A DNA stretch of 53,278 nt from Candidatus Rifleibacteriota bacterium (GTDB lineage: Bacteria; Riflebacteria; Ozemobacteria; Ozemobacterales; Ozemobacteraceae): assembly GCA_029560455.1 (NCBI GenBank), contig JAKQKW010000447.1:1-53278 (forward strand). The letters run 5' to 3'. The notes beneath the pieces were generated by a model. The model worked only from the letters and a program-made list of their open reading frames with translations, made no database searches and was not told where the DNA came from. Below, piece by piece: positions 1 to 53,278 of the stretch. Position 1 is the stretch's first letter. The number at the start of each line of letters is the position of its first letter. The position numbers and the translations under genes were made by a program.

Positions 1-150
1 CATATCGCCCGCCGCAAAATTTTCCACGAGTTGTCGGCTGATTTTTATCATATTGCAGAAAGTAATATGCCAGAAAAACCCGAAAAGATTGATACGATTT
101 TTCTAAAAAATAACAGCGCCCCTGTCACCCGACAGAGGCGCCATTCTTAA
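1..150 (+). CDS. Possible 3' end of a gene entering from the left edge
   Basis: Frame 1 is open from the first base to a TAA at 148-150 and reads as a plausible, charged, mostly helical C-terminal tail of 49 residues. The other forward frames contain early stops. No family is recognisable from so short a piece. A terminator hairpin for the opposite strand overlaps its last codons, so the two transcription units would converge here. It could equally be non-coding. Confidence 0.35.
   Translation, partial: HIARRKIFHELSADFYHIAESNMPEKPEKIDTIFLKNNSAPVTRQRRHS
103..142 (-). terminator. Rho-independent terminator of the small exported protein gene
   Basis: An 11-bp stem (116-126 with 131-141) closes a 4-base loop with a single G-T wobble. 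On the minus strand it is followed by a T-rich run (complement of 103-112). It lies about 30 bp past the stop of the leftward gene at 171-482. Confidence 0.75.
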
Positions 151-170
151 GCCGTTAAAACGAAATTCTG

Positions 171-482
171 CTAGTTGTTATAAGACTTGAGCTGTGCAAT
201 TTTTTCTCTGAGCTCGATTCTTCGCTCATTCAGTTTATCGTAGCGTTCTTTCAAATCGATCACATCCCAGCCGTCGGGATCTTCTTTTTTAGCCTTCATC
301 AGCGCCTGGCTTATTTTGCGGCACTCTTTGTTCAATTCTCCGAGCTGCTTTTCAAGCTGCTTGATTTCTTCATCATGTGACCCGGCAAAAGCGGGGGGTG
401 CAAAGGCACCAACAAAGAGCATCGTAACAAAGGCAAAGAGAACAAACGTCAGGGTCAGCCCCGGAAAAAACTGTCTGGTCAT
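171..482 (-). CDS. Small exported coiled-coil protein, unknown function
   Basis: A 103-residue protein with an N-terminal signal peptide (hydrophobic core, then an A-F-A-G cleavage region near residue 33). It is followed by about 65 highly charged residues rich in E, K, L and R that look like a single long coiled coil. I recognise no family. The ATG at 482 is chosen because AGGAG sits 7 bases upstream; a TTG two codons earlier lies too close to that site. A sigma-70-like promoter upstream and a terminator downstream suggest a monocistronic gene. The product probably acts in the periplasm, possibly as an oligomeric chaperone or envelope spacer, but that is inference from shape only. Confidence 0.75.
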   Translation of the reverse strand: MTRQFFPGLTLTFVLFAFVTMLFVGAFAPPAFAGSHDEEIKQLEKQLGELNKECRKISQALMKAKKEDPDGWDVIDLKERYDKLNERRIELREKIAQLKSYNN

Positions 483-527
483 GATCAAACTCCTCTTATG
501 AACTTCTATGCTTATAGACTTAAGTTA

Positions 528-556
528 ATGCTAATGAAAAAAGACCCGTTCGTCAA
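528..556 (-). promoter_or_regulatory. Putative sigma-70 promoter for the small exported protein
   Basis: On the minus strand, TTGACG (551-556) and TAGCAT (528-533) are separated by 17 bases, about 45 bp upstream of the ATG at 482. Five of six and four of six bases match the consensus. Confidence 0.5.
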
Positions 557-570
557 ATTTTAGACGCTTC

Positions 571-597
571 CCGAAAAATAGCATTACTATTTTTTGG
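571..597. other. AT-rich hairpin between divergent genes
   Basis: An 11-bp inverted repeat (571-581 with 587-597, one G-T wobble) with a 5-base loop. It lies between the promoters of the two divergent genes. It could be a regulator binding site or a terminator-like element; nothing distinguishes these. Confidence 0.35.
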
Positions 598-610
598 ACT
601 TTTGTACAAT

Positions 611-639
611 TTGCGCAACCATGCGGGTAGCATTATAAT
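611..639 (+). promoter_or_regulatory. Putative promoter for the exonuclease gene
   Basis: A perfect TATAAT (634-639) lies 17 bases downstream of TTGCGC (611-616), about 40 bp before the ATG at 681. Confidence 0.5.
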
Positions 640-680
640 TTTATTCTGTAGCTGCAAGGCGAAACAGAAACGGAGAAGCC

Positions 681-1184
681 ATGAACTTTGTCGCGATAGA
701 TTTTGAAACTGCCACGGGTAAGCGTGAAAGCGCCTGTGCGCTGGGTATCGTAACCGTTGCGGCCGGCGAAATTACCGAGGCATGGCACACTTTGATCAGG
801 CCGCCAGATAATCAATACTGGCGCATGAACATTGAAGTGCATGGCATCACGCCGGCAAAAACGCGAAATTCACCTGATTTCGCGGCAGTTTACCCGGAAA
901 TCAAAAAGCGCCTGCAGGGCAAAACCATTGTCGCCCATAACGAAAGCTTTGACCGCGGCGTGCTGAAAAGCTGCATGGAATTTTACGGCCTCGATTACTC
1001 TGAATTGATGCTGCCGGCAAGATGGGAATGCACGGTAAAAATCTACCGGGCCCTCGGCTTCAACCCATGCCGTCTCAGCAACTGCTGCGAACGCATGGGC
1101 ATTCAGCTCAACCATCACGAAGCGCTCTCTGATGCGCTTGGCTGTGCGCAACTTTATCTGCGCCGCAAAAACGCAACCCCTTAA
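681..1184 (+). CDS. DEDDh-family 3'-5' exonuclease
   Basis: A 167-residue protein that is a single RNase T/DnaQ-type exonuclease domain. The metal-binding residues of the DEDDh class are visible: D7 and E9 in the D-F-E-T motif, D91 after H-N-E-S-F, and H146 and D151 in H-E-A-L-S-D. Such stand-alone domains remove nucleotides from 3' ends of DNA or RNA, as proofreading or repair nucleases or RNA trimmers; the sequence does not say which. The family's one-domain length is normal. The ATG has GGAG about 5 bases upstream. The CYTH gene follows after 25 bp on the same strand, so the two are probably co-transcribed. Confidence 0.88.
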   Translation: MNFVAIDFETATGKRESACALGIVTVAAGEITEAWHTLIRPPDNQYWRMNIEVHGITPAKTRNSPDFAAVYPEIKKRLQGKTIVAHNESFDRGVLKSCMEFYGLDYSELMLPARWECTVKIYRALGFNPCRLSNCCERMGIQLNHHEALSDALGCAQLYLRRKNATP

Positions 1185-1209
1185 GCTACAGTCGGCAGGA
1201 GCACAGGCA

Positions 1210-1674
1210 TTGGCAAAAGAAATCGAGCGCAAATTTCTCGTTACCGGTGATGCATGGCGTAAAGAAGCCGGGGGTTCGGTTTATCGCCAGGGCTATCTCT
1301 GTCGCACACCCGAAAGAACGGTTCGTGTCAGACTGGCGGCCGGCCGGGGGTTTGTTACCATCAAGGGCATAACCACGGGTGCGGTGCGTGATGAATTCGA
1401 GTATGAGGTTCCGGCCGCCGATGCAGAGGCAATGCTGGCCAACCTTTGCGAGAAACCGCTGATCGAAAAGACCAGATACCGGGTAAATCATGCCGGCCTG
1501 ACCTGGGAAATCGACGAGTTTCACGGCGACAACGCCGGTCTGATCGTAGCCGAGGTTGAACTGCGCTCGGCCGATCAGCAGATCGAAAAACCAGCCTGGG
1601 TCGGCCGCGAAGTCACCGCCGACCCCCGCTATTACAACGCCAGCCTGGTAACCAGGCCATTTAAGGTCTGGTGA
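1210..1674 (+). CDS. CYTH-domain protein (triphosphatase/adenylate-cyclase class IV fold)
   Basis: A 154-residue single-domain protein opening with the CYTH signature E-I-E-R-K-F (residues 4-9). Alternating Arg/Lys/Glu residues through the sequence would line the triphosphate tunnel. Stand-alone bacterial CYTH proteins of this length are usually inorganic triphosphatases; class IV adenylate cyclases and thiamine triphosphatases share the fold. The TTG at 1210 is preferred because AGGAG lies about 8 bases upstream and the EIERKF motif then begins at residue 4, as in relatives. An upstream in-frame start inside the exonuclease gene would add an unrelated N-terminus. The stop codon abuts the stop of the convergent HEAT gene. 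Confidence 0.85.
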   Translation: MAKEIERKFLVTGDAWRKEAGGSVYRQGYLCRTPERTVRVRLAAGRGFVTIKGITTGAVRDEFEYEVPAADAEAMLANLCEKPLIEKTRYRVNHAGLTWEIDEFHGDNAGLIVAEVELRSADQQIEKPAWVGREVTADPRYYNASLVTRPFKVW

Positions 1675-3387
1675 TCAGCTTCTGATGGTTTCAGTGAAGC
1701 GGGTCAGCGCCTTTTCGTAGAAATCTGCCGACATACGGCCGCCACGGGCTTCTTTGAGCAATGGCAGCATGGCGCGCAGATCGCCCTGTTCCGCGAGAGC
1801 TTCGACGGCGTTGCGATAAACCATGTCTTCGCTGTCGGCGAGCATTTTCAGCAGAATCGGCGTGCCTTCGCGGTCTTTGATACGCCCGAGGGCGAATACG
1901 GCCGAAGCGCGCACCCAGCGGCTCTTGTCGCGTGACATTTTTTCGAGTTCGGCAAAAACTTCTTCGTGGCCGCTTTTCCAGAGGGCGATGGCAGTGTTGA
2001 CGCGCACACGGTCGTTGCGGTCGTGCAGCAGGCGATGACAGGCTTCGGGCAATTCTGACCATTTGAGCTCAGACAGAGCTTCAATGGCATTGGCGCGCAC
2101 GCGGGCGTCTTCGTGTTTCAGCTGACCGGCGATAACTTCAGAATAATCGGTGTTAAAAGTGCGACCAAGGGCCGAAACGGCAGTGGCGCGCACCCAGATA
2201 TCGGTTTCTTTCGCCTGCAGAATGCGAACCAGTTCGGCATTCAGTTCGGGGTCATTCATGCGGGCGGCGGCGTCAACAGCGTTTATACGTAGCCATCGCT
2301 CTTTCGCGGCCAGCGATTCTCTAATCGTACGGGTAACTTTGTCGCCGCCAATCTGGCCAAGAACGAGAATCATCTGCTCTCTGACCACGAGCGGCATACG
2401 GTCAAAGTCGATGAGAATGCGATCGACAATACGGTCGCCCATGGCGGCAATCGCTTCGATTGCGGCGGTCTGCAGGCTTTCGTCGGCCACCTGCAGCAGT
2501 TTATAGAGTTCGTCATAGAGCAGCGCCGATTTTTCGGCTTCGGCCTTTTTAATCAGCTGCAGTTTGATTTTTGCATCGGTTTCAGCTGCCAGCCAATGAC
2601 GCAGAACACTGATGCGCTCGTCGGCCCCGAACAGTGCCAAGCCATCGATGGCTATTTCTCTGATGCGGTGGCGCGAATCTTCGAACAGGGCCGAAAAGAT
2701 GTTGCGATCTTCGATCAACGGTCGACTGACAAGGGCCTCTGCGATTATCTGGCGAACTTCGGCATTCGAAGATTTAACCAGACGGCGCACATGCGCGTAG
2801 GCACCTTCGTCTTTAAGGCGCGACAGGGCAATGTTGGCAGCAAGAGAAACGCCCCAGTTGCTGTTGCCGGCGAGCATTTTGAGAGAAGTGTGGCGCTCGG
2901 CCGACGGGTGTTTGATGAAATAATTGATGGCTGCGGTCAGCAGCTCGGGGTCACGGGTCTGGCCCATAATTTCGTTCATCAGCGAGGCAACCCGCACGTC
3001 TTCGTAAGAAATCAGCAGATCGAGAAGTTTCTTTCGCAGCTGAGGCGGTTTATCAGAGCTGCAGGCACGAATTACCACATCGAGGGCCGGCTGAAAATTG
3101 AAACTGCGCAAGGCAAGCATCGCCGTATCAGCCAGTTTGCCGTCATCATTGACTACGTATTCGATGATATGCTTGACCGAACCCGGATTGCCAATGTGGC
3201 CAAGCGCTTTTACCACCTGCTCGACGACTTCGCGGTCTGGCGAAGAAAGCAGGTCGACAAGGGCGTCGGCATGCTGACGCACGCGCAAAATGCCCAGGGC
3301 CGCCACCGAAAGCAGTTTTTCCTCCCGGTTGGTGCTCTTTAAACCGTCGATAAGATGCTGAAAGCGGCTTTTTCCGGATTCGGTCAT
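1675..3387 (-). CDS. HEAT-repeat (PBS-lyase-like) scaffold protein
   Basis: A 570-residue protein without signal peptide, built almost entirely of about 30-residue helical HEAT repeats with recurring A-x-x-A-L and W-V-R-A-x-A-V-x-A-L-G elements (clear near residues 395-500). Such proteins form curved protein-binding scaffolds and have no enzyme activity of their own; the partner is unknown. It has AGAGGAG upstream of the ATG. It begins 15 bp after murA as the last gene of the rpiB-upp-deaminase-murA run, so it is probably translated from the same mRNA. It is cytoplasmic by sequence. A role in envelope or cell-cycle regulation is possible but not shown. Confidence 0.85.
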   Translation of the reverse strand: MTESGKSRFQHLIDGLKSTNREEKLLSVAALGILRVRQHADALVDLLSSPDREVVEQVVKALGHIGNPGSVKHIIEYVVNDDGKLADTAMLALRSFNFQPALDVVIRACSSDKPPQLRKKLLDLLISYEDVRVASLMNEIMGQTRDPELLTAAINYFIKHPSAERHTSLKMLAGNSNWGVSLAANIALSRLKDEGAYAHVRRLVKSSNAEVRQIIAEALVSRPLIEDRNIFSALFEDSRHRIREIAIDGLALFGADERISVLRHWLAAETDAKIKLQLIKKAEAEKSALLYDELYKLLQVADESLQTAAIEAIAAMGDRIVDRILIDFDRMPLVVREQMILVLGQIGGDKVTRTIRESLAAKERWLRINAVDAAARMNDPELNAELVRILQAKETDIWVRATAVSALGRTFNTDYSEVIAGQLKHEDARVRANAIEALSELKWSELPEACHRLLHDRNDRVRVNTAIALWKSGHEEVFAELEKMSRDKSRWVRASAVFALGRIKDREGTPILLKMLADSEDMVYRNAVEALAEQGDLRAMLPLLKEARGGRMSADFYEKALTRFTETIRS

Positions 3388-3402
3388 GCTGATGCTCCTC
3401 TT

Positions 3403-4674
3403 TTATTTCTGTGCTTTCGGTTCTTCAATACGCTGGATGCTGGCGCCAAGCTTGAGAATGCGACCGACGAGATCTTCGTAACCCCGGTCAATATGATAAA
3501 CCTGACTGATTTCGGTGCGGCCTTCGGCGACCAGACCGGCAAGAACCATTGCAGCGCCGGCGCGCAGGTCAGTTGCCGAAACCGGGGCGCCCTGCAGCGT
3601 TTTAACCCCGTGAACAACGGCAGTGCGATCGTGAATCGTGATGCTGGCACCCATGCGGGCCAGTTCAGATACATGCATAAAGCGGTTTTCGAAAATCGTT
3701 TCAGTTACAGAAGAACTGCCTTCGGCGAGACACATGGCTGCCATCAGTTGCGCCTGCAGGTCGGTTGCAAAACCGGGGTAAGGCAGAGTCTTTACTTCGA
3801 TGGCGCGCAGGCGACGATCAGCTTTAACGATAATCGCGTCGGCTTCTGTGGTTATGTCTGCGCCCATTTCGCGCAATTTATTGATCAGCGCCAGCAGATG
3901 ATCGGGGTCACAGTTTTCGACCCTGATCGGGCCACCGGTCATGGCGCCCATAACGGCGAAGGTTCCGGCTTCGATGCGGTCGGGCATGACACGGTATTCA
4001 CCACCACCAAGGCGTTCAACGCCGTCGATGGTAATACTCGGGCTGCCGGCTCCTTCGATTTTCGCGCCGATAGCATTCAAAAACTTGGCCAGATCGACAA
4101 TTTCAGGTTCCTGGGCGGCGTTGTCGATGACAGTGCGCCCTTCAGCCAGAGTCGCAGCCATCATCAGATTTTCGGTAGCGCCAACTGACGGGAAATCAAG
4201 AATAATTCTGGCACCGCGCAACTTTTCGGCGACCGCGACCGCACAGCCACCCTCGATAGAAACCTGTGCTCCAAGAGCTTCAAAGCCCTTGAGGTGAATA
4301 TTAACCGGCCTTACACCGATAGCACAGCCACCCGGTAACGGAACTCTTGCCTTTTTAAGCCTTGCAAGCAGCGGGCCCATGACAAAAAAGCTGGCACGCA
4401 TGGTTTTTACAAGTTCATAAGGAGCCTCGTCGATTACGGGGCCAGAAGCATCAAACTGATAGACATTGCCGCCTAGGCAACTGCTTTTAATGCCGATTGC
4501 CTGAAGAACTTTCGCCATTGTCTCAACATCGTTCAGCGCCGGCACGTTAGTCAGCCGCACGGGTTCGGTGCTGAGAATTACCCCGGCCATGATCGGCAAC
4601 GCCGCATTCTTTGCACCGCTGACCTTGATACTGCCACTCAGGGGTTTTCCGCCCTCAATCAGAATTTTAGCCAT
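3403..4674 (-). CDS. murA: UDP-N-acetylglucosamine 1-carboxyvinyltransferase
   Basis: Catalyses transfer of enolpyruvate from PEP to UDP-GlcNAc, the first committed step of peptidoglycan synthesis in the cytoplasm. The 423-residue length is standard. The substrate residues K22-N23 lie in S-G-A-K-N-A-A. The catalytic cysteine is present as C117 in P-G-G-C-A-I-G, so this enzyme should be sensitive to fosfomycin, unlike Cys-to-Asp variants. The two inside-out alpha/beta domains typical of the family are covered end to end. The start is 3 bp after the deaminase stop, indicating translational coupling within the rpiB-to-HEAT operon. Confidence 0.97.
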
Positions 4675-4677
4675 GAC

Positions 4678-5175
4678 TCAGTCTATTTCTATCCTTTCGA
4701 GCGTGATCTTACCTTCTTTAAGCATTTCGAGCGAGAGTTCATCAGGATAATCGCCAAGAAAAATGATTCTTTTGATACCCGCGTTCATAAGCATCTTAGC
4801 ACAGGTTACGCAGGGCTGGTGAGTACAGTAGCAATCACTGTTTTTCAGGGAAACGCCGAACGCAGCCGCCTGCAGAATCGCGTTTTGTTCAGCATGCAGG
4901 CCGCGGCAGAGTTCCTGACGCTGGCCCGATGGAATCTTCTGGGCTTCGCGCAGACAACCGCCGGGAAGCTGGAAGCAGTGAGCCAGACCGACCGGAGCGC
5001 CGTTGTAACCGGTTGCCAGCATGCGGTTTTCGCGCACAATTACAGCACCAACCTGGCGTCTGAGACAGGTCGAGCGCTGCGCCACGATTTTGGCGATGCG
5101 CATAAAATAGACATCCCAGCTCGGGCGTTCTGAAATATGGTCGAAAACTGGAAGTTCGGGATTATTTGGTTCCAT
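4678..5175 (-). CDS. Deoxycytidylate deaminase family (ComEB-like)
   Basis: A 165-residue zinc-dependent deaminase. The zinc and catalytic residues are H94 and E96 in H-A-E-Q-N-A and C122/C125 in P-C-V-T-C. The N-terminal R-P-S-W-D-x-Y-F-M motif is typical of dCMP deaminases, which make dUMP for thymidylate synthesis. The ATG at 5175 is chosen over a TTG 24 bases upstream; it overlaps the end of upp by 14 bp and has CGGAG about 9 bases upstream. Its place between upp and murA fits pyrimidine salvage. ComEB proteins of competence loci share the family, but no competence genes are seen here. Confidence 0.92.
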
Positions 5176-5791
5176 ACAGTCGATCTCCGGCGTCGCCAAG
5201 ACCTGGCAAAATGTAGCCTTTTTCGTTCAGGCATTTATCAAGAACACAGGTATAGATATCGACGTCGGGGTGAGCTTTCTGAACAACTTCGACACCTTCG
5301 GGGCAGGAAACGACGCACAAAAACCTGATTTTTTTAGCGCCGGCCTTTTTGATAATTTCGATCGACTTTGCCACGGTGCCACCGGTGGCGAGCATCGGGT
5401 CGAGAACGAAAACTTCCATATCGGCGATGCCCTGAGGCAGTTTGCAGTAATATTCAACCGGTTTGAGCGTATCGTGATCGCGATAAAGCCCGATATGACC
5501 AACGCGGGCCATCGGCATGAAACTCAGCATGCCATCGACCATGCCAAGACCGGCGCGCAAAATCGGCACGACAGCAAGGGTGCCCGGAGTGATCAGATGC
5601 GCTTCAGCCTGCATCAGAGGTGTTTCGCAGGTGGTGTTTTCGACCGGAATACCGCGCGTGGCTTCATAAGCCAGCAGCATCGAGAGTTCCTGCATCAGCT
5701 GCCGGAAAACCTGAACATCAGTGTGTTTTGATCTTAAAAGCGTGATTTTGTGTTTGACCAGCGGGTGATCGACAATGATCAGTTTTCCCAT
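5162..5791 (-). CDS. upp: Uracil phosphoribosyltransferase
   Basis: Converts uracil and PRPP to UMP in pyrimidine salvage. The 209-residue length is standard. The PRPP-binding loop is D-P-M-L-A-T-G-G-T (131-139), and the uracil-binding [13 protein letters not shown] motif lies near the C-terminus. The gene starts one base after the rpiB stop and its end overlaps the deaminase start, so these genes are tightly coupled. Ribose-phosphate isomerase upstream supplies ribose 5-phosphate, the PRPP precursor, which makes metabolic sense of the pairing. Confidence 0.97.
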
Positions 5792-5792
5792 G

Positions 5793-6239
5793 TTACTGTC
5801 GTCCTTCCTGGGTTATTTCGATTTTGGCAATACGGTTGCTGTGGCGACCACCTTCAAAATCGGTGACGAGAAATTTTTCAAGCATATCGACGGCCAGGGC
5901 TTCGCCGACGATGCGGCCACCCATGACCAGCACATTGGCGTCATTATGTTTTCGAGAAAGCTCGGCTTCGAGGCTGCAGCGACAGAGAGCGGCCCTGATG
6001 CCATGATGGCGGTTCGCGGCTATCGAAATGCCGATTCCTGAGCCACAGATAAGCAACCCCAGAGAACCCGGGTCGGCAATGACGTTGGCAGCAACGGCAT
6101 GCGCGTAATCAGGGTAATCACAGGAAGCCAGCGAGTGGGTGCCAAGGTCTTCGACCTGGTGACCGAGTTCGTGAAGCCGCTTTATCAGAGACTTCTTCAG
6201 TTCAAAGCCGCCATGATCCGAACCTGCGTATATCTTCAT
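5793..6239 (-). CDS. rpiB: Ribose-5-phosphate isomerase B
   Basis: Interconverts ribose 5-phosphate and ribulose 5-phosphate. The 148-residue product matches the RpiB family length when started at the ATG at 6239, which has GGAGG 8 bases upstream. A longer reading from further upstream would add 11 unconserved residues. The family motifs are G-S-D-H-G-G at residues 6-11 (with D8 and H9) and C65 in I-C-G-S-G-I-G, the catalytic base of the RpiB mechanism. It is the first gene of the leftward operon with upp, the deaminase, murA and the HEAT protein. LacAB-type sugar isomerases share the fold, but the short length and context favour RpiB. Confidence 0.95.
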   Translation of the reverse strand: MKIYAGSDHGGFELKKSLIKRLHELGHQVEDLGTHSLASCDYPDYAHAVAANVIADPGSLGLLICGSGIGISIAANRHHGIRAALCRCSLEAELSRKHNDANVLVMGGRIVGEALAVDMLEKFLVTDFEGGRHSNRIAKIEITQEGRQ

Positions 6240-6376
6240 CAACTGTTCCTCCACCATGTGCGATGGGTTCATAATACACAGGGAGAAGTTCAGATTTCAA
6301 CAACTATCCTGACAGTTCAATATACGGCAGCTCGGCCTGTCAGCCGGGTTGCTTTTTCTACAGCGTGTTGTGGGGG

Positions 6377-8434
6377 TCAGCGGGTCATGCCTTCGTAGCG
6401 CTGCGTCATCTGGTCGTAGGCGGCGAGCTTGGCTTCGAGTTTGTTGTCTTCCATGCCGTAGCGGAAGCGGCCGGTATCGTCGGGGTAAGCCTTCAGATAG
6501 AATTCGATCCAGAATTCCTTGCGTTCGTGGCTGTATTCGGCGCGGGCTTCCCAGCAGTGGAGATCGCGCACCAGACCAATGGTCAGAGGGCTGAATTTTT
6601 CGGTGATGTGGTTGTAGTTACCCGAGGTCGAAACGGCCCAGAGTGGCCTGATTGTGGCCTGGTAGTTGAACGAAGTATTGGTGATTTTGTCTTCGTCGTA
6701 GGGCATAGTCACACTGGTGTCAAACGACCAGAGATTTGAGGCGAGACGGTAACGGGCGTTAAGGTTGCCGGGCACCAGTCTGGTCAGGTCCATTTTAGCC
6801 ATGCCAAGGTTCGGCACTACGTAATCTCGTCGGATAAAGAATTCCCAATTGCGGTAGGCATCGGTGCGCGAACGGCGCGAATAATCCCAGTAAACCTGTT
6901 CGAAGCGGCTCATGACACGGTTATAGTTGAAGTTAACCGGGTTAAGTGACCATGAATTCTGGGCAAATCGCAGTCGGGTCGAGAAAATGTCGGTGCCGGT
7001 AAATGAGTCGAACTGAAATGGCGATTTACCCTTGCTCGTCGAAACATTGTAGTTGAATTCGAGGTTGGTGACGTTCGAAAAGCGGTGCTGTGCCCTGACC
7101 ATCGTCGAGCCGTTCTCGCGTTCGATGCCGCCAGAATAATAGCTTTTCTGCAGATTATAGGAAGGGGTCAGATCGAAGCGCTCGTGCACGAAGATGGTTG
7201 GCACGGTAACACTGACTCTGGCGTCTTTCTTTTCTGACTCATTAACATTGCTGAGAGTGCCATCTTCATAGCGGCCATACATACCTGAAAAATTGAAGCT
7301 GAGCGGAACGCCAGGGGTTGTGTAACCTGGCAGCGTAAAATTGATTTCTGGCAGGCGATTGAGCAGCTGATAATTGTTATCGGCCGTGTATTTATCACCA
7401 TCGAGATCATAGAATTTGTTGGCAACGATATTCATTGTCATGAAGCTGAGCACCGGGCGGTAGTTGATCTGCACGGTCAGATCCTGGTTTTCGGCCTGGC
7501 CGGTATACTGGTCGCCGCTGTAGATAAAGCTGGTCGCCAGGCTTTCACCGCCAGCAAAGCTGTAATTGTGTGACAGATTCATCTGGGTATTGGTATGATT
7601 GCGCTTGCTTTCGTTGAGCTGATAGAAATAGATCGAGCCGTTGCCCTTATCTCCGCCATTGTAGTTGCCGTTGAAACCGAAACCGTTACCGCGCTTTTCA
7701 AAAGCATCAGCGGTAAAGCGACCGGAAACGTGCTCATTCACCATCAGATCGGTGGTGAATTTGAAATAGATACCATCGATCTGCGACATGCCCTGACGAG
7801 TATGGAAAAATTTCTCGCGATTCTTGAATTCTGAGTAGTCACGACCCCGATGATAAAGGGTTTTGCCTTTCCATTTCAGACGCAGATCTTCGAGGGTCAT
7901 CGACTTGCCCGGGTAGGTTTCAATTTTTTTGCTGGTAATGCGGTAATGCGGATGATCGGTATCATCGCAGGTGGTCTGCATGATATCGTGAGCAATGCTG
8001 TATTTAGGGCTGACATACACATCTTTGGCGCTGAAAAAGTTGCGGTTTTTGCGAATTTCGGCGTCACGCATCCAGCCTTCGCCTGATTTCATGTTGTAAA
8101 CGAGAAAGTCGCCGGTGGTCTGGTCGTAGCCTTTCCAGAAGTCGACCTTACCCTGAGCAAAGATGTCTTCGGTCTTGGTGTTGGCCTGAATATTTTCAGC
8201 GCTGATTTTCATATCCTGATATGAAATATAGGCCTTGCCCTTGGTGACGATCTGTTCGGCTTTGGTGCGGTATTCGAGATAATCACCGTAGATCTCGACC
8301 GGAAACTTCTGGGTATCGATCGATGGCACATCGAAAGCATGCGCGGGCGTGATTCCAGATATAAAAACTGAAATCATCGTAAAAATCAGCAACAGTCTGC
8401 GGATTCGTTTGCCTTTTTTCATCTGCCGGTGCAA
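6377..8434 (-). CDS. lptD: LptD/OstA-like LPS-assembly outer membrane protein
   Basis: A 685-residue exported protein. A basic N-terminus and hydrophobic signal peptide ending near A-H-A (about residue 33) are followed by an OstA-type beta-jellyroll region (about 45-130). A long region of alternating aromatic/polar strands (about 200-650) is typical of a beta-barrel. LptD inserts lipopolysaccharide into the outer leaflet of the outer membrane. Typical LptD proteins are somewhat longer, so this is a compact version. A TTG at 8434 with AGGA 6 bases upstream looks the better start; an ATG four codons later lacks a ribosome-binding site. The partner lptE and the other lpt genes are not in the window. 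Confidence 0.82.
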   Translation of the reverse strand: MHRQMKKGKRIRRLLLIFTMISVFISGITPAHAFDVPSIDTQKFPVEIYGDYLEYRTKAEQIVTKGKAYISYQDMKISAENIQANTKTEDIFAQGKVDFWKGYDQTTGDFLVYNMKSGEGWMRDAEIRKNRNFFSAKDVYVSPKYSIAHDIMQTTCDDTDHPHYRITSKKIETYPGKSMTLEDLRLKWKGKTLYHRGRDYSEFKNREKFFHTRQGMSQIDGIYFKFTTDLMVNEHVSGRFTADAFEKRGNGFGFNGNYNGGDKGNGSIYFYQLNESKRNHTNTQMNLSHNYSFAGGESLATSFIYSGDQYTGQAENQDLTVQINYRPVLSFMTMNIVANKFYDLDGDKYTADNNYQLLNRLPEINFTLPGYTTPGVPLSFNFSGMYGRYEDGTLSNVNESEKKDARVSVTVPTIFVHERFDLTPSYNLQKSYYSGGIERENGSTMVRAQHRFSNVTNLEFNYNVSTSKGKSPFQFDSFTGTDIFSTRLRFAQNSWSLNPVNFNYNRVMSRFEQVYWDYSRRSRTDAYRNWEFFIRRDYVVPNLGMAKMDLTRLVPGNLNARYRLASNLWSFDTSVTMPYDEDKITNTSFNYQATIRPLWAVSTSGNYNHITEKFSPLTIGLVRDLHCWEARAEYSHERKEFWIEFYLKAYPDDTGRFRYGMEDNKLEAKLAAYDQMTQRYEGMTR

Positions 8435-8638
8435 GTTTTTTCCTGTAAACCAGTAGTCGCAGAAACCTGAACCACCTGTTTCTGCATCTTATGTATCGAC
8501 ACCCGACCGGCAAACCCGAAGAAAAAACATTCGCCGTCGTCATTACTGTTGCATGGGAAAGTGTTGAATTTTGCGGCGGTTTGGAGTAGGGAAATATGTT
8601 CTTTTTAAAAATAAATAATTTTCAGGGAGATACTTAAA

Positions 8639-9529
8639 ATGGGTGACAGCAAAGTTGGGACCGTTGTGGTCAAAAGAGGTATGGCAGAGATGCAGAAGGG
8701 CGGCGTCATCATGGATGTCGTCAACGCCGAGCAGGCGAAAATCGCTGAAGCAGCCGGCGCGGTGGCGGTAATGGCACTTGAAAGGGTGCCGTCTGATATT
8801 CGCAAGGCTGGCGGCGTAGCCCGCATGGCTGACCCGACGATCATTGAAGAAGTTATGAAAGCAGTAAGCATTCCGGTCATGGCCAAGGCGCGCATCGGAC
8901 ACATCACCGAAGCCCGTATTCTCGAAGCTATGGGCGTCGACTATATCGACGAAAGCGAAGTTCTGACGCCCGCTGACGAAGAATTTCATCTTCTGAAGTC
9001 ATCTTACACCGTGCCGTTCGTCTGCGGCTGCCGCGATCTGGGCGAAGCTGCACGGCGCATCGGCGAAGGCGCTTCGATGCTGCGCACCAAAGGCGAACCT
9101 GGCACCGGCAATATCGTCGAAGCGGTGCGACATATGCGCAAGGTTAACGCCCAGGTGCGCCGGGTCGTTCACATGAGCGAAGACGAGCTGATGACTGAAG
9201 CAAAACTGCTGGGCGCCCCTTATGAAGTTCTGCTCGAAATCAAAAAGCTTGGCCGGCTGCCGGTAGTAAATTTTGCCGCCGGTGGCGTGGCAACGCCTGC
9301 TGATGCAGCTCTTATGATGGAGCTTGGCGCTGACGGTGTTTTCGTCGGCTCGGGCATTTTCAAATCAGAGAATCCGGCACTGTTTGCCAAAGCTATTGTC
9401 GAAGCGACGACGAATTTCCGTGATTACAAACTGCTGGCCGAAATCTCGAAAGGGCTGGGCACGCCGATGACCGGCCTTGAAATCACTGCGCTCGCGCCTG
9501 CTGAACGTATGCAGGACCGTGGCTGGTAA
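8639..9529 (+). CDS. pdxS: Pyridoxal 5'-phosphate synthase, synthase subunit
   Basis: Builds pyridoxal 5'-phosphate from ribose 5-phosphate, glyceraldehyde 3-phosphate and ammonia, as a (beta/alpha)8 barrel that assembles into a dodecamer. The 296-residue protein is very strongly conserved. The key residues are D26 in M-D-V-V-N-A, K83 (Schiff base with the sugar) in M-A-K-A-R-I-G-H, and the second lysine K150 in [14 protein letters not shown] precedes the ATG. pdxT follows after 11 bp. The presence of the deoxyxylulose-independent pathway implies PLP autonomy, and the PLP-dependent aminomutase at 19-21 kb is one likely consumer. Confidence 0.98.
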
Positions 9530-9540
9530 AGGAAAAACCT

Positions 9541-10134
9541 ATGCTGAAAGTCGGAATTCTCGCCCTGCAGGGCGCTGTGCGCGAACATGCCGCCTCTTTA
9601 AAGCGCTGTGGCGTCGAAGCTGTCGAAGTCAAGACTGCAGAAGATTTCAAGGGTCTTGACGGCCTGATTCTGCCTGGTGGTGAAAGCACGACCATGCGGC
9701 GACTCATCGACACCTATGATCTGATGAAGCCACTCAAACAGTTTATCTCTCTTGACCGGCCGGTTTTCGGCACCTGTGCTGGTCTGATTCTGCTGGCTGA
9801 ACGCATCGCCGGCTCGGACATCTGCCATATCGGTATGATGAATATCACTGTCGAGCGCAATTCGTTCGGCCGCCAGGTAAACAGCTTTGAGGCGCCGTTG
9901 AATATCAAAGACGTCGGCCGCGGGTTCCCCGGTGTTTTTATCAGAGCACCGCATATCAGTGAGGCCGGTGCAGGCGTTGATGTTCTGTGCGAATACGAAG
10001 GCCGCATCGTCATGGCCCGTCAGAACAACCTGCTCGGCTGCGCATTTCACCCTGAACTGACAGGTGATCAGCGTGTCATGTCGTATTTCGTCAAGATGTT
10101 ACGCGAAGCGGCCGCCACCCGCCCGAAAAGCTGA
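9541..10134 (+). CDS. pdxT: Pyridoxal 5'-phosphate synthase, glutaminase subunit
   Basis: A class I glutamine amidotransferase that hydrolyses glutamine and channels ammonia to PdxS. The 197-residue length is standard. The catalytic triad is visible: C79 in G-T-C-A-G-L, H170 and E172 in A-F-H-P-E-L. The P-G-G-E-S-T-T motif (45-51) forms the oxyanion-hole region. The gene sits 11 bp behind pdxS and has AAAGGA just before its start, so the two subunits are co-translated. Confidence 0.97.
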
Positions 10135-10366
10135 ATCAGCTTCAGAAAAGCAATTTAATACAGATAGCACAATGTCGCATATGAGTTGAAGAACCATAAT
10201 CCATCACGTCTTTCCGCGAAAAAAAGTGGTCCAAGTAAAACCTTGTAATTCCTGTGTGAGAATGGACTGTTTTTGTTGCTGCGGTTATCGATAAAACCGG
10301 CGGCCGGGCATAAAAAATTCAGGTGCCGGGTTGCTGGGGTAAGTTTTACACCGACGGCACTGGTGG

Positions 10367-10437
10367 TTGTGAACCATATCACAAAACGACTTCGGCGGCA
10401 GGTTTATTTGCGCCGTCTGCAGGCCCTGTGTTATTTT
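10367..10437 (+). promoter_or_regulatory. CRP/FNR-type palindrome and promoter before the OPT transporter gene
   Basis: TTGTGA and TCACAA form a perfect inverted repeat with a 6-base spacer (10367-10384), matching the TGTGA-N6-TCACA class of sites bound by CRP/FNR-family activators. A candidate promoter follows: TTGCGC (10408-10413), 18 bases, TATTTT (10432-10437). The rest of the gap from 10135 to 10465 holds a weak hairpin after pdxT and nothing else I can name. Confidence 0.5.
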
Positions 10438-10465
10438 TACGCCTACGTTAATCAGAGGAGAGAAT

Positions 10466-12781
10466 ATGAGTCAGAAAGACAGATTGTCGCCAAAGGCCTA
10501 TGAAGTGGTTGACGGCAAAGAATACCCCAGCTTCATACCGGCCGGTGAAAGTCCGCTCGAGTTCACATTAAAGGCCGTGGTGATCGGCATTGTTATCGGT
10601 TGCGTGTTTGGCGCTGCCAATGCTTATCTTGGCCTGAAGGTCGGTTTGACGGTTTCGGCCTCGATACCGGCTGCGGTTATGGCAGTCGCCATTTTTCGCA
10701 TTTTCTTCAAACAGGGCACCATTCTCGAAACCAACATCGTGCAGACGGTTGGTTCAGCCGGTGAATCACTGGCGGCCGGCGTAATATTCACGATTCCGGC
10801 CTTTTTTATCTGGGGTCTTGAACCTTCCAAGCTCGAAATTGCGGTAATCGCAATCGTTGGCGGTGCTATCGGCGTTCTTTTCATGATTCCGCTGCGCCGC
10901 TACCTGATCGTACAGGAACACGGCCAACTGCCATACCCGGAAGGAACCGCCTGTGCCGAAGTGCTCGTTGCAGGTCAGGGCGACATTTCAAAAGCAAAAA
11001 CCCTGTTTCAGGGAATGGGCATCGGGGCTCTCTATCAGGCGCTGATGCACAACCGTCTTTTCGGCCTGTGGAGTAAAGAACCGGCAGCTCATATTCCGCG
11101 GTTCAAGGGTGCCGAAATCGGCGCAGAAGTAACTCCTGAACTGCTTGGGGTCGGCTACATCATCGGACCGCAGATTGCAGCCATCATGCTCAGCGGCGGT
11201 ATTTTTGGCTGGCTGGTGCTGATTCCGCTGATCACTCTGTTTGGCGAGCACTGCACTTCTCCCATTTATCCTGAAATGACGAATCTGATCAGCGATATGG
11301 GCCCGGGCAGCATCTGGTCGCGTTACATTCGTTACATCGGCGCCGGTGGCGTTGCATTTGCCGGTATTTTCTCGCTGATCAAGTCGATCCCGGTCATTCT
11401 TTCAAGCTTCAAGGCAGGCTTCGCGCAGCTCGGCAAAAACTCGGTTGAGGCGACAGTAAGAACAGACCTGGATTTGCCGATGAGCGTAATTCTTGGCGGC
11501 TCACTGTCTCTAGCCCTTATTGCCACAATTTTTCTCAATGCCACAATTTTTCATTCGTTCAGTATTTCGGCAATCGCCGGCATTCTGATCGTTGTCTTTG
11601 GCTTCTTCTTTGTCACCGTATCATCACGCATCGTTGGTCTGCTCGGTTCTTCGTCAAACCCGATCTCTGGCATGACGATCGCGACCCTGCTGCTGACCTG
11701 CATTATTTTCATTCTGGCCGGCATGGCTGATATGCCAAATGTAAAAATCGCAGTTCTTACTGTCGGTGCCTTTGTCTGTATTGCCGCCGCAATCGCCGGC
11801 GACACCTCACAGGACCTGAAAACCGGTTTTCTTATCGGTGCCACGCCGAAATACCAGCAGATTGGCGAATTTATCGGCGTTCTCGCTTCGGGCCTGACCA
11901 TGGGCTTCGTCATGTATCTGCTCAAAGATGCGATCACCACAGGTGAGTTGCCGGCTCCCCAGGCGAATTTGATGAAACTCGTCGTTGATGGAGTTATCGG
12001 CGGCAACCTGCCCTGGAACCTCGTAATCAGCGGCATGTTCATCGCCCTTGGCGTCGAACTGCTCGGCATCAACTCACTGGCGTTCGCGGTTGGTCTCTAC
12101 CTGCCGCTGTCACTGTCGGTGCCTATCATGGCCGGTGGCATTATCCGCTGGGTACTCGAAATGCGCACAAAAGACCCCGATCTCGAAGAAAAACGCGAAA
12201 CCGGCGTTCTTTACTCATCCGGTCTGATTGCCGGCGCGGCTCTTACCGGGGTTTTCATCATGGTGCTCATGGGTATTGCAGAAAAGAGTCCGGGCCTGCT
12301 CGAAGGCATCAATAAGCCTGGCATTCACCTTGCCTCGACTCAGCTCAGCAACGTCGAAATCAACGGTCAACAGTTGACTGGCAGCTATCACAAAGTTTCG
12401 CCGGCAGTCTATCCGGCGACCGACGATATCGTCGAAAAGATTTCGGCCGCCAAGATCGCTCTGCGCGAACTCAAAGCTGCTGCAACTCCAGACGCCGCAG
12501 CGATAACCGCCAAAGAAGCTGAAATCACAGCCCTTAATGAGCAGATGCAAAAAGCCAAAACTCAGACCTTTGCCGTCAAGGCCATGCTGAATGGCGCGGC
12601 AGTCGAAACCAGCGTCGATCTCGGCAAATGGGAACAGGCCTATCTAGTCGCCGCCGATGGCAAAATCGAAGTCGCCGGCGAAGCTCCGGGCAGCCAGTCG
12701 CGGGCTGTAATCGCCTTTCTGTTTCTCTGTGCCACGCTGGCATACTTCGCCATGCGCAAACCGGTAAAAACAGAAGCCTGA
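10466..12781 (+). CDS. OPT-family (oligopeptide/metal-chelate) transporter
   Basis: A 771-residue polytopic membrane protein with about 15 hydrophobic segments. It contains the OPT hallmarks: A-N-A-Y-L-G-L-K-V-G-L-T near residue 50 and P-Y-P-E-G-T-A-C-A-E-V near residue 155. OPT proteins import peptides or metal-siderophore complexes by proton coupling; the substrate cannot be told from sequence. Between the last two membrane segments (about 620-740) lies an insertion of roughly 120 residues. It contains a short Ala/Glu/Lys coiled-coil stretch and probably faces outside the membrane. GAGGAG lies 8 bases before the ATG. The gene has its own promoter region and terminator, so it is monocistronic. 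Confidence 0.9.
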   Translation: MSQKDRLSPKAYEVVDGKEYPSFIPAGESPLEFTLKAVVIGIVIGCVFGAANAYLGLKVGLTVSASIPAAVMAVAIFRIFFKQGTILETNIVQTVGSAGESLAAGVIFTIPAFFIWGLEPSKLEIAVIAIVGGAIGVLFMIPLRRYLIVQEHGQLPYPEGTACAEVLVAGQGDISKAKTLFQGMGIGALYQALMHNRLFGLWSKEPAAHIPRFKGAEIGAEVTPELLGVGYIIGPQIAAIMLSGGIFGWLVLIPLITLFGEHCTSPIYPEMTNLISDMGPGSIWSRYIRYIGAGGVAFAGIFSLIKSIPVILSSFKAGFAQLGKNSVEATVRTDLDLPMSVILGGSLSLALIATIFLNATIFHSFSISAIAGILIVVFGFFFVTVSSRIVGLLGSSSNPISGMTIATLLLTCIIFILAGMADMPNVKIAVLTVGAFVCIAAAIAGDTSQDLKTGFLIGATPKYQQIGEFIGVLASGLTMGFVMYLLKDAITTGELPAPQANLMKLVVDGVIGGNLPWNLVISGMFIALGVELLGINSLAFAVGLYLPLSLSVPIMAGGIIRWVLEMRTKDPDLEEKRETGVLYSSGLIAGAALTGVFIMVLMGIAEKSPGLLEGINKPGIHLASTQLSNVEINGQQLTGSYHKVSPAVYPATDDIVEKISAAKIALRELKAAATPDAAAITAKEAEITALNEQMQKAKTQTFAVKAMLNGAAVETSVDLGKWEQAYLVAADGKIEVAGEAPGSQSRAVIAFLFLCATLAYFAMRKPVKTEA

Positions 12782-12805
12782 TTCAGATAAAACCGCTCAG
12801 TTATC

Positions 12806-12841
12806 AAAAACCCCGTAACCTGTAAGAGTTACGGGGTTTTT
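12806..12841. terminator. Bidirectional terminator between OPT gene and mosaic protein gene
   Basis: A perfect 14-bp inverted repeat (12806-12819 with 12828-12841) carries A and T runs on its two flanks, so it can serve both converging genes. The loop is 8 bases. Confidence 0.85.
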
Positions 12842-12877
12842 CTTTCTGACGACAGTCAGTTAACAGAATTGATCGGG

Positions 12878-15800
12878 TTAAAACCCAAGAAACTTTTTAA
12901 TGCCTTTTCCGACATTACCCACAACGCTGACAGCTGATTTTATGGCTGACTCGCCGTAGTCTTTCGCCTTGTTGCCCGCATCGCGCGAAAAATCACCGAT
13001 TTGACTGACGGCTTCAGAAACGGCTTTTCCCGATTCTTCTGCCACCTTTTTCGCTTCATCAGCCATTTGTCTGGCCTGATCTTCAATGTTGCCGACAAAT
13101 TCTTTGACAACCTTTTCTACCGCCTCGGCAAACTGTTTGGCCAGATCACCAGTCTGCTCGATCACCTTCTCAGTCAGCTCAGAGACAATGGTTGAAACCA
13201 GGCTGGCCGAAACTTTGACATTCCTGATGCCAACCTGCATCGACTTGCCGGCAATGCTACAGTCGACAACCATCTCTGGCAGGTTTCCACCGGCAATTTT
13301 GTCGAGCGAACCCTTGACTTCGATCGACCTGATGCTCAATATTGACCCGGCAAACGCGCCTGCAAACTTACCCAGGCCAGGAGTATTCTGAACCGAGCTG
13401 ATTACCAGACCCTGAACGCTCTGAATGAAGGCAGTATCGACTTTTCCGGCCAGTTCAAGGCCGCCATCCGGGAAAAGATTTTTGCGGCCGGCGTTTGCTG
13501 TGCCAAGCAGGGTAAGCGGCAACACACCGCCAAAATCACCCGAAATCTGTATTTTCATAACATCACTGATTTCCTGAATGTATTCCATGGGCGAGCCGGC
13601 AATAACAACTTTGCCCTTAACCGAAAACTTGTTGCTGTCTTTTGTATGGTTGATAATGCCAAGCGGGCCATCGTTTTTGTTTTTGGCATCGGAAGGGGCG
13701 GTCAATTGCAGCGGCCCGACCGACACCTTCTGCATCTGAACAGTTCCTACCGTCTTTCCTTCGGGACTGAAAAGCACTTCGACCCAGCCAAGCTTTTTGT
13801 CGTCAAAAATGAAATCGCCACGCAACCTGGTGCCGGTGACCAGATCCAGATTTTCTGCGGTCACCTTCGAAATCATGAACTCGGCATTTTTGACCTTGAT
13901 GGTGTCGAACGGAAACCCTGGCGCAGGTAATGTCGCCTTTGAACCGACGGTGGCTGCTTTTAAAAAGAAATTTGCGACTCCGACTACATCCTGCCAGGAA
14001 ACTTCGGCCATCGAAGCTATCAGCCCGGAAATACCGGGAAAATCGGGATTATAAGCACCAAGCATTTCTATTTCGGACTTCAGGCCGATATCCATGGCAC
14101 CTTTTACAAAAAGGGTCGGCAGAATGCCTTTGCCACCCTTGGCACCCAATGCAAAATTGCCGCCAAAACCCATTTTCTGCAGCGACAGGCCATTGATGCC
14201 CAGCGGGTTTTCCCACTTGCCTGGAATATCGGCTTTAACGAGAATACCCTTTGTTTTGGTGTCAGAAAGCGGAATTTCTACGGAAACCTTCAGCAAAGTC
14301 TGTATCTTTTCTGAGAGGCGCAGTTGCATGTCTGCAAACAGAGAGAGCATTTCCTGATTAAGTTCGAAGCGCGGGTTTTGAAAGCCAAGAAGTTTTGAAA
14401 TCGTCTCAATAGACGAAAACAAATCACCTGCAACCTTCTGCCCGGCGATGGCTTTTTCAAATTCCTGTTTCAGATTTGTTGCAGAGCCAGAACCGCTGCC
14501 CGATTCGACTGCCGTGCCACCAGACAGGGTTTCTGCTGCCGACCCGGCTTCAGCTACCGACATATCTGGAATTTCTACCGTCAGTGAAGCATTCTCTGAT
14601 TCTGCGCCTGATGTCGATTCAGACTGATTCTGCAGGCCCGGATTTTTCTTAACAAATTCTTCAACTGCTTTATCGAGAATTTCGTCACGATTTTGCTCAA
14701 GATGCAGGTCGATAAGACCTTTTAGCACATCTGCATGTATTTCTTCAGGCTTCAATGCAGGAATAACCCATGCCTGCGACATTGGCATGGGCACCAGACC
14801 AATTGAATTCACAAAATTGCCGGTATAAACATCAACGCCCTGAAACAGACAGCCGTGGCCGCCCATGGAGAAATCGCTGCCGCCATCACCACCCGCACTC
14901 TTGCTCTCTTTGTTGTCTTTTGCGGTAAACGAACGGCCATTAAGTTTTCTGAACTGCACCCGCAGTTGATCGATCATAGAACCGTTGCGGCCGCTGATGC
15001 CAGAAACCGCCCAGTCTTTATCAGCAATCAGAGAATATTCTTTACCGCCATTGCCACCGCGCTTTTCGCCTTCGTATTCTTCTCCGGCATCAGCAAACTT
15101 TCTAAAAACCGGCCTGATGTTGTCGATCAAGCCGCCGGAACGCACTTTAAAACCAGCCAGATACCAGTCGCTGCTCCTGGCCAGCTCAGTAAACGGCACG
15201 TCAGTAGCCCCTCCAACCGGCCGGTCGTTAAACCAGGCCCCAAGAAATGTTCCGGGCGGCAACCCGACTTCGTCGCCGGCATCTCTGCCAACCACAAACA
15301 ATGAAATGGGCCGCGCCAACCCGGAACCCTTGTCGTTCCATACTGGTCTGGCAGCTCTTCCCGGTATGACCAGGTCCTGACGAATACATCTTAAATTGCC
15401 TAACGATGGAACTTTTTCAGGCTTTTTCCCGTCAGTAGTAACAACCAGACCAAGCGCCACGTAGCCTTTGGGAGCAACAGGCTGCCAGATTGAAGCATTA
15501 CTGCTGCCAGCCTTGCCATCGCGACTGCTCCAGATTTCTTCGTAGCCTTCAGGTTTCTGCAATGAGTTTGGATCGTCGAGAATAATCATCGATGAATAAA
15601 CCGGTTTTTCATCGCCAGGGGCCAGAGCATCACCAAGAAAAGCCCAGCCCTTAGGTGTTTTCGGGCGATGAACCGAAATATCAGCGGCAACGCCAAGATT
15701 TTTGCTGCTCCATTCACTGGTAAACTCTTTGATATAGCCACATCTGAGACCATTTTTCGAAATAATCGTTACAAAGCCTGATTCATCCTCAGCTGGTAGA

Positions 15801-16756
15801 ACCTTAAGACGAAGCATGGCGGCCTCATCTTTATCGGCCATGGCCTCGCTGCCGTTTCTGCTGACGAAACTGCCGCTTTCGCAACGCAGATACACAGAAT
15901 CGTCTTTGCCAAAAAGCACATTAAAGGCTGGCGCAGAATTGACTTCAGCTTCAACAGCATATAAGTATGTGACCTTGTTTTTGACTACAGGGGAAAGATA
16001 CCAGCCATTATCTGCCTGAAAACTGAACCTGCAGCCACCATAGCTGACCAGTCTGAATCTTTCCCAAACTCTGGCTTCAGTTGCGTCAACACGAACAGAG
16101 TAATCTCTGTCCTGATCGACTGAAAAATAACGGTTGCCATGTTCGTTCTGCAACCCGACAATCATTCCCGTCGCCAGATCAGGCAAAGGTGCGTTGGCAG
16201 CGGCTGTAACCCTGAGTTTTTCCCAGGTGTCTATTTTATCGGCACAGACGAAAATATCGCCATTTGGCTCTACTGAAAGGTATTTACCGTTCGCCCCTTT
16301 AAGGCTGATACTGTCGTCGCCGTTGACGGTTATTTCAAAGATTTCCCATTCTCTTGTCCATTTGCTGCGTGCGCTTAAAGGGGCCCGGCTGGCACCTATG
16401 TCGGCCGAGGCAAAATATCCATGCACTCCAAACAGTGCGAATTTTCCGGCTGAAACCTCAACCAGTTGAAGTCTTTCCCATAGATCGGGTTTGTCAGCAG
16501 CAGCCCGGGCAGCCATTGCAGAATCAAAACAGATGAATTTACCGTTATGTGCCTGCAGGTTCACGTGACTGCCATTTTTGACAAGATCCTGCACCGTTTG
16601 AGATTTTTTTACAGCAGACCCAACTTTCTTTCTTTCATCGCTGTTCAACTGATTTTCAACGCTTCGCAAAGCACCGAGAAACACCTGAGCTGAAACAATG
16701 TTCTGCTGAAAAACAAGCAAAGACAAGACAATCAGAAGCCGGAAAACTTTTCTCAT
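12878..16756 (-). CDS. Giant secreted mosaic protein with beta-trefoil, Vps62-like and lectin-like modules
   Basis: A 1292-residue exported protein. A signal peptide (1-24) is followed by fascin-like beta-trefoil repeats (about 60-325: recurring L-x-x-x-N-G-K-Y-L-S and W-E-x-F/L-R units). A Vps62-like stretch (about 330-495) has T-P-K-G-W-A-F-L-G-D and A-P-K-G-Y-V-A-L-G. Two jacalin-like units (about 530-660) have G-G-N-G-G and G-S-M-I-D-Q-L-R-V-Q-F. Then come a Ser/Gly/Glu linker (about 705-765) and a long beta-rich region of unknown type. An Ala/Lys/Glu helical tail (1190-1292) resembles LEA or apolipoprotein repeats. The start at 16756 has GGGGAG 7 bases upstream. The modules suggest carbohydrate or surface binding. 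Domain names are by eye and no whole-length homologue is known to me. Confidence 0.8.
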   Translation of the reverse strand: MRKVFRLLIVLSLLVFQQNIVSAQVFLGALRSVENQLNSDERKKVGSAVKKSQTVQDLVKNGSHVNLQAHNGKFICFDSAMAARAAADKPDLWERLQLVEVSAGKFALFGVHGYFASADIGASRAPLSARSKWTREWEIFEITVNGDDSISLKGANGKYLSVEPNGDIFVCADKIDTWEKLRVTAAANAPLPDLATGMIVGLQNEHGNRYFSVDQDRDYSVRVDATEARVWERFRLVSYGGCRFSFQADNGWYLSPVVKNKVTYLYAVEAEVNSAPAFNVLFGKDDSVYLRCESGSFVSRNGSEAMADKDEAAMLRLKVLPAEDESGFVTIISKNGLRCGYIKEFTSEWSSKNLGVAADISVHRPKTPKGWAFLGDALAPGDEKPVYSSMIILDDPNSLQKPEGYEEIWSSRDGKAGSSNASIWQPVAPKGYVALGLVVTTDGKKPEKVPSLGNLRCIRQDLVIPGRAARPVWNDKGSGLARPISLFVVGRDAGDEVGLPPGTFLGAWFNDRPVGGATDVPFTELARSSDWYLAGFKVRSGGLIDNIRPVFRKFADAGEEYEGEKRGGNGGKEYSLIADKDWAVSGISGRNGSMIDQLRVQFRKLNGRSFTAKDNKESKSAGGDGGSDFSMGGHGCLFQGVDVYTGNFVNSIGLVPMPMSQAWVIPALKPEEIHADVLKGLIDLHLEQNRDEILDKAVEEFVKKNPGLQNQSESTSGAESENASLTVEIPDMSVAEAGSAAETLSGGTAVESGSGSGSATNLKQEFEKAIAGQKVAGDLFSSIETISKLLGFQNPRFELNQEMLSLFADMQLRLSEKIQTLLKVSVEIPLSDTKTKGILVKADIPGKWENPLGINGLSLQKMGFGGNFALGAKGGKGILPTLFVKGAMDIGLKSEIEMLGAYNPDFPGISGLIASMAEVSWQDVVGVANFFLKAATVGSKATLPAPGFPFDTIKVKNAEFMISKVTAENLDLVTGTRLRGDFIFDDKKLGWVEVLFSPEGKTVGTVQMQKVSVGPLQLTAPSDAKNKNDGPLGIINHTKDSNKFSVKGKVVIAGSPMEYIQEISDVMKIQISGDFGGVLPLTLLGTANAGRKNLFPDGGLELAGKVDTAFIQSVQGLVISSVQNTPGLGKFAGAFAGSILSIRSIEVKGSLDKIAGGNLPEMVVDCSIAGKSMQVGIRNVKVSASLVSTIVSELTEKVIEQTGDLAKQFAEAVEKVVKEFVGNIEDQARQMADEAKKVAEESGKAVSEAVSQIGDFSRDAGNKAKDYGESAIKSAVSVVGNVGKGIKKFLGF

Positions 16757-17032
16757 CAGTAATCTCCCCAGCACCATAAAATTCGGGCGACCAGACAATT
16801 ACCGCAAATGAGTCTATGCTTGATTTCACCGCTTTCCGGCGGCTCTGCAATAGTTTACCGGCTTCTCTCTATGCCTGGTTAAACGAGTTTACGAATGTCT
16901 GTACTAACGCCCGGTGGTGGAAACTCTGCTTTCATTCTATTATCAATCCATATAAATTAAAACCCATAATTTGATTCGACGTTCAAAATGCCTGGTCGAC
17001 TGTCACACATAATTTAAAGAACAGGCAATCAT

Positions 17033-17083
17033 TGCGTCATCCCTGCGCTTGTGCCCGGAGGGTGAAAGCAGGGATCCAAGCTC
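17033..17083. repeat. REP-like palindromic repeat copy
   Basis: A GCGTCATCCCTGCG core pairs with a GCAGGGATCC arm. This is a member of the dispersed GTCATTCC...GGAATCC family found in several gaps of this window. The surrounding gap (16757-17317) otherwise shows no gene, only AT-rich DNA. Confidence 0.6.
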
Positions 17084-17230
17084 TTAACTATAAGATTCCC
17101 GCCAGCCCTTTTTCTTCTTCAGGGTAATGGCGATTGAAGAGTTCACCGGGTTGATGGAGAAACATGCAGTTCTGTTGCGACAGAGAACTGGAAGAGTTAA
17201 TGAACCTGATTCTGTAAGTCTTAATTTATG

Positions 17231-17266
17231 CCATAAAAAAGAATGCCCGGTAATAAACCGGACATT
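17231..17266 (-). terminator. Rho-independent terminator of the metallophosphoesterase gene
   Basis: A 10-bp stem (17242-17251 with 17257-17266) with one G-T wobble on the minus strand and a 5-base loop is followed by a T-rich run on that strand (complement of 17235-17240). It lies about 50 bp past the stop at 17318. Confidence 0.75.
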
Positions 17267-17317
17267 TCTATCGAACTATGATCGCCAAAATGGCTAACAA
17301 TGCTGTTACAGCAAAAT

Positions 17318-18799
17318 TTACGGCTGAACGAACCTGAGAAAGTCTGAAAAAATGCGGTTGATATATTCCATGGCGGCCGCCACCAGATCACGAATCTTTT
17401 CGATCACCGCTTCAGAGTTTTCATTCGATGAAGCGTTTGAAGTATCAGAAACTTCAGAACCGGCATCTTCATTGGCAGCAGCGTCATCGTCACTTTCTTC
17501 AACAACATTCTGATCGTCTGATTCTTCGTAGGTTTCGTCTTCTTCAGCACCTTCAACGTCTTCTTCGTCCTGGTCAGGAATCAGGCCATCATCGGGCAGA
17601 CTTTCGCCGTCATCAGCCGGATCGACAAAAATCTGGCCAGGGTTGGCTTCTGTTTCTGGTTGTTGCTGGTCTTTATCATCGTCGACCGGCGGCGTATTTT
17701 TCGGTTCGTCTTTCGGCTCGTTTTTGGGTTCTTTGTCTGGCTTTTCCTGAGTTTCTTTTTTGACCTTGTGTTTAAAGGTGCGCTCATGTTTTTTGGCATA
17801 TTTGCCGGTTTTGCCGTTAAAGGTGCGAACCACGGCTTTTTCGGGTGACAGTTTGATAATGCGCATCCAGGCTGAATCGTCCTGCACCGCCGGCACATGA
17901 ATGTTGGTAATGTGATCGACCTTGTTCACTTTCGCCGAAAAGTTGCTTGAAGAAGGCCCCATGTGAATATGCCCCGAAACCCAGAGAAACGCCTGCGGAT
18001 TTTTTTTGAGAATTTTGCGGATTTTTGCAGCCGGCTGCGCAGTTGCCTGCGGCAGCGGCAGCCCGCCTTTTCTGACATAACTTCCGAGCAACGGACCATG
18101 GCAAAAGATTATGGTTGGAGTATCGGGGTTTTCTTTAAGAGTTTTCTGCAGAAATTCAAGGGTTGTATCAGACAGCCGCACCAGGCTTTTAGCGTCGAGC
18201 GCGTCATTCGGCAAAAATACCAGCAGGTGCCCACCCATCTTTTTTGTGTATCTGATCGCCTTCTGTTTAAGAAGTTTGCGGAAACGCTCGAGCTTGGCCT
18301 TGCGTTCTGCCGGTGTCGTGCGCAGTTTCGGGTTTTTGGCGTTTTTGTCAGGATTGTAATAATCCTTATACATGATGTCATGGTTGCCGGTTACGGCCAA
18401 AACCGGCTTTTTCAGTGTATTCAGGGTTTTCAGCAGAAAAGAATATTCGTTCGGCGAACCGATTTTTTCGACCGAGTCGCCGGTAAGAACCAGAGCTGAT
18501 AAGTCTTTGAGGTCGTTAATGGCTTTAAAAGCCGAAACAAGACTGGCATGGTTCCAGTTTCTTGCATGTAGATCACTCATAACTGCAATCGAAGTGCTTT
18601 TAAGCGAATCATCAGCGGCATTTTTATCGAGCTGCGGTTTGCTGAAAAGAGCTTCACCGCTGTCGAGTGAACTGCCCTGCTGAATGTTTACCTTTTCATC
18701 GGCAGCAAAAGGGTTAACCGCTTCGGCCGGCAGGCAGCCAATAACGACCAGAAAAAGAAAAACCAGCAATGACCATCGCAACTGTTTGCCCGGGTTCAT
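17318..18799 (-). CDS. Exported calcineurin-like metallophosphoesterase with acidic tail, probable lipoprotein
   Basis: A 493-residue protein. The N-terminus ends in V-I-G-C (C22), a lipobox, so membrane anchoring after export is likely. The phosphoesterase core carries all the metal-ligand motifs in order: S-D-L-H (75-78), G-D (107-108), G-N-H-D (138-141), C-H-G-P and G-H-I-H. It therefore should be an active two-metal hydrolase; the substrate is unknown (nucleotides, lipids or phosphoproteins are all possible). A basic Lys-rich stretch (about 330-360) is followed by about 100 very acidic residues and a short amphipathic helix at the C-terminus. AGGAG precedes the ATG. It stands alone, with a terminator downstream. 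Confidence 0.85.
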   Translation of the reverse strand: MNPGKQLRWSLLVFLFLVVIGCLPAEAVNPFAADEKVNIQQGSSLDSGEALFSKPQLDKNAADDSLKSTSIAVMSDLHARNWNHASLVSAFKAINDLKDLSALVLTGDSVEKIGSPNEYSFLLKTLNTLKKPVLAVTGNHDIMYKDYYNPDKNAKNPKLRTTPAERKAKLERFRKLLKQKAIRYTKKMGGHLLVFLPNDALDAKSLVRLSDTTLEFLQKTLKENPDTPTIIFCHGPLLGSYVRKGGLPLPQATAQPAAKIRKILKKNPQAFLWVSGHIHMGPSSSNFSAKVNKVDHITNIHVPAVQDDSAWMRIIKLSPEKAVVRTFNGKTGKYAKKHERTFKHKVKKETQEKPDKEPKNEPKDEPKNTPPVDDDKDQQQPETEANPGQIFVDPADDGESLPDDGLIPDQDEEDVEGAEEDETYEESDDQNVVEESDDDAAANEDAGSEVSDTSNASSNENSEAVIEKIRDLVAAAMEYINRIFSDFLRFVQP

Positions 18800-18890
18800 A
18801 AAAAACTCCTGAACTTTCCAGAAAATCGTACACTACAAGTATACTCCACAAAATTCAGGAAGTTTTATTGATTACCGCACAAAACAGAGC

Positions 18891-18957
18891 AACTGCATTA
18901 AACTTCCGGATGCCGGCTCCAGGCCAGGAATGGCGAAACCTGATTGCGCCATTGCCG
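18891..18957. repeat. REP-like repeat copy, inverted orientation
   Basis: The stretch TGCATTAAACTTCCGGATGC followed by a GGAATGGCG arm is the reverse complement of the repeat cores at 21.35 and 22.31 kb, with several substitutions. The gap from 18800 to 19079 holds nothing else recognisable except a TATACT -10-like element (minus strand) near 18840. Confidence 0.55.
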
Positions 18958-19079
18958 ACTCCAGTTAACTGTTTAAGCTACCTCGCAAACCGCTGCCCGC
19001 GTCGCGGGCACAAAATCTGTGAGCGCAGGCTTTACCGGGATGACCTGCAGTTTATCTGTTCTTGAATTTAGGTCTTGTC

Positions 19080-20867
19080 TCAAAAATAATAATAAATGCT
19101 GCGGTAATCAGAAGACTTTTCTCCCAGGGCTTCGAGTTTTTTGAGATAGTCGAGAATCGGTATATCGCGGTGCAGATACGACTCGCTGTTGGCGATGAAC
19201 TTTTCCCAGGGGTGAAATTCGTAAACCCGTCGGCCATCGGGCAGAATCGTCAGCAGCAGATGATTCTGCTCAGCCCTGAGGTAATTTTTGCCGAGACCCG
19301 GCACGTTATAAACCGGCTCGTCGGTGCGCGATAAACCCGGCAACAGGCGGGCTTCCTCTTTCGCTTCCTGCTGCAGGCGGGCAAGCGGCACCCGGTAAAA
19401 ATCGGTTTCTTCTTTACCCTTGGCATTAAAAGTGTAGTAGGGCTCGACCCCGATCAGGCGCAACCATCGTCGCAGCGCACTCACCTCAAAACGGCGACAG
19501 TTCTGAATCGTAAACACCGTCTGGTTGTAACAGCTCATGCCATAACGCCTGAACTTCTGAATAGCCTGCATTGCCTCGGGAGTAATCTCACAGCTGTGCT
19601 CAAAATGCGTTACAATCGCTATCTCCCGCTTGCCAGGCTCATGGAAACTGGCAATCATGGCAGCAAGTTCATCGGTAATTCTCTGAGGCAGCGCCACCGG
19701 AGTGCGGGTGCCGATGCGTATACGCACGATGCTGCCGATTGCCGAGAGTTTTTCGAGTACATATCTGATGTTGGTATCACTCATTACCAGCGGGTCACCA
19801 CCGGTCAGAAGCACTTCGTTAACCGCCGGATTAGCGGCTATCCAGGCAATCGCCGCATCGATCTTTTCGCGCGGTGCCAGAGCACCTGGAGCCCAGGCGT
19901 CGTCAATTTCCCAGTTGCGCTGGCAGTAAACACATATCTGACTGCAGGTGTTGTAAGGCTTGAAAACAACAATCCGCGGATACCGGCGGGTTATCAGATC
20001 AATCGGTGACGTATCGCCTTCGCGCATAAAGTCAAGGTTAGTGACGCAATCACCCTGATTTTTCTGAACCGCTTCGACGTAACTGGCCGGCGGAATTACC
20101 TGCGTGCGAACCGGCATGTCATAATGGCTGCCTGAAGAATAATCGAACAAAGAAACATAGTATGGGGTGATACCAAACGGAATACCACTTTTTTTGGCCA
20201 TATCAATCGACCGGCGCTCTGATTCAGAAAGTTCGACGAGTTTGCCGAGTGTCTCTGTATCACGCACAATATGTCGCAGCTGCCATTGATAATCGGCAAA
20301 TTCATGGTCGCTGCAGTTGAAAAATCGCATAATGCGGCGGCGATTATCTTCTCTCTGTTTTATAATCTCAGGTTCAAGACCGCATCTGTATTTTGCAATA
20401 ATGGCATCAGAGGTAGAGCACAGTTCGTTGAGAGATTCAGAGCGGGCTATTGCCGCTTCTCTGCCCTTCTTTTTCGATTTTTTCAATGGTTCATAAATGC
20501 CGGCGCGGCCGACAATACCTCTGAAAATCCGGTAAAGATCTTCGAGAAAGGCATCTGAAAGGTCAGGCGGCAAATCACGCCTATTGTTGTGGGCAAGATC
20601 GAAAAGAACTTTAACCAGATCGAAGCCGGCTATTTTAGATGATCTCCGGCTCAAAAACTGCCTGAAAGCCCGCACACAGTTCAAGCGCAGTGCGAACTGC
20701 AATCCGCTGATCAGCAAAAATTCATCGTCATCGTTTTCTTCAATCATGCGGCGGGTCTCGGCCAGCAGAAGCTCGCGTGCGACCTGGTAATCAGACGAAG
20801 AAACAAGAATTTCGGTAAAAGCCGGCACCGTCGCCATAAGCTTTTCTACACGTTTTTGACTATACAT
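19080..20867 (-). CDS. eam: Radical-SAM 2,3-aminomutase, glutamate-type by signature
   Basis: A 595-residue protein of the lysine 2,3-aminomutase (LAM) family. The iron-sulfur cysteines are C308, C312 and C315 (C-x3-C-x2-C); the SAM-binding T-G-G-D-P-L is at 355-360; R-I-G-T-R-T-P-V follows near 384; the PLP lysine is K527 in P-G-L-G-K. LAM binds lysine through two aspartates (D293 and D330 in the clostridial enzyme). By my alignment these positions are K483 and N521 here, the pair reported for Clostridium difficile glutamate 2,3-aminomutase. The likely product is beta-glutamate, a compatible solute. LAM similarity starts near residue 185 (W-Q-L-R-H); the first 185 residues are an extra helical domain of unknown function. 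The family call is firm and the substrate is inferred. Confidence 0.85.
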   Translation of the reverse strand: MYSQKRVEKLMATVPAFTEILVSSSDYQVARELLLAETRRMIEENDDDEFLLISGLQFALRLNCVRAFRQFLSRRSSKIAGFDLVKVLFDLAHNNRRDLPPDLSDAFLEDLYRIFRGIVGRAGIYEPLKKSKKKGREAAIARSESLNELCSTSDAIIAKYRCGLEPEIIKQREDNRRRIMRFFNCSDHEFADYQWQLRHIVRDTETLGKLVELSESERRSIDMAKKSGIPFGITPYYVSLFDYSSGSHYDMPVRTQVIPPASYVEAVQKNQGDCVTNLDFMREGDTSPIDLITRRYPRIVVFKPYNTCSQICVYCQRNWEIDDAWAPGALAPREKIDAAIAWIAANPAVNEVLLTGGDPLVMSDTNIRYVLEKLSAIGSIVRIRIGTRTPVALPQRITDELAAMIASFHEPGKREIAIVTHFEHSCEITPEAMQAIQKFRRYGMSCYNQTVFTIQNCRRFEVSALRRWLRLIGVEPYYTFNAKGKEETDFYRVPLARLQQEAKEEARLLPGLSRTDEPVYNVPGLGKNYLRAEQNHLLLTILPDGRRVYEFHPWEKFIANSESYLHRDIPILDYLKKLEALGEKSSDYRSIYYYF

Positions 20868-21565
20868 TCTTCCCCCTGGTGGCGAATTTAAGTCAAAAGA
20901 TCCGATTTTATATGCTTTATTTTAATAGTAACCATTTTTTACGCATTTTCAATGTTTTTCTTGATAAATCTTCATTTATTACAACAACCCACAAAAAAAT
21001 AATTCCCCTTAAATACCCTCACCTGGCAGCAATGTCTAATCATGCGACGACGCCTATTGCCAGCTGTGTCGGCGGCCAGCTCCGCCACAATAAATTCGGT
21101 ACTTTCTATGCGCCTGTATAGAATTTTTAACGAACTGCTGTGTAAAAAACAGCCGATTTTCAGCAATTACCGCCGTGGAATCAACCCGATCAACCACCGG
21201 CAATTTAAAAAAACATCAGATCCCTGAGCTTGTATAAAAACCGTGTCTGCACTCATTCTGCCAAAACAAAGCAATCGCACAAAAATGCTCATATGCTCAT
21301 CAGAACACAATTGCCCGTAATCTCTGGGACATGAATGCGGGACAGATACGCAATTCGTCATTCCTGGCGCAGAACCGGAATCCGGAAGTTTAATGCGATT
21401 TTCCTGACTATCAAAACAAACATTGCCACAGACACCCGGATTGTATAATTTCAATAATATGGGGGAATAGATAAAGAATATCTGTCGGAAAACTTTCACT
21501 TTCCGTTCTGTGAATGCATATCATATAAAGCCTTGTAAAAAAGAGTTTTTCAAAGGAGAAAAGCC
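20868..21565. other. Gene-free gap with repeat and possible promoter
   Basis: This 700-bp gap has no credible coding frame. It contains the first of two long direct repeats (21271-21402). A TATAAT at 21444-21449 has a poorly spaced TTGCCA upstream and may serve the gene at 21566. The rest is AT-rich and featureless to me. Confidence 0.5.
21271..21402 (+). repeat. Long direct repeat, left copy
   Basis: About 120-130 bp resembling 22231-22353. Shared blocks, in order, are GCAA-CGCAC-AAAATGC, CTCATCAGAAC, a GTCATTCC arm, a CCGGAATCC arm and GAAGTTTAATGCG. The copies lie about 960 bp apart in the same orientation and flank the gene at 21566-22087. Confidence 0.65.
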
Positions 21566-22087
21566 ATGAAAAGCCACGGAATCAAATTGATTTGCCTTCT
21601 TATAATTTTCTGCCAGCTGAGTGAAGTTTTTGCCGCGGCTCCGCTGGTCATTCCGGCCGGCACTCTGGTGCGCCTCAATCTTGAAGAAAGCCTGTCGACA
21701 CGCAGCAGCAAAACCGGTGAAATGGTCAGATTTACCGTTGTCGAAGAGATAAAAATCGGCAGACGCACAATAGTCAAAAAAGGTGCAACAGCGCGAGCCC
21801 AACTCGAAAAGGTGAGAAGGCCGGGCAATTTTGGCCGCAACGGCAGTCTTAAGCTGCGCTATCTGACGGTTACCGCAGCTAACGGCAAAGAACTGCCGAT
21901 TACCCTCGGCGAAAAGTCAGTTAAAACCAATGAACAGATGGGTCTGGCGGCCGGAGCCTCGCTCGGCGGCTACATGCTCCTCGGCCCAATTGGCCTGATC
22001 GGCGGCACCTTCGTCAGGGGCAAGCATATAGATATACCAAAAGATACACAGCTGATCGTTGAAATCGCCAAAGACAGCACATTCTGA
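21566..22087 (+). CDS. Small exported protein with glycine-rich segment, unknown function
   Basis: A 173-residue protein. A signal peptide (1-about 23, cleavage near V-F-A-A) is followed by a beta-rich domain that opens with V-I-P-A-G-T-L-V-R-L. A basic middle part comes next, and then a Gly/Leu-rich hydrophobic stretch (about 130-150) that could be a membrane hairpin or glycine-zipper. The I-P-A-G-T start with later S-x-K-x-G-E-M-V recalls exported proteins that share a short beta-barrel with VirB10/TrbI C-termini, but I cannot make that assignment firm. AGGAG lies 7 bases before the ATG. It stands alone between the two long direct repeats. Confidence 0.75.
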   Translation: MKSHGIKLICLLIIFCQLSEVFAAAPLVIPAGTLVRLNLEESLSTRSSKTGEMVRFTVVEEIKIGRRTIVKKGATARAQLEKVRRPGNFGRNGSLKLRYLTVTAANGKELPITLGEKSVKTNEQMGLAAGASLGGYMLLGPIGLIGGTFVRGKHIDIPKDTQLIVEIAKDSTF

Positions 22088-22230
22088 AAATTCTCGCACC
22101 TTGTAAAAGCGTATTGAACATTTCTCACCTGTCCAACAGCGCGTCTTGTCAAAAAGTTATACTTGTCTGCCATTCTCTCAGAGCTTCCACTCGGGCAAAC
22201 AGGTGGAGCAACTCCCGCATGGAACCCCAG

Positions 22231-22353
22231 GGCAAACGCACTAAAATGCCTGTATCCCTCATCAGAACTAGATTCCCGCCTTCGCGGGAATGACGAATAT
22301 AAATTGCGTCATTCCGGGCGTAGACCCGGAATCCAGAAGTTTAATGCGTTTGC
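22231..22353 (+). repeat. Long direct repeat, right copy, containing a REP doublet
   Basis: Two palindromic units lie head to head: 22271-22295 (GATTCCCGCC TTCGCGGGAA core) and 22304-22348 (GCGTCATTCCGGGCG with CCCGGAATCC). The left flank shares CGCAC, AAAATGC and CTCATCAGAAC with the copy at 21271. The gap from 22088 to 22410 contains no gene. Confidence 0.65.
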
Positions 22354-22410
22354 CCTGCATGGAACCCGCAACCAAGCAATGACGCAATAGTTGCCTGTCT
22401 GTAATTATAC

Positions 22411-23766
22411 TTATTCCCTGTCGATCAGGCCGGTATCTGGTGACTCTTCCCTTACTTCCGCGCCTGTTGAGGATGCGCAAGCGGCAGCATCAGCCTGGCG
22501 GCGGGCAAGATCGAGATCAAGCAGTTCGTCGTAAATCGGCTTGTTATGGGCAAATTCCGGAACTGCGTAAGCCATGATCGAAACGATCATCAATGGCAGC
22601 AGCAGCAGGAATTCGTTGGTCATTTCCATGATCAGCACGGTACCGGTCAGCGGACCGCGCACAACTGCCGAAAACATACCGGCCATGCCAAGCACCAGAA
22701 AAATCATCGGGTCAAAGCGACCGGGATCGACCCAGTTGACCAGATGCTGAAAAATGCCGCCGCAGAGAGCTCCAAGCAACAGAATCGGCGCAAAAATACC
22801 GCCCGGAGCACCGGTGTTGTAGCTGAGCAGTGTCAGAAGAAAACGCGCCAGCAGAAATATTGCCAGAAGTTTCAGCGGATAACGCCAGAGAAAAACGTTT
22901 TCGGTCAGGCGGTGACCGGTGCCGAGCAGATCAGGAAAATAGTAGCCGGTAAAACCGAACAACACCCCAAGAAGAATACCAAGTAACAGCCTGAATGGGC
23001 CAAAAACACGCAATGACCTTATCAGCAGCAGATTGAATGCCAGCCCGACAAAGCCAATGGCCACACCAAAAAGAACCGACCATAAAACCAGACGCATGTC
23101 GGGGTAACCAACCAGACGCAGCTGAAAAATCGGGTTCTGACCCAGAATCAGTCGACAGACAAGATTGGCGGAGATGGTTGCCGAAAAAGCCACCACCAGA
23201 CTGAAGCGGTCAAGCTTCTGCTGCAGTTCTTCAATGATGAACAACAGACCGGCAAGTGGCGCATTGAAAGCCGAAGCCAGCCCCGCTCCCGCTCCGGCAC
23301 AGAGCATAAGCACCCTTTCCTGATGGTTTGATTTGAAGATTCTGGCACAGATATCCCCAACTGCGCTGCCCATCTGCACGGTCGGGCCTTCTCGACCGAG
23401 CGCAAGTCCGGCGCCAATGCCGATGATGCCGCCAAAAAATTTGACCAGCAGTACCGGAACCGCCCTGAATTCAAAGCCTTCCTTAAGGACGCCCTTTAAA
23501 TGGGGAATGCCGCTGCCGGAGGCTTCTGGTGCCCATTTTTTCAAAGCAATAAGAATTGCTGCCATGGCAACCGCAAAGACCAGAGACGGCATCAACGCAT
23601 GCTGCATTCGCAACATACCGAGCAGAATCACCCTTATGTGTTCTGCCTGTTCGAGACCGATTCTGAACATAACCGCGACCAGCCCGGAAAGGACACCTAG
23701 CAGAACTGATTTGGCAGCCAGTCGACGCCTTGTGAGAAAGCATTTTAAGTGTTGTTCGTTTTCCAT
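22411..23766 (-). CDS. ClC-family chloride/proton antiporter
   Basis: A 451-residue polytopic membrane protein. The three chloride-filter motifs are present: G-S-G-I-P-H (84-89), G-R-E-G-P (124-128, with gating glutamate E126) and G-A-P-G-G-I-F-A-P. The internal proton-transfer glutamate typical of antiporters rather than channels is also present (E180 in F-I-I-E-E), as is the filter tyrosine in N-K-P-I-Y. It therefore should exchange chloride for protons, a role linked to acid resistance or osmotic balance. The last 40 residues are a hydrophilic tail; there are no CBS domains. It is transcribed alone. Confidence 0.94.
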   Translation of the reverse strand: MENEQHLKCFLTRRRLAAKSVLLGVLSGLVAVMFRIGLEQAEHIRVILLGMLRMQHALMPSLVFAVAMAAILIALKKWAPEASGSGIPHLKGVLKEGFEFRAVPVLLVKFFGGIIGIGAGLALGREGPTVQMGSAVGDICARIFKSNHQERVLMLCAGAGAGLASAFNAPLAGLLFIIEELQQKLDRFSLVVAFSATISANLVCRLILGQNPIFQLRLVGYPDMRLVLWSVLFGVAIGFVGLAFNLLLIRSLRVFGPFRLLLGILLGVLFGFTGYYFPDLLGTGHRLTENVFLWRYPLKLLAIFLLARFLLTLLSYNTGAPGGIFAPILLLGALCGGIFQHLVNWVDPGRFDPMIFLVLGMAGMFSAVVRGPLTGTVLIMEMTNEFLLLLPLMIVSIMAYAVPEFAHNKPIYDELLDLDLARRQADAAACASSTGAEVREESPDTGLIDRE

Positions 23767-24039
23767 GGCACTTTCTATAACATTATCGATTTATAAAATA
23801 AAAATCTGTTCAGAAACGTTTTGACAGTTCAATCTTTTGCCGGATTTGAATTACCAGATTTTTCGTCATTCCAGTTTTCAACCAGAAAGTTTACTGGCGG
23901 GAATCTTATCGATAACAGTTTGGTTAAGCCGATTGTAACAACGTATTTTACTATCGGCCAGTTTGCCTGCTTTCGATCTGCAGCACCAATAATACTCTCA
24001 TCCTGTCATTTTGCAAGCATCCGCTAAGCTTCAGAAGCA

Positions 24040-24120
24040 ACCGCATTAAAGTTCCGGATTCCAGTTCCAAGGCCGGAATGACGAATGCTGATTGCATCAT
24101 CCCGGCGCAGGGCTCCATCG
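24040..24120. repeat. REP-like repeat copy, inverted orientation
   Basis: CCGCATTAAAGTTCCGGATT followed by CCGGAATGACG is the reverse complement of the core at 22304-22348. A second GATTGCATCATCCCGGCG unit follows, making a doublet. The gap 23767-24287 has no other feature that I can support. Confidence 0.6.
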
Positions 24121-24287
24121 ATTTATTCAGATTTTTTAATAATTCAGTAAAAAGTGGTCTTTATCTGGAGCTTACTGCGTGATGTGTTGCGCATCGAACT
24201 GTTTCAGCCAGCAGGCCGGAATCTTATTCTGATAAGTTACAGAAGTATTTTGCTGCAATTGCCCCGGTAACACTTCAGGGTAAAACT

Positions 24288-24326
24288 TTGACAAAATTCA
24301 AATGATCATTTAAATTAAATATTTGA
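24288..24326 (+). promoter_or_regulatory. Promoter with embedded palindromic operator for the TetR-RND operon
   Basis: TTGACA (24288-24293), 17 bases, TAAATT (24311-24316). The spacer contains a perfect 12-bp palindrome, AAATGATCATTT (24300-24311). A wider TCAAAT...ATTTGA pair spans 24298-24326. A palindrome between the -35 and -10 is the usual place for autorepression by a TetR protein, and the tetR gene starts 27 bp downstream. Confidence 0.65.
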
Positions 24327-24352
24327 TTGAGACTTTTTTCCGGGAGAATAAT

Positions 24353-25378
24353 ATGCGCGGCAAAAAACCTGAAAAAACCAGCCAGCTCAGAGAAGTCAAA
24401 AAACTCAAAGGCTCCAGCCAAACCCGGCGGGCGCGACCCGCAGAACAAGCCACAGATAAAACAACGTCTCAGGCCTCTGACGCTTCTAAAACCGTTAAAA
24501 TCACTCAAATATCTGATACTGATCAAGCGGCACAGGTTGCTCAAACTTCTCTAAATAATCAAGCTGATCAAGTCGTGCAGGTTGCCCAAACCTCTCGCGC
24601 TGCCCGGGCAACTTATAACGGGTTTGCCGACGACAGCAGAGACCTGGCAACCAGGTCTGCTTCAGAAACCGTAACAAAAACAAAAAAATCCACACATGAT
24701 CTTCTGCTCGAATGCGCTGGGCAGCTCTTTGCCGAGCACGGTTACAGCGGCACCAGCATCAAGATGATCGCCGATGCTTCAAATCAAAACATTGCCGCCG
24801 TCAACTATCACTTCGGAACCAAACAGAATCTCTTTATCTGCGCATTAAAGCATGTTATCAGCCACATTATGCAGCCTGTTGAAACAGAAGTGGATGACTC
24901 AAAAGAGATTCTGGCAGTCAGACTGCGCATTTTCATTCATGATCGCTGCATGTTTCTGCTGAGCGGCAAAGCGCCGGCCTGGTATGGAAAACTCATTGTC
25001 AGAGCCGGCTTTGAAATTCCGTTCGCCGCAGATCAGAAAAGTATCGAGGTTTTCAAACCCGACTTCGAATTTCTCGAAAACCTGGCTGTCAGAATCAAAA
25101 AGGGCGTTGACCCGGCCAAAGCAAAGAGGTGGGCTTACTCAGTGGTCGGCCAGATTTTCTTTTATGTTTTCGGGCGCGACATGATCAAAATCGCCAACCC
25201 TGACACCAGCTTCGATATCCGCAGTGTTAACGCCATTTCTGAACACATATATGAACTGTCGCTGGAATGGCTGCTGCACGAACAACCCCCAAAACCTCTT
25301 AAAAAGTCACCTGAAGGCAAAAAACCGGCAGGTCAGCGGAAACCGCGGACAAAGCCAATTGCTGCCAACAGAATCTGA
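24353..25378 (+). CDS. TetR-family repressor with long low-complexity N-terminus
   Basis: A 341-residue protein. Residues 1-110 are low-complexity, rich in Lys, Gln, Ala and Thr, with two Q-V-A-Q-T-S copies. The TetR helix-turn-helix domain follows at about 113-163 (F-A-E-H-G-Y-S-G-T-S and A-V-N-Y-H-F-G-T-K). The C-terminal ligand domain resembles CecR-type TetR proteins. The usual TetR length is about 200-230, so the N-terminal extension is unusual. The ATG at 24353 has GGGAG 6 bases upstream and sits right after the promoter; starting further upstream would overlap the -10 region. It most likely represses itself and the adaptor and RND genes behind it. The tail after residue 320 is basic and proline-rich. 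Confidence 0.88.
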   Translation: MRGKKPEKTSQLREVKKLKGSSQTRRARPAEQATDKTTSQASDASKTVKITQISDTDQAAQVAQTSLNNQADQVVQVAQTSRAARATYNGFADDSRDLATRSASETVTKTKKSTHDLLLECAGQLFAEHGYSGTSIKMIADASNQNIAAVNYHFGTKQNLFICALKHVISHIMQPVETEVDDSKEILAVRLRIFIHDRCMFLLSGKAPAWYGKLIVRAGFEIPFAADQKSIEVFKPDFEFLENLAVRIKKGVDPAKAKRWAYSVVGQIFFYVFGRDMIKIANPDTSFDIRSVNAISEHIYELSLEWLLHEQPPKPLKKSPEGKKPAGQRKPRTKPIAANRI

Positions 25379-25477
25379 AAGTCGCCCTGATTCCAGCCGG
25401 AAAGAATAGCTTATCCCCGGAAACCAGCCGGGGTTACCTGAAATAAATTTAAAATCGCGGATTGCGAGGCCAATAAT

Positions 25478-26662
25478 ATGAAATCTACCAGATCAACAAA
25501 TTTCCTTCTGACCGCAGCCTTTTTCGTTATTGTTTTTGCCGTCGGCACACAGAGTATCGAGGCGCAGCCGCTCGCGGTTACCACTACTCCGGTCACGGCC
25601 CGCACTTTTTCAGAAACGCTGCGGGTGCAGGGTAACGTCGATTCTGCCAGCATTGCCCGTGTTTCACCGCGGATTCCCGGGCCAATCGAAGCGATTTTTG
25701 TTAAAGAAGGTGACGCGGTAGAAGCCAACAAGACCCGCCTGTTTGTCATAGATCCGGTAAAGCTCGAAAAAAATCTTGAAATCAGGCGTCAGGAACTGAC
25801 GATCGCAAAACTCGCAATCAAAGAAAAAGAAGCACGGCTCAAACAGGCAGAAGCCGATCTGGAAAAGTCAAAGCAGGACGCGAACCGCTCACGCCTGCTA
25901 TGGGAAGACAATTCGACCAGCCAGGACAACTACGAAAAAGCGATGCTGAAGCTCAAGGTCAGCGAAGCCACGATCGAACACATCAAAACCCTGATCGCAC
26001 TCGACCAGGAACAGCTGAAAAAGGCTGAGCTGGCGCTCGTTATCGCCGAAAAAGACTTTGCCGATTCGACGGTTCTCGCCCCTATTTCGGGCCGAATTTC
26101 GCAGAAACTGCAGGAACCGGGTGAGATGGCTGCTCCGGGCAAACCGATTCTGCTGATCAAAGACCCTGACAATATCGAGATTTCGGCCTATCTGCCGGCA
26201 GAATACTATCACCGGGTCGAAAAGGGCCAGACAAAGGCAGGCATAAAATCTTATTCCGGGGCGGAGATTAAAACGGTCGTATCTTTTAAAAGCCCCGAAA
26301 TCAGCCCTGAATTAAGAACCTTCCAGATCAAATGTCAGGTTTCAGACCCGAACAAACTGCTGGTGCCCGGGGCGCTTGCCGAAATCACAATTCTGCTGGC
26401 AGAGAAAAACGGTCTGGCTGTGCCGGCCGCCACAATTCTCAACCGCGACAACGGCAAAGCCATTTTTCGGGTCGAAGAGAACCGGGCCCGCATGATTATG
26501 GTAACCACCGGCCTCGAAAATGAGGGTTTCTATGAGGTTACAGCAATTAATCAGGCTGACAGTCTCAAGCAGGGCGACCTGATAATAAGTGGCGGCCAGC
26601 ACCTGATAAATGACGGTCAGCAGGTTCAGATGCAGACAAATGAAAGTGGAGCCGCAAAATGA
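25478..26662 (+). CDS. RND efflux periplasmic adaptor (HlyD/MFP family)
   Basis: A 394-residue exported protein with an N-terminal signal sequence. It has the typical order of a split lipoyl/barrel-sandwich domain (about 55-85 and 195-215), a long helical hairpin coiled coil (about 95-185: alternating Lys/Glu/Ala/Leu), a beta-barrel domain and a membrane-proximal domain. It joins the inner-membrane RND pump to an outer-membrane channel. The stop overlaps the RND start by 4 bases (ATGA), so the two are translationally coupled. GAGG lies 8 bases before the ATG. The expected TolC-type gene is not in this operon. Confidence 0.93.
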   Translation: MKSTRSTNFLLTAAFFVIVFAVGTQSIEAQPLAVTTTPVTARTFSETLRVQGNVDSASIARVSPRIPGPIEAIFVKEGDAVEANKTRLFVIDPVKLEKNLEIRRQELTIAKLAIKEKEARLKQAEADLEKSKQDANRSRLLWEDNSTSQDNYEKAMLKLKVSEATIEHIKTLIALDQEQLKKAELALVIAEKDFADSTVLAPISGRISQKLQEPGEMAAPGKPILLIKDPDNIEISAYLPAEYYHRVEKGQTKAGIKSYSGAEIKTVVSFKSPEISPELRTFQIKCQVSDPNKLLVPGALAEITILLAEKNGLAVPAATILNRDNGKAIFRVEENRARMIMVTTGLENEGFYEVTAINQADSLKQGDLIISGGQHLINDGQQVQMQTNESGAAK

Positions 26663-29600
26663 ATCTGATCAGTCTGTCTGTCAGACGCTGGGTTGCGGTC
26701 ATCTGCCTGATGCTGGCCATCACAGGCCTCGGAATCAACTCATACCGCAAACTGCCGCTTGAGGAACTTCCAAAAACTGATATGCCGTATATAACGGTCG
26801 TTACCGTCTACCCGGGCGCCTCGCCGGAAGAAATAGAAACCGATGTTGCCAAACGCATAGAAGATGCGGTCGGCAGTATCGACGGCCTGAAAAACCTGAC
26901 TTCATCATGCATGGAAAACGCCTGTCAGACTTTTCTCGAATTTCATATCGGCACCAGCGTCGACCTGGCGGCCAATGACGTTCGCGACAAGCTAGATCTT
27001 ATTCTGCGCGATTTTCCCGAGGGGGTCGAAAAGCCACGGGTTCTTAAATACGATATCAACGCGCAGCCGATCATCAATCTCGCAATTACCGGAAATCGGC
27101 CGATCGACGAAATTTTTGACTACGCCGATAACGAATTCAGGGATTTTCTGGCTACTGTACCCGGGGTTGCCGAAATCAAACTTACCGGCGGTGCCCGTCG
27201 TGAGCTGCAGATTCTGCTCGACCGTGAAAAGCTTGCCGCCAGAGGCCTGACCAGTCTTGACATTGCCGGAGCAATACGCAAGGAAGTGAAGCTGATACCG
27301 GCCGGCCGTATCAGACACGATGGTTCTGAATACGCGGTCAAATTCGATGCGGATTTTCGCAACTTCAAAGAACTGGCCGATCTCGAAATTGCTAACCGGA
27401 ATGGTCAGAGATGCTATCTGCGCGACATTGGCGAAATCAGCATGGCCAGTGAAGAACGTCGCCAGGCAGCCAGCATCGATGGCCGGCAGTGCATCGCCGC
27501 TCAGATAATAAAAAGGGCTGACGCCAATGCGGTCGAGGTTGTAAATCAGGTCAAAAAAAGCATCGAGAGTTTAAAAAGCCGTTTACCCGGTGGTATCGAA
27601 ATTGTCTGGGTCGCCGATTCGGGTGCTTACGTTCAGGCATCTGCCGACAACGCAGTCGACAACATCTGGCAGGGAATTCTGCTGACCGCGATTCTGATGT
27701 TTTTCTTTCTTTACAATTTCAGCTCGACGATTACGGTAGCCATTACCATGCCGCTCACGGTCATTGCCGGCATCTGTTTCATCGCACTGATGAATTACAG
27801 CCTCAACACGGTGACTTTGATGTCGCTTGGTCTTTCGGTCGGCATACTCGTTACCAATGCCATCGTTGTTCTCGAAAGCATTGTTGCAAAAATTGCGGCG
27901 GGTCAGAACAGTGAAACTGCCGCAATTGAAGGCAGCAGTGAGATTGTGGCGGCCGTAATTGCAAGTGCCGGCACCAATATCGTCGTTCTTTTTCCGATCA
28001 GCCTGATGAAAGGGCAGATAGGGCAGTTTTTCATTCCGTTTGCACTGACCATGGTCGGAGTTACCGCCATTTCGCTGTTTTTATCGTTCACGCTGACGCC
28101 GGCGCTCGCCGCCAGAATTATCAAACCCGCCAGCGATAAGGATTCGCCGCTCAAGAGGCTCGAAAAATTCTGGAACCACAATTTTGCCCGTTTTACCTCG
28201 TCAGTTGTCGGTATAGTCAGAATGCTCGCCGCGAAACGCTGGCGGGCCGCCACATTTATTTTGTTTACAATGCTGCTGCTCGGGCATGCCCTGTATCTTG
28301 TTCCGGCGGTTGGCTTTGCATTTCTGCCGGTGTCTGATCGCGGTGAAATAATTGTTAAACTTGAATTTCCGACAACCTTTTCTCTGGCAGCAACCATTGA
28401 AAATACTCGATTAATCGAACAGACACTCGCTGACGTGCCTGAACTGAAGCACCGGCTGACAACTGTCGGAAAAATCGACGGCACGGTTGGGCAGACTTCT
28501 GAGGGCGTCTATCTGGCGCAGATATTCTGCAAATTCAGCGAAAAGAATCAGCGCACGACCGATATTCACAGTCTTCGCCGCATGGTCACAGAGCGGCTCG
28601 CTAAAATCTCTGATGTCATGGTCAGCACAACTCTGCCAGATCAGACTGGTGCCGGTGCTGAGCTCAAGCTGGTAATCAACGGCAATGACTTTGCAGTTCT
28701 CAACGCTATTGTCACCGATCTTGCCGCCAGGGCCAGACAAACCGGCTGGCTTGAAGAAATCGACACTTCGGTGCGTGCCGGCAAGAATGAACTGCGGATT
28801 AAGCCACAGCGCGCTGTCCTTGGCGATCTCAAAGTTCCGGCAACGCAATTGGGTATGGCTCTAAGAACCAACCTCGAAGGGGCAAAAGCCGGTATTTTCA
28901 AAAGCGAGGCGCGCTCTTACGACATTCGCGTCAAACTCAGCGAAAAGGAAGGTTTGAACCAGATCAACGAACTCGAAATGCCCGGCCCGGTTGGTCACCC
29001 GGTCATTCTGCGAAACTTTGCCAGCATCGAGCAAAAACAGGCGCCGGTTCTGATTACCAGGCGCAACAAGAGCCGCGTTGTGATGTTTTACGCCAACCCG
29101 GCCCGTGGCACTCCACTTGGTCGCGCTGCTGATCAGCTCGTCAGATTGATTACCGCCGAAAAACCTTTGCCGGCCGGTTATTCGCACGCATTTTTCGGAA
29201 AAGTCGAAGCCATGCACGAGGGCATGGCTGACTTTGTCGAAGTCGGCATCATCGCTTTCTTTCTTACATATCTGCTGCTGGCCGCCATTCTGAACTCTTT
29301 CACCCGGCCGCTTATCATTCTTGTGACCATTCCGCTCGGTCTGATCGGCTGTATATGGGCTCTGTATCTTGCCGGCGAACCTATTTCGATGATGGTGCTG
29401 CTTGGCGGCGTCATGCTGATCGGTATTGTCGTCAACAATGCCATTCTCATCATGGATCGGGTTCAACTCAATCTTGAAGCAGGGCTAAGCCCGCACCAGG
29501 CAATGTTTTCGGCCATAGAAAACGAACTGCGGGCAATTTCCATGATTACCCTGGCTGCAGTGGCAGGCATGCTGCCGATGGCACTCGACAACAGCCTGGG

Positions 29601-29721
29601 CAGCGAACTGCGCAGTGGTATCGGCATGGCCTCAATCGGTGGGATAGCTATTTCTGCGGTGTTGACGATGTTGGTGATTCCGGTTTTTTACTGCCTGACC
29701 AACCCCGAACACAAGTCTTAA
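26659..29721 (+). CDS. RND-family efflux permease (AcrB/MexB-like)
   Basis: A 1020-residue inner-membrane transporter with the family's two-fold design: a membrane helix near residue 10, a large periplasmic loop (about 35-330), membrane helices, a second periplasmic loop (about 550-850) and the last helix bundle. Motifs such as Y-P-G-A-S-P-E-E-I-E and L-G-L-S-V-G-I-L-V-T-N-A-I-V-V-L-E are clear. It exports lipophilic compounds using the proton gradient. The helix that carries the paired aspartates in AcrB reads S-V-G-I-L-V-T-N-A here, so proton coupling may use a different residue set. Expression should follow the TetR gene upstream. Confidence 0.93.
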   Translation: MNLISLSVRRWVAVICLMLAITGLGINSYRKLPLEELPKTDMPYITVVTVYPGASPEEIETDVAKRIEDAVGSIDGLKNLTSSCMENACQTFLEFHIGTSVDLAANDVRDKLDLILRDFPEGVEKPRVLKYDINAQPIINLAITGNRPIDEIFDYADNEFRDFLATVPGVAEIKLTGGARRELQILLDREKLAARGLTSLDIAGAIRKEVKLIPAGRIRHDGSEYAVKFDADFRNFKELADLEIANRNGQRCYLRDIGEISMASEERRQAASIDGRQCIAAQIIKRADANAVEVVNQVKKSIESLKSRLPGGIEIVWVADSGAYVQASADNAVDNIWQGILLTAILMFFFLYNFSSTITVAITMPLTVIAGICFIALMNYSLNTVTLMSLGLSVGILVTNAIVVLESIVAKIAAGQNSETAAIEGSSEIVAAVIASAGTNIVVLFPISLMKGQIGQFFIPFALTMVGVTAISLFLSFTLTPALAARIIKPASDKDSPLKRLEKFWNHNFARFTSSVVGIVRMLAAKRWRAATFILFTMLLLGHALYLVPAVGFAFLPVSDRGEIIVKLEFPTTFSLAATIENTRLIEQTLADVPELKHRLTTVGKIDGTVGQTSEGVYLAQIFCKFSEKNQRTTDIHSLRRMVTERLAKISDVMVSTTLPDQTGAGAELKLVINGNDFAVLNAIVTDLAARARQTGWLEEIDTSVRAGKNELRIKPQRAVLGDLKVPATQLGMALRTNLEGAKAGIFKSEARSYDIRVKLSEKEGLNQINELEMPGPVGHPVILRNFASIEQKQAPVLITRRNKSRVVMFYANPARGTPLGRAADQLVRLITAEKPLPAGYSHAFFGKVEAMHEGMADFVEVGIIAFFLTYLLLAAILNSFTRPLIILVTIPLGLIGCIWALYLAGEPISMMVLLGGVMLIGIVVNNAILIMDRVQLNLEAGLSPHQAMFSAIENELRAISMITLAAVAGMLPMALDNSLGSELRSGIGMASIGGIAISAVLTMLVIPVFYCLTNPEHKS

Positions 29722-29738
29722 AAGCGATTAAAGTTAAT

Positions 29739-30950
29739 TCAGGCGCGCAGAGATGTGATGGCGCGATGCAAGGCTTCCATGGCCGGCTTAACTTCAGTCT
29801 TGTCGACGGCATAGCTGAGCCTGATATGGTCATGCTGGTCGACAACCGGCACAATATTGCCAAGGGTGCGCGCAAAGGTTGCAGCCAGTTGACTGTTACC
29901 GGCAAGTCCACAACCAACAAGGGTTATCGTGGTGAGGTTGGCAAAGCATTCGACCTCATCGGCATTAAGTCTGGCGGCGTGTTCCCAACAGAAGGGAATA
30001 GCTGAAAAAGCGTCGCTGCGTCTGAAGCCAAGGCGAAAGCTTCCCTTCAACTCGTTATAAGGCTTGAACTGTTGAATCAATGGCTTGAAAGGCTGGTTCT
30101 TCAGGTCTTCAAGCAGAACCGTGTCTGGCTGGCCAACACCGTGTAAGCGCATATAAACAAGCTTACTGTCGCAGGTTATGCTCTTGACCGCGACCTGATC
30201 GTCACCATCTGGGCCAACAACGCTACCTTCGGCATTTGAAAAGCTTGAGCGCACATGAATACGTATCTGGCAGTCGCGGGCGCTTGAAATAGCACGCGGG
30301 TGGAGAATGCCATTGCCAAACTTTGCCAGCATAAGCATTTCATCATAACTGAGATGCCAGACCTTATGTGCATCAGGAATAATGCGTGGATCGGCTGTAT
30401 AAATGCCATCTTCATCGGTATATTTTTCGCAGACCTTCTGACCGAGTTCGCGTGCCAGAATGACGGCGGTGAGGTCAGATCCGCCGCGACCGAGAGTTGT
30501 GAGATCACCGTCGCCGGTAATGCCCTGAAAACCAGCAACTACTGCCACAGTGCCCGGCTCGAGAAACTCAGCCAGCTGTCTGGCCCTTCCGATGCTGACA
30601 ATATTATAGTCTTCTCCCTGCATTTCTGAGAAAAGCTGCAGATTGAAAGCGTTGAAAGAGCGTGAACACACGCCCAGATCTTTGAGAGCTGCGGCGGCAA
30701 GAGAAGCGCTGACCATTTCTCCGGTCGCCATTATATGATCGAGCTCGCGCCTCTCCGGCACTGGTGTAACCTTGCCCATCAGCGAAATCAGGTCATCGGT
30801 GGTATCGCCCATCGCCGACACTACGACAACCATGCGGTGACCGCGCCTGGCCTTTTCGGCAATGCGCTCGGCAACCTTCTTTATGCGCTCGACTGAGCCC
30901 ATAGATGAACCGCCAAACTTTTGTACAAGAACTTCGCCATTGGCAAACAT
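29739..30950 (-). CDS. lysC: Aspartate kinase
   Basis: Phosphorylates aspartate, the first step towards lysine, threonine, methionine and diaminopimelate. The 403-residue length fits the monofunctional family. The motifs are V-Q-K-F-G-G-S-S (8-15), T-L-G-R-G-G-S-D-L-T and Y-T-D-E-D-G-I-Y-T-A-D-P-R. Two C-terminal ACT domains (from about 255) should give feedback control by lysine and/or threonine. It begins 5 bp after the degenerate homoserine dehydrogenase-like gene and is the last gene of the leftward accB operon. It converges closely (17 bp) on the RND gene without a visible terminator. Confidence 0.95.
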   Translation of the reverse strand: MFANGEVLVQKFGGSSMGSVERIKKVAERIAEKARRGHRMVVVVSAMGDTTDDLISLMGKVTPVPERRELDHIMATGEMVSASLAAAALKDLGVCSRSFNAFNLQLFSEMQGEDYNIVSIGRARQLAEFLEPGTVAVVAGFQGITGDGDLTTLGRGGSDLTAVILARELGQKVCEKYTDEDGIYTADPRIIPDAHKVWHLSYDEMLMLAKFGNGILHPRAISSARDCQIRIHVRSSFSNAEGSVVGPDGDDQVAVKSITCDSKLVYMRLHGVGQPDTVLLEDLKNQPFKPLIQQFKPYNELKGSFRLGFRRSDAFSAIPFCWEHAARLNADEVECFANLTTITLVGCGLAGNSQLAATFARTLGNIVPVVDQHDHIRLSYAVDKTEVKPAMEALHRAITSLRA

Positions 30951-30955
30951 GGGTT

Positions 30956-32137
30956 TCAGGCCTGCCTTATGTAACGGAAACAGGCTTTCAGACCTGCCAG
31001 CTTAACATGGCCGGCAATCTGACCGAGCGCTTTTTCAAGACAGTCACGAGTAGTGCGACTGGTGATAAGGATGACCGCGTACCCCGCAGTATCAGAGGTT
31101 TCTCGTGAAACGGCAACGGCAGTCTGATGAATTTTTTCGATCTCTATATCATTGCGATTAAGCATCTGCAGCAGTTGCGCCATGGTATCGGTAAGGTTAA
31201 CGATATTGAAGCGCAGATAAAAATGGTCGGCAAAGGGCTCAATATGGTCAGGAGACGTCAGTTCAGTCGCTTTGATGGGGCATTCATCATAAAGATCAGA
31301 TAAAATACCGCGCACCTGAATTTCGGGTGAAGTGCCTGGGCATGTGTAAGCCTGAGTCAGTCCGTCGGTAGTGCGAACATAGATCATTTCTGAACCGCCA
31401 CGAACCTGAGCCAGAAGATATCTTGTCGGAATCATGCATGGCTCCACAATAGCCATTACTGAGCCTTCCTGATGCCTGGCAATGCCGAGCAGTCTGATTG
31501 AAAAGCCTAATTCTGCAGCAATTCTGACATCGTCGAGAGATAAAGTGCTTATTCCGGCGGTGAATATATCTTCTGGCCGCAGTATACGCCCGAAAATACT
31601 GGCAATCTGTAATACCAGACGATTTCTGCTGACCATTCCATGCAGGTTCTGACTTGGGTTACCACCGGCCAGTTTTTCCCACTGGGCTTCGTGAATCGCC
31701 TGTTCAAGGGTTTTGCCCTCTTTTTCCATGCGCGACAGCACAAAACTGGTGACTGAATCATTCTGCACCATTATCTTCTCAGGCTTTGCAACAGCATATT
31801 CGGAGCAGATTATGCGTTGGAACGGAAAAGTGCCGCCAATGGCGGCACTGTAAAAAGTCTGGCGGTGTTTACCCTCAAGTAGACGCCTGATAGCCAACTC
31901 AGCATCGGTAGTGATGATGTTTTCAGGCAGTTTTTTTACATGGCTGCCACCGACAAAATGAATACCGGTTTGAACAGCAGCAAAAAAGTCACCTGAATCG
32001 AGAGCCATCCATGGTTTCTCGGCATTTTCACGGCCAAGCACCGGAAATTTAAGCGCTTCTTCACGCCCGAGACTGCTGAGAATTTCCTGTAATCGGCGTT
32101 TCCACTCCGGCAGGTTGATGAACCCGGCGCTTTTCAT
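30956..32137 (-). CDS. Homoserine dehydrogenase-like protein lacking catalytic residues, with ACT domain
   Basis: A 393-residue protein clearly related to homoserine dehydrogenase over its middle and C-terminus: F-V-L-S-R-M-E-K-E-G-K-T-L-E-Q-A near 132-147, F-G-R-I-L-R-P-E-D-I near 182-191, and an ACT domain at about 315-390. The N-terminal NADP-binding glycine motif is absent. By my alignment to the Bacillus enzyme, all four key residues have changed: the T-A-N-K lysine is A79, A-E-A-D-P is A-G-G-N-P (157-161), the G-L-D aspartate is V169, and the following lysine is R173. It is probably inactive and may be an amino-acid-sensing partner of LysC. An alternative GTG start lies at 32158. Confidence 0.82.
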   Translation of the reverse strand: MKSAGFINLPEWKRRLQEILSSLGREEALKFPVLGRENAEKPWMALDSGDFFAAVQTGIHFVGGSHVKKLPENIITTDAELAIRRLLEGKHRQTFYSAAIGGTFPFQRIICSEYAVAKPEKIMVQNDSVTSFVLSRMEKEGKTLEQAIHEAQWEKLAGGNPSQNLHGMVSRNRLVLQIASIFGRILRPEDIFTAGISTLSLDDVRIAAELGFSIRLLGIARHQEGSVMAIVEPCMIPTRYLLAQVRGGSEMIYVRTTDGLTQAYTCPGTSPEIQVRGILSDLYDECPIKATELTSPDHIEPFADHFYLRFNIVNLTDTMAQLLQMLNRNDIEIEKIHQTAVAVSRETSDTAGYAVILITSRTTRDCLEKALGQIAGHVKLAGLKACFRYIRQA

Positions 32138-32138
32138 T

Positions 32139-33506
32139 TCAGCCGTGAACTCCTTCACCTGTCGCGTTCTCGACAGCTTCCATGAAGGCTTCGGAAAGGG
32201 TCGGGTGCGGGTGGATCATGCGACTGAAAGCGTGGTGGTCGATTCCGAACTGCGACATCATCGTGGCTTCATTAATGATATTGCTCGCTTCAGGGCCCCA
32301 GATGACTGCGCCGAGAAGTTTGCCATCGTTGCCAATGAGAGTCTTGATCTGCCCATCACCCTCGCCGGCGGTAAGTGCTTTACCATTGGCCGAAAACAGA
32401 CTGCGGCCGGTCTTGTATTCAATGCCCTTTTCTTTCAGGGCATCTTCGCTCTGGCCGACCCAGGCAATTTCGGGGTGCGTGTAAACGCACGACGGAACGA
32501 GTGAATAATCGGCCGCCACTTTTTCACCCTGCCATTGGGCGGCAAGAATCATGGCATCGTAAGAGGCTTTATGAGCAAGCATCGGGCCTTTAATCGCGTC
32601 GCCAATCGCAAACACACCGGGTTCACTGGTCTGGTAATCATCGCCGGTTTTGAGCAGACCACGTTCAGTTTCGATCTGAACATCGGTTTCATGCATAAAA
32701 CTCATATTAACGCGGCGGCCGACAGCGATGAGAACCTTGTCGAATTCGCGCTCGGTGCCATCGATCACTGCGAATGCCCGGCCGTTCTTTTCGGTCAGAG
32801 AATCTACCTTTTTGCCGGTCATGATTTCCATGCCTGATTTTTTAAAAACCGGCAGCAGGCGTTTCGCCGTGGCATTGTCGAGACCCGGCAGAATCTGCGG
32901 CATCATTTCGACTACGCAGACTTTGCTGCCAAATTCAGCGAACACCTGGCCGAGCTCGATACCTATTACACCGCCGCCAACCACAAGAAGGCTCTGCGGA
33001 ACTTCAGCAGTATTGAGCGCTTCGTTGCTTGTCCAGAAAATGCTGCGGTTAGCCGGAAAAACTGCCGGAGCAGCCGGAACAGAACCAACTGCCAGACAGA
33101 TTTTGTTACCCTGAATTGATTCTTCGTAACCGGCAATTTTTATCACACGGTCTTTATAAAGTTTTCCGATGCCTTTGAACAGAGTAACGCCGCTTTTTTC
33201 GAGCATCTTGATGATGCCCTGGCGCAACTGTGCCGTGATTTTATTCTTGCGTTCAAGAACTTTTGACCAGTCAAAACCAGGGTTTTCGCAGCTGAGGCCA
33301 AAATCAGCCGCACTTTTCAGCAGATGATATGTGCGGGAAGAGGCCAGCAGAGCCTTGGTAGGTATGCAGCCCCAGTTGAGACATGTGCCGCCAAATTCAC
33401 TTTCGTTATCGACGATGGCAACTTTCCAGCCTTTGCGGGCCATACGTGCTGCAAGAGGATAACCACCAGGACCGCCGCCAAGAATGATCAGGTCAAAAGT
33501 CTGCAT
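32139..33506 (-). CDS. lpdA: Dihydrolipoyl dehydrogenase (E3)
   Basis: A flavin disulfide reductase of 455 residues that re-oxidises lipoyl groups of 2-oxoacid dehydrogenases or the glycine cleavage system. The FAD-binding G-G-G-P-G-G-Y (10-16), redox cysteines C42 and C47 in G-G-T-C-L-N-W-G-C, the central NAD-binding G-G-G-V-I-G-I-E and the C-terminal active-site H-P-H-P-T-L-S-E are all present. No E1, E2 or glycine-cleavage gene is nearby. It is flanked by accB (2 bp upstream) and the homoserine dehydrogenase-like gene, an unusual operon. GGAG precedes the ATG. Confidence 0.95.
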   Translation of the reverse strand: MQTFDLIILGGGPGGYPLAARMARKGWKVAIVDNESEFGGTCLNWGCIPTKALLASSRTYHLLKSAADFGLSCENPGFDWSKVLERKNKITAQLRQGIIKMLEKSGVTLFKGIGKLYKDRVIKIAGYEESIQGNKICLAVGSVPAAPAVFPANRSIFWTSNEALNTAEVPQSLLVVGGGVIGIELGQVFAEFGSKVCVVEMMPQILPGLDNATAKRLLPVFKKSGMEIMTGKKVDSLTEKNGRAFAVIDGTEREFDKVLIAVGRRVNMSFMHETDVQIETERGLLKTGDDYQTSEPGVFAIGDAIKGPMLAHKASYDAMILAAQWQGEKVAADYSLVPSCVYTHPEIAWVGQSEDALKEKGIEYKTGRSLFSANGKALTAGEGDGQIKTLIGNDGKLLGAVIWGPEASNIINEATMMSQFGIDHHAFSRMIHPHPTLSEAFMEAVENATGEGVHG

Positions 33507-33508
33507 GA

Positions 33509-34042
33509 TTATTCTCCGATACTGATGAGAGCTGCACCCTTTTCTACGGGTTTGCCGTTCTCGATAAGAATTTTTATAACTTTTCCGGCTTTATCAGACT
33601 TTATTTCGTTCATCATCTTCATTGCTTCAACGATGCAGATGGTCTGACCGGCCTTTATCACGTCGCCTTCTTTGATGAATGGCTGTGAATCAGGCGATGG
33701 AGCTCTATAGAAAGTGCCGGTCATAGGTGAAACAACGGTTTTGGCATTATCGACAACAGCTGGTTTTTCGGCTGCCGGTGTTTTTTCTGGCTGCTTTTTG
33801 ATTGCCGGCGCTTCGATATGCATCATTGGCATCGGCATAACTGCAGCCTGGGGCTGAACGACATGATGAGTTGCAACTGAGTGCTTTTTAAGACTGAGTT
33901 TAAGCTCTGAAGTTTCGAGTTCGAGCTCGGCGAGACGATTTTCGCCCATGAATTTTATTATATCTACGACCTGATCGATGACCTGGCCCTGTTTATCTGT
34001 GGTAACCCTGACGGTTTTTTCTTTTGCAACTGCTTTTGGCAT
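33509..34042 (-). CDS. accB: Biotin carboxyl carrier protein of acetyl-CoA carboxylase
   Basis: A 177-residue carrier. An N-terminal helical domain (V-V-D-I-I-K-F-M-G-E-N-R-L-A-E-L-E-L) is followed by a Pro/Ala/Met linker (about 55-100) and a biotinyl domain (about 103-177) with biotin acceptor K142 in E-A-M-K-M. This is the AccB layout, not an oxaloacetate-decarboxylase subunit. The start at 34042 has GGAG 7 bases upstream. A longer reading from 34177 is rejected because a good promoter lies inside that stretch. accC is not adjacent, which is unusual since accB-accC pairs are common. Confidence 0.93.
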   Translation of the reverse strand: MPKAVAKEKTVRVTTDKQGQVIDQVVDIIKFMGENRLAELELETSELKLSLKKHSVATHHVVQPQAAVMPMPMMHIEAPAIKKQPEKTPAAEKPAVVDNAKTVVSPMTGTFYRAPSPDSQPFIKEGDVIKAGQTICIVEAMKMMNEIKSDKAGKVIKILIENGKPVEKGAALISIGE

Positions 34043-34072
34043 TTTTTTCTCCATGGTAGTGAGAGTGAGGCG

Positions 34073-34101
34073 AGTATACCAGATAGGCAAAACATGGGCA
34101 A
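34073..34101 (-). promoter_or_regulatory. Promoter of the accB-lpd-lysC operon
   Basis: On the minus strand, TTGCCC (34096-34101), 17 bases, TATACT (34073-34078). This gives a leader of about 25 bases to the ATG at 34042, and it fixes the accB start downstream of 34073. Confidence 0.6.
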
Positions 34102-34154
34102 TAAGGTATATTTGTGTAAGTGCGGCTTTGTTTTTCGATGTCTGTTTTTGCACA

Positions 34155-34536
34155 TTGGCTATAATTATGTTGTACATAATTAATTAAAAGACATAGTCTT
34201 ATTATTCTTTAGGTTCGGTGGAAACTGTGGAAAACCCGTGTACAACTTTTCAGTTCTTGATTTGCCAATGTGGAAAAGGTTGTTGAAAGCCTTTGAAGTT
34301 TTTCACTGTTTGTTAACATATTTTTTTGTTTGTGGTTTTCCACGATTTTTCCACAGAATTTCCACATGGTTTTCCAGATTATTATCAGAACATTGATGTT
34401 AAAAAACCTTGCGGATAAGGCTTTTGTCTGCTATTATTCAACCATCCCAACAAACGCAGAATAACCCGTTTCACGTGGCTATTGCTTTCTCCGGTTATTT
34501 GAATTTGTTGTACACAAAGTTGTGAGGTCACTGTAC
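34155..34536. other. Probable chromosomal replication origin (oriC)
   Basis: This AT-rich gap lies between accB and dnaA. DnaA-box-like sites (TGTGGAAAA or its complement, one base from the E. coli box) are at 34226-34234, 34269-34277 and 34347-34355, with near-matches at 34336-34344 and 34358-34366. AT-rich stretches at 34155-34205 and near 34315-34335 could unwind. TGTACA occurs four times (34171, 34239, 34509, 34532). A GTTTCACGTG half-match to the parS consensus lies at 34468-34477. Position next to dnaA, dciA and gyrBA supports an origin. Confidence 0.75.
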
Positions 34537-35934
34537 ATGATATCGTCGCTCGATACGCTCTGGAATAAAATCACCACAGAAATCCAGGCTGATGGAAGCA
34601 GTAAAAACAAGGCAAGTTCGAAGATTTTTCTCAGTTCCATCACGCCGGCAGCTATTGAAGGCGACCATCTGATAATGGAAGCCGCTAATGACTTCTGCCG
34701 CGACCTCGCCGAAAAGCGTTACGCCGATGTAATCACCCGCATTCTCAGCGGCGAAAAACCTGCTCTCAAATATCGTCTGGTTACCAAAACCGGTCGGCCG
34801 GCTGCAGTTAAACCTCAGCAGCCGACAATTCCGGCAATCAGAACCGATGACGAACCGCTTAAATCTGCTAAAACAGTTCCGGCCAAATATGACGGCATGT
34901 TTAACAGCAAATATTCTTTTGATTCTTTTGTGGTAGGCAAAAGCAACCAGTTTGCATATGCAGTCTGCCAGGCGGTAGCTAAAAATCCGGGCAGTCTCCA
35001 CAACCCTGTATTCATTTATGGCGGTGTCGGCCTTGGTAAAACCCATCTGATTCAGGCGATTGGCCAGGAACTGCTTAAAAACAACCCGAAAGCCAAGATA
35101 GCCTACCTTTCTTCAGAAACTTTCACCAATGAATTTATCGATTCACTGAAAGATAAAAAAGCCGAAGCATTTCGGTCTAAATACCGCAAAATTGACCTGC
35201 TGCTGATCGATGATGTGCAGTTTTTTGCAGGTAAAGAGCAGACCCAGGAAGAATTCTTTCACACATTCAACGAACTTTTTCAGCAGAAAAAGCAGATCGT
35301 TCTAACGTCTGATTCTGCTCCGGGCAAGATTCAACGCGGTGGCGAATCACTCGAAGAACGCCTGGCCTCAAGATTTGGCATGGGTGTGGTTGTAGATATT
35401 CAGCCACCAGACCTCGAAATGCGTGCCGCCATTTTTAAAAAATTTGCCAGTCAGTCGATGGTCGAAGTATCAGACGAGATCATCATGTATCTGGCTCAGA
35501 ATGTTGTATCACACATTCGAGATATCGAAGGTGCCTTCAACAGCGTTCTCGCCTTTGCAGGCATTATGCGAAAGCCGGTCAGCAAAGACCTGGTCGACCA
35601 GGTGCTCAAAGACGTGCTGCGCGAAAATGCCGGTGGTAAGATAAGCATCCCCTGGATTCAGAAGCGCGTCGCCGAGTTTTACGACATCTCTGAAGACGAA
35701 TTGACCGGGAAAAGGCGCTCGCAGAATCTCGTGCTTCCCAGACAGGTTGCCATGCGCCTGTGTCAGATTTTTACCGATGCCTCACTCAACCAGATTGGTG
35801 ACAAGTTTGGTGGCCGTGACCATACTACGGTCATGCATGCCTGCGATAAAGTTAATCGCAAGCTCAAACAGGAAAAGGCATTTGCCGAAGAATTCGAGCG
35901 CGTCAGACGCTTTGTCGACCCCGATAAGCAATAA
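34537..35934 (+). CDS. dnaA: Chromosomal replication initiator DnaA
   Basis: A 465-residue initiator. Domain I is at about 1-75; a variable linker follows at about 76-120. The AAA+ core has Walker A G-G-V-G-L-G-K-T (162-169) and Walker B L-L-L-I-D-D near 217. The C-terminal DNA-binding domain carries the DnaA signature G-G-R-D-H-T-T-V-M-H near 436. It binds DnaA boxes and opens the origin. The ATG at 34537 has GAGG about 9 bases upstream; a GTG at 34522 has none. The last TGTACA motif overlaps the start codon, hinting at control at this point. A hairpin follows the gene. Confidence 0.98.
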   Translation: MISSLDTLWNKITTEIQADGSSKNKASSKIFLSSITPAAIEGDHLIMEAANDFCRDLAEKRYADVITRILSGEKPALKYRLVTKTGRPAAVKPQQPTIPAIRTDDEPLKSAKTVPAKYDGMFNSKYSFDSFVVGKSNQFAYAVCQAVAKNPGSLHNPVFIYGGVGLGKTHLIQAIGQELLKNNPKAKIAYLSSETFTNEFIDSLKDKKAEAFRSKYRKIDLLLIDDVQFFAGKEQTQEEFFHTFNELFQQKKQIVLTSDSAPGKIQRGGESLEERLASRFGMGVVVDIQPPDLEMRAAIFKKFASQSMVEVSDEIIMYLAQNVVSHIRDIEGAFNSVLAFAGIMRKPVSKDLVDQVLKDVLRENAGGKISIPWIQKRVAEFYDISEDELTGKRRSQNLVLPRQVAMRLCQIFTDASLNQIGDKFGGRDHTTVMHACDKVNRKLKQEKAFAEEFERVRRFVDPDKQ

Positions 35935-35949
35935 ATGTTGCCGGCCCGT

Positions 35950-35977
35950 TTAAAAACGCTACGAGAGGCGTTTTTAA
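35950..35977 (+). terminator. Hairpin terminator after dnaA
   Basis: A perfect 10-bp stem (35950-35959 with 35968-35977) with an 8-base loop; the distal arm ends in five T residues. A second small hairpin (CCCTCTC with GAGAGGG, about 36039-36060) lies just before the next gene. Confidence 0.55.
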
Positions 35978-36087
35978 GCTAATTTCCGACTGTTGTTACT
36001 ACTTGAAAAAAAAGTCATTTTAGAGTAGTATATTACACCCTCTCTTCTTCACTGAGAGGGAATTGACTGACAACAGCCAGAGGGCCA

Positions 36088-37056
36088 ATGGAAACCTTCA
36101 AGCAGACTGCAGTAAACCGGAGAGTCGGCGGCACTAAACCCGCAAGTTTCTCTCTGGTCAAAGCATTGTCCGGCATGCGTGAAGCTACGTTTCGCGCTTC
36201 TGAGAACCGACAGCGCTTTGTGCTGACAGCCAGAGAGCTGGTAACCCTTGGCAAACTTATCAACGCCTGGAAAGATGTTGTTGGTCTGCAGCTGGCCGCC
36301 AAAACCTGCCCGACCCGGCTGATCAAGGGCCGTCTCTATCTTGCGGTTGCTGACAGCCAGTGGATGCAGACTCTGGTGTTTCTCAAAGCCAGAATTATCG
36401 AGAAGCTTAATGGGCTTTTCCCTGAGATGAAAATCAGTGAAGTGATTGGCAAGCCGGGAGCAATACCGCCGGAAGTCGAAAAGATGGTCAAAGAGGCCAC
36501 CTGGCCAGACTGGCAGACTGAAGATGAAGTGCCAATGGCAGAATTAAAGGATCAGGAATTGTCAGAACAGATGCGTCGCTGTCAGCAGAAGCTGAACGCC
36601 AGACTCAAGGGTCTTGAAGAGCGCGGCTATCAATTGTGTGTGTTGTGCCGTGCCGCTGTAACGCGCTCAAAAAACGGTGTCTGTGCGATGTGTGTTTATA
36701 AAACCCGCGAAGATAAGCTGTTAAAAACCAGGGTGCTGGTTTCAGAGATGCCCTGGCTTACTTTTGAAGAAATTTGCGAATTCGAAAGCGGCCTGACCAT
36801 TGTTGAATTCGAAGCTATTCGCGCTGAATTGCTCGATGAAAGCCTGAATCTGATTCAGGAGCTGGCGGCCGACCTTTCGTTGAGCTACGATGAAGAAACA
36901 GCAGCCCGCATGCGCAAGGAAATGGTGCGCAGCATGATGCTTTTCAGCGGCTGCATGCCAGATGAAGTAGACTTTGAACATCTGCACACCCAGGAGGTGC
37001 CCGATGAACGCTGGCACGCCTACCTGGCAATCAAACCCGGAGAACCAGAATGCTGA
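36088..37056 (+). CDS. dciA: DciA-type (DUF721) helicase-loader protein with zinc-knuckle extension
   Basis: A 322-residue protein. Residues about 50-125 form a DUF721/DciA domain (W-K-D-V-V-G-x-x-L-A-A-K-T-C-P-T-R-L and L-Y-L-A-V-A-D-S-Q-W-M). DciA loads the replicative helicase in bacteria without DnaC/DnaI loaders. Beyond the domain comes a likely zinc site with four cysteines, C184, C187, C199 and C202 (two C-x2-C pairs), then an acidic helical region to the end. Most DUF721 proteins are 100-200 residues, so this is extended. It lies between dnaA and gyrB and overlaps remB by 7 bases. The domain call is firm; the helicase-loading role is inferred. Confidence 0.85.
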   Translation: METFKQTAVNRRVGGTKPASFSLVKALSGMREATFRASENRQRFVLTARELVTLGKLINAWKDVVGLQLAAKTCPTRLIKGRLYLAVADSQWMQTLVFLKARIIEKLNGLFPEMKISEVIGKPGAIPPEVEKMVKEATWPDWQTEDEVPMAELKDQELSEQMRRCQQKLNARLKGLEERGYQLCVLCRAAVTRSKNGVCAMCVYKTREDKLLKTRVLVSEMPWLTFEEICEFESGLTIVEFEAIRAELLDESLNLIQELAADLSLSYDEETAARMRKEMVRSMMLFSGCMPDEVDFEHLHTQEVPDERWHAYLAIKPGEPEC

Positions 37057-37334
37057 TTCATATCGGTCAGAATGAATTCGTTGATTTCAAAACCTGTGAA
37101 TTGATAATAAATCTGCAGACTGTCGATGAAACCACGCGCCGGCGTGTTGTCGAGGCTCTGCCGAAGCTTGAAGATGAGGGCGAATACCGGGCGGCCATAA
37201 AAACCGTTGATGGTCGCTGGATCGGTTCGACTCTTTCCCCCGAAGCACTTGCACAACGCGGAATTTGTCACCCATTTCAGCAGGCAGAATACCTGAAGGC
37301 TGAATGGAAGATGAGTTCCCAGTATAGATATTAA
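37050..37334 (+). CDS. remB: RemB/YaaB-like DUF370 protein
   Basis: A 94-residue protein opening with M-L-I-H-I-G-Q-N-E-F-V, the usual start of DUF370 proteins (RemB/YaaB of Bacillus, encoded next to gyrB there). RemA-type relatives form ring-shaped DNA-binding oligomers that control matrix genes; the role of the RemB branch is less clear. The start overlaps the end of dciA (ATGCTGA), and gyrB follows after 12 bp, so the three genes are one transcription unit. The C-terminal half is less conserved than the first 40 residues. The synteny supports the family call. Confidence 0.8.
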   Translation: MLIHIGQNEFVDFKTCELIINLQTVDETTRRRVVEALPKLEDEGEYRAAIKTVDGRWIGSTLSPEALAQRGICHPFQQAEYLKAEWKMSSQYRY

Positions 37335-39362
<2,028 letters not shown>

Positions 39363-39378
39363 TTAAGGGGCTTTCATA

Positions 39379-42093
39379 ATGGATAACATCAACGAAAATA
39401 TTCCTGTCGAGGAAAATGGCGGCATCGAGACTCCTCCTCCTCCGCCACCACCACCGCCGACAGGCATCAGACATATCAATATCGAAGACGATATGAAGGC
39501 TTCGTATATCGATTATGCGATGAGCGTAATCGTCGGCCGAGCTCTGCCAGACGTCAGAGATGGCCTGAAGCCGGTTCATCGCCGCGTGCTCTACGCAATG
39601 TTCGATCAGGGCATCACCAGCAAGAAACCTTTCGTCAAATCAGCCCGCACCGTCGGGGAAGTTCTTGGTAAATATCACCCGCACGGCGACTCAGCTGTTT
39701 ATGACACCCTGGTTCGCATGGCCCAGGATTTCAGCCTGCGCTACCCGCTGATCAACGGCCACGGCAACTTTGGTTCGGTCGACGGCGATGAAGCAGCGGC
39801 AATGCGTTATACCGAAGCCCGTCTCGAAGCTCTGGCAGAAGAAATGCTCAAAGACATCGAGATGGAAACGGTCGAATGGATGCCGAACTTTGACGGTTCT
39901 CTGAACGAGCCGATAGTGCTGCCCAGCAAGTTTCCGAATCTGCTGGTCAACGGTTCATCTGGTATCGCGGTTGGTATGGCGACCAACATGCCTTCTCATA
40001 ACCTCGCAGAAGTCATTGACGGCCTGATTCAGTTGATCAATAACCCTGAAGTTACCATCGATGAGCTGATGCAGTATATTCCCGGCCCGGATTTCCCGAC
40101 CGGCGGCATTATTATGGGCACCGATGGCATCGAATCAGCTTTTAAAACTGGTCGCGGCAGCATCGTTGTTCGCTCAGTCGTCGAAATTGAAGAATTCAAC
40201 AAGGGCCGTGACCGCATCGTCGTTACTGAACTGCCTTATCAGGTCAACAAAGCCCGCCTGGTCAAATCAATTGCTGATCTGATCAAGGAAAAGAAGATCG
40301 ACGGTATTACCGACCTTCGTGATGAGTCGAGCCGCGAAGGTATGCGCGTCTGCATCGAGCTGCGAAAGGGCGTTAATACCGACGTCATTCTCAACCAGCT
40401 GTACAAACACACTCAGATGCAGAGCAGTTTCGGCGTAATCAACCTGGTTCTTGTCGATAACCGCCCGCTCGTTCTCAATCTCAAACAGATGATGGAACAC
40501 TATGTTAACCACTGCCGCGAAGTCATTCGTCGCAGAACCGTGTTCCAGCTGCGCAAGGCCGAAGAGAAGGCCCACATTCTTGAAGGTTTGACGATCGCTC
40601 TCGATAATCTCGACGCGGTTATTGAGCTGATCAAGTCAGCTAAAGATCCGAATGAAGCCAAACAGGGCCTCATGGATACCTTCATGCTCTCTGATAAACA
40701 GTCACAGGCGATTCTCGAAATGCGCCTGCAGAGACTGACCGGCCTCGAACGCGACAAGATCATCGCCGAATACCACGACACTCTGGCTTTGATCCAGAAG
40801 CTTAAAGGCATTCTCGAATCAGACGAGAAGGTCAGAGAAATCATCAAAGAAGAACTGCTCGATATCAAAACCCGCTTTGGTGATGCCCGCCGCAGCAAGA
40901 TCACCAGATCTTCAGCCGAAAAACTGAATGTCGAAGATCTGATGCAGGAAGAAGATATCATCATCACCCTGACCAAGAACGGCTATGTCAAACGCATGTC
41001 ACCAAGCGTTTTCAGGCAGATCAGCCGTGGCAGCAAGGGTAGCAACGTCATGGGCGTCAAAGACGAAGATGTCGTCGAACATATGTTCCTGGCCACGACC
41101 CATTCATATCTGCTGGTATTCACCTCGATCGGTAAAGTACACTGGATCAAGGGTTACCAGATACCCGAAGGTGGCCGCCAGGCAAGTGGTCGCGCCATGG
41201 TCAACCTGCTGCAGTTCGAAGAAAACGAAACCCTCACCGCCATTCTGCCGATCAAGAAGTTCGATGATGTGCGCCGCCTGTTCATGGTAACCCGCAAAGG
41301 CATCTCGAAGATGGTCATGCTTTCAGCGTTTGCCCGACCGATGGCCCGTGGCATCATTGCGCTCAAGCTCGATGAAGGCGATGAACTGATTGGTGTAAAA
41401 CCGATCAATGGTGGCGAGCAGGTGGTCATCGCGACCCGCAATGGCTATGCCATACGTTTCCCTGAGAGTGAAGTGCGCGTCATGGGCAGAACTGCCCGTG
41501 GGGTCAAGGCCATCACTTTCAGAGACAAGAACGATGAAGTTATCGGCATGGAAGTTTTCAGCCGCAAGAAAGACGACGACGGTGAACTGCATGTTGCCGT
41601 AGTTCCGTCTGTTGAGGGTGATATCACCGTGGCTGCCGAAGCAGAAGCGCCGATTGATGAGGCTGATGAAGTTATCGACGAAGTTATTGATGAAGTGATC
41701 GAAGACGAAATCATCGAAGATGCTCCTGACGGCGAAACCGCTCCGCCAGTCGAAGATGACGGCCGCTATGAAGGCAGACTTCTGACCGTTTCAGCGCTTG
41801 GTTTCGGCAAAAAGACCGACGTCAATAACTATCGCGTCACCCATCGCGGTGGCAAAGGCGTCATTAACCTCAAGATCATGGAAAAGACCGGCGAAGTTCT
41901 CGCAATAAAACGCATGTTTGAGGGCGATGAGCTGATGGTCGTCACCACCAACGGCAAGGTCGTGCGCCTGAACGCAGATTCGATAAGAAATACCGGCAGA
42001 GCCGCCTCTGGTGTTAAGTTGATAACTCTCGATGGCGATGACAGGCTGATTTCTGTAGTCAGAATTCCGTCGAAAGAAGAAGCTGCCGACTGA
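39379..42093 (+). CDS. gyrA: DNA gyrase subunit A
   Basis: The DNA-breaking subunit, 904 residues. The catalytic tyrosine is Y144 in R-Y-T-E-A-R. The quinolone-region residues are the sensitive type: S105 and D109 in H-G-D-S-A-V-Y-D. Two features are odd. A run of nine prolines (19-27) precedes the conserved start. An insertion of about 55 very acidic residues ([11 protein letters not shown] repeats, encoded near 41620-41765) interrupts the C-terminal beta-pinwheel. The wrapping motif (GyrA box) reads T-H-R-G-G-K-G rather than Q-R-R-G-G-K-G. It follows gyrB by 16 bp. Confidence 0.97.
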
Positions 42094-42101
42094 TAAAACG
42101 A

Positions 42102-42136
42102 GGCTGCCTCTCTGAATAAGAGAGGCAGCCGTTTCA
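42102..42136 (+). terminator. Terminator after gyrA
   Basis: A perfect 11-bp stem (42102-42112 with 42120-42130) with a 7-base loop, followed by a T-rich stretch. Confidence 0.75.
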
Positions 42137-42167
42137 TTTCAATTTCTGGCAAGGGTAAACAAGGGTC

Positions 42168-42563
42168 ATGAACGAAGAAAAAGTGCCGGTCAAACGTAAA
42201 CGTGTGCGGTTTTCGACAGAAATCATGTTCATTCTGTCGGTGGTATTCTGTGTGGCTCTGTCAATAACCTATCTGGTCCGCTACAACAACATTCGCACAC
42301 TGCTGCAGCGCGAAGCTGAACTGCGTGAGCGTATCGAAGCACTCGAACGTGAAAACCGGCATCTCAAACAAAACCTCGAAATGCTTTCAACACCTGAAGG
42401 TATCGAAAGACTGGCACGTGAACGCCTTGGTCTGGTTAAACCCGAAGAACTCGTGATTTATACAATCAACGAAAAGAACGAGCAGGGCGGTCAGGCCGCT
42501 CCGGCACCTCAGACGCCGGTTGCAGTTCCTGATCAGGCGTCGCCGGCCGCAGAAGCCCCCTGA
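42168..42563 (+). CDS. ftsB: Septum formation initiator (FtsB/DivIC family)
   Basis: A 131-residue bitopic membrane protein. A basic cytoplasmic N-terminus and one membrane helix (about 19-41) are followed by a Glu/Arg/Leu coiled coil (about 46-78), then the family signature T-P-E-G-I-E-R-L-A-R-E-R-L-G-L-V-K-P. FtsB/DivIC holds FtsL and FtsQ in the divisome. The Pro/Ala-rich tail (about 105-131) is extra. It sits between two terminators and so is probably transcribed partly by read-through or from a promoter I cannot define. Confidence 0.88.
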   Translation: MNEEKVPVKRKRVRFSTEIMFILSVVFCVALSITYLVRYNNIRTLLQREAELRERIEALERENRHLKQNLEMLSTPEGIERLARERLGLVKPEELVIYTINEKNEQGGQAAPAPQTPVAVPDQASPAAEAP

Positions 42564-42586
42564 GGCTTTTACTTTGCTTTTACGTT

Positions 42587-42626
42587 ATTCCCGCTGTTCA
42601 TGAACACTTGACAGCGGGAATTTTAA
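42587..42626 (+). terminator. Terminator after ftsB
   Basis: A perfect 11-bp stem (42587-42597 with 42611-42621) with a 13-base loop, followed by TTTAATTT. Confidence 0.7.
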
Positions 42627-42723
42627 TTTCCGGACTTATGTTTTTTTCAGTTTAATGCAATGGCGCTGCAAAAAATCGGCTGTACATTGTCGAGATTAGT
42701 CAGACAAAACCGCTGAAAAAGTG

Positions 42724-42752
42724 TTGATTTTGATCGGTACCTGTGTTATCTT
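42724..42752 (+). promoter_or_regulatory. Promoter of the tRNA-SRP RNA cluster
   Basis: TTGATT (42724-42729), 17 bases, TATCTT (42747-42752), placing the start of transcription about 5 bases before the first tRNA. The next bases include GAGGC, a GC-rich stretch as in stringently controlled stable-RNA promoters. Confidence 0.6.
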
Positions 42753-42763
42753 TATGAGGCACT

Positions 42764-42846
42764 GGAGGAATGGCCGAGTGGTCTAAGGCGGCGGTCTTGA
42801 AAACCGCAGGGTGAAAGCTCCGTGGGTTCGAATCCTACTTCCTCCG
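42764..42846 (+). tRNA. tRNA-Ser (anticodon TGA)
   Basis: The cloverleaf folds: a 7-bp acceptor stem, anticodon stem G-C-G-G-T/A-C-C-G-C with loop CTTGAAA, a long class II variable arm and the T loop TTCGAAT. CCA is not encoded. The discriminator is G, as in serine tRNAs. It reads UCA codons, and others of the UCN box by wobble. Confidence 0.95.
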
Positions 42847-42857
42847 ATTGCATCTCT

Positions 42858-42946
42858 GGAGAGATGGGTGAGTGGCTTAAACCAACAGTTTGCTAAACTG
42901 TCGTACTGGGTAACTGGTACCGGGGGTTCAAATCCCCCTCTCTCCG
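42858..42946 (+). tRNA. tRNA-Ser (anticodon GCT)
   Basis: Acceptor GGAGAGA/TCTCTCC, anticodon stem ACAGT/ACTGT with loop TTGCTAA, a long variable arm, T loop TTCAAAT and discriminator G. It reads AGC and AGU. CCA is not encoded. It lies 11 bases after the preceding tRNA. Confidence 0.95.
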
Positions 42947-42956
42947 AAGCGAATTT

Positions 42957-43031
42957 GCGCCCGTAGCTCAGTTTGGATAGAGCACCAGATTGCGGATCTG
43001 GTGGCCAGAGGTTCGAGTCCTCTCGGGCGCG
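42957..43031 (+). tRNA. tRNA-Arg (anticodon GCG)
   Basis: Acceptor GCGCCCG/CGGGCGC, D loop with the arginine-identity A20 context GGATA, anticodon stem CCAGA/TCTGG with loop TTGCGGA, T loop TTCGAGT and discriminator G. The body matches the usual bacterial tRNA-Arg for CGN codons, but position 34 is G where nearly all bacteria have A (edited to inosine by TadA). It would read CGC and CGU directly. Confidence 0.93.
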
Positions 43032-43067
43032 TTGCTTTTTCCTGAGGGTTTTAATTTTCCCTCACCC

Positions 43068-43155
43068 GGAAAGGTGGCTGAGTTGGTCTAAGGCACACGC
43101 CTGGAGAGCGTGAGTGGGGGCAACTCCACCGCGGGTTCGAATCCCGCCCTTTCCG
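43068..43155 (+). tRNA. tRNA-Ser (anticodon GGA)
   Basis: Acceptor GGAAAGG/CCTTTCC, anticodon stem CACGC/GCGTG with loop CTGGAGA, a long variable arm, T loop TTCGAAT and discriminator G. It reads UCC and UCU. The 3' end lies only 2 bases before the SRP RNA, so processing must separate the two. Confidence 0.95.
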
Positions 43156-43157
43156 TT

Positions 43158-43426
43158 GTCGTGCTAGATGGGGGGCTCGGGGTCCCTTATCCACCGCAAA
43201 TCCCCGCCAGGCGGATCGAATCCCTGTCAGAGGGCATTGTTGGTGGCAACGGCCAGTTCTAGAAGCATCGAAGGACGGGTTCCACACGGCGAAAGTCCGT
43301 GAACTCCGCCAGGATCGGAAGGTAGCAACGGTAAACGATCGCTTTCGGGTGATGTGGCAGCGCCTGTCCGGAGCCTATAGTTCAGGATACGTACCATTGA
43401 CGTATGTTCGAAGTCAGGTGCACGAC
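43158..43426 (+). ncRNA. ffs: Signal recognition particle RNA, large type with Alu domain
   Basis: About 269 nt. The 5' GTCGTGC pairs perfectly with GCACGAC at 43420-43426, closing the long helix. The 5' part (GTGCTAGATGGGGGG and CTCGGGGTCCC) matches the Alu-domain fold of Gram-positive-type SRP RNA. The apical Ffh-binding loop is seen as CCAGGATCGGAAGGTAGCAA (43309-43328) with GGCAGCGCCTGTCCGGAG opposite. It targets ribosomes making exported proteins to the membrane with Ffh. Its place just before dnaX is shared with many bacteria. Confidence 0.92.
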
Positions 43427-43432
43427 TTCTCT

Positions 43433-43460
43433 CCCATTCCAGACATGGGTCTTTTTTTTT
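43433..43460 (+). terminator. Terminator of the SRP RNA transcript
   Basis: CCCAT (43433-43437) pairs with ATGGG (43445-43449) across a 7-base loop, followed by TCTTTTTTTTT. Confidence 0.7.
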
Positions 43461-43519
43461 AGCTGTTAATCTGTTAACCTGTTGCAGGTGAGCAAGATTG
43501 CCCGTGAACGGAGAACCAG

Positions 43520-45301
43520 ATGACTGCACCAGCCCGTCAGAACCTGTATCGCAAATATCGCCCCCAGCGTTTTTCTGAACTGTCGGGCCAGGAACACATC
43601 TCACGCACCATTCAGTCTGCGGTGGCTTCTGACCGCATTTCCCACGCTTATATGTTTTCCGGGCCGCGTGGCACCGGTAAAACTTCTGCTGCACGTCTGC
43701 TTGCCAAGATTCTCAACTGCACAGATCTGCAGAAAGATGAGCGTGGTCTGCCCGACTGCTGCCGTGTCTGCCACAACTGCCGCCGCATCGAAGAGATGAA
43801 CTTCATGGATATCATCGAAATCGACGCAGCCAGTAACAACAGCGTCGAAGATATCAGACAGATGCGCGAGAAGGTTAAATACCGCCCTGCCGAGGGCAAA
43901 TACAAAATTTATATCATCGACGAAGTTCATATGCTCTCGGGTTCGGCGTTCAACGCCTTTCTCAAGACACTTGAAGAGCCACCTCCGAATGTGCTTTTTG
44001 TTCTGGCAACCACCGACCCTCAGAAAGTGCCGGCTACCATCATTTCCCGCTGCCAGTGCTTCGATTTTCATTCTGTGTCGCGGCGCACCATTCAGGCCCG
44101 CCTTGAAGAGATAGTTAAACTCGAAAACGCCGATGGCGGTTTTCCGGCATTTGAGCCCGAAGCACTGTCGATGATCGCTGAATGTGCCGAAGGCGGCTTT
44201 CGCGACGCGCTCAGTCTGCTCGATCAGATTTCGGCCTCGGCTTCGGGTGATCTGATAACTCTCGATCAGGTTCTTGAGATGACGAGACGCTTGAGTTATT
44301 CGACACTCAAGACCATTGCCGGCGCCATTTTTGCTCACGACCTCGCCGCTCTGGTTAAACAGCTGAACGACCTGTATTTTCGCGGTTACGAGCCGCAGAC
44401 GATTGGCCGTGACCTGCTTGAATATCTGCGTCGCTGCATGATTCTGCGCATCGATCCGGAGGCGAACCAGGTTCTGGATCTTCCGGCCGAACAGGTCACA
44501 GAATTGAAAAATCAGATAAGTCAGCTGTCGGCACGCTATCTGATCGGCGCAGTTACCCGGGTTGAAAGGGCTCTGATGACAATCAGAAGCTCGCTTCAGG
44601 CAAGAGTGCTGCTCGAATCCGAATTGATCCGTCTCGGTCTCGGTGACGAGATTTTTGCGGCTGAAGCACTTGAAAAAAGGGTTGAACAGCTTGAACAGAA
44701 ACTGGCCGCGGTTAAAAGACTGGCAGGCCAGCCTGGTGCCGCCCGTGGCGGCCGGCCGGTGCCTGCAGCAGCTGTGGGGCCAACCGCTCAGCCAGTCTCG
44801 ACCCCATCGGCCCGGCCAACTCTGGTTCCGTCGCAGTCGTCTCCAGCACCCCGGCCGACACATCTGCCTGACAACGTGGTGCCGATGACCACGGTAACTT
44901 CGAAAAATGCCGATCCATTCGCGGAATTCCGCAACGCAGTTGGCAGCAAATCCAATGTTTGTCAGGCTCTACTGGTAAATGCCCGTTTTAAAAAGCCAGA
45001 AAACGGAGTGCTTGAAATTCTGCTTGAGCAGACATTTGCTGCCGGAAAGCTTAAAGAAGAGAAGAATCACGCGATTCTTCTCGAAGCGGCAAAAGCAGTG
45101 TACGGCAACATCAACACGGTAAGAATCGGTATGGCAGGGGCCCAGGGAGCGTCCGGCGAAGAAACTCCGCCTGTACGTTTGAGTCATGTTGAGCAGATAG
45201 CAAAAATCGACGAGCAGGCCCGGCAGAAAATGTTGCAAAAGCCGTCTGTTGCTGATGCTGTCGAGATTTTTGGCGGTGAAATAATCAGCATCGACGATTA
45301 A
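43520..45301 (+). CDS. dnaX: DNA polymerase III subunits gamma/tau
   Basis: The clamp-loader motor, 593 residues. The AAA+ domain has Walker A G-P-R-G-T-G-K-T (48-55), a zinc module with C67, C80/C81, C84 and C87, Walker B Y-I-I-D-E-V-H-M-L and the sensor region L-K-T-L-E-E-P-P. A collar domain follows to about 365. A Pro/Ala/Ser linker (about 400-455) and a C-terminal tau-like domain end the protein. GGAG lies about 7 bases before the ATG. A strong terminator follows. Confidence 0.97.
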   Translation: MTAPARQNLYRKYRPQRFSELSGQEHISRTIQSAVASDRISHAYMFSGPRGTGKTSAARLLAKILNCTDLQKDERGLPDCCRVCHNCRRIEEMNFMDIIEIDAASNNSVEDIRQMREKVKYRPAEGKYKIYIIDEVHMLSGSAFNAFLKTLEEPPPNVLFVLATTDPQKVPATIISRCQCFDFHSVSRRTIQARLEEIVKLENADGGFPAFEPEALSMIAECAEGGFRDALSLLDQISASASGDLITLDQVLEMTRRLSYSTLKTIAGAIFAHDLAALVKQLNDLYFRGYEPQTIGRDLLEYLRRCMILRIDPEANQVLDLPAEQVTELKNQISQLSARYLIGAVTRVERALMTIRSSLQARVLLESELIRLGLGDEIFAAEALEKRVEQLEQKLAAVKRLAGQPGAARGGRPVPAAAVGPTAQPVSTPSARPTLVPSQSSPAPRPTHLPDNVVPMTTVTSKNADPFAEFRNAVGSKSNVCQALLVNARFKKPENGVLEILLEQTFAAGKLKEEKNHAILLEAAKAVYGNINTVRIGMAGAQGASGEETPPVRLSHVEQIAKIDEQARQKMLQKPSVADAVEIFGGEIISIDD

Positions 45302-45330
45302 TTATCTAAAAAATGATAATAGATGATAGA

Positions 45331-45359
45331 AAAACTGTGGGAAACCGCAGTTTTTTTTT
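45331..45359 (+). terminator. Strong terminator after dnaX
   Basis: A 10-bp stem (45331-45340 with 45345-45354) with one wobble is capped by a GAAA tetraloop and runs into a tract of nine T residues. Confidence 0.85.
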
Positions 45360-45440
45360 ACCTGGTAAATTATGCACCTTCTGAAATCCTTATTTTAAGC
45401 CAGGAGCACCGCCAAAAGAACTTGCGATATGCTGTACCTT

Positions 45441-45655
45441 GTTTTGGCGTGGAAAATGTGGAAAACTTTGGGGAAAAGCATTGCGAGCGATGTTAATGCT
45501 GTGGAAAAATAAAAAAGCTACCCTCTTGACAACAACTATTTATGGGCATTTCAGAGGTTTATTCAAAAAACGATTGCAAAAATAAAAATCGATTTTGTCA
45601 AGACGGTGTACATAAAATTTTTTCGACTCTGTACGGTTTACATAATTGTGTACAC
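45441..45655. other. Second cluster of DnaA-box-like sites and TGTACA motifs
   Basis: TGTGGAAAA occurs at 45457-45465 and 45500-45508 in the same orientation, with a near-match CGTGGAAAA at 45448-45456. TGTACA follows at 45607-45612 and 45649-45654, the latter inside GTGTACAC. The stretch 45500-45700 is AT-rich. The combination repeats what is seen upstream of dnaA. The gap from 45360 to 46053 has no gene; a reading frame at 45542-45844 is mostly repeat DNA. A TATAAT at 45966-45971 may serve the next gene. Confidence 0.5.
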
Positions 45656-45801
45656 TCTTTTCCTGGTTTTTTTAAGTTGGTTTCATTTGGATTAAAAACT
45701 TTTTCTGCTTCCGGGTGGTATAGATTAACTGAAGGAGAACACCTGAGTGTTCGGTATCTCCCAGATCAGCTTCTCTGTCACACAAGAATTGAAGGGTTCT
45801 T

Positions 45802-45868
45802 CGTCATTCCCGCGCAGGCGGGAATCTGGTTGACAATAGCTTAGATCCCTGCCTTCGCAGGGATGACG
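45802..45868. repeat. REP doublet (two inverted palindromes)
   Basis: CGTCATTCCCGCGCAGGCGG (start of 45802-45826) and its inverted partner at 45844-45868 (GATCCCTGCCTTCGCAGGGA...) flank an 18-base spacer. This is the REPIN-like arrangement of two REP units head to head. Confidence 0.75.
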
Positions 45869-46053
45869 TGTAAGCATTTATTTTGCATACTCAATTGTGA
45901 TGAAGAACCAGTGTGTTTGCTCTGTGATTTGTGTCGTTCTGTCTGGTGTTTTTTATTTCTGGCTGTATAATTAAAAAATATTCAGACCATATCTGTAAGT
46001 TTGCGAATATCTGCCGCATTCCGGGCCCGTCCCGTTAAGTTCAGGAGCCAACT

Positions 46054-47334
46054 GTGAAAAAAAACTTTAAAATGTTGCTGCTGGTGCTGTTTGTTGCCGC
46101 TGTCTTTTGTCTGCAGCCGAATTCTGCCGCAGCCAAAGACTGTGAATTCGATTTTTATTACCAGTGCATCGAGAAGGTGGTGCAGATTAACGATCCTGAA
46201 CCTGAGGGCTGGTGGGGTCATACCAAGAGCTTCCTCAAGAGCGGCGTCAATCTGGTAAAAAAGACCTGGGAAAAGGCCGTAACTCGAAATTATGCCCCGG
46301 GCGAAGGCACCAAACGCTGGTATTCAGATAATAAAAACATTGCCTACGATGTAAAACGTGTCAAGGTTACCAGTGAAGAACAACTTCTGCAGTTGATGGG
46401 TGCCAAAAGCGAATCTGAACTTTCAGACGGTCAGAAAGCTCTGCTGGCTGTCTATCGCCATTCAAAATCGCAGAACGTCAAAGATCGCATGAAATATAAT
46501 TTCCGTTCATCAATCAATGTCATTCTTTCCGATACAACCGGTTTTGATGATCCAGCCAAATATCCTGAAATTAAAGATGATTTCTGGCCATATTCAAGCG
46601 GCCCAACCATACAGATGTCGAGCAATCGCTACAGCTGGCCCGGCTCAGACGTCAGTGCCAGATCTACCTTTGTGCATGAATTTGCCCACTCGTTCGACCG
46701 CACGATCAAAGAATTCATTCATCCCTACGGCAAAGACGGCTCTCACTATGCCAATGAGCTGTCAAAACCCCGTAGCGCCTTTGTCGAAGGCTGGGCCGAA
46801 TTCAACGAAATGCTCGATTCCGATGAAAAAGCCACCCAGATGCGCAACAACATCAGTCTGGTCAAAGTTGAAAGCAAAGAAAAAGCCGGTGATTATACCA
46901 ACGTCGAACCAGAAACACTGACTGGCGAACAGCTTATGTGCGTAGAAGGCATCAATGCCGTAATTATGCATCGCATGGCCACCGAAATCGATGGCGGCAA
47001 AGACAAGGTTTTTGACGCCTTTCTGAAAACCCGCTGGAAACTTTTTCGCAGTCTGAAATCACTTACTCTTGAATTTGCCAAAAAGAACCCTGGTGACATC
47101 GAAAAAATAGCAAAAATCATCGATGAACAGACTTTTGGTAAGCTCTCAGACAAAGAAATGATGGAATATATCGGTAAATCAGACGCCGCCAAAACCTGGC
47201 TCAAAACCCGTGCTGAAGCAAAAGCTGCCGAAGAAAACGGCGTTGCTGCCTCTGGTACCGAAGCCACCAATACCGGCAGGCCTGCCGACATCAAGGTTAA
47301 AACCGAAACCACCAATCCTTTCAGTGTCAAATAG
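46054..47334 (+). CDS. Exported zinc metalloprotease-like protein (HExxH)
   Basis: A 426-residue protein with a signal peptide (1-about 27, A-A-A-K). The zinc site is H208-E209-F-A-H212, and E-G-W-A-E-F (245-250) supplies a likely glutamate third ligand, the gluzincin pattern. The region before it has a W-P-Y-S-S-G-P-T-I stretch that may form the edge strand of the cleft. The C-terminus is helical and ends in a low-complexity Ala/Thr tail. The family is not one I can name; substrate and location (periplasm or outside) are unknown. The start is GTG, with AGGAG 6 bases upstream. It has its own terminator and is monocistronic. Confidence 0.8.
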   Translation: MKKNFKMLLLVLFVAAVFCLQPNSAAAKDCEFDFYYQCIEKVVQINDPEPEGWWGHTKSFLKSGVNLVKKTWEKAVTRNYAPGEGTKRWYSDNKNIAYDVKRVKVTSEEQLLQLMGAKSESELSDGQKALLAVYRHSKSQNVKDRMKYNFRSSINVILSDTTGFDDPAKYPEIKDDFWPYSSGPTIQMSSNRYSWPGSDVSARSTFVHEFAHSFDRTIKEFIHPYGKDGSHYANELSKPRSAFVEGWAEFNEMLDSDEKATQMRNNISLVKVESKEKAGDYTNVEPETLTGEQLMCVEGINAVIMHRMATEIDGGKDKVFDAFLKTRWKLFRSLKSLTLEFAKKNPGDIEKIAKIIDEQTFGKLSDKEMMEYIGKSDAAKTWLKTRAEAKAAEENGVAASGTEATNTGRPADIKVKTETTNPFSVK

Positions 47335-47401
47335 TTAAAATCCGCACGTTGGCATTCAGCAAATCAATGCTGTTGTTGCCAGTTTGCTCTTACAACAACG
47401 G

Positions 47402-47433
47402 CCGCTGCCCTTAACCGGGGTGGCGGTTTTTTT
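47402..47433 (+). terminator. Terminator of the metalloprotease gene
   Basis: A 9-bp stem (47402-47410 with 47418-47426, two wobble pairs) is followed by seven T residues. Confidence 0.8.
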
Positions 47434-47504
47434 ATAATTCCGTTTTGTATAAACTTTGTGATAAAATTCCCTAGTTAAATCTGTATGATCTAGAGAGGTG
47501 CTTC

Positions 47505-49172
47505 ATGCGCAGTTCTTTTGCCAGGCTGATTACAGCAGCAACGCTTATTTACACCACCTTTTGTGCCCCGGCGGGTGCATTTGAAAGCTATCTTTATCTT
47601 GGCTACAAAGACACAGGCAAGGTGTATCGTCTTTCAACTGGCGACCAGAACCAGTTGCCAACAGGATTTGTTTTTGCATGCGATCCCGGTGCAGAGGCAT
47701 TTGTTGTTGATAAACTGCGCAACTACAGATTCCTGAACCTTGTGAGCGAGGGCGAATTTGCCAGAACACCTGGCCACATTTATCGGCAGGTTTTTGATGG
47801 CCTGGCTGTTGACGCTGACCGTGGCAGGCACGGGCATTCTCAGCACCAGGACCAGAGAAACAGCCTGATTCAAGGTGCAGAAGGGCAACCGGTTTTTCGG
47901 CCGGCGGGTGCTCCCTTCAGTGCCGGTCCAGGGCAGCCAGTCAGCGAAGTGATTGCCAGAACCGGTTTGTCTGAGGGTGAATATGCACCTGTCGATGGCC
48001 GTAACTGGTATAAAATACCAAACGGCAGCTGGTTTCAAACCTGGTTTCCTGTTGAACAGCCTGCTTCTGAGTCATACAAAATTTTCTATGACTGCTGGCA
48101 GGAACAGAAATATTTCTGTAATGAAGCCATCTGGCGAGGTTTTGTTCCGGGTAAAGTCTTTGAAAGAAATACCGGCAGCGGAACCAGCCGGCGGTTTGTC
48201 AGATTCGCGGTCGATGGTGCCATGGAAATTCTTCCTGGCACTGACGACCGGTCAGAAATGCAAAGCAGACCAGGATTTGCCTGTTATCATGACCGCTCAG
48301 GCTCAATTGGCGAAGGCAGCCTGCTGGTGCATACCTGGACCGGCAGTGATACGGGTGCTTTCTACATTAATGGTGAACCAAGCAGTTTTCAGCCGGCCGT
48401 AGTGTCGAAAACTCCGTCGTTGCGGTTTGTCGGTATGAATATTTCCGGCAGTTCAAGACGTATCTATGTCGTCGGAAACGATGTTTTGCACGAATGGCTG
48501 CGCGAAAACAATATAGATCAGACAGGGGCAGAATGTTCGCTGGCAGTTTTCTGCAACGTAGATGAGGGACGTCAGACCAGAGTTTTTGTTTATTCTGCAC
48601 CCGAAAAGAAAATTTACTGCTTCGGAATCAACGAAAATGGCGTTTTAAAGGCGAGTTATTTAAAAACTATCATTCCTGAGTTTCCTGTACAGGCGATGCA
48701 TGCCGATAGCTCCGGGAATCTTTACATTGCCGGCGTTGAACTGTCTCCGCAGACACTGGCTACTCCAGCTGATTTTGCTGCCGGGTTTGAAAGTCTGCAG
48801 ATCAATGAAGAAGCCGAGATGCTTGGCGAGACACTCAGCGAAGATGAATTTCAGAAAAAACTGAATCTCAGAGCTGATCTGACTGGCCGTATCGTGTTTT
48901 CTCAGACGGGAAATGCTGTTTTGATGATAGTTTACGAGGGTGACAGCGTGCCTGTTACCATTGGCCGCGCGTTTCTCAATAAAAAATATATGGCCCGGGA
49001 ATTCAGTTTTAAAAACCAGACCCTCAAGGACCTTCACCTGCCGCCGGCAGAATTGCTGCGTTTGACAGAAAAACCCGGAAACACCCTTGCAGAGCTGCAG
49101 GGAAATGTTCCGGGTTTTCCTGACGAATTCGTTCAGCCTGAAAAACTGCTGATTTCAGTGCATGAAGAATAA
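47505..49172 (+). CDS. Exported protein of unknown family
   Basis: A 555-residue protein with a signal peptide (1-about 25, A-G-A-F). The rest is beta-rich with recurring aromatic strands and phrases such as G-N-L-Y-I-A-G-V and R-I-Y-V-V-G-N, which suggest propeller-like blades. A His/Gln/Asp-rich segment lies at about 105-120. Several cysteines (for example in Y-D-C-W and Y-F-C-N) could form disulfides after export. I recognise no domain with certainty. GAGAGG lies 6 bases before the ATG. It stands between the metalloprotease and the convergent FlgM-like gene and may be secreted or surface exposed. The coding call itself is safe. Confidence 0.75.
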   Translation: MRSSFARLITAATLIYTTFCAPAGAFESYLYLGYKDTGKVYRLSTGDQNQLPTGFVFACDPGAEAFVVDKLRNYRFLNLVSEGEFARTPGHIYRQVFDGLAVDADRGRHGHSQHQDQRNSLIQGAEGQPVFRPAGAPFSAGPGQPVSEVIARTGLSEGEYAPVDGRNWYKIPNGSWFQTWFPVEQPASESYKIFYDCWQEQKYFCNEAIWRGFVPGKVFERNTGSGTSRRFVRFAVDGAMEILPGTDDRSEMQSRPGFACYHDRSGSIGEGSLLVHTWTGSDTGAFYINGEPSSFQPAVVSKTPSLRFVGMNISGSSRRIYVVGNDVLHEWLRENNIDQTGAECSLAVFCNVDEGRQTRVFVYSAPEKKIYCFGINENGVLKASYLKTIIPEFPVQAMHADSSGNLYIAGVELSPQTLATPADFAAGFESLQINEEAEMLGETLSEDEFQKKLNLRADLTGRIVFSQTGNAVLMIVYEGDSVPVTIGRAFLNKKYMAREFSFKNQTLKDLHLPPAELLRLTEKPGNTLAELQGNVPGFPDEFVQPEKLLISVHEE

Positions 49173-49215
49173 TCGCCGCTGACCTGGCATAAGGCAGAGC
49201 ATATCTGTACGCCGG

Positions 49216-49701
49216 TCAGGCGAGACTTTTCAGCATTTCTTCGAGTTCGGGGTCGTCGAACGGCTCGTCCTGTGATTCTTTGATCATGAATACGAGCTTT
49301 TTCAGTTCGAGATCGGTCATTTTGCCGCGATCTTTGGCCGGTATGCGTTCGGCCTCTTCCTGCAGCATCTTTTTGATGAACTTTTCTCGCGTCGGCTTGT
49401 CGGCGATTACCTGATAGATTTTCTCGGCAAGCACTGCCGGATCGACCATCTTGTAGGTGCCGTCCTGAACCTGCTTCGCAATTTCCTGCAGGCGTTGCAT
49501 GTGCAAAAGCTGCTGCTGCTGCAGAATTTTCAAATTATTCTGCGCCGGGCTCCCGATTGGAGCGTGTCCAGCTCGTGAAGTAGTCTCTGATTTGTCTTTC
49601 AGAGCTTCGTCAAACGAGCTTTTTTTGTCGACAGACTCTTTGGCCTTGGGTTTGGTAGTTATAATTATTCTCTTACCAGGCCCCTGAATGGAATCAACCA
49701 T
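49216..49701 (-). CDS. FlgM-like protein, possible anti-sigma factor
   Basis: A 161-residue, soluble, Lys/Glu/Gln-rich protein. Residues about 73-99 contain I-A-K-Q-V-Q-D-G-T-Y-K-M-V-D-P and A-E-K-I, which resembles the sigma-28-binding helix region of FlgM (usual form: x-G-x-Y-x-V-D-x-x-x-V-A-x-K). The first 60 residues look disordered, as in FlgM. The length exceeds the usual 90-100 residues because of a helical C-terminal extension. No flagellar gene is nearby, so the role is inference from one short motif. GGGAG precedes the ATG by 6 bases. Confidence 0.65.
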   Translation of the reverse strand: MVDSIQGPGKRIIITTKPKAKESVDKKSSFDEALKDKSETTSRAGHAPIGSPAQNNLKILQQQQLLHMQRLQEIAKQVQDGTYKMVDPAVLAEKIYQVIADKPTREKFIKKMLQEEAERIPAKDRGKMTDLELKKLVFMIKESQDEPFDDPELEEMLKSLA

Positions 49702-49872
49702 ATTAAACTCCCTTGTAACTTCCTTGTTAAAAAGGCATATTTTTCCCTTATCCCAATTTAATTATCGTCACTTTTGCTTAAAAGTTTATAGATGATTTTT
49801 CCGGGGCCCCCTTTTTTTTTTGCCGCTATCTGCCGATAGTCCTTGCAGACTATATTTTCGGAGGCACATACC

Positions 49873-51855
49873 ATGCAGAAAGGCATGATCAAAAGCGCTT
49901 TTCTCTCATCTCTGTTAATACTCGGCTCGTGCATGCCGGGTCAGGCAGCCGCCGATTTTAACAGCCATTTCTCAGCCGGGGAAACCGCCTTCGCGGCTCA
50001 CAATTTTACCGCCGCTGCCGAGAATTTTGCGCAGGCTCTCAAATATGTGCCTGAAGATCTGCGTTCAAGATTTCGTTATGGCCAGGCCCTGTTTTCGTTG
50101 AACCGCTATTCTGAAAGTCACAGCCAGTTTCAGGCTGTTTTGCAGAACTCACCGAGTAATATTATTGCCAGAGTATATCTGGCAGAAAATCTGGTGCGCC
50201 TTAACCGGCCAGCAGAAGCTCGAACCCACCTCGAGTGGATTCTCAGAGTGCAACCGGAACACGAACGTGCCCGGCAACTGCTTCAGGAAGTGGGGGCAGC
50301 TCCGGTTAATAACGCCGCAGTAATTGCAGTGCCCCAGAACAGGCAGACTGCTGCTGTGCCCTCAAAAGCAAAAATCCAGAAGCAGCCTGCTCAGGCAGTC
50401 AGAACAGCCCAGACTGCGGCCCAGAATTTGCAGCCGGTTCCTGCAACGTCAAAAACCCATGCTGTAGCTGCAAAAGCTCTTGTGCCGGTCGAAAAAGCTG
50501 TAGCCGTTGCCCCGGCAGGAGCTGCAGCACCGCAGGTTCAGCAGTTTGCACCGCAGGCCTTTGTCGACGGCCGCATGGTGAATGTGCAAAAACCGTCCGT
50601 CGTTGCCCGCCAGGCGCCCCTGCCAGCCCAAAAAGATGTTGCCGCGTTCGATCTCGAATCATATCTGGTTCTGGCAAAAGATTCACTGCTCGTCAACCTT
50701 GAGCAGGCAAGATACAACCTTGAAAGCGACGATACTCGTGCGGCTGCAGTCAGCCTGATGAAAGCCGAAGAACTGGCTCGCGCTGCCAAAGATTCGCGCC
50801 GCTTTCTCGAAGTTCAGATTCTTAACAGCCTGGTACTTGTCTACAACCGCGACTTTACCGGTTTCGGTCAGCACCTGATGCAGCTTAAATCGGTGCTTTC
50901 GCCCGAATCGTACAAATCTTTTCTCGACATCTACAACCAGGGAGCGGCTCTGAAAGACCCGGTAGATCAGGCAAGACTCGTAGCAGGTATCGCCATGGGT
51001 GCCGGGCATCATGCAGTAGCCACCCGCCTGCTGCGCGAAGCTTTTGCCAGATTTCCCAATGATGCCCTGATCGGCAGCATGCTTACTGATGCACAGATGC
51101 AGAATCTCGATTACAAAGGTGCCGAAGCCACACTCTCGCAGCTTGCCCGCAGCGACGCTAACAACGGCGAAGTCTGGTTCAATCTTGCCAGATTCTATCT
51201 GACCGCTGATTATCGCCCCGAACAGGTGCGCACCTATGCCAACCATGCCGCAAAACTGCGCCCTGATGACGCAAGAAACGGTATTCTGCTCGCCCTGCTC
51301 GATTATTCCGAGGGGCGTATCAAAGAAGGTATCGATCGTATCAAAAGTCTGCTGCCGGCCGTCAATGACCCGGCTCTCAAGGGCATCTGTCAAAGAATTA
51401 TCACTGATGGCGAGACTGCCGGCCACGAAAAAATCAACTTTGTCAGCGTTCTTGCTCTGCCAGGCGCCAGACACGCACACCAGAGCAGCTTCAGAATGCT
51501 TGGCGAAGATTATCTGAAACAGGGTTCATTCTTCACCGCAATGAAGCATTTCAGAAAAGCTGGTGATAACGCTGAAATAGGCAGAACCTGGCTCGGCCTG
51601 TCTTCGGCTCTGCATACCGCCGGTGAATCGGCCATGGCCGCAACTACCGCCGGTTACGGTCTCAAGGCTCTGCACCATGAACTCGCCGCCAACCCCGGTA
51701 ATGGTCGTGCCAACCTCTATATTGCTCTTTACCATTACGAGAGAGGCGATAAAGTGGCGGCCCGCCAGGCCATCGAACGAGGTCTTGCCTCACAGAACTG
51801 CGAGCGCTCGACCCGCACCCGCCTGACTGCTATTCTCAACGCCATTTCTTCCTGA
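49873..51855 (+). CDS. TPR-repeat protein, probable lipoprotein
   Basis: A 660-residue exported protein. The N-terminus ends in L-G-S-C (a lipobox-like site), so it may be lipid anchored. Two or three tetratricopeptide repeats lie near 40-150 (A-A-E-N-F-A-Q-A-L, Y-G-Q-A-L-F-S-L-N-R-Y). A long Ala/Pro/Gln/Val linker (about 160-260) leads to a second helical block with further TPRs (about 270-655). Such proteins are docking scaffolds in envelope assembly. The ATG at 49873 has GGAGG 8 bases upstream; a TTG 30 bases earlier is not needed. A run of ten T residues lies at 49812-49821 upstream. The gene is monocistronic with a terminator. Confidence 0.82.
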   Translation: MQKGMIKSAFLSSLLILGSCMPGQAAADFNSHFSAGETAFAAHNFTAAAENFAQALKYVPEDLRSRFRYGQALFSLNRYSESHSQFQAVLQNSPSNIIARVYLAENLVRLNRPAEARTHLEWILRVQPEHERARQLLQEVGAAPVNNAAVIAVPQNRQTAAVPSKAKIQKQPAQAVRTAQTAAQNLQPVPATSKTHAVAAKALVPVEKAVAVAPAGAAAPQVQQFAPQAFVDGRMVNVQKPSVVARQAPLPAQKDVAAFDLESYLVLAKDSLLVNLEQARYNLESDDTRAAAVSLMKAEELARAAKDSRRFLEVQILNSLVLVYNRDFTGFGQHLMQLKSVLSPESYKSFLDIYNQGAALKDPVDQARLVAGIAMGAGHHAVATRLLREAFARFPNDALIGSMLTDAQMQNLDYKGAEATLSQLARSDANNGEVWFNLARFYLTADYRPEQVRTYANHAAKLRPDDARNGILLALLDYSEGRIKEGIDRIKSLLPAVNDPALKGICQRIITDGETAGHEKINFVSVLALPGARHAHQSSFRMLGEDYLKQGSFFTAMKHFRKAGDNAEIGRTWLGLSSALHTAGESAMAATTAGYGLKALHHELAANPGNGRANLYIALYHYERGDKVAARQAIERGLASQNCERSTRTRLTAILNAISS

Positions 51856-51877
51856 TTATCTGACTGTGACTGAAACT

Positions 51878-51918
51878 GGGGGCTGTTTCACAAAAAAGGT
51901 GAAGCAGCCTCCTTTTTG
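51878..51918 (+). terminator. Terminator of the TPR protein gene
   Basis: A 14-bp stem (51878-51891 with 51899-51912, two wobble pairs) and a 7-base loop are followed by five T residues. Confidence 0.85.
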
Positions 51919-52028
51919 TTGCTGCACAACCTTTCGCCAACCGTGCATTTGAACACGTTTAAAAAAAATTGAAAAAATCGGGAATAAATTTGCGCCAGCC
52001 TTGTTTTTATTTTTGAAAGCAGAATTGC

Positions 52029-52553
52029 ATGATCGATTACCGGCAACAAAACCAGAAGTTCGAAGCACTGATACGGCAGTATCAGGGGTTGGCCTTTACC
52101 GTTGCCTACAGCGTTCTTCTCGATGCCCAGGAAAGCCTGGATCTGGTGCAGAATGCTTTTGTGAAAGCTTTGCATGAACCGCGTTTTATCGAAGAAGGCT
52201 TCAATCATAAAAGCTGGCTGGTGAAGGTTGTGAGAAACGATGCCCTTAACCTGAGAAAAAGCTGGTGGCGAAAACTCAAGCTGCTGGCCGATTTTCGCGA
52301 ATGTGACCGACCTGATGCGTCGACTGAACTTTGTGAGCTGTTTGCCCGCGAACAGAGTATCGCCAGGCTGAGAGAAGCCCTGCAGGACCTTTCTGACGAT
52401 GAGCGCGAAATTGTCGCTCTGCGCTTTGCGGCCGGTTGCTCATACGAACAGATTGCTGAACAGCTTGGCATAAAAATCGGAACCGTAATGTCGAGGCTTG
52501 CACGCGTGAAGGAAAAAATTGCCGGAATTATGGGAGATGGCTACTGTGACTGA
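52029..52553 (+). CDS. ECF-type RNA polymerase sigma factor
   Basis: A 174-residue protein with region 2 (about 10-80: L-V-Q-N-A-F-V-K-A-L and S-W-L-V-K-V-V-R-N-D-A) and region 4 (about 115-165: L-S-D-D-E-R-E-I-V-A-L-R-F and S-Y-E-Q-I-A-E-Q-L-G-I-K-I-G-T-V-M-S-R-L). Region 3 is absent, which defines the ECF group. It directs polymerase to stress or envelope promoters. Its end overlaps the next gene by 8 bases, as sigma/anti-sigma pairs often do. Confidence 0.94.
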   Translation: MIDYRQQNQKFEALIRQYQGLAFTVAYSVLLDAQESLDLVQNAFVKALHEPRFIEEGFNHKSWLVKVVRNDALNLRKSWWRKLKLLADFRECDRPDASTELCELFAREQSIARLREALQDLSDDEREIVALRFAAGCSYEQIAEQLGIKIGTVMSRLARVKEKIAGIMGDGYCD

Positions 52554-52977
52554 AAAAAATACCCTGACCGAAGATCTTGCGACAGTTGAGCAACTGGCGG
52601 GTTCACCGCCGGTATGCGAAGCTGTTATCGAGTCGGTTCGCACCCGGGCAACAGCCGAACTGGCCTGGCAACAGCTGGTCAGTTTTCTGGCGACCATGGC
52701 AGCAGCTCTGGTGATTCTTCTTGTCACATTTGCTTTTGGTGGTCAGCTGTCTGGCTTTGTCAGCTTTTTTGTATCAGACCAGTCGGTTTTTGCGGCGTAT
52801 GGCGTTGTTTCCAGCCCGACCGCAAAATTTTTCTCATGGCAGGAATTCGCTCAGATAATTGTCATGGCTGCGCCGCTTCTCGCTCTTTATCTGTTGCCGC
52901 TGCTCAGCGCCATGGCCTTTGCCTGTTGCGAAGTTCATATAGAAAATAAAACTGTTAGCAGGGAGTCGCAAAAATGA
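52546..52977 (+). CDS. Membrane protein coupled to the sigma factor, candidate anti-sigma factor
   Basis: A 143-residue protein. A cytoplasmic N-terminus of about 40 residues is followed by a membrane helix (about 43-65), a short outside loop with F-F-V-S-D-Q-S-V-F, and a second membrane helix (about 102-125). The position and overlap with the sigma gene, plus the short cytoplasmic head, fit an anti-sigma factor. No zinc-binding H-x3-C-x2-C motif is present, so it is not a ZAS protein. The GTG at 52546 is preferred since GGGAG lies 9 bases upstream; an ATG at 52537 sits directly on that site. Its stop overlaps the next start (ATGA). Confidence 0.65.
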   Translation: MTEKNTLTEDLATVEQLAGSPPVCEAVIESVRTRATAELAWQQLVSFLATMAAALVILLVTFAFGGQLSGFVSFFVSDQSVFAAYGVVSSPTAKFFSWQEFAQIIVMAAPLLALYLLPLLSAMAFACCEVHIENKTVSRESQK

Positions 52978-53278
52978 AAGCTGTTTTAAAAAAATGTTTT
53001 GGCCTCATGGTCAGATTTTTTATGTGGTTTTTTAGCCTGCCGGGTGCTTTTATCAGGTGGTATTTTTCATGCCGCATGGTCGTCAGGGTTGTGCTTACCG
53101 TAGTGATAATGCTGTTACTGACGGCAGCGATCTCAGCCGGCCGCGTTTATCTTATGTTTCACCGGCATGTCACGGTTCCGTTTGAGGCGATGGGTCTTTC
53201 TGACGACTACCGGCCGGGGTTCTTTCTCGACGCAAATCACATCAGAGCAGCCAGAAGAGTCTTGCAGGGGCAGAAGCC
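52974..53278 (+). CDS. Membrane protein, truncated by the window's right edge
   Basis: 101 codons are visible with no stop. A basic N-terminus leads into two hydrophobic stretches (about 8-32 and 37-60), followed by an exposed region with H-R-H-V-T-V-P-F-E and F-F-L-D-A-N-H. It overlaps the preceding gene by 4 bases, so sigma factor, candidate anti-sigma and this gene form one unit. GGGAG lies 7-8 bases upstream. The family is unknown. Confidence 0.75.
   Translation, partial: MKAVLKKCFGLMVRFFMWFFSLPGAFIRWYFSCRMVVRVVLTVVIMLLLTAAISAGRVYLMFHRHVTVPFEAMGLSDDYRPGFFLDANHIRAARRVLQGQK

Follow-up and report, generated by a model that had tools for sequence, protein, structure and literature searches.

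A homoserine dehydrogenase-derived pseudoenzyme encoded beside aspartate kinase in Riflebacteria: a candidate regulatory partner of the kinase

Results

A relative of homoserine dehydrogenase encoded next to lysC

The window, by which we mean the whole 53,278 nt stretch of Candidatus Rifleibacteriota DNA that was analysed, contains a minus-strand gene run in which accB-like and lpd-like genes precede pHom and lysC (Table 1). The initial annotation described pHom as an intact frame lying 5 bp from lysC and descended from homoserine dehydrogenase (HSDH), and we confirm all three points. Translation from an ATG that is conserved among relatives gives a protein of 393 aa, and a GTG further upstream gives a 400-aa ORF. 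The only Pfam match is PF00742 (E 1.1e-20, residues 135-289 in the numbering of the 400-aa ORF), the predicted structure is a complete three-domain HSDH fold, and the NCBIfam HSDH model PRK06349 scores 121 bits, under its 205-bit cut-off. The NAD-binding domain PF03447 does not appear at E<=1, and no other enzyme family in Pfam or NCBIfam matches at that threshold. Monofunctional Hom proteins with a C-terminal ACT domain (PDB 3mtj, S. aureus, B. subtilis; the layout of the B. subtilis protein is described in PMC9728202) are among the best full-length matches in a structural search with the pHom model. They share the three-domain fold with pHom, but differ from it in the cofactor loop and catalytic residues, which pHom has lost, and in the ACT loop, which is changed. 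An ACT domain had also been claimed for pHom; the predicted model and the structural alignment bear this out, and the assignment rests on them because Pfam gives no ACT score at E<=1. An Rfam scan found no element at the pHom operon that reaches the gathering score; the sole matches in the window are four tRNA genes and, close by, a large bacterial SRP RNA (42764-43425, plus strand).

Table 1. Features of the pHom locus, with coordinates in the window
Feature	Coordinates	Strand	Description	Basis
pHom	30956..32137	minus	putative HSDH-derived pseudoenzyme, 393 aa; start ATG at 32137
Former GxGxxG dinucleotide loop of pHom	32102..32125	minus	residues 5-12, now G-[FY]-[LI]-N-L-P-x-W	family alignment
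Former TANK motif of pHom	31901..31912	minus	residues 76-79, now TTDA; catalytic Lys gone	family alignment
Former catalytic Glu/Asp/Asp/Lys stretch of pHom	31619..31666	minus	residues 158-173; invariant His166, near-invariant Arg173	family alignment
C-terminal ACT-like domain of pHom	30959..31231	minus	residues 303-393; altered ligand loop	model, structural alignment, loop columns
lysC	29739..30950	minus	monofunctional aspartate kinase, subtype occurring with pHom	TIGR00657, 276 vs cut-off 208.7
LysC regulatory half	29742..30182	minus	tandem ACT fold, eroded effector motifs	motif counts, alignment
lpd-like gene	32139..33506	minus	dihydrolipoamide dehydrogenase family, 1 bp before pHom ATG	Pyr_redox_2, Pyr_redox_dim
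accB-like gene	33509..34177	minus	biotin carboxyl carrier protein, same gene run	translation; named by eye

Cofactor and catalytic residues are lost across the pHom family

Our protein searches list 120 of 123 matches in one case and 120 of 7,670 in another. Named members of the pHom family are almost all from Candidatus Riflebacteria/Rifleibacteriota or Ozemobacter(aceae), with one "uncultured bacterium" (P0020). An initial alignment (A1) holds 67 of the 70 first-found family proteins and the window's pHom (P0003, P0063 and P0065 were left out). Residues were counted in an alignment of 123 family sequences (117 distinct), comprising 70 and 32 database proteins, 20 genome loci and the window's own pHom, and compared with 46 intact HSDHs. 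The glycine-rich cofactor motif, which had been reported missing from the window's protein, is replaced family-wide: residue 8 is N in 120/121 pHom sequences and G in 42/43 intact HSDHs, residue 10 is P in 121/121 and G in 42/42, and residue 12 is W in 114/121 pHom sequences. The nicotinamide-side GAG motif is also altered. Since N-L-P-x-W stands in place of GxGxxG throughout the family, NAD(P) chemistry is unlikely for pHom.

The GLD aspartate is a catalytic residue of HSDH, and it is among four replacements in the initial annotation, all of which proved correct: the TANK lysine to Ala79, the AEADP glutamate to Gly158, the GLD aspartate (+11 from that glutamate) to Val169, and the lysine at +15 to Arg173. 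To these we add a fifth, the aspartate at +6, now Asn164. The TANK lysine occurs in 0/122 pHom sequences vs 45/45 intact HSDHs. All four remaining residues are present in 46/46 intact HSDHs; in the pHom family both aspartates are found in 0/123, the glutamate in 6/123 at a position that has become variable, and the lysine in 2/123, with arginine in the other 121. His166 is present in 123/123. The substrate contacts given for P. horikoshii HSDH in PMC4495429 include Lys116, Lys215 and Asp206, and Glu200 of that enzyme is described there as corresponding to yeast Glu208. In our counts, Lys116 stands for the TANK lysine, Glu200 for the glutamate, Asp206 for the aspartate at +6 and Lys215 for the lysine at +15. 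Of the hallmarks of an active HSDH, PF00742 and the three-domain fold are present in pHom, and GxGxxG/PF03447 and the catalytic residues are absent, a pattern that supports a loss of catalysis.

pHom branches with monofunctional homoserine dehydrogenases

In a tree of 11 pHom representatives and 37 other sequences, the 11 form one clade whose stem measures 2.76 changes per column. This clade falls among the monofunctional Homs and not with ThrA (SH-aLRT 91-100 on the relevant branches, by a quick method); the stem is very long and the tree does not settle the exact sister group. Hence an origin from fused ThrA, which we considered, is unsupported, and pHom appears to descend from a monofunctional, ACT-bearing HSDH. 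The comparison with one half of the fused ThrA protein made in the initial annotation is therefore apt as regards the proposed coupling of a kinase to an HSDH fold, but without support as regards ancestry.

Constraint on pHom has moved rather than gone

Fifty-one alignment columns are at least 90% conserved among the intact HSDHs. The pHom family keeps 8 of these, has switched 6 to a different fixed residue (G8N, G10P, V12W, N127D, K173R and N250E), has relaxed 36 and has deleted 1; 28 further columns are at least 95% conserved in the pHom family, e.g. W43, R85, W153 and H166. Conservation is weakest in the ACT domain (mean majority share 0.534 vs 0.602 and 0.606 for the other domains), and its D-x-P-G loop is mostly gone, with variants of N-x-[TN]-[DS]-T at the loop columns instead. 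The initial annotation had suggested that pHom senses an amino acid; these features leave sensing through the ACT domain without support.

Two checks proposed in the initial annotation, for purifying selection and for disrupted frames in close relatives, point the same way. The reading frame is open in all 20 genomes with pHom. For the twelve closest pairs, dN/dS (Nei-Gojobori) is 0.056-0.168; these pairs are not independent of each other. The closest pair, the G016 and G017 loci, has dN/dS 0.056 at dS 0.59; values for the next eleven (0.088-0.168) are less exact because dS is 0.89-1.88, and among the remaining pairs, where dS is often saturated, dN/dS ranges from 0.08 to 0.31 where defined. 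Taken together, these data support strong purifying selection on pHom. The long stem of the clade, and the fact that pHom changes faster than LysC, might suggest that the gene is decaying and rides along in its operon, but we regard this as extremely improbable given the open frames, the low dN/dS values and the 28 newly conserved columns. On the strength of the family-wide pattern and dN/dS, we rejected frame decay, chance resemblance and recent local mutation.

pHom accompanies one subtype of LysC

We surveyed 39 genomes of the Riflebacteria phylum and read all 20 loci with pHom. (One record that groups with Riflebacteria in the phylum search, L002 from G002, is titled "Erysipelotrichia bacterium".) The initial annotation had drawn attention to a dead enzyme kept beside the kinase of the same pathway, and this arrangement is general: in 20/20 genomes with pHom, a lysC of one subtype comes next on the same strand, at a spacing of 1-20 bp (median 4). 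The two are separate ORFs with a stop between them in every case, unlike the one-chain AK-HSDH proteins. The subtype (at least 341 bits to the window's LysC; the next best scores 230) occurs in 21/39 phylum genomes, 20 of which have pHom, and pHom is missing from the nine genomes in which the best LysC match is an ordinary one (G003-G006, G011, G030, G031, G038 and G039). In the one exception, G007, 353 bp, including Ns, lie between lysC and a contig end; this stretch contains no pHom, and the genome has no PF00742 or pHom-family match anywhere.

The order lpd-pHom-lysC is found in 17/20 pHom genomes and accB-lpd-pHom-lysC in 16/20, the L053 contig ending in lpd. Two genomes (L041, L052) have accB-pHom-lysC with no lpd between, and the L048 contig starts 193 bp before pHom. 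The adjacency of pHom and lysC may thus reflect co-transcription only, accB and lpd being in the same run. In a mirror-tree comparison of the 16/20 genomes in which all four genes are present, plus the window, the partial distance correlation given Lpd is 0.57 for pHom-LysC and 0.55 for pHom-AccB, such that LysC is not singled out.

The regulatory half of the adjoining LysC has lost the motifs DxPG and TS-[DE]-[IV], which we take to be the classical effector motifs of tandem ACT domains in aspartate kinase. All 120 listed LysC relatives have the kinase motif GRGG[ST]D, and the patterns DxPG[VIMT] and [TS]S[DEN][IV][KRT] are present in 0/120, two of the 120 being fragments. Among the nine ordinary Riflebacteria LysC proteins, the TS-type pattern is found in 7/9 and the DxPG pattern in 5/9; L084 has neither and L079 is truncated.

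The pHom-lysC pair appears to track the lysine branch

PF00742 matches were found in 32/39 phylum genomes. The second, intact hom gene that the initial annotation said should be looked for exists in most but not all pHom genomes: 14/20 have another PF00742 protein, of ThrA type, and six have none. A separate intact HSDH is known from phylum relatives of the window's genome, rather than from that genome itself. The catalytic stretch and a TPNK motif are intact at all 14 ThrA-type loci, and the frame is 698-859 aa long in 12 of them and shorter, cut or interrupted in G009 (478 aa) and G026 (380 aa). Because these ThrA-type proteins have intact motifs, pHom is not needed for homoserine in the 14 genomes. 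A thrB match above the cut-off is present in 12/14 (G019 is just below it, and in G022 thrB was not found as such), and thrB and thrC share a contig with thrA in 10/14, counting the thrB of G019.

In the other six pHom genomes (G010, G015-G018 and G020), pHom is the only PF00742 protein. None of these has thrB over the cut-off (best 59 bits, cut-off 168, a threshold that also misses 3/14 control genomes), and all six have dapB (E 1.6e-28 or better), suggesting that the pHom-lysC pair tracks the lysine/DAP branch, as far as can be judged from drafts of unstated completeness. A strong dapB match is found in 18/20 pHom genomes overall, the exceptions being the ThrA-bearing G022 and G026. As to other users of homoserine, MetA (PF04204) is absent from all 39 phylum genomes, and a MetX-like protein, possibly homoserine-using, is found in G015, G018 and G020, with the model cut-off being passed by no genome and by none of 14 controls. 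G010, G016 and G017 lack a MetX-like match; in these three drafts, searches for the homoserine-using families ThrB, MetX and MetA found nothing, though the pHom-lysC pair is kept.

These genomes bear on whether pHom might still be a working HSDH with unorthodox residues. In its favour, pHom is the sole PF00742 protein of six genomes, three of which have a MetX-like protein and five a thrC-type protein, and an arginine stands in for a catalytic lysine in 121/123 family members. Nonetheless, the catalytic lysines and aspartates (two of each), along with the glycine-rich loop and GAG motif, have been lost or altered, thrB over the cut-off is missing from those six genomes, three of which also lack MetX-like and MetA matches, and fourteen genomes possess a ThrA-type HSDH as well; we consider residual HSDH activity very unlikely.

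The thrC-type proteins of G015-G018 and G020 score ~190-230 bits, similar proteins occur in many phylum genomes, and they may not necessarily be threonine synthases. Separately, G004, G005 and G006 (L082-L084) have no PF00742 match and encode a ThrB-like GHMP kinase directly beside an ordinary lysC (G004 C117 4309-6521; G005 C1 211233-213313; G006 C119 13834-15911). These kinases score 140, 151 and 47 bits, respectively, all below the thrB cut-off; either HSDH is missing from these drafts or another enzyme supplies homoserine.

Discussion

Sequence comparisons indicate that pHom is a real, selected and lineage-wide protein. We propose that it is probably a regulatory or activating partner subunit of the lysine-branch LysC, acting as HisZ does with HisGS. 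According to this proposal, after losing the ability to bind cofactor and to catalyse the reaction, pHom persisted as a dedicated partner of the LysC encoded directly downstream. The two proteins would be made from a single transcript, pHom would dock on the eroded tandem-ACT half of LysC, and it would set LysC activity, either by activating the kinase or by rendering it responsive to a product of the pathway. An effector, for which lysine or a different DAP-branch signal is the likeliest identity, would bind to pHom. The remodelled cofactor/active-site cleft is the most plausible site and the ACT domain a possible one; the cleft is the better candidate because the ACT loop has been exchanged and conservation is lowest in that domain, and because the new fixed residues include some at old cofactor-loop and active-site positions. 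By analogy, pHom would supply the control lost by the ACT pair of LysC. The partnership is indirectly supported by gene adjacency, by the matched presence and absence of the two genes (with one exception) and by the loss of effector motifs from LysC; the single transcript, the pHom-LysC complex, the direction of its effect, and the effector and its site are inferred.

HisGS lacks the regulatory domain of long-form ATP phosphoribosyltransferase. HisZ, itself without catalytic power, is described as activating HisGS and holding the histidine pocket, with HisGS alone being insensitive to histidine, and reference titles in the same article identify HisZ as a tRNA synthetase paralogue (PMC9734150). 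pHom follows the same pattern in being an enzyme homologue that has lost its catalytic residues, is constrained, and is encoded beside a putative partner. In both systems a catalytically dead protein would control the first enzyme of a pathway. The two differ in that pHom derives from an enzyme of the same pathway, that its partner would be aspartate kinase, and that for pHom-LysC the control, complex and effector are proposed from comparative data. As in ThrA and MetL, a kinase and an HSDH fold would be coupled in one functional unit, but pHom is a protein in its own right, lacks the catalytic residues, branches with monofunctional Hom, and coexists with a ThrA-type HSDH in 14/20 genomes. By contrast, no whole-protein descent shared with pHom is indicated for IlvH/IlvN, the regulatory subunits of acetohydroxyacid synthase, and IlvH is not a dead enzyme. 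Aspartate kinases that work with a second chain occur in Corynebacterium glutamicum and Pyrococcus (TIGR02078, presumably, from the model name, the paired subunit of the latter), where the second chains derive from the kinase itself, as pieces or paralogues, and not from HSDH. The C. glutamicum enzyme is described in a review as an alpha2beta2 heterotetramer (PMC10464499).

We considered two further explanations. First, pHom could be a new enzyme whose cleft was remade to take a different substrate, one in or close to the aspartate pathway, with LysC simply feeding the same route; in favour of this are new polar and aromatic residues, invariant or nearly so (N8, P10, W12, D127, H166 and R173), at the old cofactor and active-site positions. 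We consider this unlikely, since the N-L-P-x-W loop argues against NAD(P) chemistry, no other enzyme family is matched in Pfam or NCBIfam at E<=1, and the loss of effector motifs from the adjoining LysC would be unexplained. Second, pHom could be a purely structural or folding partner that affects the stability or oligomer state of a LysC that has lost feedback control, with no small-molecule sensing. The changed ACT loop and weaker ACT conservation of pHom, and the missing effector motifs of LysC, are consistent with this, but fixed new residues at old ligand-binding positions would be odd for a scaffold, and we rate this explanation as improbable as the first.

Returning to the proposal of a regulatory or activating subunit, a more specific version is that aspartate kinase feedback has been outsourced: the ACT sites of LysC decayed, with ACT1 lost altogether in some species, the effector binds in the gutted HSDH cleft, and pHom is an obligate regulatory subunit. 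We put this forward tentatively, as a possibility less likely to be right than wrong; if true, it would be a second, independent instance of the HisZ arrangement, here built from an enzyme that belongs to the same pathway.

How might pHom have arisen? In the outgroup genome G038 (contig C206), an intact hom heads the run hom-thrC-thrB-lysC. We hypothesize that, once the genome had a fused thrA-thrB-thrC operon, the thr genes left a run of this kind; the hom left behind would then have decayed as an enzyme while keeping a role beside lysC.

Aspartate kinase starts the pathway of amino-acid synthesis involved, and the setting is a little-studied bacterial phylum. If our proposal is correct, a lineage-wide regulatory pseudoenzyme is added to one of the best-studied metabolic branch points, and allosteric control can shift away from the ACT domains of a kinase and onto a dead enzyme of its pathway. 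Among the open-licence papers listed by literature searches, none has a title or abstract opening that deals with pHom, and no open-licence paper was found that pairs homoserine dehydrogenase with a pseudoenzyme. Several pHom proteins carry the public name homoserine dehydrogenase, such that pathway reconstructions for Riflebacteria would wrongly credit genomes in which pHom stands alone with homoserine synthesis.

Loss of sites from LysC may extend to loss of a domain. In an alignment (A2) of the window's LysC with 78 of its 120 listed relatives, ACT1 is missing from the LysC proteins of L042 and L043; these are short (314-342 aa), as are eight of the 120 relatives. The series of species from full-length, eroded LysC to LysC without ACT1 makes the order of events testable. 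In the short aspartate kinases P0229, P0236, P0237, P0239, P0240, P0243, P0252 and P0262, ACT1 is apparently gone and an ACT2-like end is kept, and the LysC proteins of L042 and L043 likewise retain an ACT2-like end.
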